The translations under genes and the position numbers were made by a program. A stretch of DNA of 46,146 nt, from NCBI GenBank assembly GCA_024280455.1, contig JAJRQC010000051.1:1-46146 (forward strand), in the 5' to 3' direction. The notes beneath the pieces were generated by a model that saw nothing but the letters and a program-made list of their open reading frames with translations, was not told the DNA's origin and did not search any database. The stretch is from Deltaproteobacteria bacterium (GTDB lineage: Bacteria; Desulfobacterota; Desulfobulbia; Desulfobulbales; Desulfobulbaceae). Every line of letters starts with the position of its first letter. The stretch's first letter is position 1. Shown piece by piece: positions 1 to 46,146 of the stretch.

Positions 1-1
1 G

Positions 2-607
2 TTCGTTAACTATTTTGAAACATGTGCAAATTGCTGCCCAGTCATTTATGATTTGTGTCCGGGTAATACCATGGGAGCTGTAATTTTCCGAGCAGGGCGC
101 AACTATGGCAGCCCAAGCCCATCCTTATATGGAATATCCAGTAAGAAAGGATGTTTTATTCCCCCGTTAAGTCCTGAAGATGCGGAACATGTTTTTTTCG
201 CCCGTGAAAATATAGAGTTTCAAACAGCCGCATCAGCCGCTCTTCATGCCTCCGATGAAGAGATTGAAACACTTCGGAGGATTATCCTGGAGGAAGTGGA
301 GACCGGAGAAGCCGGGGATATAATCGGCTACTCTTCAATTAATGAAACCTTTCACAATTTCATGGCACACATAAGTAAAAATAAGTATTTGCAGCAATAT
401 AGCCGACATATTTTCTGGCGATCAAATAGCTATATTTTCTTTCATTATTATCAATTCAAGGTGAGCATGGCAGAGAGGGAGTTTAAGGTTTCTCCAGCCC
501 AGCATCTGAAAATTACGGAAGCCATAGCAAAACGAGATTCGAACGAGGCTGGAAAACTAATGAAACAACATGTTCGTCGAACCTTTGAAGGCATTTTTAA
601 AAAATAA
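2..607 (+). CDS. GntR-family regulator, C-terminal FCD ligand-binding region (5' partial)
   Basis: The reading frame is open to the left edge, so the gene is 5' truncated; an internal ATG at 53 is not clearly the start. From about base 155 onward the product matches the start and body of an FCD effector domain: the linker GCFIPPLSPED, then ARENIEFQTAASAAL, then helices with conserved acidic and His positions and the closing helix with QHVRRTFEGIF. FCD domains bind small carboxylates or sugars and control the attached winged helix. The roughly 50 residues before the FCD are Cys-rich (CANCC) and do not look like a winged helix, so the DNA-binding half is either outside the window, disrupted, or replaced. 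It lies just upstream of the amino-acid transporter and could regulate it; this is inference from position only. Confidence 0.65.
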   Translation, partial: FVNYFETCANCCPVIYDLCPGNTMGAVIFRAGRNYGSPSPSLYGISSKKGCFIPPLSPEDAEHVFFARENIEFQTAASAALHASDEEIETLRRIILEEVETGEAGDIIGYSSINETFHNFMAHISKNKYLQQYSRHIFWRSNSYIFFHYYQFKVSMAEREFKVSPAQHLKITEAIAKRDSNEAGKLMKQHVRRTFEGIFKK

Positions 608-794
608 TAATTATAAACAATTATAAAAAAGGAGGAGATGAAGGTCCTGATGTCCTGTTTTATGCCGAAAATATAGTCGCCAAATACGACTTCGGGTGAA
701 AAGTTTCTTATTTTTCACTTTTATTATTGCTAACTTGTCGCATAATTATAGAGTTAGCATCGAATCAGAATTTTTTGAAGGAGGAAAAAACTCA

Positions 795-1829
795 ATGAAA
801 CTCTCAATACTACTCACATCGGTTGTATCCATTGCTGTAATGGCCGCTCCTGTTGCCGCTGCAACAGGTGACACCCTGAATATCGTCAAAAAACGTGGCA
901 ATTTACGCTGCCAGGTTGGTACTCCTTCAGGTGGCTTTTATAATCTTGATGCCAACGGCAACTGGTATGGCCTTGATGTGGCAGTCTGTCAGGCTGTAGC
1001 AGCAGCAATTTTTGGAGACAAAAAGAAGCTGGAGATCCAATCCGTCAGCAGTCAGGCACGCTTTACCGCGCTGGCCAACGGGGAATCTGATCTCTTATGC
1101 CGCACCGCGACCTGGACACTGTCACGTGACACCCAACTCGGTTTGGATTTTGTAACACCTAATTTCTACGATGGTCAGGGTTTTACCGTTCTCAAGTCGA
1201 GTGGCATCACCAGTGCGCTGCAACTGAAGGGTGCGAAGGTGTGCGTGACGACCGGCACAACCAGCGAACTGAATCTGGCGGATTTCAGCCGCGAAAATAA
1301 TCTCAATATCAGCGCTGTCACCTTTGAGGACTGGAATGTCCGTGACGACACATACCTTAAGGGGGGGTGCGATGCAGTAACGATTGACAAATCATCACTG
1401 GCCGCAAATATTATTTCATTTCCAAATCCTGCCGATCATATGATTCTCCCTGAAACCATCTCCAAAGAGCCTCTTGGTCCTGCCGTGAGACATGGCGACA
1501 ACCAGTGGGGCGATATTGTCAGATGGTCAGTATTTGCCATGATAAACGCCGAAGAACTTGGTGTCACCAGTGCTAATGTTGATGATATGCGTGCCAATTC
1601 AAAAAATATAAATGTCCGTCGCATGCTTGGCGTCGAGGGTAATATTAATGAAGGGTTGGGACTTTCCAAGGATTGGGCTTATAATATCATCAAACAGGTG
1701 GGTAATTACGGCGAAATCTATGAAAAATATATAGGCGGCGGCAAAGGGGCTCTTGGCATTAAGCGGAAGGGAACTCTTAACGCACTCTGGACCAAAGGTG
1801 GCCTGATGTACTCTCCTCCTATGCGCTAG
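795..1829 (+). CDS. aapJ: General L-amino-acid ABC transporter, periplasmic binding protein
   Basis: Family-3 solute-binding protein of the AapJ/BztA type, about 344 residues, which captures polar L-amino acids in the periplasm for the AapQMP importer. The start chosen is ATG 795, which follows a strong Shine-Dalgarno (GGAGG near 780) and begins a clean signal peptide (MKLSILLTSVV...PVAAA). A longer in-frame start at 696 would add 33 residues lacking this fit. Family hallmarks seen are VKKRGNLRCQVG at the mature N-terminus, GLDVAVCQAVAAAIFGD, and the LLCRTATWTLSRDT segment typical of AapJ. It is followed by aapQ after a 119-base gap containing two hairpins, which suggests separate control of binding-protein abundance. 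Confidence 0.92.
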   Translation: MKLSILLTSVVSIAVMAAPVAAATGDTLNIVKKRGNLRCQVGTPSGGFYNLDANGNWYGLDVAVCQAVAAAIFGDKKKLEIQSVSSQARFTALANGESDLLCRTATWTLSRDTQLGLDFVTPNFYDGQGFTVLKSSGITSALQLKGAKVCVTTGTTSELNLADFSRENNLNISAVTFEDWNVRDDTYLKGGCDAVTIDKSSLAANIISFPNPADHMILPETISKEPLGPAVRHGDNQWGDIVRWSVFAMINAEELGVTSANVDDMRANSKNINVRRMLGVEGNINEGLGLSKDWAYNIIKQVGNYGEIYEKYIGGGKGALGIKRKGTLNALWTKGGLMYSPPMR

Positions 1830-1833
1830 TACG

Positions 1834-1904
1834 GACACTTAAGTGCTTTGGTCGTAAGTGTCGGCAAGTGGTACCAAATCAATTTGCGGGTTGGTTTGGT
1901 ACCA
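1834..1904 (+). promoter_or_regulatory. Two intercistronic hairpins between aapJ and aapQ
   Basis: Two stem-loops lie in the gap after aapJ. The first pairs GACACTTA (1834-1841) with TAAGTGTC (1855-1862). The second is a perfect 10-bp stem, TGGTACCAAA (1869-1878) with TTTGGTACCA (1895-1904). Neither is followed by a U-run, so they are not ordinary intrinsic terminators. Hairpins at this place in ABC operons often protect the 3' end of the binding-protein message, or partly stop transcription, and so raise the binding protein over the permeases. The stems are seen; the function is inference. Confidence 0.6.
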
Positions 1905-1948
1905 GTAATTTGCGCTGAAAAAAAAACGAATATCAATGGGAAGATATT

Positions 1949-3166
1949 GTGGCAGTCAATAATAATAACAAAAAAACCGCGACCAGCAAACCCGATGAGC
2001 AGTTTGACTTTTTTCATGATGAACGAGTTCGCTCGGTTTTCTATCAACTCCTGACGGCAGCGGCTGTAGGCCTGGCGGCCTGGTACCTGATCAGTAACAC
2101 AGCTCAAAATCTTGAAGCACGCGGGATGCACACGGGTTTCGGCTTTCTTAATACTGCAGCCGGATTCGACTCATACTTCAAACTTATTCCCAATGAGGCC
2201 GGGGTTGGAACCTATGGTCGTATCTTCATCATTGGCGTTCTCAACACACTCTATGTTTCAGCTCTGGCAATTATAGCCAGCACTGTGCTTGGATTTTTTA
2301 TTGGCGTTTTGAGACTTTCCAGCAATTGGCTGGTCTCCAAGGTAGCCCTGGCATATGTGGAAATATTTCGTAACACACCATTCCTGATACAGGTTATTTT
2401 CTGGTATATCGGAGTTTTCTCCTTACTGCCCAGGGTCAGAAACAGCATTGACCTCTCCGGTGGGGCAGAACTTTTACTTCTCAATAATCGTGGTTTGTAC
2501 ATGCCATGGCCGGTACCGGGCGATCTGTTCTGGTTAACCGGAGCAGCATTTATAATTGCAATAATCGCGGTTGTTATTCTTAAGCGCTGGGCCAAAAACC
2601 GTCAGGACAAAACAGGGCAAATATTCCCGACCTTTATACTTTCCGCTGCAGTACTTATTTTTCTGCCGGGAACAGTCTATTTTATGACGGGAATGCCACT
2701 TAACTGGGATATCCCGAAACTTGAGGGATTAAACTTTGTGGGAGGCGCAACCTTGCCACCCTCCTTTGTGACTCTTCTGGTTGCTTTGAGCATTTATCAC
2801 GCTTCTTATACGGCTGAGATGGTGCGTGCAGGCATTTTATCGGTGAACAAAGGACAATATGATGCTGCCCAGTCAATTGGCCTCAGGCCGGGACGGGTAA
2901 TGTCTCTGGTCATTATTCCTCAGGCGATGCCTGCTATTGTGCCTCCAATGATCAGTAACTGGATGAGCACAATCAAGAATTCATCGCTGGCTATCGCTAT
3001 TGGTTATCCGGATCTGGTCTCTCTTTTTATGCAGACATCGCTGAATCAGGCAGGCTATGCAATTGAGCTGGTCGGCATGACAATGGCCTTTTACATGTTT
3101 GTCAGTCTGACTATTTCGTGGCTTTTGAATATTTACAACAAACGAGTCCAGTTGGTGGAGCGCTGA
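1949..3166 (+). CDS. aapQ: General L-amino-acid ABC transporter, permease subunit 1
   Basis: Inner-membrane permease of the HisM/GlnP family, 405 residues, AapQ/BztB type. It starts with GTG at 1949 (product begins MAVNNNNKK after fMet initiation), preceded by a weak GGGAAG. The N-terminal part carries a first membrane helix and a periplasmic stretch, then the BPD transporter domain. AapQ-type features are EIFRNTPFLIQVIFWY near residue 140 and, at the C-terminal side, the EAA coupling loop (EMVRAGILSVNKGQYDAAQSIGL) that contacts AapP. It is separated from aapM by only 2 bases, so the two permeases are translationally linked. Confidence 0.92.
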   Translation: MAVNNNNKKTATSKPDEQFDFFHDERVRSVFYQLLTAAAVGLAAWYLISNTAQNLEARGMHTGFGFLNTAAGFDSYFKLIPNEAGVGTYGRIFIIGVLNTLYVSALAIIASTVLGFFIGVLRLSSNWLVSKVALAYVEIFRNTPFLIQVIFWYIGVFSLLPRVRNSIDLSGGAELLLLNNRGLYMPWPVPGDLFWLTGAAFIIAIIAVVILKRWAKNRQDKTGQIFPTFILSAAVLIFLPGTVYFMTGMPLNWDIPKLEGLNFVGGATLPPSFVTLLVALSIYHASYTAEMVRAGILSVNKGQYDAAQSIGLRPGRVMSLVIIPQAMPAIVPPMISNWMSTIKNSSLAIAIGYPDLVSLFMQTSLNQAGYAIELVGMTMAFYMFVSLTISWLLNIYNKRVQLVER

Positions 3167-3168
3167 TT

Positions 3169-4497
3169 ATGGCGAGTATAAAAAAAGTGCCGGCATTATC
3201 CGCAGCACCGCCTTTATCTGAAGTATCCGTTTTAGGCTGGATGCAAAAGAACCTGTTCAGCTCTGTGTTCAACACTCTCCTCACCCTTGTTACCCTCTAT
3301 ATCATCTACATAACGGTAAAGGGGCTGTGGGTATGGGGGATTGCCGATGCTGTCTGGGTTGCCGACAATCGGCGTGAGTGTTTCGAAATCAGCACCGATG
3401 GTGCCTGCTGGGCAGGTGTCATTGCCTGGCTGGATAATATTTTCTATGGCCGCTATCCGCGACAAGAATTGTGGCGGGTTAATCTTGGCATATTCTTCCT
3501 TTTCATCTGGATGACACCGCTTTGGCTGCCAAGGGTCAAGGCGAAGATATCCATTGGCATGACCACCGTATTCCTCTATCCTTTTCTTGGGGGATACCTT
3601 TTTGCAGGTGGCGAGAAGGGAATCTTCATGCAGATCATGCTCACATCGGCAATCGTTTGCCTGCTGGCCAATACCATTCATTCAATTATCGGTATATTCA
3701 GCGGTCGCAGTCTGCCTGAATTTATTTCCTCTTTGTCTGGCAAAAAGAATGTCAGTGACAAGACTCAGCGTAATATATTTCTTGGCTTTCTCGCACTCAT
3801 TTTTGTGTTGATTTTTGTGTGGCAAATGAGCTGGAGCCTTGAAAGAGTTCCCTGGACCAAGTGGGGTGGTTTGTTTCTCACCCTCGTTATAGCCGGGATC
3901 GGCATTGCCTCTGCACTGCCCGGCGGGATTATTCTTGCCCTTGGCCGGCGCTCAAGAATGCCGGTAATCAGGGTACTCAGTACCACGTTCATCGAACTGT
4001 TCCGTTCGGTACCTATAATTACCGTGCTGTTTATGGCAACGACGATGTTTCCACTGTTCATGCCCCAGGGCTTTGTTCTGAACAAGCTGGTTCAGGTTAT
4101 CATTGCGGTTTGTTTGTTCAATGCCGCTTATATGGCTGAAACCGTTCGCGGCGGCCTGCAGACCATTCCCCTGGGTCAGTTTGAAGGGGCTCACACCATA
4201 GGTCTGGGCTATTGGCAGACCATGGGCCTGATTGTCATGCCCCAGGCTTTGAAGCATATGATTCCTAATATTGTCGGCAACTTTATCAGCCTGCTGAAAG
4301 ATACCACTCTAGTCTCCATTATCGGCCTGTTCGATGTTCTCGGCATGTTACGCTCGATCAGTAAAGATTTGCCATGGCTTGGACTCCACAAAGAGCCGCT
4401 GGTCTTTGGGGCAATCCTGTTCTTCCTGATCTGCTTTGCGATGTCAAAATACAGTCGCCATCTGGAAGTAAAACTCTCAACCGGCCATAAAAACTGA
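3169..4497 (+). CDS. aapM: General L-amino-acid ABC transporter, permease subunit 2
   Basis: Second permease of the Aap importer, 443 residues with several membrane helices. The chosen start is ATG 3169, two bases after the aapQ stop, with GGTGGAG (3154-3160) as ribosome-binding site; an upstream in-frame start at 3118 lies inside aapQ and would add 17 residues without family support. Recognisable segments are TTFIELFRSVPIITVLFM and the EAA loop ETVRGGLQTIPLGQFEGA. It pairs with AapQ to form the translocation pore. The following aapP gene starts 84 bases downstream. Confidence 0.92.
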   Translation: MASIKKVPALSAAPPLSEVSVLGWMQKNLFSSVFNTLLTLVTLYIIYITVKGLWVWGIADAVWVADNRRECFEISTDGACWAGVIAWLDNIFYGRYPRQELWRVNLGIFFLFIWMTPLWLPRVKAKISIGMTTVFLYPFLGGYLFAGGEKGIFMQIMLTSAIVCLLANTIHSIIGIFSGRSLPEFISSLSGKKNVSDKTQRNIFLGFLALIFVLIFVWQMSWSLERVPWTKWGGLFLTLVIAGIGIASALPGGIILALGRRSRMPVIRVLSTTFIELFRSVPIITVLFMATTMFPLFMPQGFVLNKLVQVIIAVCLFNAAYMAETVRGGLQTIPLGQFEGAHTIGLGYWQTMGLIVMPQALKHMIPNIVGNFISLLKDTTLVSIIGLFDVLGMLRSISKDLPWLGLHKEPLVFGAILFFLICFAMSKYSRHLEVKLSTGHKN

Positions 4498-4581
4498 TAA
4501 CAGTTCACCGGTGCAACCAAACTTGTGGCCTACATCTGCTCTGAAAAAAAAATGATCAGGTAAATTCACAGGGTTAAAAAT

Positions 4582-5376
4582 ATGACGGAAATAAAGGATC
4601 AAGAGACGGCGAAAGCCGGGGGACAACTGGTATCTGCTGCTTCCGCCGAAGTTATCATTGAATTTACTCAGGTAAATAAGTGGTATGGCGATTTTCATGT
4701 GTTAAAGGACATTGATCTTTCTGTTCACAAGGGTGAGCGAATTGTGGTATGCGGCCCGTCAGGGTCAGGGAAATCAACCCTTATCCGCTGTATGAACCAT
4801 CTTGAGGAGCATCAAAGCGGCAGCATCGTTGTTGACGGCATAACCCTCAATAGAAATTTGAAGAACATTGATCATATCCGTACTGAAGTTGGTATGGTGT
4901 TTCAAAACTTCAATTTGTTTCCCCATCTGACCATTCTCGAAAATCTCACCCTCGGCCCGATCTGGACCAGGAAAATGCCTAAAGCCGATGCTCACGACCT
5001 TGCCGTGAAGTATCTTGAACGGGTGAAAATTCCAGAACAGGCTGATAAATTTCCCGGTCAGCTTTCAGGCGGCCAGCAACAGCGTGTGGCCATCGCCCGC
5101 TCGTTGTGTATGAACCCTAAAATTATGCTGTTTGACGAACCGACTTCAGCACTCGATCCCGAGATGATCAAGGAGGTCCTTGAGGTCATGATTGAGCTTG
5201 CCGATACCGGAATGACCATGATCGTGGTGACCCATGAGATGGGTTTTGCCGAAACAGTTGCAGACCGTGTACTTTTAATGGATCAGGGGCAAATAGTAGA
5301 AGAAAATGAACCTGGCGAGTTTTTCAACAACCCACAGCATGAGCGGACGAAGCTGTTTCTCAGTCAGATACTCTGA
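4582..5376 (+). CDS. aapP: General L-amino-acid ABC transporter, ATPase subunit
   Basis: Cytoplasmic ATPase that powers the AapJQM importer, 264 residues. It has Walker [10 protein letters not shown] at residues 58-66, the ABC signature LSGGQQQ at about 160-166, and Walker [11 protein letters not shown] with the catalytic D-E pair at 185-186, followed by the switch histidine in VTHEMGFAE. The first 25 residues are a variable extension before the ABC fold begins at [13 protein letters not shown]. It is the last gene of the aap operon; no terminator is obvious in the 145 bases before the next gene. Confidence 0.94.
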
Positions 5377-5521
5377 TAGTCCGGCACCATATTGAGGACT
5401 TGCCCTGGTCTGCATCGCAGAAGGCATTCACCAAAACAAAACAATAGTATAAAAGATTTTCCAGGCACTGTACTGCAAAGGTCTGAGTGCTGAAATTACC
5501 CTTGAACAGAGAGAAATCGAA

Positions 5522-6364
5522 GTGAATATTTTACATATATCCGACTTGCATTTTGGAACCCGTCATTGGGATGGCAATGATCAAATATTATTGGACAAAC
5601 TGAACTCGTATTCTGCAGATCTGGTTGTTAATACGGGTGACAGCACCTCTGATAGCCTGGAAAGTGAATTCAAGGATGCGGAGAAGTTCCTAAGAGGTAT
5701 ACGCTGTGATCATCTTATCTCTATTGCAGGTAATCATGATAAAAGGAATATGCACTCGCATGAATATTTTAAACGATATATCAGTATTAGCGATCGTGTT
5801 TTACCTTTAAAACCGGAACAAACTGTCAAAAGACACCTGTATTTACAGAAAGATATCACCAGACTGGATGATCATTTCACCGACCTTAATTATATTAAAC
5901 TAATAAGTATTGGAAGCGTAACCGTACTGATTGTCTGTTTGGATTCTACTGTTCTGTATGAAGACGAAGGCTATGTTGAAAAGGAAATTTTAAAGAGTTT
6001 GTCTCTAAAGATCAAACACCTTGAATATGATAAGTCCATACTGCTGATTCACCACTCGATTTTGACCATGGATGAAGAACCGCTTCGAAGTTCCTTCCAC
6101 GTAACCGATTTTGTGAGAAAACATCAAATAAAAGATATTTTCTGCGGCCACACTCACCGACTCGATCTACAGAAAAGTAGTGACCTCTATTTAAAAAACT
6201 CCTTTACCCAGTATATGGTTGGAACGCTCTCTTCAAGTAACCGGATGGGTAATGATAATCAGTTTTTATATTTGAAAAATTGGGGAACTGCTGAGCTGCA
6301 GATTCATTTGATAAGAATTTTCCTTAACGATGGTGTTATGAGCTTCAGAGAAGAATTAATTTAG
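5522..6364 (+). CDS. Calcineurin-like metallophosphoesterase (Icc/CpdA-like)
   Basis: A 280-residue two-metal phosphoesterase. All family motifs are visible: DLH at residues 8-10, TGD at 38-40, GNHD at 70-73, a histidine pair at 177-178, and GHTH at 209-212. Proteins of this size and motif order include cyclic-nucleotide phosphodiesterases (CpdA) and many without known substrate, so the substrate cannot be told from sequence. The start is GTG 5522 with only a weak upstream purine stretch. The gene is more AT-rich than its neighbours by eye and sits between the amino-acid transporter and kbl-tdh on the same strand. It may be a late insertion into that group; it has no evident tie to threonine use. 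Confidence 0.82.
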   Translation: MNILHISDLHFGTRHWDGNDQILLDKLNSYSADLVVNTGDSTSDSLESEFKDAEKFLRGIRCDHLISIAGNHDKRNMHSHEYFKRYISISDRVLPLKPEQTVKRHLYLQKDITRLDDHFTDLNYIKLISIGSVTVLIVCLDSTVLYEDEGYVEKEILKSLSLKIKHLEYDKSILLIHHSILTMDEEPLRSSFHVTDFVRKHQIKDIFCGHTHRLDLQKSSDLYLKNSFTQYMVGTLSSSNRMGNDNQFLYLKNWGTAELQIHLIRIFLNDGVMSFREELI

Positions 6365-6406
6365 CTGTTCTACCCGGTTATCTGGGGATAGAAAAATGGA
6401 GATAAG

Positions 6407-7609
6407 ATGGCACAGGGATTTTTTAATTATCTGAACACTCAATTGACCGGCTTACGTTCAGATGGTTTGTATAAATCCGAGCGGGTTATTGTTTCCAGAC
6501 AGGCCGGTGAAATCGAACTGGCAACCGGAGAAAAGGTTCTTAATTTTTGCGCCAACAATTACCTTGGTCTGGCCAACAATGCTGAGCTGATTGAAACCGG
6601 TAAGCAGGCTCTCGATCGCTACGGCTACGGCATGGCTTCGGTACGTTTTATCTGCGGCACCCAGGAAGAACACAAACAGCTGGAAGAGAAAATCTCGAAC
6701 TTCCTCAAAATGGAGGACACTATCCTGTACTCTTCCTGTTTTGATGCAAATACAGGCCTGTTTGAAACCCTGCTCGGCCCGGAAGATGCCGTCATCTCCG
6801 ATGCGCTCAACCATGCTTCGATTATTGATGGCATCAGGCTCTGCAAGGCTAAGCGCTACCGTTATGAAAACAACAATATGTCGGCTCTCGAAGCCGAATT
6901 AAAAAAGGCCGCTGGTGCCCGGTTTAAACTTATTGCGACGGATGGTGTTTTTTCCATGGATGGAATCATTGCGAATTTGTCCGGCATCTGTGATCTGGCA
7001 GAAAAATATGACGCGATGGTTATGGTTGATGACAGTCATGCGGTGGGATTTGTCGGTGACCATGGTCGCGGCTCCCTGGAATACTGCAATGTTGAAGGTC
7101 GGGTGGATATCCTCACCGGTACACTTGGCAAGGCCCTTGGGGGGGCATCGGGCGGCTATACCTGTGCCCGCAAAGAAATTGTGGACTGGTTGCGTCAGCG
7201 CTCCCGGCCCTATCTGTTTTCCAACACCCTGGCCCCGGTGATCACTGCCACTTCGCTGAAGGTGATTGATCTGATTAAGAATGGAAACACTCTTAGAGAT
7301 AAACTGATATCCAACTCCAGACACTTTCGCCGGCGCATGGAAAGGCTGGGCTTTACCCTGGGAGGCGGCAGCCATCCGATTATCCCGGTTATGCTGGGTG
7401 ATGCCAGGCTTGCTCAAGAGATGGCAGCACGACTCCTTGACAAAGGGGTTTATGTGACAGGCTTTTCCTTTCCGGTCGTGCCACAGGGCCAGGCACGTAT
7501 ACGAACCCAAATGTCCGCGGTTCACAGCGAAGGCGATATTGACCATGCGGTTGAGGCCTTTGCACAGGTTGGTCGGGCATTAGGCGTCATTGCAACGGAA
7601 ATTTCATGA
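6407..7609 (+). CDS. kbl: Glycine C-acetyltransferase (2-amino-3-ketobutyrate CoA ligase)
   Basis: PLP enzyme of the alpha-oxoamine synthase family, 400 residues, the usual length for Kbl. It splits 2-amino-3-ketobutyrate with CoA into glycine and acetyl-CoA, the second step of threonine breakdown. Seen in the sequence: [11 protein letters not shown] near residue 48, the PLP-contact VDDSHAVG at 207-214, and the Schiff-base lysine K242 in [13 protein letters not shown]. It overlaps tdh by 4 bases (ATGA), so the two are translated as a pair, which separates it from the related BioF and HemA enzymes. The ATG at 6407 follows GGAGATA. Confidence 0.95.
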
Positions 7610-8643
7610 GCAAGATGATGAAAGCGCTGGTCAAGGCAAAGGCGGAACCGGGTCTGTGGATGGAACAGGTTCCAGTACCGATTCCAAGCATCAATGATGT
7701 ATTAATTAGGATAACAAAAACCGCCATCTGCGGCACTGATGTTCACATCTGGAATTGGGACGAATGGGCGGCGGCAACAATTCCGGTACCGATGGTTGTC
7801 GGTCATGAATTTTGTGGAGAAATTGTTGAAACCGGCTCAGCCGTAGACCGCTACAGCATAGGCATGCGGGTTTCGGGTGAGGGCCATATTGCCTGTGGTA
7901 CTTGTCGAAATTGTCGTGCCGGAAGAGCCCATTTATGCCGGAACACACAAGGTGTCGGGGTAAACCGCCCCGGATCGTTTGGTGAATTTGTCTGCATTCC
8001 CCAACCAAACGTCGTGCTCATTCCCGACGATATTCCCGACGAAATCGCAGCGATTTTTGATCCCTTCGGCAATGCTGTACATACCGCGTTGAGTTTTGAT
8101 CTTCCTGGCGAAGACGTCCTTGTCACCGGTGCCGGCCCAATTGGAATTATGGCTGCAATGGTTGCGCGGCGCTGCGGAGCCCGCAAAGTGGTGATCACCG
8201 ACATCAATCCGCATCGTTTACAGCTTGCCCGCAAAATGGGGATTGAACATACAGTCAATGCAACCGAAGAAAAACTCAGCGACGTCATGAAGAATATCGG
8301 GATGACCGAAGGCTTTGATGTGGGGTTGGAAATGTCTGGGGCAGCGACTGCCTTTCGCGACATGATAGACAAAATGAACAATGGCGGCAAAATTGCAATT
8401 CTTGGTATTGCCCCAACCAGCTTTGAGATTGATTGGAACAAGGTGATTTTCAAGATGCTCAACATCAAGGGCATTTACGGGCGTGAGATGTTTGAAACCT
8501 GGTACAAAATGATAGCCTTTGTAGAAGGCGGCCTCGACCTCTCGCCACTCATTACGCACCGAGTTCCGATTGATGATTTTGAAGCTGGATTTGAGGCCAT
8601 GCACTCCGGCAGTACCGGTAAGGTTGTGATGGATTGGACCTGA
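7606..8643 (+). CDS. tdh: L-threonine 3-dehydrogenase
   Basis: Zinc-dependent medium-chain dehydrogenase, 345 residues, which oxidises L-threonine with NAD+ to 2-amino-3-ketobutyrate, the Kbl substrate. Catalytic zinc ligands are in CGTDVHIW (C42) and GHEF (H67, E68). The structural zinc site has C97, C100, C103 and C111. The NAD-binding glycine motif is [12 protein letters not shown]. The stretch [13 protein letters not shown] is characteristic of Tdh rather than other members of the family. The start overlaps the kbl stop; a second ATG four codons in is also possible. With the amino-acid importer upstream, the group could take up threonine and convert it to glycine and acetyl-CoA. Confidence 0.95.
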
Positions 8644-8988
8644 CAGTATTTGTACGATCCTGACGGTCGTCGCAGGTTGTGGAAAGAGGTAGGCGGAACC
8701 TGGACCTGTTTTTTTATTACTGATGGTGATGAAAGAGGAATCCTCAATGGGGTGAAAATGTCAACCCTGGCGTCAAGGGTAAAGATTTGTTCCCTGCCTG
8801 TTTTCAAGAAGAAGGATATTGACAATCTTCAAGTTTCACGGCAAGGTGATTTGTCGTAAGAGTTCATATGCACACAATGGAAATTGAGAATATTCCATCC
8901 CTGCATATTTGGCCTGATATGAGCTCTTGGCGTATGAATTCCCCTCTCTGCAGCGTTGCGATTTGTCAAGTGTGGTAAACAGGAAGCC
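8644..8988 (+). other. Intergenic stretch after tdh
   Basis: 345 bases without a convincing gene. A weak terminator-like element follows tdh: CAGGTT (8673-8678) can pair with AACCTG (8697-8702), with a run of T at 8709-8715. The loop is long, so this is only a possibility. Short frames here lack ribosome-binding sites or family likeness. Confidence 0.4.
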
Positions 8989-11900
8989 GTGAAGAAAAAA
9001 ATAACCATTGTTCTTGTCAGCACAGGGATTTTTCTTCTTGGCCTGTTTGCTCTGCTGCCGACGCTGCTGTCCTCGGATCATGTTCTCGGCTCAGTTCTTT
9101 CCCGGATCAACGCTCAGTCCGGCACCTCAAGTTTGAAGATTGCAAACTGTGATATCGGCTGGCTGCAGGGGCCTGTTTGCTCGGATGTAGACTATTTGGA
9201 CACTGAACGCGGCCTGCAGCTGAAGATTGAACAGATGCGCGGCAGCCAGGGATTGCTGGCCCTACTGGCTGCGCCGAAAAATTTCGGTACCATTTGGGTA
9301 CGGCAACCCGTTGTGACCATCGGCAATCAAACGGCTGATACATCTTCATCTCCCGACACCACTCCCGCTCCCGTCCCTGATACGGAACAGAAAGAAACAC
9401 AAAAAAAGCCGTCGCCTGCTCTGACTTATGATCAGGCCGAGCCACCGTTCTGGGACGCCCTTGTCGTCTCCCTTGTGGTTGAAGAGGGCAAGGTGATTGT
9501 CCAGGAGGGGGAGTCTGCCTCTTCAGGTGCTGAGGGTTTTTTTTCCGGGACGTCTTCGCTTGCCGCCGGAACCGTGAAAGATTCTCTGCAGTGGGTGGCC
9601 ACAGGCGGCAATGGTAAACTGCTCGCCAACGGGTTTATCAATTTACCAGCCAGACAATTCAACATTCTCGAGACCCTGGTTGCGCGCATGGAGCTGCAGG
9701 TCTCGGATCTGCAGCTAGCCCCTTTGCTGGCCATTGCCGCCCGGCGGACCGAGGCTCCCAGTGGATCCGGGCTGTTAAATGGTGAACTGACCATAACCGG
9801 GGCCGGAACAGACAACCTTGATATCGTCGGTTCCCTTGACTGCGCGGATCTGGAGCTTTCCGGCGGTTTTTTGGGGGCGGATCATCCCCGATTTCAAAAA
9901 ATATCACTTGGAATTGACGGCAGTAAGAAAGGCCGGTATGACTGGCGGATATCCCGTTTTGATCTTAAGGGCGATCCCGGCAGGGTCTCCGCCCTCGGCG
10001 AATACGGCAGGAAACGTGGCCGGGTCGGAATAACGGGATCCATTCATTTACCGGTGCTCTTTACCCAGTTGCCGCATCTTTTTCATGTCCAGCAGGGAGC
10101 TTCGCTGACCAGAGGTGAGTTGAAATTCTCCGCTGAACTGAGCCGACAGGGCGACCGGCAACAACTCTCCGCAGGTGGTGGTGTTGATGTGCTGCAGGGC
10201 GTGCTGAACAATCAGCCCTTTACTTTGCAACAACCCCTCACCCTTGCTTTTGCCGGAGAACTGGCTGGCGGTACGCTGAGGGTCAAACAGCTGGAGTTGA
10301 CGACTCCGTACCTCAAGGCCAAGGGCAAAGGGACACGGACGAATTTTTCCCTGCAGGCCGAAGCGGATCTTGAAACGGCAGGTCTTGAGCTCGGGAAACT
10401 CTTTGCTCTGCAATGGACCTGCAGGGGGAATCTTGAGCTGGAGGCGACATCGCGCTTGATGAAGGAGAGTCGTTATGGAATAGATCTGCAGGCTAAGAGC
10501 TCGAACCTCGTACTCTCAAAAGATGGCGAGGTCATACTTCCTGAACATCCTATGAGCATAAACGGCAGCCTGACACTTCCCGAAACCCGGATGCAGGGCA
10601 AAGAGAGCGGCGATCTGCAGCTGGAGGGCAGCATCTGGCCGGGCACGTTTTTAATAAGAGCCGAGAATCTGAAACGTGCCGGAACCTCTATAACCACCGG
10701 CTATGATCTCACAACCCGGCTGAACCTTGAGCGGCTGTCCGGGCTGTTGCACAATCTCCAGCTCCTGCCTCCCCAAATCTTTCTGGCCGGTGATCTGAAG
10801 GGTTCCGCCTCCGGTTTTGTAACCAAAACCCAGGTTGCACTGCGTGAACTGGATGTTCGGGCAAATGATTTTATATACAAACAGGGCAAGACCGTTGTCG
10901 AGAATACAGACATTGTCCTGCAGGCGAAACGGCCGCCTATGGACGGCAAGTCGCCGATCGGTATCCGCAAACTGTCTGTGGCTCAAAACAAAAAATCCTG
11001 GCAGAGCCGAGGTTTTGGCCTGACCACCTTTGATTGGCTGAACCGGAAACTGTCTGTCCGGGACCTGCAACTCCGCAGTGCACTGGCTGACTTTGATATT
11101 AAAGAGCTGGTTGTTGATGATCTGAAACAGCCTCTGCATTCCTGGCGCGCAGAACTGCAGGGCCGTGCTGATACCGCCACACTTTCGGAGTTGCTCCCTG
11201 GAAATTCCGATGGAAAGAAGGATTTGCGGATTTCCGGGCAGAGTCGGTTTGTCCTCTCTGCTGATCAGCAGCAAGGGGAACGTGCGGTTTCCCTGGATCT
11301 GATGATCCCCGATTGCCGGGTAGAGAAGGAGCAGATCACCATTCTTAATGGTGAAGAGGTCAGTTTTTCCTCACGAACCACCGGCCTGCTGACTAAAGGT
11401 GACTTGGGCATTGATAAGTTGGACTTTCGTTCTCCTCCCGTTTCTCTGCAGGCAGCAGGCATGTTACAGCGTACCGGCGGGTCTCGGCTTATCCTTGAGG
11501 GCGAACAGAAAGTTGACTTTGCCCGGGTTGGTGCTCTGATGGAGGATTTTTTCGGCAAAAAAATTACAATTCGCGGCAGCAATGGCCAACATTTTTCTCT
11601 GGATACACCGCTTGCAAAAGAGGGCTTGAAATCTGCCCGTCTGACCACCGACTTTCAGGCTGACACCCTTGTCTGGTCCGGAGTTGAAGCTGAACGAATT
11701 TCTCTGCCCCTGAAGCTTGAGGATGGCGTGTTGAACACTGGAATGCATGGTACGATCAATGGTGGACGTCTGAATGTGGACGCCACATATTTCACAAATT
11801 CGGCGTTGCCTCATATAACGATACCCTCCGGGACGCAGGTCCTGGCAGGGGTTCAGCTTGACCGAACCCTGACGGAAGCGATACTGGAAAAAATACATCC

Positions 11901-12453
11901 TCTGTTCGGCGTTCTGGCCAGCCCGACCGGGACAATCGATGCCCGGGTGGATGCATTCTACTGGCCCGTGGCTGTCGGCGGCTCGCAGCTGGCCAAATTC
12001 ACCACCGTTTTTGATGTCGGCGAGATTAAGCTCGATAGTCGCGGGGTACTTAAGGATGTATTGGCTCTGATGAAGCTCGATGATCAACCCCTGACCCTGA
12101 AGGAGAGTGAGATTACCTGTACCGGAAAACAGGGGCGGATCAGTTGCACACCGCTTCATATCCTGGTCGCGGATTCGGTTATGACCATCAGCGGTTCCGT
12201 GGGTATGGACCAGAGCCTTGAGTATCTGCTGGAGGTGCCGGTCACGGAAAAATTGATCGGCCGGGAAGGGTTCCGGGTGCTGAATGGGGCCACCATCAGA
12301 GTCCCGTTACGTGGAACCTTGAACAAACCCGACTTGAATACAAAACTGGTTTCAGAGGCCATCGCGGATCTTGCCCGACAGGCGGCAGACAAGGCCGTTA
12401 TAAAAGAGGTGGAACAATTGCTGCCCGATCTTTTGAAGGGTTTGAAACTGTAG
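8989..12453 (+). CDS. AsmA/YdbH-like envelope protein
   Basis: A very large protein of about 1154 residues. One N-terminal membrane helix (about residues 5-25, ITIVLVSTGIFLLGLFALLP) anchors it in the inner membrane. The rest is a periplasmic beta-rich chain of repeating hydrophobic/polar alternation, as in AsmA, TamB and YdbH proteins, which are thought to bridge the envelope and carry phospholipids to the outer membrane. A Pro/Ser/Thr-rich linker lies at about 110-150, and a C-terminal region (RVPLRGTLNKPDLNTKL, then an amphipathic helix) is typical of AsmA C-termini. GTG 8989 after AGGAAG is preferred; a TTG at 8956 would add 11 charged residues in front of the helix. crcB starts 6 bases downstream. 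Confidence 0.72.
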   Translation: MKKKITIVLVSTGIFLLGLFALLPTLLSSDHVLGSVLSRINAQSGTSSLKIANCDIGWLQGPVCSDVDYLDTERGLQLKIEQMRGSQGLLALLAAPKNFGTIWVRQPVVTIGNQTADTSSSPDTTPAPVPDTEQKETQKKPSPALTYDQAEPPFWDALVVSLVVEEGKVIVQEGESASSGAEGFFSGTSSLAAGTVKDSLQWVATGGNGKLLANGFINLPARQFNILETLVARMELQVSDLQLAPLLAIAARRTEAPSGSGLLNGELTITGAGTDNLDIVGSLDCADLELSGGFLGADHPRFQKISLGIDGSKKGRYDWRISRFDLKGDPGRVSALGEYGRKRGRVGITGSIHLPVLFTQLPHLFHVQQGASLTRGELKFSAELSRQGDRQQLSAGGGVDVLQGVLNNQPFTLQQPLTLAFAGELAGGTLRVKQLELTTPYLKAKGKGTRTNFSLQAEADLETAGLELGKLFALQWTCRGNLELEATSRLMKESRYGIDLQAKSSNLVLSKDGEVILPEHPMSINGSLTLPETRMQGKESGDLQLEGSIWPGTFLIRAENLKRAGTSITTGYDLTTRLNLERLSGLLHNLQLLPPQIFLAGDLKGSASGFVTKTQVALRELDVRANDFIYKQGKTVVENTDIVLQAKRPPMDGKSPIGIRKLSVAQNKKSWQSRGFGLTTFDWLNRKLSVRDLQLRSALADFDIKELVVDDLKQPLHSWRAELQGRADTATLSELLPGNSDGKKDLRISGQSRFVLSADQQQGERAVSLDLMIPDCRVEKEQITILNGEEVSFSSRTTGLLTKGDLGIDKLDFRSPPVSLQAAGMLQRTGGSRLILEGEQKVDFARVGALMEDFFGKKITIRGSNGQHFSLDTPLAKEGLKSARLTTDFQADTLVWSGVEAERISLPLKLEDGVLNTGMHGTINGGRLNVDATYFTNSALPHITIPSGTQVLAGVQLDRTLTEAILEKIHPLFGVLASPTGTIDARVDAFYWPVAVGGSQLAKFTTVFDVGEIKLDSRGVLKDVLALMKLDDQPLTLKESEITCTGKQGRISCTPLHILVADSVMTISGSVGMDQSLEYLLEVPVTEKLIGREGFRVLNGATIRVPLRGTLNKPDLNTKLVSEAIADLARQAADKAVIKEVEQLLPDLLKGLKL

Positions 12454-12459
12454 ACGTCC

Positions 12460-12852
12460 ATGGAAACCGTTCTTAAATTGTGTATAATCGGTGCCGGCGG
12501 CTTTGTCGGTGCGGTGTTGCGGTATCTGGTCAGCAGTTGGGTGCAGTACCGCAGCGGGTCCATTGTGTTCCCTTACGGCACCATGTCGGGGAACCTGATC
12601 GGCTGTTTTATTATCGGCCTGCTCACCTTTCTGGTTGAAAACAGATCCTTGCTTTCGCCCGAGGCCAGGGTGTTTGTCCTGATCGGGCTGCTCGGCGCCT
12701 TTACGACCTTTTCGACTTTTGGCAATGAAACCCTGGGGCTGATACGGGATAGCCGGCTTGATCTGGCGATTCTCAATGCCGGGATTCAGGTTGTTGTCGG
12801 GGTGACCATGGTTTGGCTGGGCCGTGTGCTTGCCGCGTTGATCTGGAGATAG
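12460..12852 (+). CDS. crcB: Fluoride ion channel CrcB/Fluc
   Basis: Small four-helix membrane protein, 130 residues, the normal length of a Fluc subunit. As a dual-topology dimer it lets fluoride leave the cell. Hallmarks seen are GGFVGAVLRY (R21), the pore asparagine in GTMSGNLIG (N45), and the TTFSTF segment at 82-87 holding the phenylalanine and polar-track residues. It lies 6 bases after the AsmA-like gene, suggesting co-transcription. No fluoride riboswitch could be recognised upstream, as expected if it depends on the upstream promoter. Confidence 0.95.
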   Translation: METVLKLCIIGAGGFVGAVLRYLVSSWVQYRSGSIVFPYGTMSGNLIGCFIIGLLTFLVENRSLLSPEARVFVLIGLLGAFTTFSTFGNETLGLIRDSRLDLAILNAGIQVVVGVTMVWLGRVLAALIWR

Positions 12853-12863
12853 TCTTTTTAGAT

Positions 12864-13158
12864 GATGACGGTAAAAAGGAAAGCTCTGTAGGTCTGCTTG
12901 AGCTACGCGAAAGCAGACAATAAACTGATGGCTGCCTGAACCGGTTAGGCGGTACCGGGGGGGGGCTGCCCGCTTTCGTTTCACTCAAGCAGACCTACAA
13001 GACTGATTTTCCGTCATTCCATCGAAGGCGGGAATGTCGTCATCTCAATATGTTATGGATTCCTCGTCATGCAGGAAGGGCGTTGCAGGGGGGGCAGTTA
13101 TCTGAAAACGCTCTGGATCCTCGCCAAAAGGATGCGGGGATGACGGTAAAAAGGAAAG
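12864..13158. repeat. Repeat element between crcB and the DUF190 gene
   Basis: About 295 non-coding bases bounded by a perfect 20-bp direct repeat, at 12864-12883 and 13139-13158 (GATGACGGTAAAAAGGAAAG). Inside the left end, TGTAGGTCTGCTTGA (12887-12901) is exactly complementary to TCAAGCAGACCTACA (12985-12999), and a third partial copy of the same sequence (AAGCAGAC near 12912) allows a smaller alternative hairpin. Next to this lie CGTCATTCC-type palindromes: CATTCC/GGAATG at about 13015-13036 and further GTCAT/ATGAC words. The structure resembles interspersed palindromic repeats (REP/MITE-like). No open frame is inside it. Confidence 0.7.
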
Positions 13159-13266
13159 TGTGACAAAGTAGAAGTAGGTTTCATGCCGAAATTGTTGCTA
13201 TTCAGGTAGATGCAGAAAACTTGCCTTTACCCGAAATTGAACAAACAGTTACCTCTGGAGAGAGAA

Positions 13267-13608
13267 ATGGAATTACCGCGGGAAGGTTGTCTGCTGCGCA
13301 TTATTATAGGTGAGGCTGATCATTACCAGGGCAAGCATCTCTATGAATGGATTGTCATCAAGGCCAGAGAGTGCGGGATTGCCGGGGCAACCGTCACCAG
13401 GGGGATGATGGGGTATGGGGCGAATTCCAGGATCAAGACCACCTCGATCCTCTGTCTATCCGAAGATCTGCCGGTGGTGATAGAGCTGGTTGATGAAAAA
13501 GAGATACTGGAGGATTTTCTGGAGATCATCGATCCGGCGATTGATGAAGGGCTGGTCACCATGGAGAAGATGCACATTCGTCTTTATCGGCACACAGGGA
13601 AAAAATAA
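13267..13608 (+). CDS. DUF190 family protein
   Basis: 113-residue soluble protein of the DUF190 family, which adopts a PII-like ferredoxin fold and is often found beside CrcB. Seen features are LLRIIIGEADHYQGKHLYEWI at the start, GIAGATVTRGMMGYG in the centre and the VEL..EKE..EDFL..I segment near the end. Start ATG 13267 is chosen because it follows GGAGAGAGAA and begins the conserved domain; an earlier ATG at 13210 would add 19 unconserved residues. Its function is unknown; pairing with CrcB suggests a regulatory or accessory role in anion export. The repeat element separates it from crcB here. Confidence 0.85.
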   Translation: MELPREGCLLRIIIGEADHYQGKHLYEWIVIKARECGIAGATVTRGMMGYGANSRIKTTSILCLSEDLPVVIELVDEKEILEDFLEIIDPAIDEGLVTMEKMHIRLYRHTGKK

Positions 13609-13727
13609 GAATAACCCAAAGGGTTTACTGTTCACGGCCGGCAGAAGCCGGAGGACCGTGCTGTCGTCCGTAAACTGTAAATTATTTTGGTTTTTAAGTT
13701 ATTAACCTTTATTGCATGGAGGAGAAA

Positions 13728-15455
13728 ATGAGTACGAAAATTGTTGTTGTCGGTGGTGTTGCCGCCGGCCCCAAGGCCGCCTGTCATCTCAAACGGCTGC
13801 AGCCGGACTGGGAAATCACCGTGGTTGATCAGGACAGCCTGATCTCCTATGGCGGCTGCGGCATTCCCTACTATGTCTGCGGTGATGTCTCCGATGAAGC
13901 GGAGCTGCGTTCAACCAGTTTTCACATGGTGCGGGATGCCGACTTTTTTAAACGGGCCAAGGGGGTGGATGTGCGGACCCGGACCAGGGCCCTGGCTATC
14001 AATCGAAAAGAAAAAGTCGTTCAGGTGGAGGATCTGGACAGCGGCGAGAAACAGAACCTGCCCTATGATAAACTGATGCTGGCTACCGGGGCCAAACCCT
14101 TTGTCCTGCCCATAGAAGGGGTTGAGCTGGATGGAGTGTTCACCATTGCCAATCTGCACAAGGCCATTGAAATAAAGAAGCGGATCTCTAAAGGACTGGT
14201 GACCAACGCCGTTGTTATCGGCGGCGGGGCCATCGGGGTTGAGATGGCTGAGGCTCTGACCGATCTCTGGGGAGTGAATACCTCGCTGGTCGAGTTCATG
14301 CCGCAGCTCTTGCCGCGGATTGTCGACTGGCAGTTTGCCGCCATGCTCAAGACCCATCTCCTGGAAAAAGATGTTGCGGTGTACACCAGTGAAGGGGCTT
14401 CAGCTATTCTCGGCGACGAGAACGGCAAGGTCACCGGGGTCCGGACCCCTGAGCGCACCCTGGAGGCGGATCTGGTGATCATGGCGGTCGGGGTGCGGCC
14501 CCGCAGTGAACTGGCCAAGGAGGCCGGTCTTACGGTTGCTCCCTGGGGCGGAATTGTGGTCAACAAATGCCTGCAGACCAGTGATCCCGATATCTATGCC
14601 GCCGGCGACTGTATCGCCTCGACCAATCTGGTCACCGGCAAGGAAACCTATGCTCCCCTTGGTTCACTTGCCAATCGTCAGGGCCGCATAGTCGGTGATA
14701 ATATGGCTGGTCTTGCCAGCCAGTTTCAAGGTGTTGTCGGTTCTTTTATCATGAAGGCCTTTGATCGCTGTATCGCCGCCACCGGCATTACCTGTGAAGC
14801 TGCACGGGCAGAAGGTTTTGATGCCGATTATGCCCTGACCGCACCGTCTGACCGGGCCCATTTTTTTCCAGGTGAAGCCATTGCAGTCTTTCAGCTGGTC
14901 TTTGATCGGAGTACCCGAAAGGTTCTTGGCATGCAGGGCTTCGGGGTCATGAATGATTCCATTTCCGTCCGTATTGATACGGCAGCGGTTATGATTGCTA
15001 ACGGCGCTGTTATCGAGGATTTCAGAGATGCAGAGATGGCCTATGCGCCGCCGTTCTCTGCTGCGATTGACTCCATTAATGCCGCGGCCTTTGTTGCCGA
15101 CAACCTCTGTGCTGATCGTCTGCGCAAGGTTGACATGGACCGTTTTCTGGCCTGGATGGATGATTTTTCCCTGGAGCCGGACTGGGCGGCCCTGGATATC
15201 AGGCATCCGCTTGAGGTCGGTCCCTTTGTCGAAAAGTTCGGCCCGGAGCAATGGGTGGCCGTGCCCTATGACGAGGTCCGTGAGCGGTATGCGGAAATTC
15301 CGGAGGATAAAACGCTGATTATCCTCTGTGATGCCGGTACCCGCTCCTATGAAACGCAAATATTCCTTGACCACATCGGTAAAAAGAATACCATGGTATT
15401 AAGCGGTGGTTTCAATGTGGTGAAACGGATAGGTGTAGATTGGTATCCGGAATAA
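13728..15455 (+). CDS. CoA-disulfide/persulfide reductase with C-terminal rhodanese domain
   Basis: 575-residue flavoprotein. The N-terminal part (about 1-445) is a pyridine-nucleotide-disulfide oxidoreductase with an FAD motif (VVVGGVAAGPKAA), the single redox cysteine C44 in YGGCGIPYY, an NAD(P)H glycine motif (VIGGGAIGVEMAE), and the ATG/GD motif (IYAAGDC). The last 90 residues are a rhodanese domain with active-site C534 in LCDAGTRS. This layout is that of CoADR-RHD enzymes, which reduce CoA-persulfide or polysulfide with NADH, consistent with a sulfur-metabolising anaerobe. ATG 13728 is chosen because GGAGGAG lies just upstream; an ATG at 13716 would place the ribosome-binding site inside the gene. 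Confidence 0.9.
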   Translation: MSTKIVVVGGVAAGPKAACHLKRLQPDWEITVVDQDSLISYGGCGIPYYVCGDVSDEAELRSTSFHMVRDADFFKRAKGVDVRTRTRALAINRKEKVVQVEDLDSGEKQNLPYDKLMLATGAKPFVLPIEGVELDGVFTIANLHKAIEIKKRISKGLVTNAVVIGGGAIGVEMAEALTDLWGVNTSLVEFMPQLLPRIVDWQFAAMLKTHLLEKDVAVYTSEGASAILGDENGKVTGVRTPERTLEADLVIMAVGVRPRSELAKEAGLTVAPWGGIVVNKCLQTSDPDIYAAGDCIASTNLVTGKETYAPLGSLANRQGRIVGDNMAGLASQFQGVVGSFIMKAFDRCIAATGITCEAARAEGFDADYALTAPSDRAHFFPGEAIAVFQLVFDRSTRKVLGMQGFGVMNDSISVRIDTAAVMIANGAVIEDFRDAEMAYAPPFSAAIDSINAAAFVADNLCADRLRKVDMDRFLAWMDDFSLEPDWAALDIRHPLEVGPFVEKFGPEQWVAVPYDEVRERYAEIPEDKTLIILCDAGTRSYETQIFLDHIGKKNTMVLSGGFNVVKRIGVDWYPE

Positions 15456-15468
15456 CGGCAGTTTCTGA

Positions 15469-15494
15469 AGACTACGTTCCACGGAACGTGGTCT
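15469..15494. promoter_or_regulatory. 26-base near-perfect palindrome
   Basis: AGACTACGTTCC (15469-15480) pairs along its whole length with GGAACGTGGTCT (15483-15494), with one wobble and a two-base centre. It sits between the reductase and the HEAT-REC gene. No T-run follows, so it is more likely an operator or RNA stem than an intrinsic terminator. Confidence 0.55.
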
Positions 15495-15528
15495 GTTCAA
15501 CTCGTGATCGGCAGCCTGAGGAGGCGGA

Positions 15529-17160
15529 ATGGCGGAACTGAATGAACAGCATATGGTTGAAGAGATCAAGGCGAATATCGAAACCGGTGATTCTCTCAAA
15601 GCCCGTTTGGTTTTGGATCACCTTGCCAATGTGGATAAAAAAACCCAGAACCGCCTCCTGTACGAACTGTCCAGGGCGGATGCCGGTTTCACCATACCGT
15701 TGCTTAATCATGTACTGACTACCTTCCCTGATCTGGCAAAAGAGCTGCCGGTGATTCGCGAGACCCTTATTTCACATCTGATAGCCTATCCTGACCTGTT
15801 GATTGATGCCCTGAGAAATCCGGTGATTCTCGACAAAACGGTTATGATCGAGACCGCAGGTGAGTTGAAGCTTGAGGAGGCAACGCCCGCACTTATAGAA
15901 CTTCTCGGCGAGATCGATAACAGTCTGCTCCTGAAGATGATTATAGAGACCCTGGGCTTGATCGGTGATCCCCAGAGTGTCAACACCCTGACCGATTACC
16001 TGTATGCGGCCGAACGAGAGCTGATCATCGCGGCCATCCATGCCCTGGGACAGGTCGGGACCCCGACCGCAATGCACCGGCTGGCGGAACGGATGGGGAC
16101 CGATAATGAACTTGACCTGCTCATCCTGGGAATTTTTGCCGATGTTCAGGATCAGGTTTCGCTGGAAAAACTCAATGATACCCTGCGCTCACATCATGCG
16201 CATATGCGGATTTACGCCAAGGATGAATTGATCCGGATAGGGGACAAGGCGGTTCCGGTTCTGATTGAAAATCTCAGGGAGGAGGATAACGATCTGGTTA
16301 TTCACAGCTTGAACGTACTTGGCGACATAGGGGATGACAGTGCAATCAAGCCCATCCGCAAGCTGCTGGATTCCGTGCCGAAGAATGCCAATGTCCGTTT
16401 TGCCGCCTATGAAGCGCTGGCTCTGCTGCCGCTGCGTAAAGGCGCATACACCCTTGCAGCCGGACTGACCGACAAGGAAGATCATGTCTGTGTCGCGGCC
16501 GCCCGGGCCATTGATCGTAATTTTAATGAAATTCTGGGCGCAGGCATAAAAAACATGACCCGGAATAAAGATGACGAGGCCCGCCACATCGTCAAGATTA
16601 TCACCAATGCCCAGGTCGACAATATCTTTTTAAACCTTGCCGGTGAAGACTATTTTCAGGAAATGGCACTGGTCTATCTGCCGCACACCCATAAGGATAT
16701 CAGGGATCATTATGTTGCCCTGCTGAAAAAGAATGGTTTTGATACGTTTGCCGCCAAGGCGACCAGTGACGAGGTTGACAGCGGGGCTCAACGGGTCAAG
16801 ATCTGTGCGGTTGATGATTCACGGATGATTTTAAATATCTATAAGGCGACCCTGCATGAGCTTGGTTTTGAACCGGTTCTGTTTGAATTTCCTGCAGGAG
16901 CTCTGGAATGGCTTGAGCAGGAGAAACCGGCTCTGGTACTGACTGATTTGAATATGCCGGAAATTTCAGGTATCCAGCTGACCGAAGGAATCCGAAAGAA
17001 ATACAGTTTGGAAGAACTGCCTGTTGTTATGGTGACGACCCAGAGTGATACTCAGGATCATGAGGCCGCAGAACAGGCTGGAGTCAATGATATTCTGATC
17101 AAGCCCTTTAACGCCGACAGCCTCAGGGCGGCCATGGGTAAGTTTATAGAGGTTTCTTGA
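15529..17160 (+). CDS. HEAT-repeat protein with C-terminal response-regulator receiver domain
   Basis: 543 residues. Residues about 60-400 form a chain of HEAT/PBS-lyase-type helical repeats (e.g. ALIELLGEIDNSLLLKMIIE, then IAAIHALGQVGTPTA, VLIENLREED, VIHSLNVLGDIGDDSA). Residues about 420-543 are a CheY-like receiver with the acidic pair in AVDDSRM, phospho-acceptor D473 in LTDLNMP, the switch threonine in VTTQSD, and the lysine in LIKPF. All phosphorylation residues are present. The HEAT part is likely a protein-binding scaffold whose contacts are controlled by phosphorylation. The cognate kinase is not in the window. It has a strong ribosome-binding site (GAGGAGG). Confidence 0.85.
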   Translation: MAELNEQHMVEEIKANIETGDSLKARLVLDHLANVDKKTQNRLLYELSRADAGFTIPLLNHVLTTFPDLAKELPVIRETLISHLIAYPDLLIDALRNPVILDKTVMIETAGELKLEEATPALIELLGEIDNSLLLKMIIETLGLIGDPQSVNTLTDYLYAAERELIIAAIHALGQVGTPTAMHRLAERMGTDNELDLLILGIFADVQDQVSLEKLNDTLRSHHAHMRIYAKDELIRIGDKAVPVLIENLREEDNDLVIHSLNVLGDIGDDSAIKPIRKLLDSVPKNANVRFAAYEALALLPLRKGAYTLAAGLTDKEDHVCVAAARAIDRNFNEILGAGIKNMTRNKDDEARHIVKIITNAQVDNIFLNLAGEDYFQEMALVYLPHTHKDIRDHYVALLKKNGFDTFAAKATSDEVDSGAQRVKICAVDDSRMILNIYKATLHELGFEPVLFEFPAGALEWLEQEKPALVLTDLNMPEISGIQLTEGIRKKYSLEELPVVMVTTQSDTQDHEAAEQAGVNDILIKPFNADSLRAAMGKFIEVS

Positions 17161-17197
17161 GCGGGTACAACTGTATTGCTTGTGCTGAGTAAGGGTT

Positions 17198-17524
17198 TTA
17201 GTGAATCGTCCGGCTGCGTTCAAGATCCAGCTTGACCAGGTCGGCAAGAAAAGAGAGTGCTCTCCCCGCCGGGTGGTTATGACTGCTTTGACGGACGATG
17301 AGGTCTATACTGTCCACGGTTTTTGCATCCCAGATCTGTAACAGACTGTTTTCCATGCTCGGCCCGGTCATCCGCAGTTGGGCCAGCTCTGTTGCGTAAC
17401 TGCACATCTCCGGCTTGTTTTTATAGATATCCAGGATGCATTTCTGTAATTGTTCCGGTTCTTCCCCCAGGACATGGGCGGAAACTTTCAGCCACTGTTC
17501 GGTTTCCCCTGTATACCCTTGCAT
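17198..17524 (-). CDS. Hypothetical protein, 108 residues
   Basis: Not recognised. The gene has a strong ribosome-binding site (AGGGGAGAAA directly before ATG on the minus strand), which supports it being real. The product is soluble, mostly helical by composition, with two cysteines and no signal peptide. It is convergent with the HEAT-REC gene, whose stop is 37 bases away. A long hairpin element lies upstream. Confidence 0.6.
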   Translation of the reverse strand: MQGYTGETEQWLKVSAHVLGEEPEQLQKCILDIYKNKPEMCSYATELAQLRMTGPSMENSLLQIWDAKTVDSIDLIVRQSSHNHPAGRALSFLADLVKLDLERSRTIH

Positions 17525-17663
17525 TTTCTCCCCTCTATCTCAGCAGCTTTTTCTAAGGAAAAAGCCTAATTGTATTCTCCTTCAAATATTATAACGCCCC
17601 GCTCTTACATTTTTCTGACATTGGAAGGGGAGGGGGGATTTATTGCTGCACCTGAATCCGTGA

Positions 17664-17762
17664 GCGTTCATCCGTGCCGCAGCTGAAAGTGATGGAAGCC
17701 GGCAGCTATAGTCGGCTATGCTGCCATCTTTCAGCGCTTTCAGATGTGGTGCGGATGGACGC
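17664..17762. repeat. 99-base imperfect hairpin element
   Basis: Nested inverted repeats share one axis. The outer arms 17664-17677 (GCGTTCATCCGTGC) and 17749-17762 (GTGCGGATGGACGC) pair over 14 positions with three wobbles. Middle arms are GCTGAAAG...ATGG at 17682-17694 and CCATCTTTCAGC at 17724-17735. Inner arms are GGCAGC (17701-17706) and GCTGCC (17719-17724). It lies in the 330-base gap between two minus-strand genes and has no reading frame of note. It looks like a structured interspersed repeat or a small structured RNA. Confidence 0.6.
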
Positions 17763-17854
17763 CCCGAAGGGCGCGTCAGGGTGAATTATATTTGGAAAGT
17801 TGTTGTTTGGTTATTATCTTTAAATACAGCAAGTTACGACTATCAATCAATATT

Positions 17855-18649
17855 TTACGTCACGGATTCAGGTTGCAACCATTGGGGAAGCCGGTCAAAA
17901 AATCTTCCGACATCTTCAGGGCGGTGCGCGTCTGATCCTGCAACCAGCGGGATGCCTGACGCTATTGCAGAGCGGATGATTCTCTTGCACGGGTAGGGTT
18001 CATTGCGGATGGCAAAACCTGAGGTGTTGACTTCCAGGGCTGTGCCCTTTTCATTCATGAGCGCAAGAAGGGTGTCGATCTGGAGCCAGTGGCTCTGGTT
18101 GAAGCGACGATGTGGTAGGTGACGGAGAACTGCGTCGAGGTGACAGACGACTGAGCTGGGTAGAGACTGCAGGCCGTGGATCAGGCCGGCGAAATAATCG
18201 CTTATAACCGAGTCCTGTCCGATTTCAGCCAGGGCGGCCAGGTTTTCGTGTCTGCGGCTGACCATGTTGTAATGGCGGCCGTTATGGTAATAAAAATGAT
18301 AGGACAGCCCTATGGTGTCCCAGGGGTAGTCTGTGAGCCGCTGTCTGATTGCATCCATGGCCTGGAGATTGAGCCCGACTTCCAAGCCGAGTCTGATCAG
18401 GATCTGATCCCTGTATTTCTCTGCGAGTTTTTTTCCCTCACAAAAAAAAACGTCGAAATCTTCGTCTCTGAGCCAGGTTCGGTGGTCGTAGCGGATGCCG
18501 ATCTCAAGGTGTTCGAGAAAGGTGATTTGATGCAGACCAAGTGCTAAAGCAGACTCGACATACTGTTGCATCGTACCCCGGGCATGATTGCACATGCGGG
18601 TATGGATATGTCCGTCAGCCTTTACGTTTACAGGAGGCGGCTCGGGCAT
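17855..18649 (-). CDS. PHP-domain phosphoesterase, histidinol-phosphatase-like
   Basis: 264-residue PHP-fold protein of the HisJ/HisK type. Metal-binding motifs are visible in order: DGHIHTRMCNHA at residues 12-23, FLEHLEIG, GLEVGL, SYHF, VVCHLDAV, LEVNTSG, and GSDAHRPEDVG near the C-terminus. The family includes histidinol-phosphate phosphatase, which makes histidinol, but also other small-molecule phosphatases; no his genes are nearby, so the substrate is uncertain. ATG 18649 has no clear ribosome-binding site. It lies 21 bases after the stop of a 75-residue gene on the same strand, which suggests co-transcription. Confidence 0.85.
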   Translation of the reverse strand: MPEPPPVNVKADGHIHTRMCNHARGTMQQYVESALALGLHQITFLEHLEIGIRYDHRTWLRDEDFDVFFCEGKKLAEKYRDQILIRLGLEVGLNLQAMDAIRQRLTDYPWDTIGLSYHFYYHNGRHYNMVSRRHENLAALAEIGQDSVISDYFAGLIHGLQSLPSSVVCHLDAVLRHLPHRRFNQSHWLQIDTLLALMNEKGTALEVNTSGFAIRNEPYPCKRIIRSAIASGIPLVAGSDAHRPEDVGRFFDRLPQWLQPESVT

Positions 18650-18670
18650 GAATGTGGGCGGGGCCGGTCT

Positions 18671-18898
18671 TTACGCGTTGCCCTTTGGGAAAAAATGAAC
18701 CACACCGTCTATATCGGATGTGTCACATATTTCCCCCATCTCCATTTCAATATCAAAGAGATCTTCAAGGCCGGTCATGTTGACCGATAAGGCCGGCCCA
18801 TCGGGCAGGTGGTAAATCAAGGTCTCGACTTTTGTGAAGTCGATAGTCCGTGTAAATATTTTTTTCATTGAAATATATATATGCACATCAGCCTGCAT
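18671..18898 (-). CDS. Hypothetical protein, 75 residues
   Basis: Not recognised. An acidic small protein (DLFDIEMEMGEICDTSDIDG) without a membrane segment. Two starts are possible: 18898, with a weak AGGG upstream, or ATG 18868, which begins MKKIFTRTIDF but has no ribosome-binding site. It is placed directly before the PHP phosphoesterase on the same strand. Whether it is a true gene is not certain. Confidence 0.45.
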   Translation of the reverse strand: MQADVHIYISMKKIFTRTIDFTKVETLIYHLPDGPALSVNMTGLEDLFDIEMEMGEICDTSDIDGVVHFFPKGNA

Positions 18899-19305
18899 CA
18901 GGCCCTGTGTTCTTTTTTATCATACAAACCAGTATACCTGGACCGGATCGTTCAGGTCACAGCCCCGGTTAACTATGAAAATAATCTAAAATAACAAAAT
19001 GTTGGAAGCTCTCTTCGAGCAAACCCGTTCCGTGAAGATATCTTCAGAATCTTAGTCGACTCATATATTATATACGTACTTTTTTTTGAAATAGCAAGGA
19101 GTGCGTAGCTCGTTGGTAAAAAAGCGGGGCAGGGGGAGGAAGGTCATTAAAAAAGAAAATACGCACGCTTTGGGTTTGACAGCCGGCCCTGTGATGGTAA
19201 TATATATGATTTATGTGTGAATAATGGCGCCAGCTGCACGCCCACACCGTTATGAGAACAGATAACAAGATGTGTAACCATTTTATAATAAAGAGGTAGA
19301 GTGCA
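18899..19305. other. Intergenic region between divergent genes
   Basis: 407 bases separating the minus-strand 75-residue gene from the plus-strand YkgJ gene, so it should hold promoters for both. It is AT-rich with poly-T and TATATATA-like stretches near 18870-18890 and 19060-19090. No confident promoter, RNA gene or reading frame was identified. Confidence 0.4.
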
Positions 19306-20259
19306 ATGAGTGAAGATGAACGTCTAGATCAGGAATCCGACTTTTTTAAAAGTACGGATAAAAATCCATCGAATATTCTACCGGAGAAGCTGGTCCTGGA
19401 TTCACCGCTTCAGTTTGAATGTCATCCCGGTGTGCCCTGTTTTACAGCCTGCTGTCATAATATCAAAATTATTCTTACCCCTTTTGATATTCTTGTTTTA
19501 CGTCAACGGCTTGGTATCCAGGCCCATGAATTTATTACCCTGTACACCGAACCGACCTATCTGGAAAAAACCGATATGCCGGGAGTGCAAATCAAGCTGA
19601 CAGAGGAAAAGAATGCGTGTCCCTTTGTCACGCCCGAGGGATGCACGGTCTATGAGGACCGCCCCACAGCCTGTCGTTATTATCCGGTGGGTATGGCGGA
19701 TTTTCATGAGGGGGGAACAAATGACGCCGAAGAGGACAAGTTTTTTTTCCTGGTCAAAGAACCCCACTGCAAGGGGTTTGAAGAACCTAAAAAGTGGACC
19801 ATTCGTGAGTGGCGTTTGGACCAGGGTGTTGATGAGCGTGATGAAATGAATAAGGAGTGGCTGCGGCTCGTCATGCGGCGCAAATCCTACGGCTTTCAGG
19901 CTACCCTGTCCGATGCCGCCAAGCGTATGTTTTTCATGGCCTCTACGGATCTGGACAGCTTTCGTCGCTTTATCCTTGAGAGTTCCTTTCTCGACACCTA
20001 TGAGGTGGATGAGGAGACGCTCGGCAAGATTAAAGAAGATGATGTTGAACTCATGCATTTTTCTTTTGCCTATCTGGCAAACACCCTGTTCGGTGCCGAG
20101 GGCATGTCGATCAGGCAGGAAAAAATCGATGCCAAGGTGGAGGAAATCAAAGCCCGCCAGGATGAGTCGTTGAAAAAGGCGGAGCAGGACTATTTAGAGC
20201 TTAAGGCCGCACGGGACCGTTTGACCAAGGAGCAGGAAGACGGGAAAAAAGCGGAGTAA
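19306..20259 (+). CDS. YkgJ-family cysteine-cluster protein
   Basis: 317 residues. The N-terminal half has the YkgJ cysteine signature, with C39, C45, C49 and C50 in ECHPGVPCFTACC, then ACPFVTPEGCTVYEDRP and ACRYYP. These residues are thought to bind zinc or an iron-sulfur cluster. The C-terminal third is charged and coiled-coil-like (KKAEQDYLELKAARDRLTKE). Function is unknown for the family; in anaerobes it is often annotated as an Fe-S oxidoreductase without evidence. The start follows AGAGGTAGAG. It is monocistronic, ended by a strong terminator. Confidence 0.85.
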   Translation: MSEDERLDQESDFFKSTDKNPSNILPEKLVLDSPLQFECHPGVPCFTACCHNIKIILTPFDILVLRQRLGIQAHEFITLYTEPTYLEKTDMPGVQIKLTEEKNACPFVTPEGCTVYEDRPTACRYYPVGMADFHEGGTNDAEEDKFFFLVKEPHCKGFEEPKKWTIREWRLDQGVDERDEMNKEWLRLVMRRKSYGFQATLSDAAKRMFFMASTDLDSFRRFILESSFLDTYEVDEETLGKIKEDDVELMHFSFAYLANTLFGAEGMSIRQEKIDAKVEEIKARQDESLKKAEQDYLELKAARDRLTKEQEDGKKAE

Positions 20260-20277
20260 TTTTTTTACTGGGTTTTC

Positions 20278-20317
20278 AATGGGGTGTTTCCATAAAGGGA
20301 ACACCCCATTCTTTTTT
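20278..20317 (+). terminator. Rho-independent terminator of the YkgJ gene
   Basis: AATGGGGTGTTT (20278-20289) pairs with GAACACCCCATT (20299-20310) with one wobble, followed by a CTTTTTT run (20311-20317). It begins 18 bases after the stop codon. Confidence 0.88.
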
Positions 20318-20403
20318 GAATTTATTGCTTCATGGGGTACAGAGGGGTGGAGAGGACCCGGCACGGACAGGCGTTGTAAAGAGCATATCCTGTTGCATGT
20401 TTT

Positions 20404-22992
20404 TTACGGGCGCAAACAGCTGTCTCTCAGCTCAGGCCCGGGCCTGCCGGTGAAATACCCCTGGGCATAATCGGCACCGATTTCTTCCACAGCCTGCAGG
20501 ATCTCTGCAGTTTCGACATATTCCGCTATTGTATGAATAGCCAGATCATTTGCCAGGGAAATTATGCTCTTGACCATTGCTCTGTCTTTTGGATTTCTTG
20601 GGATGTTCTTAACAAAATCACCTTCAATCTTGATGTAATCAATGGAAAAAAGCTTAAGATAGTGGAAGGTGGAAAAACCGGATCCAAAGTCGTCAATGGC
20701 GAACTTGAATCCTTCGCTTTTCAGCTCTCGGGCAAATTTTTCCAGCAGGGTCCTGTTCCGTACCGTGTCCCTTTCGGTAATCTCAAAAACAATGTTGGCC
20801 GGATTGATCTGATACTCGGCCGCCATATTGCGTACGCTTGTTACATATCTCTTCAGTATCAGTGAATTCGGCGACAGGTTGATAAACAGCTTGCCCTGGT
20901 ACTGTTTTTTCCGGACTTCCTTAAAGGCTTTTTCAATGACGATGAAATCGAGCTGACTGATGATTCCCATCTTTTCGGCCACGTCGATAAATGAATTGGC
21001 ACGGAGAATGTGCCCTTCCTGTCGAATCCCCATCAACAGTTCATACATGGAAACGGAGTTGGTGCGGATATCCATGATCGGCTGGAACATGGGGATTATC
21101 TGGTCCGGATTTTCAAGGACATTGAGCAGGAACAGAGCCTGATCATCCTTGGCCCGAAAGGCCTTCAGGGTATCCTTGCCGGTCGGGATCCGTATCTTGT
21201 TCTTTCCTTCCTTTTTCGCCTTGTACATCATGTTGTCGGCGATCATGAACAGGGCGTTGAGTTCCTCGGCATGGTCGGGATACACGGCAAGACCGATGGA
21301 AACGGTTGATTTTATCCGTGACCCGTCAGGGGCTTCAAGGGTGATGGCCTTTAGTGATTCAAGTACTCTGACGGCTGCGGTACAGGCCTCTTCCTGATTG
21401 GTTTCCGGCAGGATGACTGCAAATTCATCACCACCGTACCTGGTCAGGATGTCGCCTTCCCGCAAAAAGAGTTCGATTTTTCCGGCAAGCATCTGCAAAA
21501 AGGTATCGCCGAATATATGGCCATAGCGATCATTCACCATCTTAAAGTTGTCCAGATCCAGGACCAGCAAAGAGAAGGGATGATTATGGCGACGCGCCCT
21601 GTGCATCTCATTGGCGGCAAGATCCCAGAATACACGCTGGTTGAACAGTCCGGTCAGGGGATCGCGGGTGGCATGGTACTCCATTTCTTTATTGTGGTTA
21701 TAGATGGCCCTGACCGAACCGATCACGTTCATCAGGGTGGTCAACACGCTCTCTATCACCAGAGATCCGCCGATTTCTCCTGATATTTTGGATTGGAGTC
21801 CTATGCCGACAATGCCGCCGATTTTTGGTTGGTTGAGGAAAATGGTTTTAAGCTGTGCATCAATATGCTCCTCGTTAAAGATAATTTCCGGTCCGGTTTT
21901 ATCGATAATAGTGTGGTGTATCTCTATATTGGCAAGAAACGGCAGGTGTTCATTGTCTCTGATTCGTTGATGAATAATACGTTCAAAGTGCTCACGGGTC
22001 TCTTCTGAAGGAGTGTTTATCCAGAAAATTTCAAGGTGATAATTATCTTCCCCTGATTTGAAGATGGAGAATAAAGAATAGGCCTCCATTCGCTCGTTGA
22101 ACTGGATCAACAAGCTGGTTACATGGTCTTTCCAGTTTCTGACTACATCGGAGGTTATGAGAAAAGATTCAAGAAGTTTGACTTCAAATTCAAGCAGACG
22201 CCTGTCAACGGCAGTGTCCTGAATCTTTGATACCAGGATGTCGACTTCCCCTAAGATCTGGTTAAGTTCGATAAAGTCGGTTTCGGCACTGGAAAAAACC
22301 AGGTTAGTGAGATCACTGACACTGTTTATCTTTTTAATATTATCACGTAGGACAGCAACGGATTTCGCAATCTTACCTGTTGTATAGGAGGAGATCAACA
22401 CCGCAAGCAGGATGGGGAAAGGCGAGAGGGCCAGGAACAAAAGCAGGAGGTTCCTGGCGTGGGTATGGATTGCCGGCCCAAGGTTCTGCTCGATTTTTAA
22501 GACCCCGAAAATGTCACCGACTTTTGCGTTGTTATGACAGCGCAGGCACTCCTCTTTAGCTCTGACAGGAATGATCCTCTTGACGGAATACCCGTTTTCT
22601 TCCAATATCATCCGGCCTGATTCCAGAACCTGCTGCATTTCTGGATCCGAATCCGACTCATCGACTGGCCCGAAAATCTTATCCACTAACGGGGCCCGCA
22701 GCAGGGCTATATGCATGGGAATTCCAGGGTTGGCATTGAGGATCGGATCAAAGAAGAGCAGGAGCTTCTCCCGGGACCAGCCATTGTCCATCAACTGTAA
22801 CAGCGAGTTCACCGCCTGGGTCGAAACGCCTTGCGCGGTGTTTTTCGCCTGTCGTATATGGGACTTCTGGAAGATTGCACTGGTACACAGGTAGACCAGG
22901 ATGAAGGTAACGAAGGAAACAGCGAGCAAAGACGCGGCGATAAAGAACTTCAGGCTTTTTTGCCGATGAAGTACATTCATTTTGCTCAGCAT
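20404..22992 (-). CDS. Membrane GGDEF-EAL protein with CxxCH sensor domain
   Basis: About 862 residues. It has an N-terminal helix (about 16-39), a periplasmic part of roughly 140 residues resembling DUF3365/Tll0287 domains with the heme-type motif CLRCH at about 149-153, and a second helix (about 181-203). A cytoplasmic linker follows, then a GGDEF domain with intact YGGDEF near 520 and an EAL domain from about 630. The EAL catalytic set is present: the ELL glutamate, NLSPNS, EITERD, DDFGSGFS, IKIEGDF, AEYVE and QGYFTGRP. The protein may therefore both make and break cyclic-di-GMP according to a redox or ligand signal. ATG 22992 after AAGGA is chosen over the TTG one codon upstream. Confidence 0.9.
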   Translation of the reverse strand: MLSKMNVLHRQKSLKFFIAASLLAVSFVTFILVYLCTSAIFQKSHIRQAKNTAQGVSTQAVNSLLQLMDNGWSREKLLLFFDPILNANPGIPMHIALLRAPLVDKIFGPVDESDSDPEMQQVLESGRMILEENGYSVKRIIPVRAKEECLRCHNNAKVGDIFGVLKIEQNLGPAIHTHARNLLLLFLALSPFPILLAVLISSYTTGKIAKSVAVLRDNIKKINSVSDLTNLVFSSAETDFIELNQILGEVDILVSKIQDTAVDRRLLEFEVKLLESFLITSDVVRNWKDHVTSLLIQFNERMEAYSLFSIFKSGEDNYHLEIFWINTPSEETREHFERIIHQRIRDNEHLPFLANIEIHHTIIDKTGPEIIFNEEHIDAQLKTIFLNQPKIGGIVGIGLQSKISGEIGGSLVIESVLTTLMNVIGSVRAIYNHNKEMEYHATRDPLTGLFNQRVFWDLAANEMHRARRHNHPFSLLVLDLDNFKMVNDRYGHIFGDTFLQMLAGKIELFLREGDILTRYGGDEFAVILPETNQEEACTAAVRVLESLKAITLEAPDGSRIKSTVSIGLAVYPDHAEELNALFMIADNMMYKAKKEGKNKIRIPTGKDTLKAFRAKDDQALFLLNVLENPDQIIPMFQPIMDIRTNSVSMYELLMGIRQEGHILRANSFIDVAEKMGIISQLDFIVIEKAFKEVRKKQYQGKLFINLSPNSLILKRYVTSVRNMAAEYQINPANIVFEITERDTVRNRTLLEKFARELKSEGFKFAIDDFGSGFSTFHYLKLFSIDYIKIEGDFVKNIPRNPKDRAMVKSIISLANDLAIHTIAEYVETAEILQAVEEIGADYAQGYFTGRPGPELRDSCLRP

Positions 22993-23346
22993 CAATTTTG
23001 TCCTTATGGTTGAACCGGCATGGTATGGTCATGTTTTGAGCCATAGCCTGGGTCAATAAAATTAAGTACTGACCTGCAGTAATTGTTCCTTAAAGGGTCA
23101 CTGTGGGGCAGGAAATAAACAGCACCTTTTGATTCAGTTTATACCCAATCCTCTTTCAGGTCAATGCTCTGTGAAGGCGGTGTTGTTCGAGGAGGCCGAA
23201 ATGTGCGAAGAGGTAGCGTAGACTCCGTGGGGTGCTCCTGGACAGCGGTGGAATCATGAATGGTGCAGTGGGACGGACGACAGGAGTGGACATTTCTGTC
23301 GGATGATACAACAACAGCTTGAGGCTGGAAACCAGGGAGAGCGTGG
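22993..23346. other. Intergenic region between divergent signalling genes
   Basis: About 350 bases between the GGDEF-EAL gene (minus) and the CYTH gene (plus), expected to contain both promoters. No convincing promoter boxes, RNA gene or palindromes were found. Open frames on either strand here are short and unlike any known family. Confidence 0.4.
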
Positions 23347-23817
23347 ATGGGCGTGGAGATCGAAAGAAAGTTTTTATTAAACGGAGATGAATGGCGCAAG
23401 CTTGCAGAGGGCACGGTGTATCGCCAGGGGTATCTCAGTTCGCAGAAAGAACGAACAGTGCGGGTTCGAACTATTGCCGACAGGGGATTTTTGACCATTA
23501 AGGGGGTGAGTGTCGGCATGACCCGGCTTGAATATGAGTATGAGATACCGGTGGACGATGCCGTTGTCCTGCTTGATAAACTCTGTGAAAAACCGCTTAT
23601 CGAAAAAAAACGCTGTAAGATTGACTATGCAGGTTTTGTCTGGGAAGTGGATGAATTTTTTGGCGAGAACGAAGGATTGATCGTCGCTGAAATCGAGCTG
23701 GAAAGTGAGGAGCAGCAGTTTGAAAAACCTTCCTGGATCGGTGATGAGGTGAGCGGTGATTCGCGCTACTTCAACTCGAATCTGAGTAAAAATCCTTTCT
23801 CTGCCTGGGGTAAATAA
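23347..23817 (+). CDS. CYTH-domain protein (triphosphate tunnel metalloenzyme)
   Basis: 156 residues, the size of a stand-alone bacterial CYTH domain. It opens with the signature EIERKF (E4, E6, K8) and continues with basic strands that line the tunnel (RQGYL, RTVRVRTI, GFLTIKG) and acidic ones (RLEYEYEIP, WEVDEFFGEN, VAEIELESEE). Such proteins hydrolyse inorganic triphosphate or other triphosphates with a divalent metal; a few are class IV adenylate cyclases. Triphosphatase is the likelier activity for a protein of this length, but it is not decided by sequence. It ends at a shared terminator. Confidence 0.9.
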   Translation: MGVEIERKFLLNGDEWRKLAEGTVYRQGYLSSQKERTVRVRTIADRGFLTIKGVSVGMTRLEYEYEIPVDDAVVLLDKLCEKPLIEKKRCKIDYAGFVWEVDEFFGENEGLIVAEIELESEEQQFEKPSWIGDEVSGDSRYFNSNLSKNPFSAWGK

Positions 23818-23869
23818 AATTTTTTTATTTTTGGTTAACTTGCGCAAGCCAGGCTTTTTTTAATACAAG

Positions 23870-23903
23870 AAAGGCCCCGTCGGATAACTCCGACGGGGCC
23901 TTT
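23870..23903. terminator. Bidirectional terminator between the CYTH gene and PFOR
   Basis: A perfect 15-bp stem, AAAGGCCCCGTCGGA (23870-23884) with TCCGACGGGGCCTTT (23889-23903), around a TAAC loop. The A/T ends let it work for both convergent genes: the CYTH gene on the plus strand and the pyruvate:ferredoxin oxidoreductase on the minus strand, whose stop is 31 bases away. Confidence 0.92.
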
Positions 23904-23933
23904 GCGGTTACTGCCTGTTCAGCAGGAAGGATA

Positions 23934-26900
23934 TTAATCTTCTTCCATGGCTTTGAAGCGGCTGTGCAGGAACTTCAGAGATTTGTCCACATCCTTCTGG
24001 GCCGCGGCCATAAGCTCATCAGCCATAGAAGGATTAGCCATCTTCAGCATCCGGTACCGGTTCTCACCCAGCGCATAATCGGCAAAGGAGATGGTCGGTT
24101 CTTTGGAGTCGATGATCAGCGGATTCTTTCCTTCGTCCTCAAGCATCGGGTTAAAACGATACAGCGGCCAGTGACCACAGAGAACAGCCTTTTTCTGCTG
24201 GTCGGGTGCGGTGGCCATGTTGATACCGTGGTTGATGCAATGGGCATAGGTAATGATGATGGAGGGACCGTTGTAGGCCTCGGCTTCGTTAATTGCCTTG
24301 ACCAGCTGCTGCGGGTTGGCACTCAGCGATACCCGGGCAACGTAGACATTGCCATAGGTGGAGAAGATCATACCCATATCCTTCTTGGGCATTCTCTTGC
24401 CGCCGGCGGCAAACTGAGCTACAGCCGCACGCGGTGTAGACTTGGACATCTGGCCACCGGTGTTGGAGTAGACCTCGGTGTCGAGAACCATAACGTTGAT
24501 GTTCTCGCCGGAGGCCAGGACATGATCAAGTCCGCCGTAACCGATATCATAGGCCCAGCCGTCACCACCAAAAATCCAGACTGATTTTTTTACAAGGTAG
24601 TCGGCTACCGGCTGCAGACGTTTGGCAATCACGGAGTTGGAACCGGCAAGTGCCTCCTGAAGAGTTGCAACCCGATCGCGCTGGGCTTCGATCTCTTCCT
24701 GAGTCTGCTGGTCGGCGGTCAAAATTTCCTTGGCAAACTTTTTGGTGATTATTTTTTCAGCAGCAGCCTTATCAAGCAATTCAGCTGCCTGATGGGAAAG
24801 CTTGTTTACCGACTGGCGCATACCCATTCCGTATTCGGCATTGTCCTCAAACAGGGAGTTGGACCAGGCCGGACCGCGACCATCGGCACGCTGTGCGTAT
24901 GGTGTAGTCGGCAGGTTGCCGCCGTAGATGGAAGAACAGCCGGTTGCATTGGCAATCAGCATCCGATCACCAAACAGCTGGGTAACCAGCTTGATATACG
25001 GGGTCTCGCCACAACCGGCACAGGCGCCGGAGAACTCAAACAGCGGTCGCTTCAACTGGCTGCCTTTTATGGTTGCCGGGTTGACAAGGCCGTTGTCGAG
25101 CTCGGGCAGGGCAAGGAACATATCCCAGTTTTTGGCTTCGCGCTTGGCAACCGCCTCGGTGTTGTCGATCATCTTCAGAGCGGCCTCGTCGGTTTTCTTG
25201 CCGTTTTTGTCTTTTTTTATGGCCGGACAGACTCGTGAGCAATGGGTACAGCCGACACAGTCACGGGTGGAGATCTGCAGGGTGAATTTCTGGCCCTTGA
25301 ACTCCTTGCCGACGGCCGGAGCGGTCTTAAAGGATTTGGGCGCCTTGACCGCCTTGAGATCTGCAGCGGAAACAATTTTCATTCTGATACAGGCATGGGG
25401 GCAGACCAGGGAACAGCGCCCACACTGAATACAGGTGTCGGCATCCCACTCCGGTACATGAACCGCAATGTTCCGCTTTTCCCATTGGGTGGTGGCAGTG
25501 GGCCAGCGTCCATCGGCGGGCACCTGGGAAACCTTGAGCTCTTCACCCTTGCCTTCAATCATCTTGGCGGTGACTTCCTTGACAAACTCAGGGGCTTCCT
25601 CGGGAACAACCGGCGGCAGTTCGTGACCGCTTATCCGCTTGGGCACTTTGACCTGAACGATGTTGTTGACGGCACCGTCAACAGCGTCATAGTTCATGTT
25701 GACGACCTTGTCGCCTTTTTTGCCGTAGGTCTTCTTGATTGCATCCTTGATTGCCTTGATGGCCTCATCTTTCTTGAGGATCCCGGAGATCAGGAAAAAG
25801 GCGGTCTGCATGATCATGTTGATGCGGGCCCCGAGACCAAGAGCCTCGGCCAGCTTGATGGCATCAATGATATAGAGCTTGGCTTTCTTGTCTATGATCT
25901 GCTTCTGGACCTTGGCCGGCAGGTTGTCCCAGACCTTGGTTTTGGAGTAGGGCGAGGTCAGGAGCAGGGTGCCGCCGTCTTCAAGGTTGGCCAGCATGTC
26001 ATAATGATCAAGGAAGGTGAAGTTATGACAGGCGACAAAACTTGCCTTGTTGATCAGGTACGGCGCCACGACCTGGTTTTCGCCAAAACGCAGGTGGGAG
26101 ACAGTCATGGAGCCTGATTTTTTAGAGTCGTAAACAAAGTAGCCCTGGGCTGAGTTGTCGGTCTCGCCACCGATAATCTTGATGGTGTTCTTGTTGGCAC
26201 CGACGGTACCGTCGGAGCCGAGACCGAAGAACATGGCCCGGTAGACATCATCGCCCTCAATGTTGAAGGACTTGTCATAGTCGAGGCTGGTAAAGGCAAC
26301 ATCATCGTTGGGTCCGACACAGAAGTGATTCTTTGGGGCCATGGTAGCCATGTTGTCATAGACTGCCTTGATCATGGCCGGGGTGAACTCTGCTGAACCC
26401 AGGCCGTAACGACCAGACAGAATGAGCGGCATGAACAGGGTCGGATTGGCTTCAACAGCCTCACCGATAGCCGCACGAATATCGAGATACAGTGGCTCAC
26501 CCATGGAGCCGGGCTCTTTGGTTCGATCAAGTACCGTGATCCGCTCAACGGTTGAGGGCAGGGCGTTGACCATGGCTGCAGCATCAAAGGGGCGAAACAG
26601 GCGTACGATAACCATGCCGAGCTTGCGGCCCTGGGCGGCAAGGTAATCGATGGTTGCGGCAGTGGTTTCAGCCCCGGACCCCATGATAACAACTACATCG
26701 GTGGCATCTGGTGCGCCGTGATAATCAAAAAGATGGTACTGACGACCAGTGACCTCGGCAAATTTGTCCATGGTCTCCTGGACAATTTTTGGTACGGCAT
26801 TGTAAAATTTATTGACTGTCTCGCGACCGGTAAAATAGAGATCCGGGTTCTGAGCGGTACCGGACATGGAAGGACGATCCGGGGTCAATGCCCGTTTGCG

Positions 26901-27509
26901 ATACTCAAAGATCAGGTCCTCGTCAATAACCTCTCGCATGTCGTCAAAAGAAATCTGTTCCATCTTCTGGATTTCATGGGAGGTCCGGAAACCGTCAAAG
27001 AAGTGCATGAACGGAATTCGTGATGCCAGAGTGGACTGGGTGGAAATCAGAGCCATGTCCTGAGCTTCCTGGACATTCTGGGCGCAAAGCGCAGCCCAAC
27101 CGGTCTGGCGGGCAGCCATGACGTCGCCATGGTCGCCAAAAATAGACAATCCCTGGGCGGCGATGGAGCGGGCTGTGATGTGAAAGACCGTTGGGGTCAG
27201 TTCACCGGCGATTTTGTACATGTTCGGCAGCATCAGGAGCAGACCCTGGGAAGCCGTAAAGGTCGTACACAGAGCGCCGGTGGCGAGAGATCCGTGCAGA
27301 GAACCGGCTACGCCACCCTCTGACTGCATCTGAGAGATAACCGGGATTGAACCCCAGATATTTTCCTGTTTGGCATTGGCCTTGGCATCGGCTTCGGCTG
27401 CCATCGGGGAAGACGGGGGGATGGGGTAGATGGTGATTACTTCACTGGTGGCATATGCAACATGGGTACATGCCTGGTTTCCGTCAATGGTGACCATTTT
27501 CCTTGACAT
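23934..27509 (-). CDS. nifJ: Pyruvate:ferredoxin (flavodoxin) oxidoreductase, single-chain
   Basis: 1191-residue fused PFOR. It converts pyruvate and CoA to acetyl-CoA and CO2, passing electrons to ferredoxin. Domain order is visible: the pyrimidine-binding domain at the N-terminus (GNQACTHVAYATSEV; SEGGVAGSLHGSLATGAL), the CoA domain (TVLDRTKEPGSMGEPLY), the gamma domain, a two-cluster ferredoxin domain (CIQCGRCSLVCPH near 693 and CVGCTHCSRVCP near 750), and the TPP-PP domain (CAGCGETPY near 825, GDGWAYDIGYGGLDH near 980, NTGGQMSKSTPRA). All cluster cysteines are present. The start has a strong AAGGAGA. It is a single gene between two terminator or repeat regions and is probably a main route of pyruvate oxidation here. 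Confidence 0.97.
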   Translation of the reverse strand: MSRKMVTIDGNQACTHVAYATSEVITIYPIPPSSPMAAEADAKANAKQENIWGSIPVISQMQSEGGVAGSLHGSLATGALCTTFTASQGLLLMLPNMYKIAGELTPTVFHITARSIAAQGLSIFGDHGDVMAARQTGWAALCAQNVQEAQDMALISTQSTLASRIPFMHFFDGFRTSHEIQKMEQISFDDMREVIDEDLIFEYRKRALTPDRPSMSGTAQNPDLYFTGRETVNKFYNAVPKIVQETMDKFAEVTGRQYHLFDYHGAPDATDVVVIMGSGAETTAATIDYLAAQGRKLGMVIVRLFRPFDAAAMVNALPSTVERITVLDRTKEPGSMGEPLYLDIRAAIGEAVEANPTLFMPLILSGRYGLGSAEFTPAMIKAVYDNMATMAPKNHFCVGPNDDVAFTSLDYDKSFNIEGDDVYRAMFFGLGSDGTVGANKNTIKIIGGETDNSAQGYFVYDSKKSGSMTVSHLRFGENQVVAPYLINKASFVACHNFTFLDHYDMLANLEDGGTLLLTSPYSKTKVWDNLPAKVQKQIIDKKAKLYIIDAIKLAEALGLGARINMIMQTAFFLISGILKKDEAIKAIKDAIKKTYGKKGDKVVNMNYDAVDGAVNNIVQVKVPKRISGHELPPVVPEEAPEFVKEVTAKMIEGKGEELKVSQVPADGRWPTATTQWEKRNIAVHVPEWDADTCIQCGRCSLVCPHACIRMKIVSAADLKAVKAPKSFKTAPAVGKEFKGQKFTLQISTRDCVGCTHCSRVCPAIKKDKNGKKTDEAALKMIDNTEAVAKREAKNWDMFLALPELDNGLVNPATIKGSQLKRPLFEFSGACAGCGETPYIKLVTQLFGDRMLIANATGCSSIYGGNLPTTPYAQRADGRGPAWSNSLFEDNAEYGMGMRQSVNKLSHQAAELLDKAAAEKIITKKFAKEILTADQQTQEEIEAQRDRVATLQEALAGSNSVIAKRLQPVADYLVKKSVWIFGGDGWAYDIGYGGLDHVLASGENINVMVLDTEVYSNTGGQMSKSTPRAAVAQFAAGGKRMPKKDMGMIFSTYGNVYVARVSLSANPQQLVKAINEAEAYNGPSIIITYAHCINHGINMATAPDQQKKAVLCGHWPLYRFNPMLEDEGKNPLIIDSKEPTISFADYALGENRYRMLKMANPSMADELMAAAQKDVDKSLKFLHSRFKAMEED

Positions 27510-27535
27510 AAATCGTTCTCCTTACACGGGTTGTT

Positions 27536-27715
27536 AGGGTTCGTTCAAAAATAACTTCGCATTCTGAGGCGCACTCTGAACATTTAGAAAAGCAATCTTC
27601 AATTATGCAATCCTCGACGTAGCCCTGCTACGCCTGCGGTTGCATGCAATCAGATCACTTCTCTAAATGTCCATATTACACCTCATCTCTACGAAGTTAT
27701 TTCTGAACGAACCCT
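27536..27715. repeat. 180-bp inverted-repeat element upstream of PFOR
   Basis: The terminal arms are 24 bases each (27536-27559 and 27692-27715; they begin AGGGTTCGTTCA and end TGAACGAACCCT) and match with one mismatch. A second pair of arms, about 27581-27598 and 27652-27669, and a central hairpin CGTAG-CCCTG-CTACG (27618-27632) continue the symmetry. The element has no coding potential and resembles a non-autonomous palindromic repeat (MITE-like). It starts 27 bases upstream of the PFOR start, so it is probably in, or displaces, that gene's leader or promoter. Confidence 0.75.
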
Positions 27716-27826
27716 TAGTCGTTTGCCGGCAGTATATTGCCGATCAATTTTTAGTGTCTTATTCCTCAGTTCCTGTCATAAAAAACAAGAAGATGATATG
27801 TCGATTTTTGTGAAATTTTCCACAAG

Positions 27827-27937
27827 GTAGGGTGGGCATCGCCCACCAAAAAATGCTACCAGGTTCAAAAGGTGGGCAGTGCCCACCCTTACGGGTTTTG
27901 TTTTTACAAAATTACCGGGGTTGCGGGCAAAGCCCGC
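27827..27937. repeat. REP-like palindromes
   Basis: GGTGGGCATCGCCCACC (27831-27847) and GGTGGGCAGTGCCCACC (27871-27887) are two palindromes, and with their flanks (GTAGG before, CTTAC after) they form inverted copies of one repeat. A third stem, GCGGGCAAAGCCCGC, follows at 27923-27937. The 450-base gap between PFOR and the CBS-ACT gene is otherwise empty. Confidence 0.6.
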
Positions 27938-27963
27938 CTTAGTATCTTTATATATAGAAAGCC

Positions 27964-28647
27964 TTACTTTTTTGAAGGCAGGTTTTGCAGCTCGTCTTTG
28001 TTGTGGGACACGATATTGTAATTGTCCAGATTCATAATGTCCTGTTCAAGGGCCGGCAGCTTGTCATCATCAATGCTAATTCTGATGGAAACCCGTTTCT
28101 GCCCTGCAGGGGCATCCTCAAACGAGGTAAGAATGGAAAGAACGCGGGCGTTGTATTCACGGAGCGTGTCGATCACCCGGGTGACGGAGCCCGGAGCATC
28201 GGGCATGTCGATAACGTATTGATCCGCACCATCCTGGATACCGGTTGCATGAATAAAACCCCGCAGGATATCGGTTTCACTGAGCAGGCCGACCAGGTTG
28301 TCTTTCGCGTCAAGGATCATGACCCCGGATATCTTTTCCGCGAGCATGACAAGCGCCGCCTTTTCCAGGGTGTCGTCGAGATGCATGGAAATGCATTTGT
28401 CGGTCATCACATCTTTGATTTTCATTTCCGACAGCAGGTAGTACATCTCGTGGATGTCCATGTCGGATGTGGAGGATGGAGAAGCCTCTTTCAGGTCACG
28501 GTCGGTGACAACACCGGCAAGCTTTCCCTGCGAGAGAACCGGCAGCCGTCTGATGTTGTTTTCCTTCATGATCCGGGTGGCACGCATCACGGAAGTGTTG
28601 GCATCAACAGTGAGCACGGCCGTTGCCATCCAGTCTTTTATCAGCAT
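27964..28647 (-). CDS. CBS-pair protein with ACT domain
   Basis: 227 residues. Residues about 1-135 are two CBS motifs (MATAVLTVDANTSVMRATRI..IRRLPVLSQGKLAGVVTDRD; KDVMTDKCISMHLDDTLEKA..GLLSETDILRGF), a module that senses adenine nucleotides. The remainder is an ACT-like domain starting YVIDMPDAPGSVTRVIDTLRE, a fold that usually binds amino acids. Proteins of this shape are often annotated AcuB-like; the target is not known. ATG 28647 is chosen because AAGGAGG stands just upstream; an upstream start would add 13 residues ahead of the ribosome-binding site. Confidence 0.88.
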   Translation of the reverse strand: MLIKDWMATAVLTVDANTSVMRATRIMKENNIRRLPVLSQGKLAGVVTDRDLKEASPSSTSDMDIHEMYYLLSEMKIKDVMTDKCISMHLDDTLEKAALVMLAEKISGVMILDAKDNLVGLLSETDILRGFIHATGIQDGADQYVIDMPDAPGSVTRVIDTLREYNARVLSILTSFEDAPAGQKRVSIRISIDDDKLPALEQDIMNLDNYNIVSHNKDELQNLPSKK

Positions 28648-28971
28648 GAAAACCTCCTTGAGTAGAACAGTTGTCCCGGGGGGCATGGGAGTGGAATTGT
28701 AATTCTATATAAAACAGTGCCTTGACCCGGAAAATATCAAACCTGCCCAGGGAATCACGGCAGGTACAGCCTTACGGAAAACTACAGTAATCTCCCTTTA
28801 TAAAATAACTTTGGTTTTGATGCAATATTAAAGCGATGCGCTTCAGCCTAAAATATGTTTTTGTGTGGTGAAAAAAGTACAACATCTGCTGGAATTTTAC
28901 GTGCCGATCTGCTCTATTGCGCCCTCTGTGCAGAATCGTGAATCTTGAACCCGGAACCCGAAAACGTACTC
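28648..28971. other. Intergenic region between divergent CBS-ACT and pabBC genes
   Basis: About 320 bases that should contain both promoters. A short palindrome, ACCTGCC (28741-28747) with GGCAGGT (28759-28765), could be an operator. No confident promoter boxes were identified. Confidence 0.35.
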
Positions 28972-30861
28972 ATGCGGCCCATTGACAGTGAATCAATCAG
29001 GAAATTAACAACAGCCCTTGAGGGCATGGATGACTTTGTCTTTCTTGAAACCTGTCGAATGTCGGAAGAAAATCATCGTTCCTTCCTGTTCACGGAACCT
29101 GTCTGCCGGCTTGAGTGTTCAGGTGAAGATGATGTTCTTGAATTTTTAGAGCTCGCGGAATCGTATCGTAAGCAGGGATTTTTTATTGCCGGCTGGTTTG
29201 CCTATGAATTCGGATATCTGCTGGAGCCTGTCCTGCGTGATCTTAACTGGCCCGGAGAGCGGCATGCTATAATTGCCATGCTCGGGGTTTTTGGAGATCC
29301 GTTGATCTATGATCATGCAACCGGCGAATTCTCAGGCGGTAGCGGGTGGCCGGTTTCCAGTGTCGTGGAGCCTGGCTGTTCGATAGACAACCTGGAGACC
29401 AATATTTCCGAGCAGGAGTTTCTTGCCGGGGTCGAAAAGATCCAGCATTACATCCGGGCCGGTGACACCTATCAGGTTAACTACACCTTCAAACTTGATT
29501 TTTCCCTGACCGGCTCAGCCGCAGCCCTGTACCGACGGCTGCGACAGAATCAGTCCGTTGCCTACGGGTGCTGGATGCGGCATAACGGACAGGACATAAT
29601 GAGCTTTTCGCCGGAATTGTTCTTTGCCGCCGATCACAGGTCTATTCGTGTGCGTCCGATGAAGGGCACCCTCGGTCGTGGCAAAACAGGGAAAGAGGAC
29701 CTGCGCCAGGCGGAAATACTCGCCGGGGATGCCAAGAGCAGAAGTGAAAACGTCATGATCGTAGATCTCCTGCGCAATGATCTTGCTCACTTACTCCATG
29801 AAACCGGAGGCGGCAGGGTCAGAGTGCGGTCTTTGTTCGACGTTGAAACCTATGAAAGCCTTCTCCAGATGACCTCCACCATCGAAGGGCTGCCCAATAG
29901 TGACCGGGTGATCGGGCTTAAGGATATTCTCAGGTCCCTTTTTCCCTGTGGTTCGGTGACCGGGGCACCCAAAATAAGAACCATGGAGATCATTGGCGAG
30001 TTGGAGACGGAATCCCGCGGCGTCTATTGCGGGGCCATTGGTTTCTGCAGCAGGCAAGAGATGTGCTTTAATGTGCCGATCCGGACCCTGACCCTGAAGG
30101 AGGGCTGCGGCAGTATGGGCATCGGTGCCGGCATCGTCCATGATTCCGATCCAGAATCCGAATGGCGGGAGTGTTTACTCAAAGGCCGTTTCCTGACCCA
30201 TCCACGGCCGGATTTTCAGCTCATTGAAACCCTGTGCTGGCAGCCGGAAAGCGGCTACCTGCTGCTGCAGGAACATCTTGACCGTTTAGCCTCTTCGGCC
30301 GATTATTTTTTCTTTCAGGCAGATCCGGAAACCATACAAAAAAGACTGATGGAAGAGGAAAAATGGTTTGCAGACACTGCCATGCGGGTCCGGCTCTTAC
30401 TCTATAAAGACGGGCGGGTCGAGGTGAGCTCAGGCCCACTGGTCTCGATGAACAGTGGTGAAAAACTGCTCAGGGTTGCCTTTGCTGAGGATTTGGTGGA
30501 TGTGGACAATCCCTTTTTTTATCATAAAACCACCATACGGGAGGTGTATGATCAGGCGCGGCAGGAGGCTGAGGATTGCGGACTGTATGAAATGCTTTTT
30601 ACCAACACCAGGGGTGAGGTCACCGAGGGCACTATCTCCACTCTGTTTGTGGAAATTAACGGCAGGATGTATACGCCGCCGGTCTCCTGCGGTCTGCTGG
30701 CCGGAACTTTTCGTCGTGTTTTCCTTGAGGAGGGAAAGGCGGAGGAACGGGTGCTGACGGTGGAGGATGTCGTTTCCGCCGATGCGCTGTATGTCGCCAA
30801 TTCGGTTCGCGGACTGGTGCAGGTTCGGCTTGTCAATGTAACTTCAGGGGATATGGAATGA
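28972..30861 (+). CDS. pabBC: Fused aminodeoxychorismate synthase component I and aminodeoxychorismate lyase
   Basis: About 629 residues, two enzymes in one chain for p-aminobenzoate (folate) synthesis. Residues about 1-405 are the chorismate-binding PabB part, with [10 protein letters not shown] (the lysine typical of PabB), DLLRNDL, the [15 protein letters not shown] segment and [16 protein letters not shown]. Residues about 410-629 are a class IV PLP enzyme like PabC, with [15 protein letters not shown] holding the candidate PLP lysine and [15 protein letters not shown]. The start is unclear: ATG 28972 is the first ATG, while TTG 28945 lies nine codons upstream; neither has a good ribosome-binding site. 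The amidotransferase PabA is not adjacent. It overlaps ychJ by 4 bases. Confidence 0.9.
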
Positions 30862-31334
30862 ACGGGAAGAAAAAAATGTGTCCTTGTGGGTCAGGAAAAG
30901 AGTATCAACACTGCTGCGGCCCCATCCTGACCAAAGAAAAGTTTGCCCGCACCGCAAAGGAATTGATGCGCTCCCGCTATACCGCAAACGTGGAACAGCA
31001 TGTCGAACATCTGTTTGCCTCCTGGCACTCCATCACCAGGCCCAAAGGGATGAATATAGATTATAACCGTTGGTCCGGGCTTCGGATTCTCGATACCGTG
31101 GCCGGCGGCCCGAAGGATGAGACTGGAGAGGTGGAATTCAAGGCGCTTTACCTGCAGGGGGAGATGCAGGGCGTACTTCATGAACGAAGCCGATTCTGCC
31201 GGGAAGACGGGCAATGGGTGTATCTTGATGGCGAGATCCTGGAATCAAGCCTCACCGAGCCGGGAAAGGTGGGGCGTAACAGCCCCTGCCCCTGCGGCAG
31301 CGGAAAAAAATACAAGAAATGTTGTTTGAGGTAA
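30858..31334 (+). CDS. ychJ: YchJ-family SEC-C motif protein
   Basis: 158 residues with a SEC-C zinc motif at each end: [13 protein letters not shown] near residue 8 and [13 protein letters not shown] at the C-terminus. The centre is the YchJ/UPF0225 NTF2-like domain ([22 protein letters not shown], and later [12 protein letters not shown]). SEC-C motifs in SecA contact SecB and ribosomes. YchJ itself has no firm function. Translation is coupled to pabBC through ATGA; this is probably shared transcription rather than shared pathway. Confidence 0.92.
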
Positions 31335-31401
31335 GGAGTTATACAATAAAAGGACTACCGGGGGCGCCCACAGGGTGTGATCAGGTGGTTGCCATGCAAA
31401 A

Positions 31402-31433
31402 AAAAAGAGACGGGGGCGACCCCGTCTCTTTTT
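31402..31433. terminator. Bidirectional terminator, copy 1
   Basis: A 14-bp stem, AAAAAGAGACGGGG (31402-31415) with CCCCGTCTCTTTTT (31420-31433), and a GCGA loop. It serves ychJ on the plus strand and the small membrane-protein gene on the minus strand. The same stem with its downstream flank recurs at 35435-35463. Confidence 0.92.
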
Positions 31434-31462
31434 CGTTGACCGTTTTTCTTATCTACATCGTT

Positions 31463-31678
31463 TTACATGCCGCCTACCGCGCTGAACCATGCCTTGGCAA
31501 GGGCAAACGGACCGCCTGCAGCAACCATTCCGCCAACCAGACTGGCCAGTGACCACAATCCGATGATTGCACCGGCGGTATTGATGGAGATCATTGCGCC
31601 TCTGGAAACTTCTGCCCGGGTATCAACGGAAGTTTTTGTGTTTGTCCTGGTCTTTGCGATGGTGTTGGTAGCGGTCAT
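31463..31678 (-). CDS. Small one-helix membrane protein, copy 1
   Basis: 71 residues, family not recognised. Residues 1-28 are hydrophilic and Thr/Lys/Arg-rich (MTATNTIAKTRTNTKT). Residues about 29-58 are one Gly/Ala-rich hydrophobic helix (INTAGAIIGLWSLASLVGG), and the tail is GGPFALAKAWFSAVGGM. The start is ATG 31678, directly after AGGAGAAACGCC on the minus strand; a longer frame to 31741 runs through the promoter and is rejected. It is nearly identical to two genes 4 kb away. Transcription is predicted from a sigma-54 promoter at 31730-31745 under control of paired upstream sites. Strong conservation between copies, a good ribosome-binding site and a terminator all argue for a real gene. 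Confidence 0.85.
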   Translation of the reverse strand: MTATNTIAKTRTNTKTSVDTRAEVSRGAMISINTAGAIIGLWSLASLVGGMVAAGGPFALAKAWFSAVGGM

Positions 31679-31729
31679 GGCGTTTCTCCTGATATCTTTT
31701 GTGTTTTTGTTCTGCTTTGTCCTTTCTAT

Positions 31730-31745
31730 AGCGAGGACCATGCCA
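31730..31745 (-). promoter_or_regulatory. Sigma-54 (-24/-12) promoter of small-protein copy 1
   Basis: On the minus strand the sequence is TGGCATGGTCCTCGCT. It matches the consensus TGGCACG-N4-TTGCW at all but two positions, with the invariant GG and GC exactly 10 bases apart. Predicted transcription starts near 31720, about 40 bases before ATG 31678. The matching site before copy 3 is closer still to consensus. Sigma-54 promoters always need an enhancer-binding activator. Confidence 0.82.
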
Positions 31746-31799
31746 GTTTGAAAAATGTAATAATATCAAAGGTAATATGTTATGGAGAAGGAAAAACCA

Positions 31800-31833
31800 T
31801 GTCAAAATGACACACTATTCTGTCAGAATGGCA
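31800..31833. promoter_or_regulatory. Paired palindromic upstream activator sites, copy 1
   Basis: Two 13-bp dyads, TGTCAAAATGACA (31800-31812) and TGTCAGAATGGCA (31821-31833), with 8 bases between and centres 21 bp apart (two helical turns). They fit TGYCA-N3-TGRCA. They lie about 95 bases upstream of the predicted sigma-54 start, the usual place for enhancer-binding-protein sites. Between them and the promoter is a conserved AT-rich word, TAATAATATCAA (31758-31769), a partial match to an IHF site. Confidence 0.75.
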
Positions 31834-31952
31834 TGAAAAAATAACTTTTTTTTTGAACGTGGGGATAAAAATGAGGTTCTCCGGCGTTAGATAGGTATAA
31901 GACTAAAATCTACTGATCAGTCAACAGACAAAGTTTTACCAAGGAGAATGTC

Positions 31953-32675
31953 ATGGGTTTGAAAGTACAGCGAATCAAACGAAGCCTGTTTTTATGCCTT
32001 GCAATTATGGTGAGTGTTACGGCATTGGTTGTTTTTCCCTACGGGATAAAGTTTGGAAAAGTGTCCCTGCAGCAGGGCATTTGTTATGCAGATGATGGAA
32101 ACGATGGTGGTGGCCACGGCGATAGTGACAGCGGCGATAGTGACAGCGGCGATAGTGACGGCGGCGATAGTGACAGCGGCGATAGTGACGGCGGCGATAG
32201 TGACGGCGGCGATAGTGACGGCGGCGACAGTGACGGCGGTGACAGTGGCGGCGGCGACAGTGACGGCGGTGACAGTGGCGGCGGCGACAGTGACGGCGGC
32301 GACAGTGACGGCGGTGACAGTGGCGGCGGCGACAGTGACGGCGGTGACAGTGATGGTGGCGACGGTGGTGACGCCGATGACGCCGATGACGCTGATGACG
32401 CTGATGACGCAGAAGGGAGCGACACGGATGGTGATAACCATGATAGTTTAAGTGGCGAGAACCATAACTCTGCAGATGCTGCTGATACGGTGAATGGTGA
32501 TATGGGCGGAATGAATGGAATGGGCGATCAGGGACAGGCCGGGAGTTCTGCCGGTGGTGGCGGTACTGCTGCTGACAACGGGGATTTTGATGTGACCGGA
32601 GTCGGTTCTCTGAATGATCTGTCTCCGGTTTCTGATGTGGATGAAGCCGATCTGGTAGGAAACTGGGATGATTGA
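31953..32675 (+). CDS. Secreted acidic Asp/Gly/Ser repeat protein
   Basis: 240 residues. A signal peptide (basic RIKR, hydrophobic core about 11-30) probably ends near CYA-DDG (residue 46). Residues 56-135 are sixteen five-residue repeats of the type GDSDG, GDSDS or GDSGG, followed by a DAD/DDA run (about 139-155) and a low-complexity acidic, Gly/Met/Asn-rich tail. The mature protein is very acidic and probably disordered; it could bind calcium or other cations outside the cell, as Ser-Asp repeats do in other bacteria, but no function can be assigned. The start follows AAGGAG. The gene is divergent from small-protein copy 1 and upstream of the ECF sigma gene. Confidence 0.8.
   Translation: MGLKVQRIKRSLFLCLAIMVSVTALVVFPYGIKFGKVSLQQGICYADDGNDGGGHGDSDSGDSDSGDSDGGDSDSGDSDGGDSDGGDSDGGDSDGGDSGGGDSDGGDSGGGDSDGGDSDGGDSGGGDSDGGDSDGGDGGDADDADDADDADDAEGSDTDGDNHDSLSGENHNSADAADTVNGDMGGMNGMGDQGQAGSSAGGGGTAADNGDFDVTGVGSLNDLSPVSDVDEADLVGNWDD
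32118..32357 (+). repeat. Coding tandem repeat, 15-base unit, 16 copies
   Basis: Sixteen in-frame 15-base units such as GGCGATAGTGACGGC. The first eight use GATAGTGAC and later ones GACAGTGAC, with Gly/Asp alternation forming 30- and 45-base higher-order units. This suggests growth by slippage or unequal exchange. The repeat leaves other frames open on both strands, which makes false genes. Confidence 0.92.
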
Positions 32676-32731
32676 ACGAATGCGTGTTTTTGTAACTCTA
32701 AGAAAAAGCTGAGTTGACAGTTGTCAGTTTC

Positions 32732-32935
32732 TTTATCTGAAAATCGCCCACGAAGTGATGTCGATCCGAGCTATTTTCATCGGTCGTTGTGGCTGAGACC
32801 TGTAAAATCTTGGTCCAGCCATGCTGGTTTATCTGAAAATCGTCCATGAAGATGGAACTTTTAGGCTATTTTCATGGTTGGTTGTGGCTGTGACGTTAAA
32901 AATCTGGTCCAGCCATGGCGGTTTATCCGAAATCG
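32732..32935 (+). repeat. Tandem direct repeat of about 95 bases before the ECF sigma gene
   Basis: Unit 1 spans 32732-32827 and unit 2 spans 32828-32921; both start TTTATCTGAAAATCG and end GGTCCAGCCATG plus 4 bases. A third partial unit begins at 32922 (TTTATCCGAAATCG). Within a unit TGAAAAT can pair with ATTTTCA. The repeat runs into the apparent 5' end of the sigma-factor gene. Confidence 0.8.
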
Positions 32936-33429
32936 ATTCGTTTCGGGAGCAGATTGTTCATCTGCTCCCGCGTCTTTTGAGCTTTGCCAAGGGACTTTCC
33001 GGAGACAGGTCTACAGCGGAAGATCTGGTCCAGGGGGCCTGCGAAAGGGCACTGACCCGGCTCGGGCATGTCCAGGATGTTTCGGGGCTGGACAGCTGGC
33101 TCTTCAGGATTGTGTACACCGGATGGATAGATACTCTCAGGAGAAGGAAAAGACGTGCGGACGGTGTACAGTTTGATGAAGAAATCGCCCTGACCCTCGT
33201 ACCAGTGCGGAGTGGTATTGAAGAAAGCTCGACACTGGATGTCCAGAAAGCTGTCGATCAGCTCAGTCCGGATTTTCGTGCTGCCATTCTGTTGATCAGT
33301 GTGGCAGGGTATAATTATGATGAAGCTGCAGAAATTATGGAAGTTCCTGTTGGCACGGTAGCAAGCCGTGTGGCCAGGGCCAGGGCACAGCTTGCTCAAT
33401 TGCTGTCCCCGGATGGGACTGATACCTGA
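32821..33429 (+). CDS. ECF-type RNA polymerase sigma factor
   Basis: The core from SFREQIVHLLPRLLSFAKGL onward is an ECF sigma-70 factor. Region 2 has TAEDLVQGACERAL and LDSWLFRIVYTGWIDTLRRRKRR. Region 4 has QKAVDQLSPDFRAAILLISV, then the helix-turn-helix YNYDEAAEIMEVPVGTVASRVARAR. The start is doubtful: ATG 32821 puts about 33 residues inside a tandem DNA repeat, and GTG 32884 or 32890 would give a length nearer to usual ECF proteins; none has a good ribosome-binding site. A membrane anti-sigma-like gene follows 120 bases later. Likely targets are the neighbouring secreted-protein genes, and perhaps itself. Confidence 0.87.
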   Translation: MLVYLKIVHEDGTFRLFSWLVVAVTLKIWSSHGGLSEIDSFREQIVHLLPRLLSFAKGLSGDRSTAEDLVQGACERALTRLGHVQDVSGLDSWLFRIVYTGWIDTLRRRKRRADGVQFDEEIALTLVPVRSGIEESSTLDVQKAVDQLSPDFRAAILLISVAGYNYDEAAEIMEVPVGTVASRVARARAQLAQLLSPDGTDT

Positions 33430-33548
33430 TTATGGCAACAGAAAATCCTTGGAGAACAAACAGTCGGCTGTCTGGTGGATTCACGGTCAGTTCCACCGCA
33501 GGTGCACTCAGGCAATACGGTATTTAATTTTGCCGGGAGAATGAAAAA

Positions 33549-34196
33549 ATGAACAGGAAATTTGATACAGTCATCTTGTCCTCCTATCTTGACGGAGAAC
33601 TGGACGTCCTGCTGACGGGCCAGGTCGCTGATTTTATCGCCGTTAATGAAGATGCCCGGAAGTTTATCCTGGATGCGATTCGGACCAAGGCCCTGGTACG
33701 GGCCTCGGCCGGGAACGGGTCGAATAGAGATACAAAAAGCCTGGAGCGCATTATGGCATCATCTGGTTTGGCCCGGAAGGGGTCGGGGTCGGTGAGACGA
33801 AAACCAATGCAGATTCTGACCAGGATTGCAGCCGGAATCATGGTCGCTCTATTGGGGTTTGGTGCCGGTTCAATGGTTGACAGGGGAAATCCCGTGGTGG
33901 CGGAAACAGTGATACCGCAGCTCCCGTCAACTTACAGACAGGTTGTTGTCAACACCTTGGAAAATGAAGTAAGCGGGGTGACGAGGCAGTGGACAGATCA
34001 GAAGGATCATTTGATTGTGAAAGTGACGCCGATCAGGACATACCGGGACCCGCAGGATCATTATTACCGTAAATACAAGCTGGTTGTGATCAGCGACAGC
34101 GGCCGGAGCCAGATTATCGGTCTGGCGCGGCGGGATGGGAAAAAGAGTTGGGAAACCAAGAGCCTGACCTTTGTTGACGGGCCGGATAAGATTTAG
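33549..34196 (+). CDS. Anti-sigma-factor-like membrane protein
   Basis: 215 residues. The N-terminal 60 residues (ILSSYLDGELD, then helical) resemble the sigma-binding domain of ECF anti-sigma factors but without the zinc-binding His/Cys pattern. A membrane helix lies at about 88-109 (ILTRIAAGIMVALLGFGAG), followed by a periplasmic domain of about 100 residues that would sense the signal. Its place directly after the ECF gene supports the role; similarity at sequence level is only moderate, so the function is partly inference from context. Confidence 0.7.
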   Translation: MNRKFDTVILSSYLDGELDVLLTGQVADFIAVNEDARKFILDAIRTKALVRASAGNGSNRDTKSLERIMASSGLARKGSGSVRRKPMQILTRIAAGIMVALLGFGAGSMVDRGNPVVAETVIPQLPSTYRQVVVNTLENEVSGVTRQWTDQKDHLIVKVTPIRTYRDPQDHYYRKYKLVVISDSGRSQIIGLARRDGKKSWETKSLTFVDGPDKI

Positions 34197-34259
34197 CGGC
34201 AAGTCGAACGTTGCAAACCATCAATACTGAGAACAGAACGGATCAAAAAAGAGGTGTAC

Positions 34260-35321
34260 ATGTTGAACATTTTAAGGCGGTTATTTTTCTTTCAGTTGAG
34301 CGGCGGTCTTCTCTGTGTTTTGCTTGGCGGTTTTCCTGTTTTTGCTGCTGAGGTATCAGGCAACTCATCCGACCCGGATGTAGAAAAAAAACAGGCTGAC
34401 ACAACAGGTTTTTCATCCTTTTTCAAAGAGCTTTTTTCCGGAAAAGACTATGTCACCTCCGGAACCAATATTCTGGGTCTGGAGCCTGCTCAGGCCCAGC
34501 GATACAGGCCAGGTACAACCTTTATTTATTCCAACGGGTCGTGGGAACAGGTGATTGCTGCAGACGCAGAGGCTGTGACCTGGAAAAACCACAGGGGATA
34601 TGTTTCATCCGGACGGCCTGATATTATTTATCGGAGAACAGAATGGCAGACCCGGACCGCCAGGGGGGCAAGGGAATTTGTGCCGGCCAGGTTTTTGTTT
34701 GATGAAAGCGCCCCCTCCCTCTGGCCTCTCAAGGTCGGGAACGAGATACGTTTCTATGAAAAAGGGAGCTGGCAGCCTAAGGATAAGCTGGAAAGAACCT
34801 ATTCAACCTACTGGACATGCAGGGTGGAGGGTACGGAAAAGGTAACGGTTCCTGCCGGAGAATTTGATACATGGAAAATTACCTGTTCCAGATACGTCAG
34901 TCCTGAAAAAGCTCATCTCGGAAAAGTGCGGGAAAGGAAGACCTACTATTACGCCCCTGAACTGAAACACTGGGTCGTCGAGGCCAAGGACTATCGGTAT
35001 AGAAAACCTGCACGGCGCAGGGAGCTTGTCGCTGTTCTTCCCGGGCTGAAGGATATTGTACCTGTTGCAGCAGATCGTTCTGCTCTGAACCGTTCGTTTC
35101 ATAAGGCGCTGGAGTCGAATACGAGTGGCAAGCCTCTTGTCTGGCAGAGCAAAAAAGCAGGGGTGACCTCTACAGTAATCCCTCGCAAAACGTTCAAGCT
35201 GAAGAATGGAACCTATTGTCGTCGGTATGAACAGAAAATCCAGACCCCTTCGTGGCAGGATGTCTATTACGGAGTAGCCTGTCGGGATGGCCAAGGGATC
35301 TGGGCGACCCCGAGAAGGTAG
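34260..35321 (+). CDS. Secreted protein with RT0821/17-kDa surface-antigen-like C-terminus
   Basis: 353 residues. It has a signal peptide (MLNILRR, hydrophobic core, cleavage near VFA-AE at about 28). The middle (about 80-265) resembles DUF3108-type domains, with WTCRVEGTEKVTVPAGEFDTW. The last 70 residues match the surface-antigen C-terminal pattern of the RT0821/Lpp0805 family: KALESNTSGKPLVWQSKKAG, GTYCRRYEQKI, then YYGVACRDGQGIW with two conserved cysteines. ATG 34260 is chosen for its GAGG spacing; GTG 34254 is two codons earlier. It is the last gene of the plus-strand cassette with the sigma and anti-sigma genes and stops at a bidirectional terminator. Confidence 0.75.
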   Translation: MLNILRRLFFFQLSGGLLCVLLGGFPVFAAEVSGNSSDPDVEKKQADTTGFSSFFKELFSGKDYVTSGTNILGLEPAQAQRYRPGTTFIYSNGSWEQVIAADAEAVTWKNHRGYVSSGRPDIIYRRTEWQTRTARGAREFVPARFLFDESAPSLWPLKVGNEIRFYEKGSWQPKDKLERTYSTYWTCRVEGTEKVTVPAGEFDTWKITCSRYVSPEKAHLGKVRERKTYYYAPELKHWVVEAKDYRYRKPARRRELVAVLPGLKDIVPVAADRSALNRSFHKALESNTSGKPLVWQSKKAGVTSTVIPRKTFKLKNGTYCRRYEQKIQTPSWQDVYYGVACRDGQGIWATPRR

Positions 35322-35434
35322 TTGTTTTCTCTTGAAAGAGCGATTTTTTTGATGAGTGGTGGGCGGACTCCGGTTTGCAGATAGGGAGAATCCGGGAAAA
35401 AAAACGTTCCTTTACCAGGAAAGGGTATAAAAAC

Positions 35435-35463
35435 AAGAGACGGGGGCGACCCCGTCTCTTTTT
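35435..35463. terminator. Bidirectional terminator, copy 2
   Basis: Stem AAGAGACGGGG (35435-35445) with CCCCGTCTCTT (35450-35460), GCGA loop, T-run to 35463. It has the same stem and downstream flank as 31402-31433. It ends the plus-strand surface-protein gene and the minus-strand small-protein pair. Confidence 0.9.
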
Positions 35464-35492
35464 CGTTGACCGTTTTTCTTATCTATATCGTT

Positions 35493-35711
35493 TTACATGC
35501 CGCCTACCGCGCTGAACCATGCCTTGGCAAGAGCAACCGGACCGCCTGCAGCAACCATTCCGCCAACCAGGCTGGCAAGTGACCACAGACCGATAATTGC
35601 ACCGGCGGTATTGATGGAGATCATTGCGCCTCTGGAAACCTCAGTGCGGGTATCAACGGCAGTTTTTGTGTTGGTTCTGGTCTTTGCGATGGTGTTGGTG
35701 GTAGCGGTCAT
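35493..35711 (-). CDS. Small one-helix membrane protein, copy 2
   Basis: 72 residues, four substitutions from copy 3 and close to copy 1. It keeps the Thr/Lys/Arg-rich head, the single Gly/Ala-rich helix, and the GGPVALAKAWFSAVGGM tail. ATG 35711 follows GAGGAGAAACGCC. It lies 58 bases downstream of copy 3 on the minus strand with no sigma-54 box of its own, so it is probably the second gene of a two-gene operon. Function unknown. Confidence 0.85.
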   Translation of the reverse strand: MTATTNTIAKTRTNTKTAVDTRTEVSRGAMISINTAGAIIGLWSLASLVGGMVAAGGPVALAKAWFSAVGGM

Positions 35712-35769
35712 GGCGTTTCTCCTCATATTTTTTTGAGACAGTCTATTCGTATTTTTTAACAATCGTTTA

Positions 35770-35988
35770 TTACATTCCGGTTATTGCACTGAACCATGCC
35801 TTGGCAAGGGCAAACGGACCGCCGGCAGCAACCATTCCGCCAACCAGGCTGGCAAGTGACCACAGACCGATAACTGCTCCGGCGGTATTGATGGAGATCA
35901 TTGCGCCTCTGGAAACCTCAGTGCGGGTATCAACGGCAGTTTTTGTGTTGGTTCTGGTCTTTGCGATGGTGTTGGTGGTAGCGGTCAT
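35770..35988 (-). CDS. Small one-helix membrane protein, copy 3
   Basis: 72 residues, same head-helix-tail design (tail ending AWFSAITGM). ATG 35988 follows AGGAGAAACGCC. It is the first gene after the sigma-54 promoter at 36047-36062 and is followed by copy 2. High identity among the copies at both protein and leader level points to recent duplication or gene conversion. Function unknown; a membrane stress or signalling role is only a guess based on sigma-54 control and form. Confidence 0.85.
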   Translation of the reverse strand: MTATTNTIAKTRTNTKTAVDTRTEVSRGAMISINTAGAVIGLWSLASLVGGMVAAGGPFALAKAWFSAITGM

Positions 35989-36046
35989 GGCGTTTCTCCT
36001 GATATTTTTTTAAATCGTGTCTTTCGTTTTGCTTTGTCCTTTCTAT

Positions 36047-36062
36047 AGCGAGGACCGTGCCA
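36047..36062 (-). promoter_or_regulatory. Sigma-54 (-24/-12) promoter of small-protein copies 3 and 2
   Basis: On the minus strand the sequence is TGGCACGGTCCTCGCT, which differs from the consensus TGGCACG-N4-TTGCW at a single position; GG and GC are 10 bases apart. Predicted transcription starts near 36036, about 48 bases before ATG 35988. The site and the following 13-base gap plus AT-rich word TAATAATATCAA (36075-36086) match the arrangement upstream of copy 1 exactly in spacing. Confidence 0.88.
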
Positions 36063-36126
36063 GTTTTGAAAATCTAATAATATCAATGGATAGCAAGGAG
36101 AACCTGTTGGAGGGATGGAAAATTCA

Positions 36127-36160
36127 TGCCAAAATGACACACTGTTCTGCCAGGATGGCA
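36127..36160. promoter_or_regulatory. Paired palindromic upstream activator sites, copy 3
   Basis: TGCCAAAATGACA (36127-36139) and TGCCAGGATGGCA (36148-36160), 8 bases between, centres 21 bp apart, fitting TGYCA-N3-TGRCA. The pair stands 65 bases from the sigma-54 box, against 55 bases in the copy 1 unit. The 10-bp difference keeps the sites on the same DNA face. Confidence 0.78.
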
Positions 36161-36355
36161 CGAAGGGGTCGGCAGGGATGTGCAAGCGATGTTGATTTTT
36201 CACTGTAGCCTGATTCTCCCTGATCAATGTGGAGACAGGTTTCGCTTGACAATCAGGTCGTATCCCGGCTAACGCTCTTTTCATAGACTGTTGCGGCAGG
36301 AACTTTTAAATAACTTCATCAAGAGCACGACCAAAAGGCTCCGGAAACAGACGTC

Positions 36356-37552
36356 ATGGGCGAAACACGATTTATAGTTGCGGGAAGGTTGATCGACGGC
36401 AGCGGCGCCGATGTACGCAGAAATGTCTTTCTGGCGGTACAAGGCGGCGTTATTACCGCTATCGGCCCGGCAGCGGATCTCTCCGACAGGGGTGAGGCTG
36501 CAGTCGATGACTTTTCCCACTGCACCATTCTACCTCCGCTGGTCGACTGCAGTCTTTCCCTGGTACAATCGCCCTCCGTGGACAGCAGTGTCCGGTTATC
36601 CTCCGAGGAGGCCGGTTCCACAGAGAAGAGGGTCATGCTGGAGCGGCATCTCCAGGACTGCCATGCACATGGAGTGCTGGGCGTGGCCGACGGCAACGAT
36701 TGGACCGGTCTGGTGAAACAGTATCAGCAGGAAGCAGGACAGGAGGGAAGAGTCGAGATCAGGACCTCCGGAAAACTCAGCCGGAACGCAAACAATGAGA
36801 CCGGGAACCCGGCAGGAGGAGATTTCCTCAAAATCTGGTATTCCTCCGATATCGAAGCTGAAGACGGCCCGGATCCTCGGCTTACCCATGAGGAACTGTG
36901 CCGTATTGTCCAGCACTGGAGCGAAAAAAAAGTGGTCGTTGTTGCCAATGGCCCCAGGCAGGTAGAGGAAGCGATTGCGGCCGGGTGTGATGCCATCGAA
37001 CAGGGATATGATATGGGCGCGGATAATCTCAGGCAAATGGCCAAAAAGAATGTGCTGTGGATTCCCAGTGTACTGCGGGCCAGGAATGCTCTGGACGGAG
37101 CCGGTAGCGGTGGTGAGGTGTGCTGTCGGTTCTCCCTGCGCTATGTGGCACCGGGAAAGCCGATCCCGGGTGCGGAGGCATATTGGAAAAAGATGCTTAT
37201 CCGGCAACTGTCGCAACTGCGCCTGGCGAGAAAACTGGGTGTAAGAACGGCTGTGGGAACCGGTGCCGGAAGTGTCGGCATACTCCATGGCGAGTCAATG
37301 GCCGAGGAGATGAAACTGTTCATCAAGGCCGGCTATTTGGTGGAGGAGGCCATTCACTGCGGATCGGAGGCCGGTGCCCGGTTTTTCGGGATGAAGAAGC
37401 TGGGAAGCCTTGCGGTCGGACGACCGGCAACCTTTCTGATGACCAGGGGCACCGTGAAGCAGCTGCCGAGAAAACTTGCCTACCTGGAAAATATTTTTAT
37501 TGATGGTAGACCAAGCACCGAATATCGAAGAAATACCGTCAGGGCGGCGTGA
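36356..37552 (+). CDS. Amidohydrolase-fold protein lacking metal ligands (probable pseudoenzyme)
   Basis: 398 residues with the outline of imidazolonepropionase-like amidohydrolases: the N-terminal beta domain (VAGRLIDGSG, GGVITAIGPAADL), ILPPLVD at the start of the barrel, and the closing LGSLAVGRPATFLM...NIFIDGRP. The metal-binding positions are changed. The HxH after LVD is SLS, the usual AHG histidine is in ANG, the EHG histidine is Gln in IEQGYDM, and the GTD aspartate is Gly in AVGTGAGS. It therefore probably cannot hydrolyse by the usual mechanism and may bind a ligand instead. The frame is intact over its length, so it is not simply decaying. It is transcribed away from the small-protein operon. 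Confidence 0.75.
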   Translation: MGETRFIVAGRLIDGSGADVRRNVFLAVQGGVITAIGPAADLSDRGEAAVDDFSHCTILPPLVDCSLSLVQSPSVDSSVRLSSEEAGSTEKRVMLERHLQDCHAHGVLGVADGNDWTGLVKQYQQEAGQEGRVEIRTSGKLSRNANNETGNPAGGDFLKIWYSSDIEAEDGPDPRLTHEELCRIVQHWSEKKVVVVANGPRQVEEAIAAGCDAIEQGYDMGADNLRQMAKKNVLWIPSVLRARNALDGAGSGGEVCCRFSLRYVAPGKPIPGAEAYWKKMLIRQLSQLRLARKLGVRTAVGTGAGSVGILHGESMAEEMKLFIKAGYLVEEAIHCGSEAGARFFGMKKLGSLAVGRPATFLMTRGTVKQLPRKLAYLENIFIDGRPSTEYRRNTVRAA

Positions 37553-37633
37553 TATATAAATACAAAGGGGCCGGATCTATTTTTGTCACTTATTGATTTT
37601 GGTTGGCAGGCTATCAGTGGTGATGGCGGAGTA

Positions 37634-39775
37634 TTAAGACTCTACGCGATTGCGACCGTCTTTTTTTGCCCGATATAACGCTTCATCCGCACGTCGGATC
37701 AAATCCTCAACAGAATCACCAGGCTGCACGGTGGCAACACCAAAACTTGCCGTCTGGGATGGCAGACTTTCCGGTATGTTGTTCATTATGGCCAGCCTCA
37801 AATGTTCAGCCAGACTGATGATGCCGTCATGTGTGGTTGATGGGCAGATAACAAGAAACTCTTCTCCTCCCCAGCGTCCTGCAAGATCATATGCCCGTAT
37901 GTTTTGTTTGAGAATATCGGATATTGATTGCAAGATCTGATCTCCGATATGGTGTCCATGGTTGTCGTTAACCAGCTTGAAGTGATCAATATCAAGGAGG
38001 ATGACTGAAAATGGTTCATGAGTACGGTCAAAGCGAGCAAGCTCCAGGTTCAACCCCTCATCTATCTTCAGTCGATTGGCAATTCCGGTCAGTGTATCCG
38101 TACGGGCCAGTTCCGTCAGCTTTGAATTAACTGCTTCAATTTCGGCATGAGCCTGCCGAAGTCTGTCAGTTGTTCGCAGCCCGTGTTGATACCGGTACAG
38201 GAGGTAGAGTGTCAAAAGGGTGAACCCGGCGATCACTTGCCAGAAACGGGTGTAGTCAAATCGATCGATGTATGCTACGGCAAGCCATCGATTATAAATA
38301 CGGGTGATTTTGGCGTTATCGATTGTTGAAAGTGATTTTTCAATAATACTCAAGAGGCGTGTATCATCCTTCTTAACTCCTACGGAAAAATCAATGCTCA
38401 GGCCCGTTTCCCCTGAAATTTTTATTTTGGTCAGGCTGTCGGCCTGAAGTATACGGCTGATTGTTGGAATCGTATCGATAAAGCCGAACATCGTCCCGTT
38501 TTCGACTTTTTTCAAACCCTCTCTGACGCTTTCTACATTGATCAACTTGAGATCAGGGTAGGCCGTGTGCAGTATGTCCTTTATTGCCAGTCCATGTACA
38601 ATGCCGAATTTCTGGTTGGTGACCAGATTGAGATTTGAGATATAGATCTGGTCCTGCCGAGTTGCTACAACAATGGGGGCGTTCAGCCACGGGGATGTGA
38701 AGTTGAGATATTGCTGTCGTTTTTTGGTTTTGGTGATCATCGGCAGCAGGTCACACTCTCCCTTTGCAGCCAGGGTTAATGTCTCACTCCAGTTTTTTGT
38801 CGATACAATATTAAATGGAATATTCATCAGTTCACCCAGCAGGTCTAGAAATTCCGATGATATTCCTGTCACTGTTCCATCAAGGTTGACAGCCTCAAGG
38901 GGAAGGCGATCTGGATTAACGCAGATATTCAGAGCTGTTGTTTGAGACAGATAGGCCTCTTCATCTTTCGAAATCAGCGGCGATTCCGTTTCTTCAATTT
39001 TCCATTTTTGACGAATAAACAGTTCCTCATCAGGGGAGACCGCATCCATTCCCTTCTGGATGATGTTGCGGAGAATAAGATTATCTTTTCGGGTCGCAAT
39101 GTAGAACGTTGTGATAAATCGAGGATCAGTTACAACACCCCCATGTTTGATGGTGTTCTCCAGTTCTGCCCTCCTTAATAGCCTTTGACCAACGACTGGT
39201 ACTTCTATCGCAGCGTCGACCAGACCTTTTTTAACCCCGATAAAGGAGGCAAGTGTCGAGTCAAAGGTGACGATTTTGATTTCAGGGTACGACGTGCGAA
39301 TAAATTCACTAAAGAAAAACCCTTTGGTAAATCCTATTTTTTTTCCTGCCAGGTCCGCCAGGTCTGCAATGCTGCTGTCTGAATTGAGAACAAAGAGAGA
39401 TGTTTTAGTGATGTAATAGGGCTCGGTGAAAGCGAGATAGCTCCTCCGTTCTTTGGTACTGGCAATGTTGACCATAATGTCCAGAGAGCCGTTTTTCATC
39501 ATTTCAAGAAATTCGTTCCAGCTCGGCCCGCTGACATATTCAATATTTAATCCGATCTTTCCTGCAACCAGATTCATGTAATCTATGGAATATCCTTTCG
39601 GCTTGCCTGATTCGTAAAAATTAAAAGGTCTCCAGTTTTTTTCATTATGAACCCGGAAAGGTTTTTGATGTTGACCCAGCCAGGCAATTTCTTCAGCGGA
39701 CAACAATGGAGACTCTGTTGCGTAAACCGGGGAGTAAAGGAAAATACAGAGAATGAAGAATATGAATTTCCACAT
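37634..39775 (-). CDS. Diguanylate cyclase with two periplasmic solute-binding domains
   Basis: About 713 residues. It has a signal peptide (MWKFIFFILCIFLYSPVYA) and two tandem family-3 solute-binding domains (about 30-255 and 280-495; first one: FRVHNEKNWRPFNFYESGKPKGYSIDY). A membrane helix (about 510-532) is followed by a GGDEF domain with active RWGGEEF near 650 and the closing ADEALYRAKKDGRN. This is the BvgS-type sensor layout coupled to cyclic-di-GMP synthesis instead of a kinase, so it likely reports on external amino acids or related solutes. ATG 39775 is preferred to a TTG at 39793; neither has a clear ribosome-binding site. Confidence 0.9.
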   Translation of the reverse strand: MWKFIFFILCIFLYSPVYATESPLLSAEEIAWLGQHQKPFRVHNEKNWRPFNFYESGKPKGYSIDYMNLVAGKIGLNIEYVSGPSWNEFLEMMKNGSLDIMVNIASTKERRSYLAFTEPYYITKTSLFVLNSDSSIADLADLAGKKIGFTKGFFFSEFIRTSYPEIKIVTFDSTLASFIGVKKGLVDAAIEVPVVGQRLLRRAELENTIKHGGVVTDPRFITTFYIATRKDNLILRNIIQKGMDAVSPDEELFIRQKWKIEETESPLISKDEEAYLSQTTALNICVNPDRLPLEAVNLDGTVTGISSEFLDLLGELMNIPFNIVSTKNWSETLTLAAKGECDLLPMITKTKKRQQYLNFTSPWLNAPIVVATRQDQIYISNLNLVTNQKFGIVHGLAIKDILHTAYPDLKLINVESVREGLKKVENGTMFGFIDTIPTISRILQADSLTKIKISGETGLSIDFSVGVKKDDTRLLSIIEKSLSTIDNAKITRIYNRWLAVAYIDRFDYTRFWQVIAGFTLLTLYLLYRYQHGLRTTDRLRQAHAEIEAVNSKLTELARTDTLTGIANRLKIDEGLNLELARFDRTHEPFSVILLDIDHFKLVNDNHGHHIGDQILQSISDILKQNIRAYDLAGRWGGEEFLVICPSTTHDGIISLAEHLRLAIMNNIPESLPSQTASFGVATVQPGDSVEDLIRRADEALYRAKKDGRNRVES

Positions 39776-40063
39776 ATATACTGCACAACTCAAGTTTGGA
39801 ATTTCAGCACCTGGATAAGATAATTAGTAATTAGTAATCATTGCGGCCAGCAGAAAATAATTTTTGTTGCATCTTCTGTGGGGGCGCCAGGGAAAACAAG
39901 AGATACTCGACTTTTCCCTGAATTCAATCTAAGAATAGCACATTTCTTGTCAAGGCTCTACTTGTTCGTTTCAGCGCGACATTTGTTGAGTGACTGATCA
40001 GGGCTATACTGACTTGAGTCAGTTTGATCTCTTGTTGCCGGTAAGTGATGTTGTGTAATGTTT
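39776..40063. other. Intergenic stretch left of the IS66 remnant
   Basis: About 290 AT-rich bases with short direct repeats (TAATTAG near 39822-39836) and a hairpin CAGGGAAAA (39888-39896) with TTTTCCCTG (39912-39920). No gene recognised. It should hold the promoter of the minus-strand GGDEF gene. Confidence 0.35.
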
Positions 40064-40330
40064 GTAAGCGCCACGTTAAGCACATACCACCACGGCCGGT
40101 GAGGCCAGCTGCTCTCGAGTAATATTCCAGGGCAGCAGGGCCTCATAGTCTTCCAGCGTCTCCGCCACTGGTAGTTTTTTAAAGAAATAGCGAAGGTACG
40201 CATACGGTTCCAGCTTGTTGGCCTTGGCTGTTTCGATCAGACTGTACAGCTGGGCACTGGCCTGGGCACCTTCCGGGGTACCCGAGAACAGCCAGTTCTT
40301 CCGGCCCACGACAAAGGGACGAATACTAAA
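40064..40330 (-). mobile_element. IS66-family insertion-sequence remnant
   Basis: Only the 3' end of an IS66-type element remains. The left edge is proposed at 40064, where GTAAGCGCCACG resembles IS66-family terminal repeats, which start with GTAA. The right side stops abruptly near 40330, next to a C-rich run, where the transposase frame loses similarity. The opposite end and accessory genes (tnpA, tnpB) are not found. Confidence 0.7.
40076..40327 (-). pseudogene. tnpC: Truncated IS66 transposase, C-terminal fragment
   Basis: About 84 residues. The sequence IRPFVVGRKNWLFSGTPEGA, then ASAQLYSLIETAKANKLEPY and LEDYEALLPWNI, is the well-conserved end of IS66 transposases. The catalytic DDE part, several hundred residues upstream, is missing, so the fragment cannot transpose. 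It marks an insertion and deletion event next to the orphan gene at 40413-41192. Confidence 0.88.
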
Positions 40331-40412
40331 GATCTGCCCCCCCCCTCCCTAATTCTCGGGGATGACGGATAATTGGCTGAGTCTTGTACGTGATCATAAT
40401 TTGAAATGTATT

Positions 40413-41192
40413 CTACTTGGTTGAAATACAATGTTTATCGCAGATTATCCAATCGTCTTCTTTCTTGAAAATTGAGCTTAATGTAGATTTGTTTATAACT
40501 GGCAATGATAAACATGCACTTGGGTTTTCAGAAAAAGAGATACTCTCTTTCTTGAAGTATGGTATTCCGTCGTGGACATACCTTTCTAAAAATATGATTC
40601 CTGAAAGTTCACGTGGCATTGTCGAAATAAATTCATTGTGTTGTGATAGTGTGGGAAATTTAACACCAAATCCAGCCCATTCATTGTAATTAAATAGTAC
40701 AAGCACTGCTGGAATATTACTATGGGTGCCATATCTAAATTGTTTGATCTTTTCTTCGGTTTTTGCAATTATTCTTTTAACGCTGTTTTGTTGAGAAAAT
40801 GTCAATTCATGGCAGCTTTTATTTTGTGATGGATTTAGTGTGGTTACTTCAAAAATAATAGACTCTTCTTCATTTAAGTTGAGGATGAAGTCTGGCGTGG
40901 CTCCGTTGCCTGTAGGAATTGGGTTTAATTCAAAACAGCGTGATGTCCAGAATTTCCACCATGAGAGTTCATTAACTGCACCTCGGTGGTCGGTATTTTT
41001 AGGAGATTTTAGAGATGATTCCAAATGGTTCTTTTCTTTTCCTGAACCTGGATATTCAGAAAACCATTTTTCTATACAATTCAGATAAACCGTTCCGTTT
41101 CCGGTTATATCGTTAAGAACATCAGACTTCCAGCTTACCTCATCTTGTTTTCCTGATTCTATCCAGTTGTCATTGAATAGGTGATTTGTCAT
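40413..41192 (-). CDS. Orphan protein, possible PD-(D/E)xK nuclease-like fold
   Basis: 259 residues, not assigned to a named family. A central segment resembles the nuclease core of restriction-type enzymes: E75 in NELSWWKFW, PD at 100-101 in ATPDFILNL, then a strand IIFEVTTL with E115. The last usual lysine is Thr here, so catalytic competence is uncertain. The gene is clearly more AT-rich than its surroundings, lies beside an IS66 remnant, and has a good AAGGA ribosome-binding site. These are signs of a horizontally acquired accessory gene, perhaps a solitary defence or restriction gene. The stop of the upstream transporter gene is only 27 bases away. Confidence 0.55.
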   Translation of the reverse strand: MTNHLFNDNWIESGKQDEVSWKSDVLNDITGNGTVYLNCIEKWFSEYPGSGKEKNHLESSLKSPKNTDHRGAVNELSWWKFWTSRCFELNPIPTGNGATPDFILNLNEEESIIFEVTTLNPSQNKSCHELTFSQQNSVKRIIAKTEEKIKQFRYGTHSNIPAVLVLFNYNEWAGFGVKFPTLSQHNEFISTMPRELSGIIFLERYVHDGIPYFKKESISFSENPSACLSLPVINKSTLSSIFKKEDDWIICDKHCISTK

Positions 41193-41219
41193 TATTGTCC
41201 TTTTGAAGCCTTTTCAGAC

Positions 41220-42173
41220 CTATGACGGCCGGTAATTCTTGCCCAGTCCGCCGGGCGGGGTGCCGCTGAGAAGCCGGAGGAGAAAGAGTTTATTTCCTTT
41301 CGAGTTTCTGCCGAGATGGACAAGGACCAGGGTAAAGATCATGAGCGGGAACGGCGCTACTTGAAAGATTTGGGCCGGGATAGCTGGAAATGAATCCTGC
41401 AGCAGAATGCCCAGCATCTGCAGAAAACCAAAAAGATAGGCGCCAAAGGCAACCCGCAGGGGATGCCAGCCGCCAAATATTACCAGAGCCAGAGCTATCC
41501 AGCCTACTCCTTCACAACCCTGCGGACGACCCCAGCCAGGTTTGGTTGCCAGTGAGAAGGCGGCTCCGGCCAGGCCGACCAGAGCCCCGCCTGCCAGAGT
41601 GTAGATAGTCTGGACAACCCTGGGCCGGATACCATGGGCCCAGCACCCTTCCGGGTTTTCTCCGGCACAGCGCATGATCAATCCCTGGGGCGTGTGGTAC
41701 ATGAACCACCAGAGCAGAGGAATGGCAATAAAGCTGGAATAGACAATTATAGAGTGATTGAACAGGATCGGCCCGAAAAAGGGCAGATCGGCCAGCAGGG
41801 GGATCGGGAGTCCGGAGAGTTGCGGCCCGGGGATCCGGGCAAAGGGAGCGCCGAGGAAGTAGGCCAGATCCCGGCAGAGAAAGGTGAGGGCAAAGCCGAC
41901 CGCAACCTGGGACTGACCGAGCCAGATACTGATGATTGCCAGCACCAGAGCGACCAGCATGCCGGTTCCGGCAGCGGCCGCAAAACCTGCGGCAATGGAA
42001 TCATATTTTGCGGCAATGGCAAAGCCGGTCATGGCCGAGAGCAGGATGGTGCCGTCCAGGGACAGGTTGATGACTCCTGCTTTTTCACTTAAGGTCTCGC
42101 CCAGGGCTGCCAGCACCAGGGGCGCTGCCGTAGCGGCAATACCGGCCAGCAGAACGGCGATTGAAATTTCCAT
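41220..42173 (-). CDS. BMP-type nucleoside ABC transporter, permease subunit 2
   Basis: 317 residues, about eight to ten hydrophobic helices, of the BPD transporter type 2 family (YufQ/NupC-like). Typical segments are ALGETLSEKAGVINLSLDG near the N-terminus and RCAGENPEGCWAHGI in the centre. The start is ATG 42173, four bases after the stop of the partner permease; a longer frame to 42329 lies inside that gene and is rejected. It works with the other permease as a heterodimer. It is the last gene of a four-gene operon. Confidence 0.88.
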   Translation of the reverse strand: MEISIAVLLAGIAATAAPLVLAALGETLSEKAGVINLSLDGTILLSAMTGFAIAAKYDSIAAGFAAAAGTGMLVALVLAIISIWLGQSQVAVGFALTFLCRDLAYFLGAPFARIPGPQLSGLPIPLLADLPFFGPILFNHSIIVYSSFIAIPLLWWFMYHTPQGLIMRCAGENPEGCWAHGIRPRVVQTIYTLAGGALVGLAGAAFSLATKPGWGRPQGCEGVGWIALALVIFGGWHPLRVAFGAYLFGFLQMLGILLQDSFPAIPAQIFQVAPFPLMIFTLVLVHLGRNSKGNKLFLLRLLSGTPPGGLGKNYRPS

Positions 42174-42177
42174 CAGA

Positions 42178-43221
42178 TCAGCGCGCTCCCTTTTTTTTGC
42201 GCAGCCCGTGTACCAGCAGGGCACTGAGCACGCAGGCGCCCTGGATGACTCCGGAGAGTGAGGAATCAATCTGGAGCATGATCGGCAGCTGGATGGAACC
42301 TGCCGCCAGCCAGGCAAAGAACAGGGCAATCAGGGGCACGGGCAGGGCCTTATAGTTGGCCAGCATGACAACCAGCAGGCCAAGATAGCCATAACCGCTG
42401 GAAACAGCCGGGATCAGGCGATGATAGACCCCGGTGACCTGGAGCCCGCCGGCCAGACCGGCCATGGCCCCGCCGACCAGAATGGCCATCAGGCCGTAGC
42501 GTTCGGGCTTGATGTGAAAGAGCTGGGCTGCCCTGGCATTGATGCCCACGGCCTTGACCCGGAGGCCGAACCGGGTCCGGTTGAGAAGAAACCAGCTGAG
42601 CAGAAAAATGAAGATGCCCAGGCCAAGGGCTGCCGGAGCCACCCGCCAGCCCGTCGGCGTGGTCAGCCAGAGCTCGCGGGAAAAGATGTCGGTTCCGCTC
42701 ATCGAGGCGATACCGTCCCGTTTCCAGGGTCCGAAGATCAGGTAGAGGATAATGCCCTGGGCCACAAAGTTCAGGCCCAGGCCGCCGAAGATTTCATTGA
42801 CTCCGCCCCGGTTCTTGAGCACGCCGGCAAAGATGCCCCACAGGCCGCCGCCGATACAGGCTGTGATGAGCGAGAGAATGATGGTGATCGTGGGCGGCAG
42901 TACGCCTTCCGGCAGTCGCAGCAGGATGGTGGCCCCTATGGCGCCCATGACGACCTGTCCCTCGATACCGATGTTCCACAGCCCGGCCTGAAAGGTAAAG
43001 AGCAGGCCGCAGGAACAGAGCAGCAGCGGAACCCAGATCGAAAGGATCTGGCTGAATTTCAGCCAGGAGGTAAACGAGCCTGCCGCCATTGCCCCGGCGA
43101 TACTGGTGGGTGAAAGGTCAAGCATGAAGAGCAGCAGGCAAACCGCGCCGGCGGCCAGGGTCATGATGCCGAAAAATTGCAGGATATTTGTAGAAAAACG
43201 GGAGGTCAGAGGCATATTCAT
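42178..43221 (-). CDS. BMP-type nucleoside ABC transporter, permease subunit 1
   Basis: 347 residues, many membrane helices, of the YufP/NupB type. Characteristic segments are AGLWNIGIEGQVVMGAIGAT and the coupling-region sequence VKAVGINARAAQLFHI. Its start overlaps the end of the ATPase gene by 4 bases (ATGA). It forms the pore with permease 2. The class carries purine or other nucleosides in the best-studied cases; the exact substrate here is not decided by sequence. Confidence 0.9.
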   Translation of the reverse strand: MNMPLTSRFSTNILQFFGIMTLAAGAVCLLLFMLDLSPTSIAGAMAAGSFTSWLKFSQILSIWVPLLLCSCGLLFTFQAGLWNIGIEGQVVMGAIGATILLRLPEGVLPPTITIILSLITACIGGGLWGIFAGVLKNRGGVNEIFGGLGLNFVAQGIILYLIFGPWKRDGIASMSGTDIFSRELWLTTPTGWRVAPAALGLGIFIFLLSWFLLNRTRFGLRVKAVGINARAAQLFHIKPERYGLMAILVGGAMAGLAGGLQVTGVYHRLIPAVSSGYGYLGLLVVMLANYKALPVPLIALFFAWLAAGSIQLPIMLQIDSSLSGVIQGACVLSALLVHGLRKKKGAR

Positions 43222-44651
43222 GGCTGTTCCACCTGGCCGGTTATGGCCCGGGAAACCTCCTGGTAACTGGTCTGATCGGTTGGTCGGTCAAGGATGATAC
43301 TGCCGTTGAAAAAGACCAGAACCCTGGTTGCCTGTTCCATGATCTCTTCAAGATCAGGTGAGGCAAAGACTATGGCACCGTCTTCGGGCAACCGGTCGCG
43401 CAGATGCTGCCAGGTCCACTGGCTCGACTGCACATCGAGTCCGCGGGTGGGGTTTTCCAGCAGAATCAGCCTGGCCCCCTCCGGGATAAGCGAGAGCAGG
43501 AGACGTTGCTGGTTACCGCCGGAAAGTCCTTCCGCGGTTGTTTCGGTGTTGCCCAGAATAGAAAAGGTGTTGATGGCCTGCTCCGATCTGGCCCGGCCGC
43601 TTGCTCCCGTGAGTATAAAAGATGTGTTACCGGCCAGCAGATGGTGTTCCCGGATGGAGAGCCCGGCAATGAGCCCTTCCCGCAGCCGGTCAGCGGGCAG
43701 GAACACCCGCATCACCAGATCCTCTTCGTGCAGTGGGCTGGTGACCCGGCCCTGTTCGGGCTGGAGCAGGCCATAGGCCATCTGCAGGAAGACCGACTGA
43801 CCTGAACCGTCCAGCCCGGCCAGCCCAATCATCTCGCCCTCGTGAATCTCTATGGAAACCCGGTCAAGGCCGACCCGGCCCGCAGTTGTTACCACCTGCT
43901 CCATGGTCAGGATCGAGGCCCCGGTTTCTTTTTGCGGCGGCGGCGAGGTTTTGCTCGGCAGAGTGTCAAACATGGCCTGAAGCAGGCCGTCTTCATTAAA
44001 GGGGCGCTCCTGCTCACCGGCAAGCTTGCCGTGCCTGAGCACGGTGACCCGGTCACAGAGACTGTGGATTTCGGCCAGTTTATGGGAGACCAGGATAATG
44101 GCAGTGCCCTCACTCCGCAGCTGGTCCAGGGTAGCAAATAAGAGTTCCTGCTGAGCCACCGAGATGCCGGTGGTCGGCTCATCAAGAATCAGGACCTTGC
44201 ACTGGTCCCGGATCAGGCGCATGAGCTCGACCTGCTGGCGTTCGCCGACAGTGAGCTTTTCCTGGCGGGCACCGGGATTAAGCTCAAAACCGAATTTTGC
44301 ACAGAGCCGGGTCAGCATCTGGCGCTGGCGGGCTGGGTTACCGTCCGTGCTTGCGGCCATAAAGTTGTCGAGCACACTGAGCTGCGGAAAGTCCAGCGGT
44401 TCCTGGTAGAGCATGCCGATCCCTAAATCCCGGGCCTCCTGGGGCGACTGCAGGCTTACCTCTTTATTTTCAAAAGAGATCGTACCCGAGGTCCTGGAGA
44501 TGAATCCGGTCAGGATCTTCATCAGGGTGGATTTTCCGGCCCCGTTTTCACCGATAATCCCGTGGATCGAGCCCGGCTCAACGGTGAGGCTGACCCCCTG
44601 CAGGGCACTGACCGTGCCGAATTTTTTATGAATGTCTTGTAGAGAAATCAT
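43218..44651 (-). CDS. BMP-type nucleoside ABC transporter, fused double ATPase
   Basis: 477 residues with two ABC domains, as in sugar and nucleoside importers (YufO/NupA-like). Domain 1 has Walker A GENGAGKST at 34-42, a signature-like LTVGERQQVEL and Walker B LILDEPTTG. Domain 2 has a degenerate Walker A (GLDGSGQSVF, no lysine), the signature LSGGNQQRLLL and LLENPTRGLD, a pattern usual for the second half of this family. ATG 44651 is chosen because it begins MISLQDIHKKFG, the normal N-terminus; an upstream start at 44801 would overlap the binding-protein gene. Confidence 0.92.
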   Translation of the reverse strand: MISLQDIHKKFGTVSALQGVSLTVEPGSIHGIIGENGAGKSTLMKILTGFISRTSGTISFENKEVSLQSPQEARDLGIGMLYQEPLDFPQLSVLDNFMAASTDGNPARQRQMLTRLCAKFGFELNPGARQEKLTVGERQQVELMRLIRDQCKVLILDEPTTGISVAQQELLFATLDQLRSEGTAIILVSHKLAEIHSLCDRVTVLRHGKLAGEQERPFNEDGLLQAMFDTLPSKTSPPPQKETGASILTMEQVVTTAGRVGLDRVSIEIHEGEMIGLAGLDGSGQSVFLQMAYGLLQPEQGRVTSPLHEEDLVMRVFLPADRLREGLIAGLSIREHHLLAGNTSFILTGASGRARSEQAINTFSILGNTETTAEGLSGGNQQRLLLSLIPEGARLILLENPTRGLDVQSSQWTWQHLRDRLPEDGAIVFASPDLEEIMEQATRVLVFFNGSIILDRPTDQTSYQEVSRAITGQVEQP

Positions 44652-44730
44652 GGAATAGAGGTCTGGGACCAAGGGGCCTTCTTCCGGTATCGTCGCTAAC
44701 CCCTGATCCCTGATAGCTGATCCCTGTTGG

Positions 44731-45915
44731 TTACTTGCTTGCGCCTTCCATGCCTTCAAGCAGCTGGGACAGGTTCCAGATCTGTTCATCTGTGGCTTCA
44801 ACCCCTGCTTTCAGGAAAACCGATCCGTCCTGGAAGTTGAGCGGTCCCTTGAACAGCGAAATCGAGCCGTCGGCAAGCCCTTTTTGAAAGGCTGCCAGTG
44901 CTTTTTTCTGCGGCTCTCCCAGGGCCTTGCCTTCGAGAAAACCAATTGAGGAAGTTTCAATATTGTTGATGTCCTTCCAATCCGGTCCGAGCCAGACAAA
45001 CTGCTGCTTCCATTGACCGTTTTTGGCATCCGTAATGAACTGTTTATAGCCCGGAACCCAGTTGAAATAGGGCACGCCGAGACAGGCATCCGGGGCCTCG
45101 GTACAGGCCTCTTTAAAATCGTATGGGACTGCCCAGACGGCTTTGCCGGCTTTTTTCTGCTGTCCGGCTACCACCAGAGCCTCGGTGGTGTCGATCCCGG
45201 AGAGAACAACGTCATAGCCTGAGTCAAAAAACTGTCTGGTTACCAGGGTTGGATCCGAGGTGACGCCGGGAATATTGAACCAGAAACCGATCCAGCTGAC
45301 CTTGAATTTGAGGTCGGCCAGAGGCTTTTTAAGGACCTCGGTCCAGGCATAGCGGGCGCCGAGAAAGGCCGAAGAGGTCAAACGGCGGGTTTCAGCATTG
45401 ATCAGCGGGCCGAGATAGCCGATTTTTCCGGTCTTGCTGGTCATGGCGGCAACAAAACCGGCCATCATCTTGCCGTATTCCATCCTGCCCATCAGGTTGG
45501 AGAGATTTTTGTCCATTTTGCCGGTTAAGGCATCATCACCGGAGATGTGCAGGAAGTAGATATCGGGGTGCATCATCGATGCCTCCCGCATACCGTCCTT
45601 CATGTCGTCGGAGTTGCCGATAATAAGTTTGGCTCCCTTGGAAACCAGGTCGTCAACCAGCATTGGGATAGTGATGCCGGGCCGGTCGGCCGGGTTGACC
45701 TTGTCGATGTAGATCATCCTGGTGCCGGGGATATCTTTTTCCATGATCTTGGCCGCTTCAAAATGGGCCTGACTCCAGCCGTGATCGTTGGCCGGGCCGA
45801 CCATCAGCAGGCCGAAGGTGAAATCCGCGGCCTCTGTGGCCTCGGCCTGTCTGCTGCCGATGGAAAAAAGGCAGAAGGCGGCCAGTATTACTGTAAGAAT
45901 ACGCAACTGTTTCAT
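44731..45915 (-). CDS. BMP-family periplasmic binding protein
   Basis: 394 residues, first gene of the operon. It has a signal peptide (MKQLRILTVILAAFCLFSIG) with a likely cleavage near AEA-TE and no clear lipobox, so the protein is probably free in the periplasm rather than a lipoprotein. The mature part is a BMP/PnrA-like fold: FGLLMVGPANDHGWSQAHFEA, NLSNLMGRMEYGKMMAGFVAA, KIGYLGPL, and DVVLSGIDTTEALVVAG. It captures nucleosides or related compounds for the transporter downstream. The start follows GAGGAGAACAG. Confidence 0.9.
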   Translation of the reverse strand: MKQLRILTVILAAFCLFSIGSRQAEATEAADFTFGLLMVGPANDHGWSQAHFEAAKIMEKDIPGTRMIYIDKVNPADRPGITIPMLVDDLVSKGAKLIIGNSDDMKDGMREASMMHPDIYFLHISGDDALTGKMDKNLSNLMGRMEYGKMMAGFVAAMTSKTGKIGYLGPLINAETRRLTSSAFLGARYAWTEVLKKPLADLKFKVSWIGFWFNIPGVTSDPTLVTRQFFDSGYDVVLSGIDTTEALVVAGQQKKAGKAVWAVPYDFKEACTEAPDACLGVPYFNWVPGYKQFITDAKNGQWKQQFVWLGPDWKDINNIETSSIGFLEGKALGEPQKKALAAFQKGLADGSISLFKGPLNFQDGSVFLKAGVEATDEQIWNLSQLLEGMEGASK

Positions 45916-46135
45916 CTGTTCTCCTCGATCTTTCTTGAACTCTTTTTAATTTTTTAAGAGAACTGCCCGGTTATGATTTCCCTGTAAAGGGCGTTCTCAC
46001 GTCTCTTCAGATAAACCATCATTCCCGGCACGCCGGGCACAACAAACGATGAAAATACTCTGTACAAACAGATGAGTCATGACAATCTTATTCCAAACCA
46101 TTTTTTTTTGGAATACAAACAATTGGAGGATTGCC
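45916..46135. other. Intergenic region at the right edge
   Basis: 220 bases between the divergent BMP operon and the next plus-strand gene. It holds an AT-rich hairpin, ATTCCAAA (46090-46097) with TTTGGAAT near 46106-46113, and an inverted pair TGAGTCATGACA / TGCCATGACTCA, of which the right arm includes the start codon of the next gene. Either could be an operator. Confidence 0.4.
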
Positions 46136-46146
46136 ATGACTCAAAA
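46136..46146 (+). CDS. Start of an unidentified gene (3' partial)
   Basis: ATG at 46136 preceded by GGAGGA at a proper distance (46125-46130). Only the codons for Met-Thr-Gln are inside the window, so no product can be named. Confidence 0.5.

Follow-up and report, generated by a model that had tools for sequence, protein, structure and literature searches.

The window analysed here, a stretch of 46,146 nucleotides from a bacterium of the Desulfobulbaceae (contig JAJRQC010000051.1), carries three copies of a gene for a small one-helix membrane protein, and the regulation and gene association of the family to which they belong are well supported by comparison of related loci. The results point to a membrane-maintenance module in Desulfobulbales that was previously undescribed and that includes an unnamed multi-copy family. 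The reading that we consider somewhat more probable than its competitors taken together is that this module is controlled by sigma-54 and that its small proteins and a dedicated FtsH protease maintain quinol:cytochrome-type complexes under envelope or redox stress. As to their molecular action, we infer that the small proteins serve as clients or adaptors of FtsH or as subunits of a complex.

The first-pass annotation had described three near-identical proteins of 72 residues. The near-identity stands, the coding DNA being 92.2% (copies 1 and 2), 89.0% (copies 1 and 3) and 95.0% (copies 2 and 3) identical, whereas the length does not apply to copy 1 (Table 1). The common leader claimed for the three genes was found exactly, as AGGAGAAACGCC stands directly 5' of the ATG in all of them, letter for letter. 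Copies 3 and 2 form a single two-gene unit in which copy 3 comes first. When silent and replacement changes were counted, as had been proposed as a check, codon differences proved to be mostly silent (10/3, 13/5, and 6/4 silent/replacement in the three pairs) and NG86 estimates of dN/dS were 0.019/0.229, 0.039/0.336, and 0.032/0.114, with ratios of 0.08–0.28. The small genes of the window are under purifying selection.

Table 1. Features of the small-gene units in the window (positions count from the first nucleotide of the window).
Feature	Position	Strand	Remarks
Gene for copy 1 (one-helix protein of 71 aa)	31463..31678	-	profile match E 3.9e-28
Gene for copy 2 (one-helix protein of 72 aa), last in two-gene unit	35493..35711	-	
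Gene for copy 3 (one-helix protein of 72 aa), leading in two-gene unit	35770..35988	-	
Promoter of sigma-54 type (-24/-12), copy 1, TGGCATGGTCCTCGCT	31730..31745	-	score 9.9 (maximum 11.5); end 51 bp upstream of ATG
Promoter of sigma-54 type (-24/-12), copy 3 - copy 2 unit, TGGCACGGTCCTCGCT	36047..36062	-	score 10.7 (maximum 11.5); end 58 bp upstream of ATG
Double palindrome TGYCA-N3-TGRCA, N8, TGYCA-N3-TGRCA, candidate activator site of copy 1 unit	31800..31833	-	
Second double palindrome, likewise a candidate activator site, for copy 3 - copy 2 unit	36127..36160	-	
Intrinsic terminator hairpin after copy 1	31403..31433	-	-26.2 kcal/mol, z -5.8; limits read off sequence
Intrinsic terminator hairpin after copy 2	35435..35460	-	-20.7 kcal/mol, z -4.1; limits read off sequence

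The multiplicity seen in the window extends to the whole genome, in which 14 family matches were found (the window's three included; one two-helix relative, one short frame of 52 codons), and among the matches listed up to 18 occur per genome and inner stops are present in only a few rows. The profile search suggested for Desulfobacterota, in which the family does occur, returned relatives in 128 of 193 sampled genomes of the order Desulfobulbales. These relatives and the 14 matches in the own genome indicate that the window genes are not due to chance, and all three are real genes. In a sample of the phylum, 13 of 297 genomes, including the own genome, were positive, and a tight pattern scan of genome contigs gave 12 loci, 11 of them in organisms named Deltaproteobacteria or Desulfo- and one titled only Bacterium. 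Family loci are also carried by the cultured Desulfogranum mediterraneum DSM 13871. A mobile or phage origin was considered and rejected, as a tblastn search with one relative as query gave no match among phages or among plasmids, and viral contigs scanned by pattern yielded no relative.

For the comparison of loci, the best listed place per genome was taken from genomes with a listed match, giving 60 loci with 63 small-gene clusters; the own genome, genomes fetched earlier, matches near a contig end, and some others were left out. With a score of 9.5 (maximum 11.5) as cut, a -24/-12 sigma-54-type promoter was detected at 55 of the 63 clusters versus 2 of 159 control ORFs. The eight clusters under the cut scored 8.9 (L100), 9.3 (L128), and 7.5–8.3 (L101, L111, L113, L117, L121, L131). 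The 63-cluster set provides the valid count; a larger count of 105 clusters contains duplicate loci. Both window units have such a promoter, one preceding copy 1 and the other copy 3, in line with the sigma-54 control originally proposed, and in each the -24/-12 element stands at the regular upstream distance that marks sigma-54-dependent genes. The small genes are probably transcribed via RpoN and an activator. The double palindrome was encountered 38 times, in about 27 distinct contexts and always at the start region of a small gene, in 178 collected loci that were mostly chosen for having small genes and include duplicates; it is present at both window promoters and also at loci that encode a kinase and an NtrC-type activator as a pair. 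It resembles the NorR site (GTCA-N3-TGAC), and NorR was rejected as the activator when two activators scanned with NF003451 reached 318.4 and 297.2 bits at a cut-off of 476. Another candidate activator site, GCAA-N5-TTGC (group B), recurs in some loci. At the other end, the two units do share a terminator stem, as had been noticed: both hairpins are GC-rich with the same stem core, and none of 200 shuffles was equally stable.

Each small protein has a single predicted transmembrane helix, as the first reading had it. Among 177 proteins, the tail before the helix has a median length of 27 aa, is predicted to be unstructured, and contains a median of 5 Lys/Arg residues versus 1 after the helix. 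An AlphaFold2 model of copy 3, which is of low confidence (mean pLDDT 65, pTM 0.30), leaves residues 1–20 without structure and places helices at 21–55 and 58–70. That no family is recognised was confirmed for Pfam, NCBIfam, PHROGs, PADLOC families, and PDB chains, none of which gave a match reaching a curated cut-off or significance, only sub-threshold ones; the best for 25 members of A4 was DUF2105 (E 0.0015, in 2 of 25), and two small proteins scanned matched no PADLOC model. The two-helix relative combines a family-like first half with a second half weakly matching HmcD, and it scored 20.6 bits (L012) and 23.1 bits (L052) with NF045712, below the cut-off of 34; the one-helix proteins scanned had zero match to this model. 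In six loci (L043, L044, L052, L058, L123, L127; assigned partly by eye in the first four) it lies near HmcB/HmcC-like genes.

When neighbours in the 60 loci were compared with those in 20 control regions, which came from 16 genomes and were not matched to the loci in gene content, genes for FtsH (42 versus 0), a sigma-54 activator (45 versus 2), NapC (33 versus 0), NrfD (17 versus 0), and a sensor-like membrane protein (32 versus 0) were found; some of the neighbour query proteins were taken from loci within the same set. NapC or NrfD was present in 45 of the 60. The separate kinase type of the window's group, at 10 of 60 loci and 1 of 20 controls, showed no clear overall enrichment. FtsH is the next same-strand gene at 34 of 63 clusters and the activator is the previous gene at 33. 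In G003 the order is kinase-activator-small-small-FtsH-NapC-NapC. In the own genome, which has 32 matches to one activator, a contig end carries a kinase and an activator sharing 96% identity with its G003 counterpart. No module gene was found among the examined neighbours of the window units, nor at 4 of the 60 loci (L080, L086, L092, L118). Six f5 loci keep the core small-FtsH-NapC without the sigma-54 site, and five of them have an HspR-like MerR gene; the seventh (L119) keeps the sigma-54 site. The f5 regulator is HspR-like only, as it scored 77.2 bits (L048) and 74.0 bits (L050) at an NF047375 cut-off of 105. The MerR query also matched L097, a locus with activators and a sigma-54 site. 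The HspR operator HAIR, with the consensus CTTGAGT-N7-ACTCAAG, was rejected for the f5 clusters, as upstream of them only L101 matches, at 3 mismatches, and matches of that quality number 37 across the collected loci. By eye, a sigma-70-like promoter is seen upstream of f5 clusters, and L101 and L117 also have the palindrome GAGTGATGATCACTC. Gene order of this recurrent kind is evidence of common regulation and history rather than of contact.

The neighbouring protease is FtsH, with TIGR01241 scores of 746.6 bits (L069) and 742.9 bits (L088) above the cut-off of 600 and, in L069, the Pfam domains AAA, Peptidase_M41, and FtsH_ext. In a quick tree with SH-aLRT support only and no bootstrap, 39 of 42 locus FtsH proteins, those longer than 540 aa, fall into one clade (SH-aLRT 100). 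Besides these, the clade holds 8 rows, of which 2 duplicate locus rows exactly and 6 are placed by coordinates within 5 kb of small genes; 18 other FtsH rows lie outside. In 73 related genomes, with small-gene presence taken among the matches listed and a clade cut of 83 bits set after the score list had been viewed (nearest rows 83.3 and 79.9), 31 had both small genes and the FtsH clade, 8 small genes only, 3 the FtsH clade only, and 31 neither (Fisher 7e-10, uncorrected for kinship). Three of the 8 genomes with small genes only are less than 90% complete. NapC is less regular, as it was found in 17 of the 73 genomes, 15 of them among the 39 with small genes. According to passages of PMC11287208, the majority of bacteria carry just one gene for FtsH. 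Passages of PMC13039401 state that a typical FtsH substrate needs an unstructured cytosolic stretch of 10–20 aa, which the median tail of the small proteins fits, and that tail-less membrane proteins can also be degraded.

In the proposed module, a histidine kinase would sense membrane or redox trouble and the phosphorylated activator would bind the double palindromes. The resulting burst of small proteins would insert in the inner membrane with the Lys/Arg tail facing the cytoplasm and the Gly/Trp-rich end on the outer side, and the glycine-rich helix might bind membrane complexes, the dedicated FtsH, or both. Bound small proteins could protect the complexes or present them for repair, and the tail might be the handle for their later removal by FtsH. 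A stress response or a membrane complex, as first suggested, is likely the right field.

A different reading, which we regard as possible though rather unlikely, assigns the small proteins a structural place as subunits within quinone-interacting complexes of NapC-, NrfD-, or Hmc-like type, with FtsH as mere quality control from the same operon. The frequency of NapC or NrfD at the loci agrees with this, and the two-helix relative with its weakly HmcD-like half beside HmcB/HmcC-like genes speaks for a subunit role, but the copy number of up to 18 per genome among the matches listed and the stand-alone units do not sit well with a fixed stoichiometry; moreover, the electron-transfer partner varies (NapC, NrfD, Hmc-like) and the FtsH clade is the commoner companion (31 of 39 genomes versus 15 of 39 for NapC). 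Stand-alone units, together with sigma-54-type promoters, many copies, and a glycine-rich helix, would suit a Psp-like role, in which plentiful small proteins directly stabilise the membrane or seal it, without FtsH contact. This appears improbable, as it leaves one FtsH clade tracking the small genes unexplained, two activators scanned fell below the PspF cut-off, and two scanned with Pfam carry a receiver domain.

Short, hydrophobic, glycine-rich, multi-copy products might also be pores, holins, toxins, or bacteriocin-like peptides. Nothing found speaks for the pore initially envisaged, and the recurrent chromosomal neighbourhood with FtsH and regulators, the purifying selection, the rarity of a GG among the N-terminal 30 residues (8 of 177 proteins), and the lack of matches in the phage, plasmid, viral-contig, and PADLOC searches made render the whole group very improbable. 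Selfish or incidental amplification without function would produce tandem and dispersed near-copies such as those seen; we give it hardly any credence, as dN/dS is well below 1, promoter and activator site are kept with the copies over several families, and inner stops are rare among the matches listed. If the membrane-maintenance module is real, a distinct FtsH clade with its own small proteins and its own sigma-54 switch would be an instance of membrane proteolysis tailored to a respiratory chain, and numerous short genes that lack annotation would gain a role, as would at least one of the many activators of these genomes. The clear regulon makes this directly testable in cultured strains.

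Among known systems, passages of PMC11287208 describe the Hlips as small, single-helix, stress-induced proteins under the Hik33/RpaB two-component system that protect a membrane electron-transfer complex during repair and whose levels are set by a specialised FtsH4. The likeness to Hlip/FtsH4 as portrayed there, namely small one-helix proteins, two-component control, and a specialised FtsH, is an analogy only. Unlike Hlips, the present family has sigma-54-type promoters and a respiratory setting. The chlorophyll-binding motif of Hlips, ExxN/HxR, is present in none of 177 small proteins, and no chlorophyll a/b-binding Pfam match was found. By this analogy, and quite tentatively, the module might be an anaerobic respiratory counterpart of cyanobacterial Hlip-FtsH4 repair, in which interchangeable one-helix guards, switched by two-component and sigma-54 control, would hold NapC/NrfD/Hmc-type quinol:cytochrome complexes during damage and repair, and the co-evolved FtsH clade would degrade damaged subunits and then, once stress ends, the guards via the long tails at their N termini. 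Psp (PspF) and Zra (ZraSR) likewise use a sigma-54 activator to drive membrane or envelope proteins; however, activators scanned here reached 265.4 and 271.2 bits with TIGR02974 (PspF; cut-off 443.55) and stayed below the ZraR cut-off, those of L064 and L060 carry a receiver domain (Pfam), and the effectors, as judged from neighbours inspected by eye and with selected scans, are unrelated small proteins, FtsH, and cytochromes. The Hmc sulfate-respiration complex offers a small membrane subunit, HmcD, beside HmcB/HmcC, to which the second half of the two-helix relative is weakly similar, although this relative is below the NCBIfam cut-off and the one-helix proteins scanned do not match. In Pseudomonas aeruginosa clone C, a second FtsH, an acquired xenolog, reportedly has a specialised role, which resembles in another phylum the extra specialised copy beside the core one. 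Lambda CIII, SpoVM, and MgtR are short membrane-associated FtsH modulators, and the small proteins are set beside them by description as short membrane-associated proteins linked to FtsH; each of the three is a single protein, whereas the present proteins form a family of many copies that goes along with an FtsH clade of its own.

The small genes of the window encode one-helix membrane proteins for which no significant match was found in Pfam, NCBIfam, PHROGs, PADLOC or PDB. The three copies share 89-95% identity in coding DNA, are each directly preceded by exactly AGGAGAAACGCC, and form two units, each carrying a sigma-54-type promoter and a 3' hairpin whose stem core is common to both. Codon changes between the copies are mostly silent (dN/dS 0.08, 0.12 and 0.28; 0.03-0.09 against the relative on contig C439 of genome G003), and the genes therefore look translated and under constraint. 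Copies 2 and 3 are closest to each other, with a dS of 0.11 that points to a recent tandem duplication. Four genes lie between the units: one for an acidic protein that carries 15-nt Gly/Asp/Ser repeats and is probably exported, one for an ECF sigma factor (Pfam), one for a protein called anti-sigma-like from its position, and one whose product looks exported and matches both 17kDa-antigen and DUF3108 below threshold.

Coordinates of small genes and associated features in the window and in other contigs and loci
Feature	Position	Strand	Remarks
Small gene copy 1	31463-31678	-	71 aa, separate unit
Small gene copies 3 and 2	35493-35988	-	72 aa each, single unit
Region between the two small-gene units	31953-35321	+	four genes
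Two-helix relative	L012:4621-4917 (own contig C29)	-	98 aa, second half weak HmcD match
Membrane sensor	L064:8659-9579		about 305 aa
Membrane sensor	L082:7435-8355		about 305 aa
Further FtsH-clade-like copy, own genome	G000:C105:64210-66047		one internal TAA

The own genome contains 14 family matches over six contigs, including one two-helix relative and one short frame. Profile searches detected relatives, among the matches listed, in 39 of the 73 genomes from the window's family (up to 18 matches per genome), in 128 of 193 genomes of the order, most likely Desulfobulbales, and in 13 of 297 genomes of a phylum sample, the own genome counted. Of 12 loci found by a tight pattern scan, 11 are labelled as Deltaproteobacteria or Desulfo- organisms, among them Desulfogranum mediterraneum DSM 13871; the twelfth is labelled Bacterium only. 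Neither a clear family member nor a dedicated FtsH was found in the same-genus genomes G001, G002, G004, G005 and G007; G001 gave a single weak small-gene match, and as G002, G004 and G007 gave no match at all in the search with an FtsH N-terminal profile, fragmentary assemblies may explain part of these absences. Distant relatives at L053, L054, L055, L056 and L074 adjoin housekeeping genes (recA-like and LPS-export-like by eye), and the four scored (L053-L056) lack a sigma-54 site.

Among 177 non-identical small proteins (median 72 aa), the helix is preceded by an N-terminal tail of 27 aa (5th-95th percentile 21-37) composed of 17% Thr, 11% Lys, 10% Ala, 8% Ser and 6% Arg. As the median number of Lys and Arg residues is 5 in the tail and 1 beyond the helix, the positive-inside rule predicts an N-in topology. 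Residues G41, W43, G56, G57, P58, A68 and G71 are each conserved in at least 80% of the proteins, and a low-confidence AlphaFold2 model shows an unstructured tail and helices at 21-55 and 58-70.

Scanning 350 bp ahead of the first gene of each cluster with a simple -24/-12 matrix (cut-off 9.5 of 11.5) revealed a sigma-54-type site, at a median distance of 68 bp from the ATG, in 55 of 63 clusters (60 loci, one per genome), compared with 2 of 159 control ORFs. In one locus group, two TGYCA-N3-TGRCA palindromes 21 bp apart lie upstream of the promoter. Over 1.60 Mb of sequence (178 loci, mostly picked for holding small genes and including duplicates), the complete pair was counted 38 times (about 27 distinct contexts), always at small-gene start regions, and was absent from 20 block shuffles. 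It is present at both window units and, elsewhere in the own genome, on contigs C89 (twice) and C74. This group includes loci with an adjoining kinase (about 525-552 aa) and NtrC-type activator (446-449 aa), the order in G003 being kinase, activator, small, small, FtsH, NapC, NapC. In the own genome such a pair lies at one end of contig C2; its activator shares 96% identity with the G003 protein, and together with the double palindromes this makes it the candidate regulator of the window copies. GCAA-N5-TTGC inverted repeats recur upstream of promoters at L089, L091, L095, L099, L106, L107, L114, L120, L128 and L129, and may be where the other activator group binds.

Six f5 loci have no sigma-54 site and still keep small genes, FtsH and NapC together; five of them contain a relative of a MerR gene that scores 77 bits for HspR (cut-off 105). 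L119 (f5) retains the site, and L097 has both the site and a MerR relative. A swap of the sigma-54 site for an HspR-like MerR gene was noted at L101, L111, L117, L121, L131 (f5), L048 (f5) and L050, with a sigma-70-like promoter by eye; at L101 and L117 the palindrome GAGTGATGATCACTC precedes the small genes.

From the neighbours it is evident that the small genes keep recurrent company, FtsH being nearby in 42 of 60 loci, a sigma-54 activator in 45, a NapC/NrfH-like cytochrome in 33, a sensor in 32 and NrfD in 17, compared with 0, 2, 0, 0 and 0 of 20 control regions taken from 16 of these genomes. A separate 550-aa kinase was found in 10 loci and 1 control, HmcB-like genes in 2 loci and the two-helix relative in 3, the latter two in 0 of 20 controls. 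Often the activator comes first, followed by 1-6 small genes, then FtsH, the sensor, and NapC or NrfD. The next gene downstream, in the same orientation, is FtsH in 34 of 63 clusters, and the gene immediately before the cluster is the activator in 33. FtsH, activator and NapC or NrfD all occur in 29 of 60 loci, and none of them in 4. The sensors (297-389 aa in 27 of 32 rows) would, by our reading of the sequence, retain the HAMP/dimerisation region without the ATPase domain, and the single one scanned had no Pfam match. Those at L064, L082 and similar loci resemble a histidine-kinase front without its ATPase domain; L069 has a full kinase.

In a quick FtsH tree (65 rows, midpoint root, SH-aLRT support only), one clade (SH-aLRT 100) united 39 locus rows with 8 others, leaving 18 other rows outside. 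Two of these 8 are identical to locus rows, and by coordinates 6 have small genes within 5 kb. The clade FtsH on own contig C22 sits inside an Hmc-like cluster, and that of G394 is about 13 kb from the nearest known small gene. In each of the family-less genomes G014, G032, G039 and G372 a single FtsH passes the cut used, and it falls outside the clade. With a profile of the FtsH N-terminal part and an 83-bit cut chosen post hoc (nearest rows 83.3 and 79.9), small genes and clade FtsH co-occurred in 31 of 73 genomes, with small genes only in 8 (G001, a weak match, G019, G027, G028, G353, G354, G355 and G377), FtsH only in 3 (G021, G356 and G359) and neither in 31 (Fisher p 7e-10, uncorrected for kinship). 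A NapC query matched 17 of the 73 genomes, 15 of these with small genes, so that FtsH accompanies the small genes more steadily and the partner in electron transfer varies.

While regulation and gene association can be read from the sequences, molecular action is our proposal. According to passages of PMC13039401, FtsH typically depends on 10-20 unstructured residues in the cytosol, dispensable at times, and the small-protein tails are longer than this. In cyanobacteria, one-helix Hlips induced by Hik33/RpaB shield photosystem II in repair and are afterwards cleared by the specialised FtsH4 (PMC11287208, in part). By analogy, the small proteins might protect quinol:cytochrome complexes during repair and later be removed by their dedicated FtsH. 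The main rival reading, that they are plain subunits of complexes, draws on the two-helix relative, which lies near HmcB/HmcC-like genes and joins a family-like half to one that weakly resembles HmcD; the HmcB- and HmcC-like proteins themselves score below the NCBIfam cut-offs. The genes near the relative at L012 appear Hyf-hydrogenase-like by eye, and two-helix relatives of the same kind adjoin HmcB/HmcC-like genes at L043, L044, L052, L058, L123 and L127.

The favoured reading is a sigma-54-controlled membrane-maintenance module. No description of the small-protein family or of the operon was found in the open-access literature searched, and FtsH is absent from the main texts of PMC4641369, PMC12316311 and PMC8170396. 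We rate the protein family as new, and the sigma-54 envelope response and small proteins tied to FtsH as kinds of system already known.
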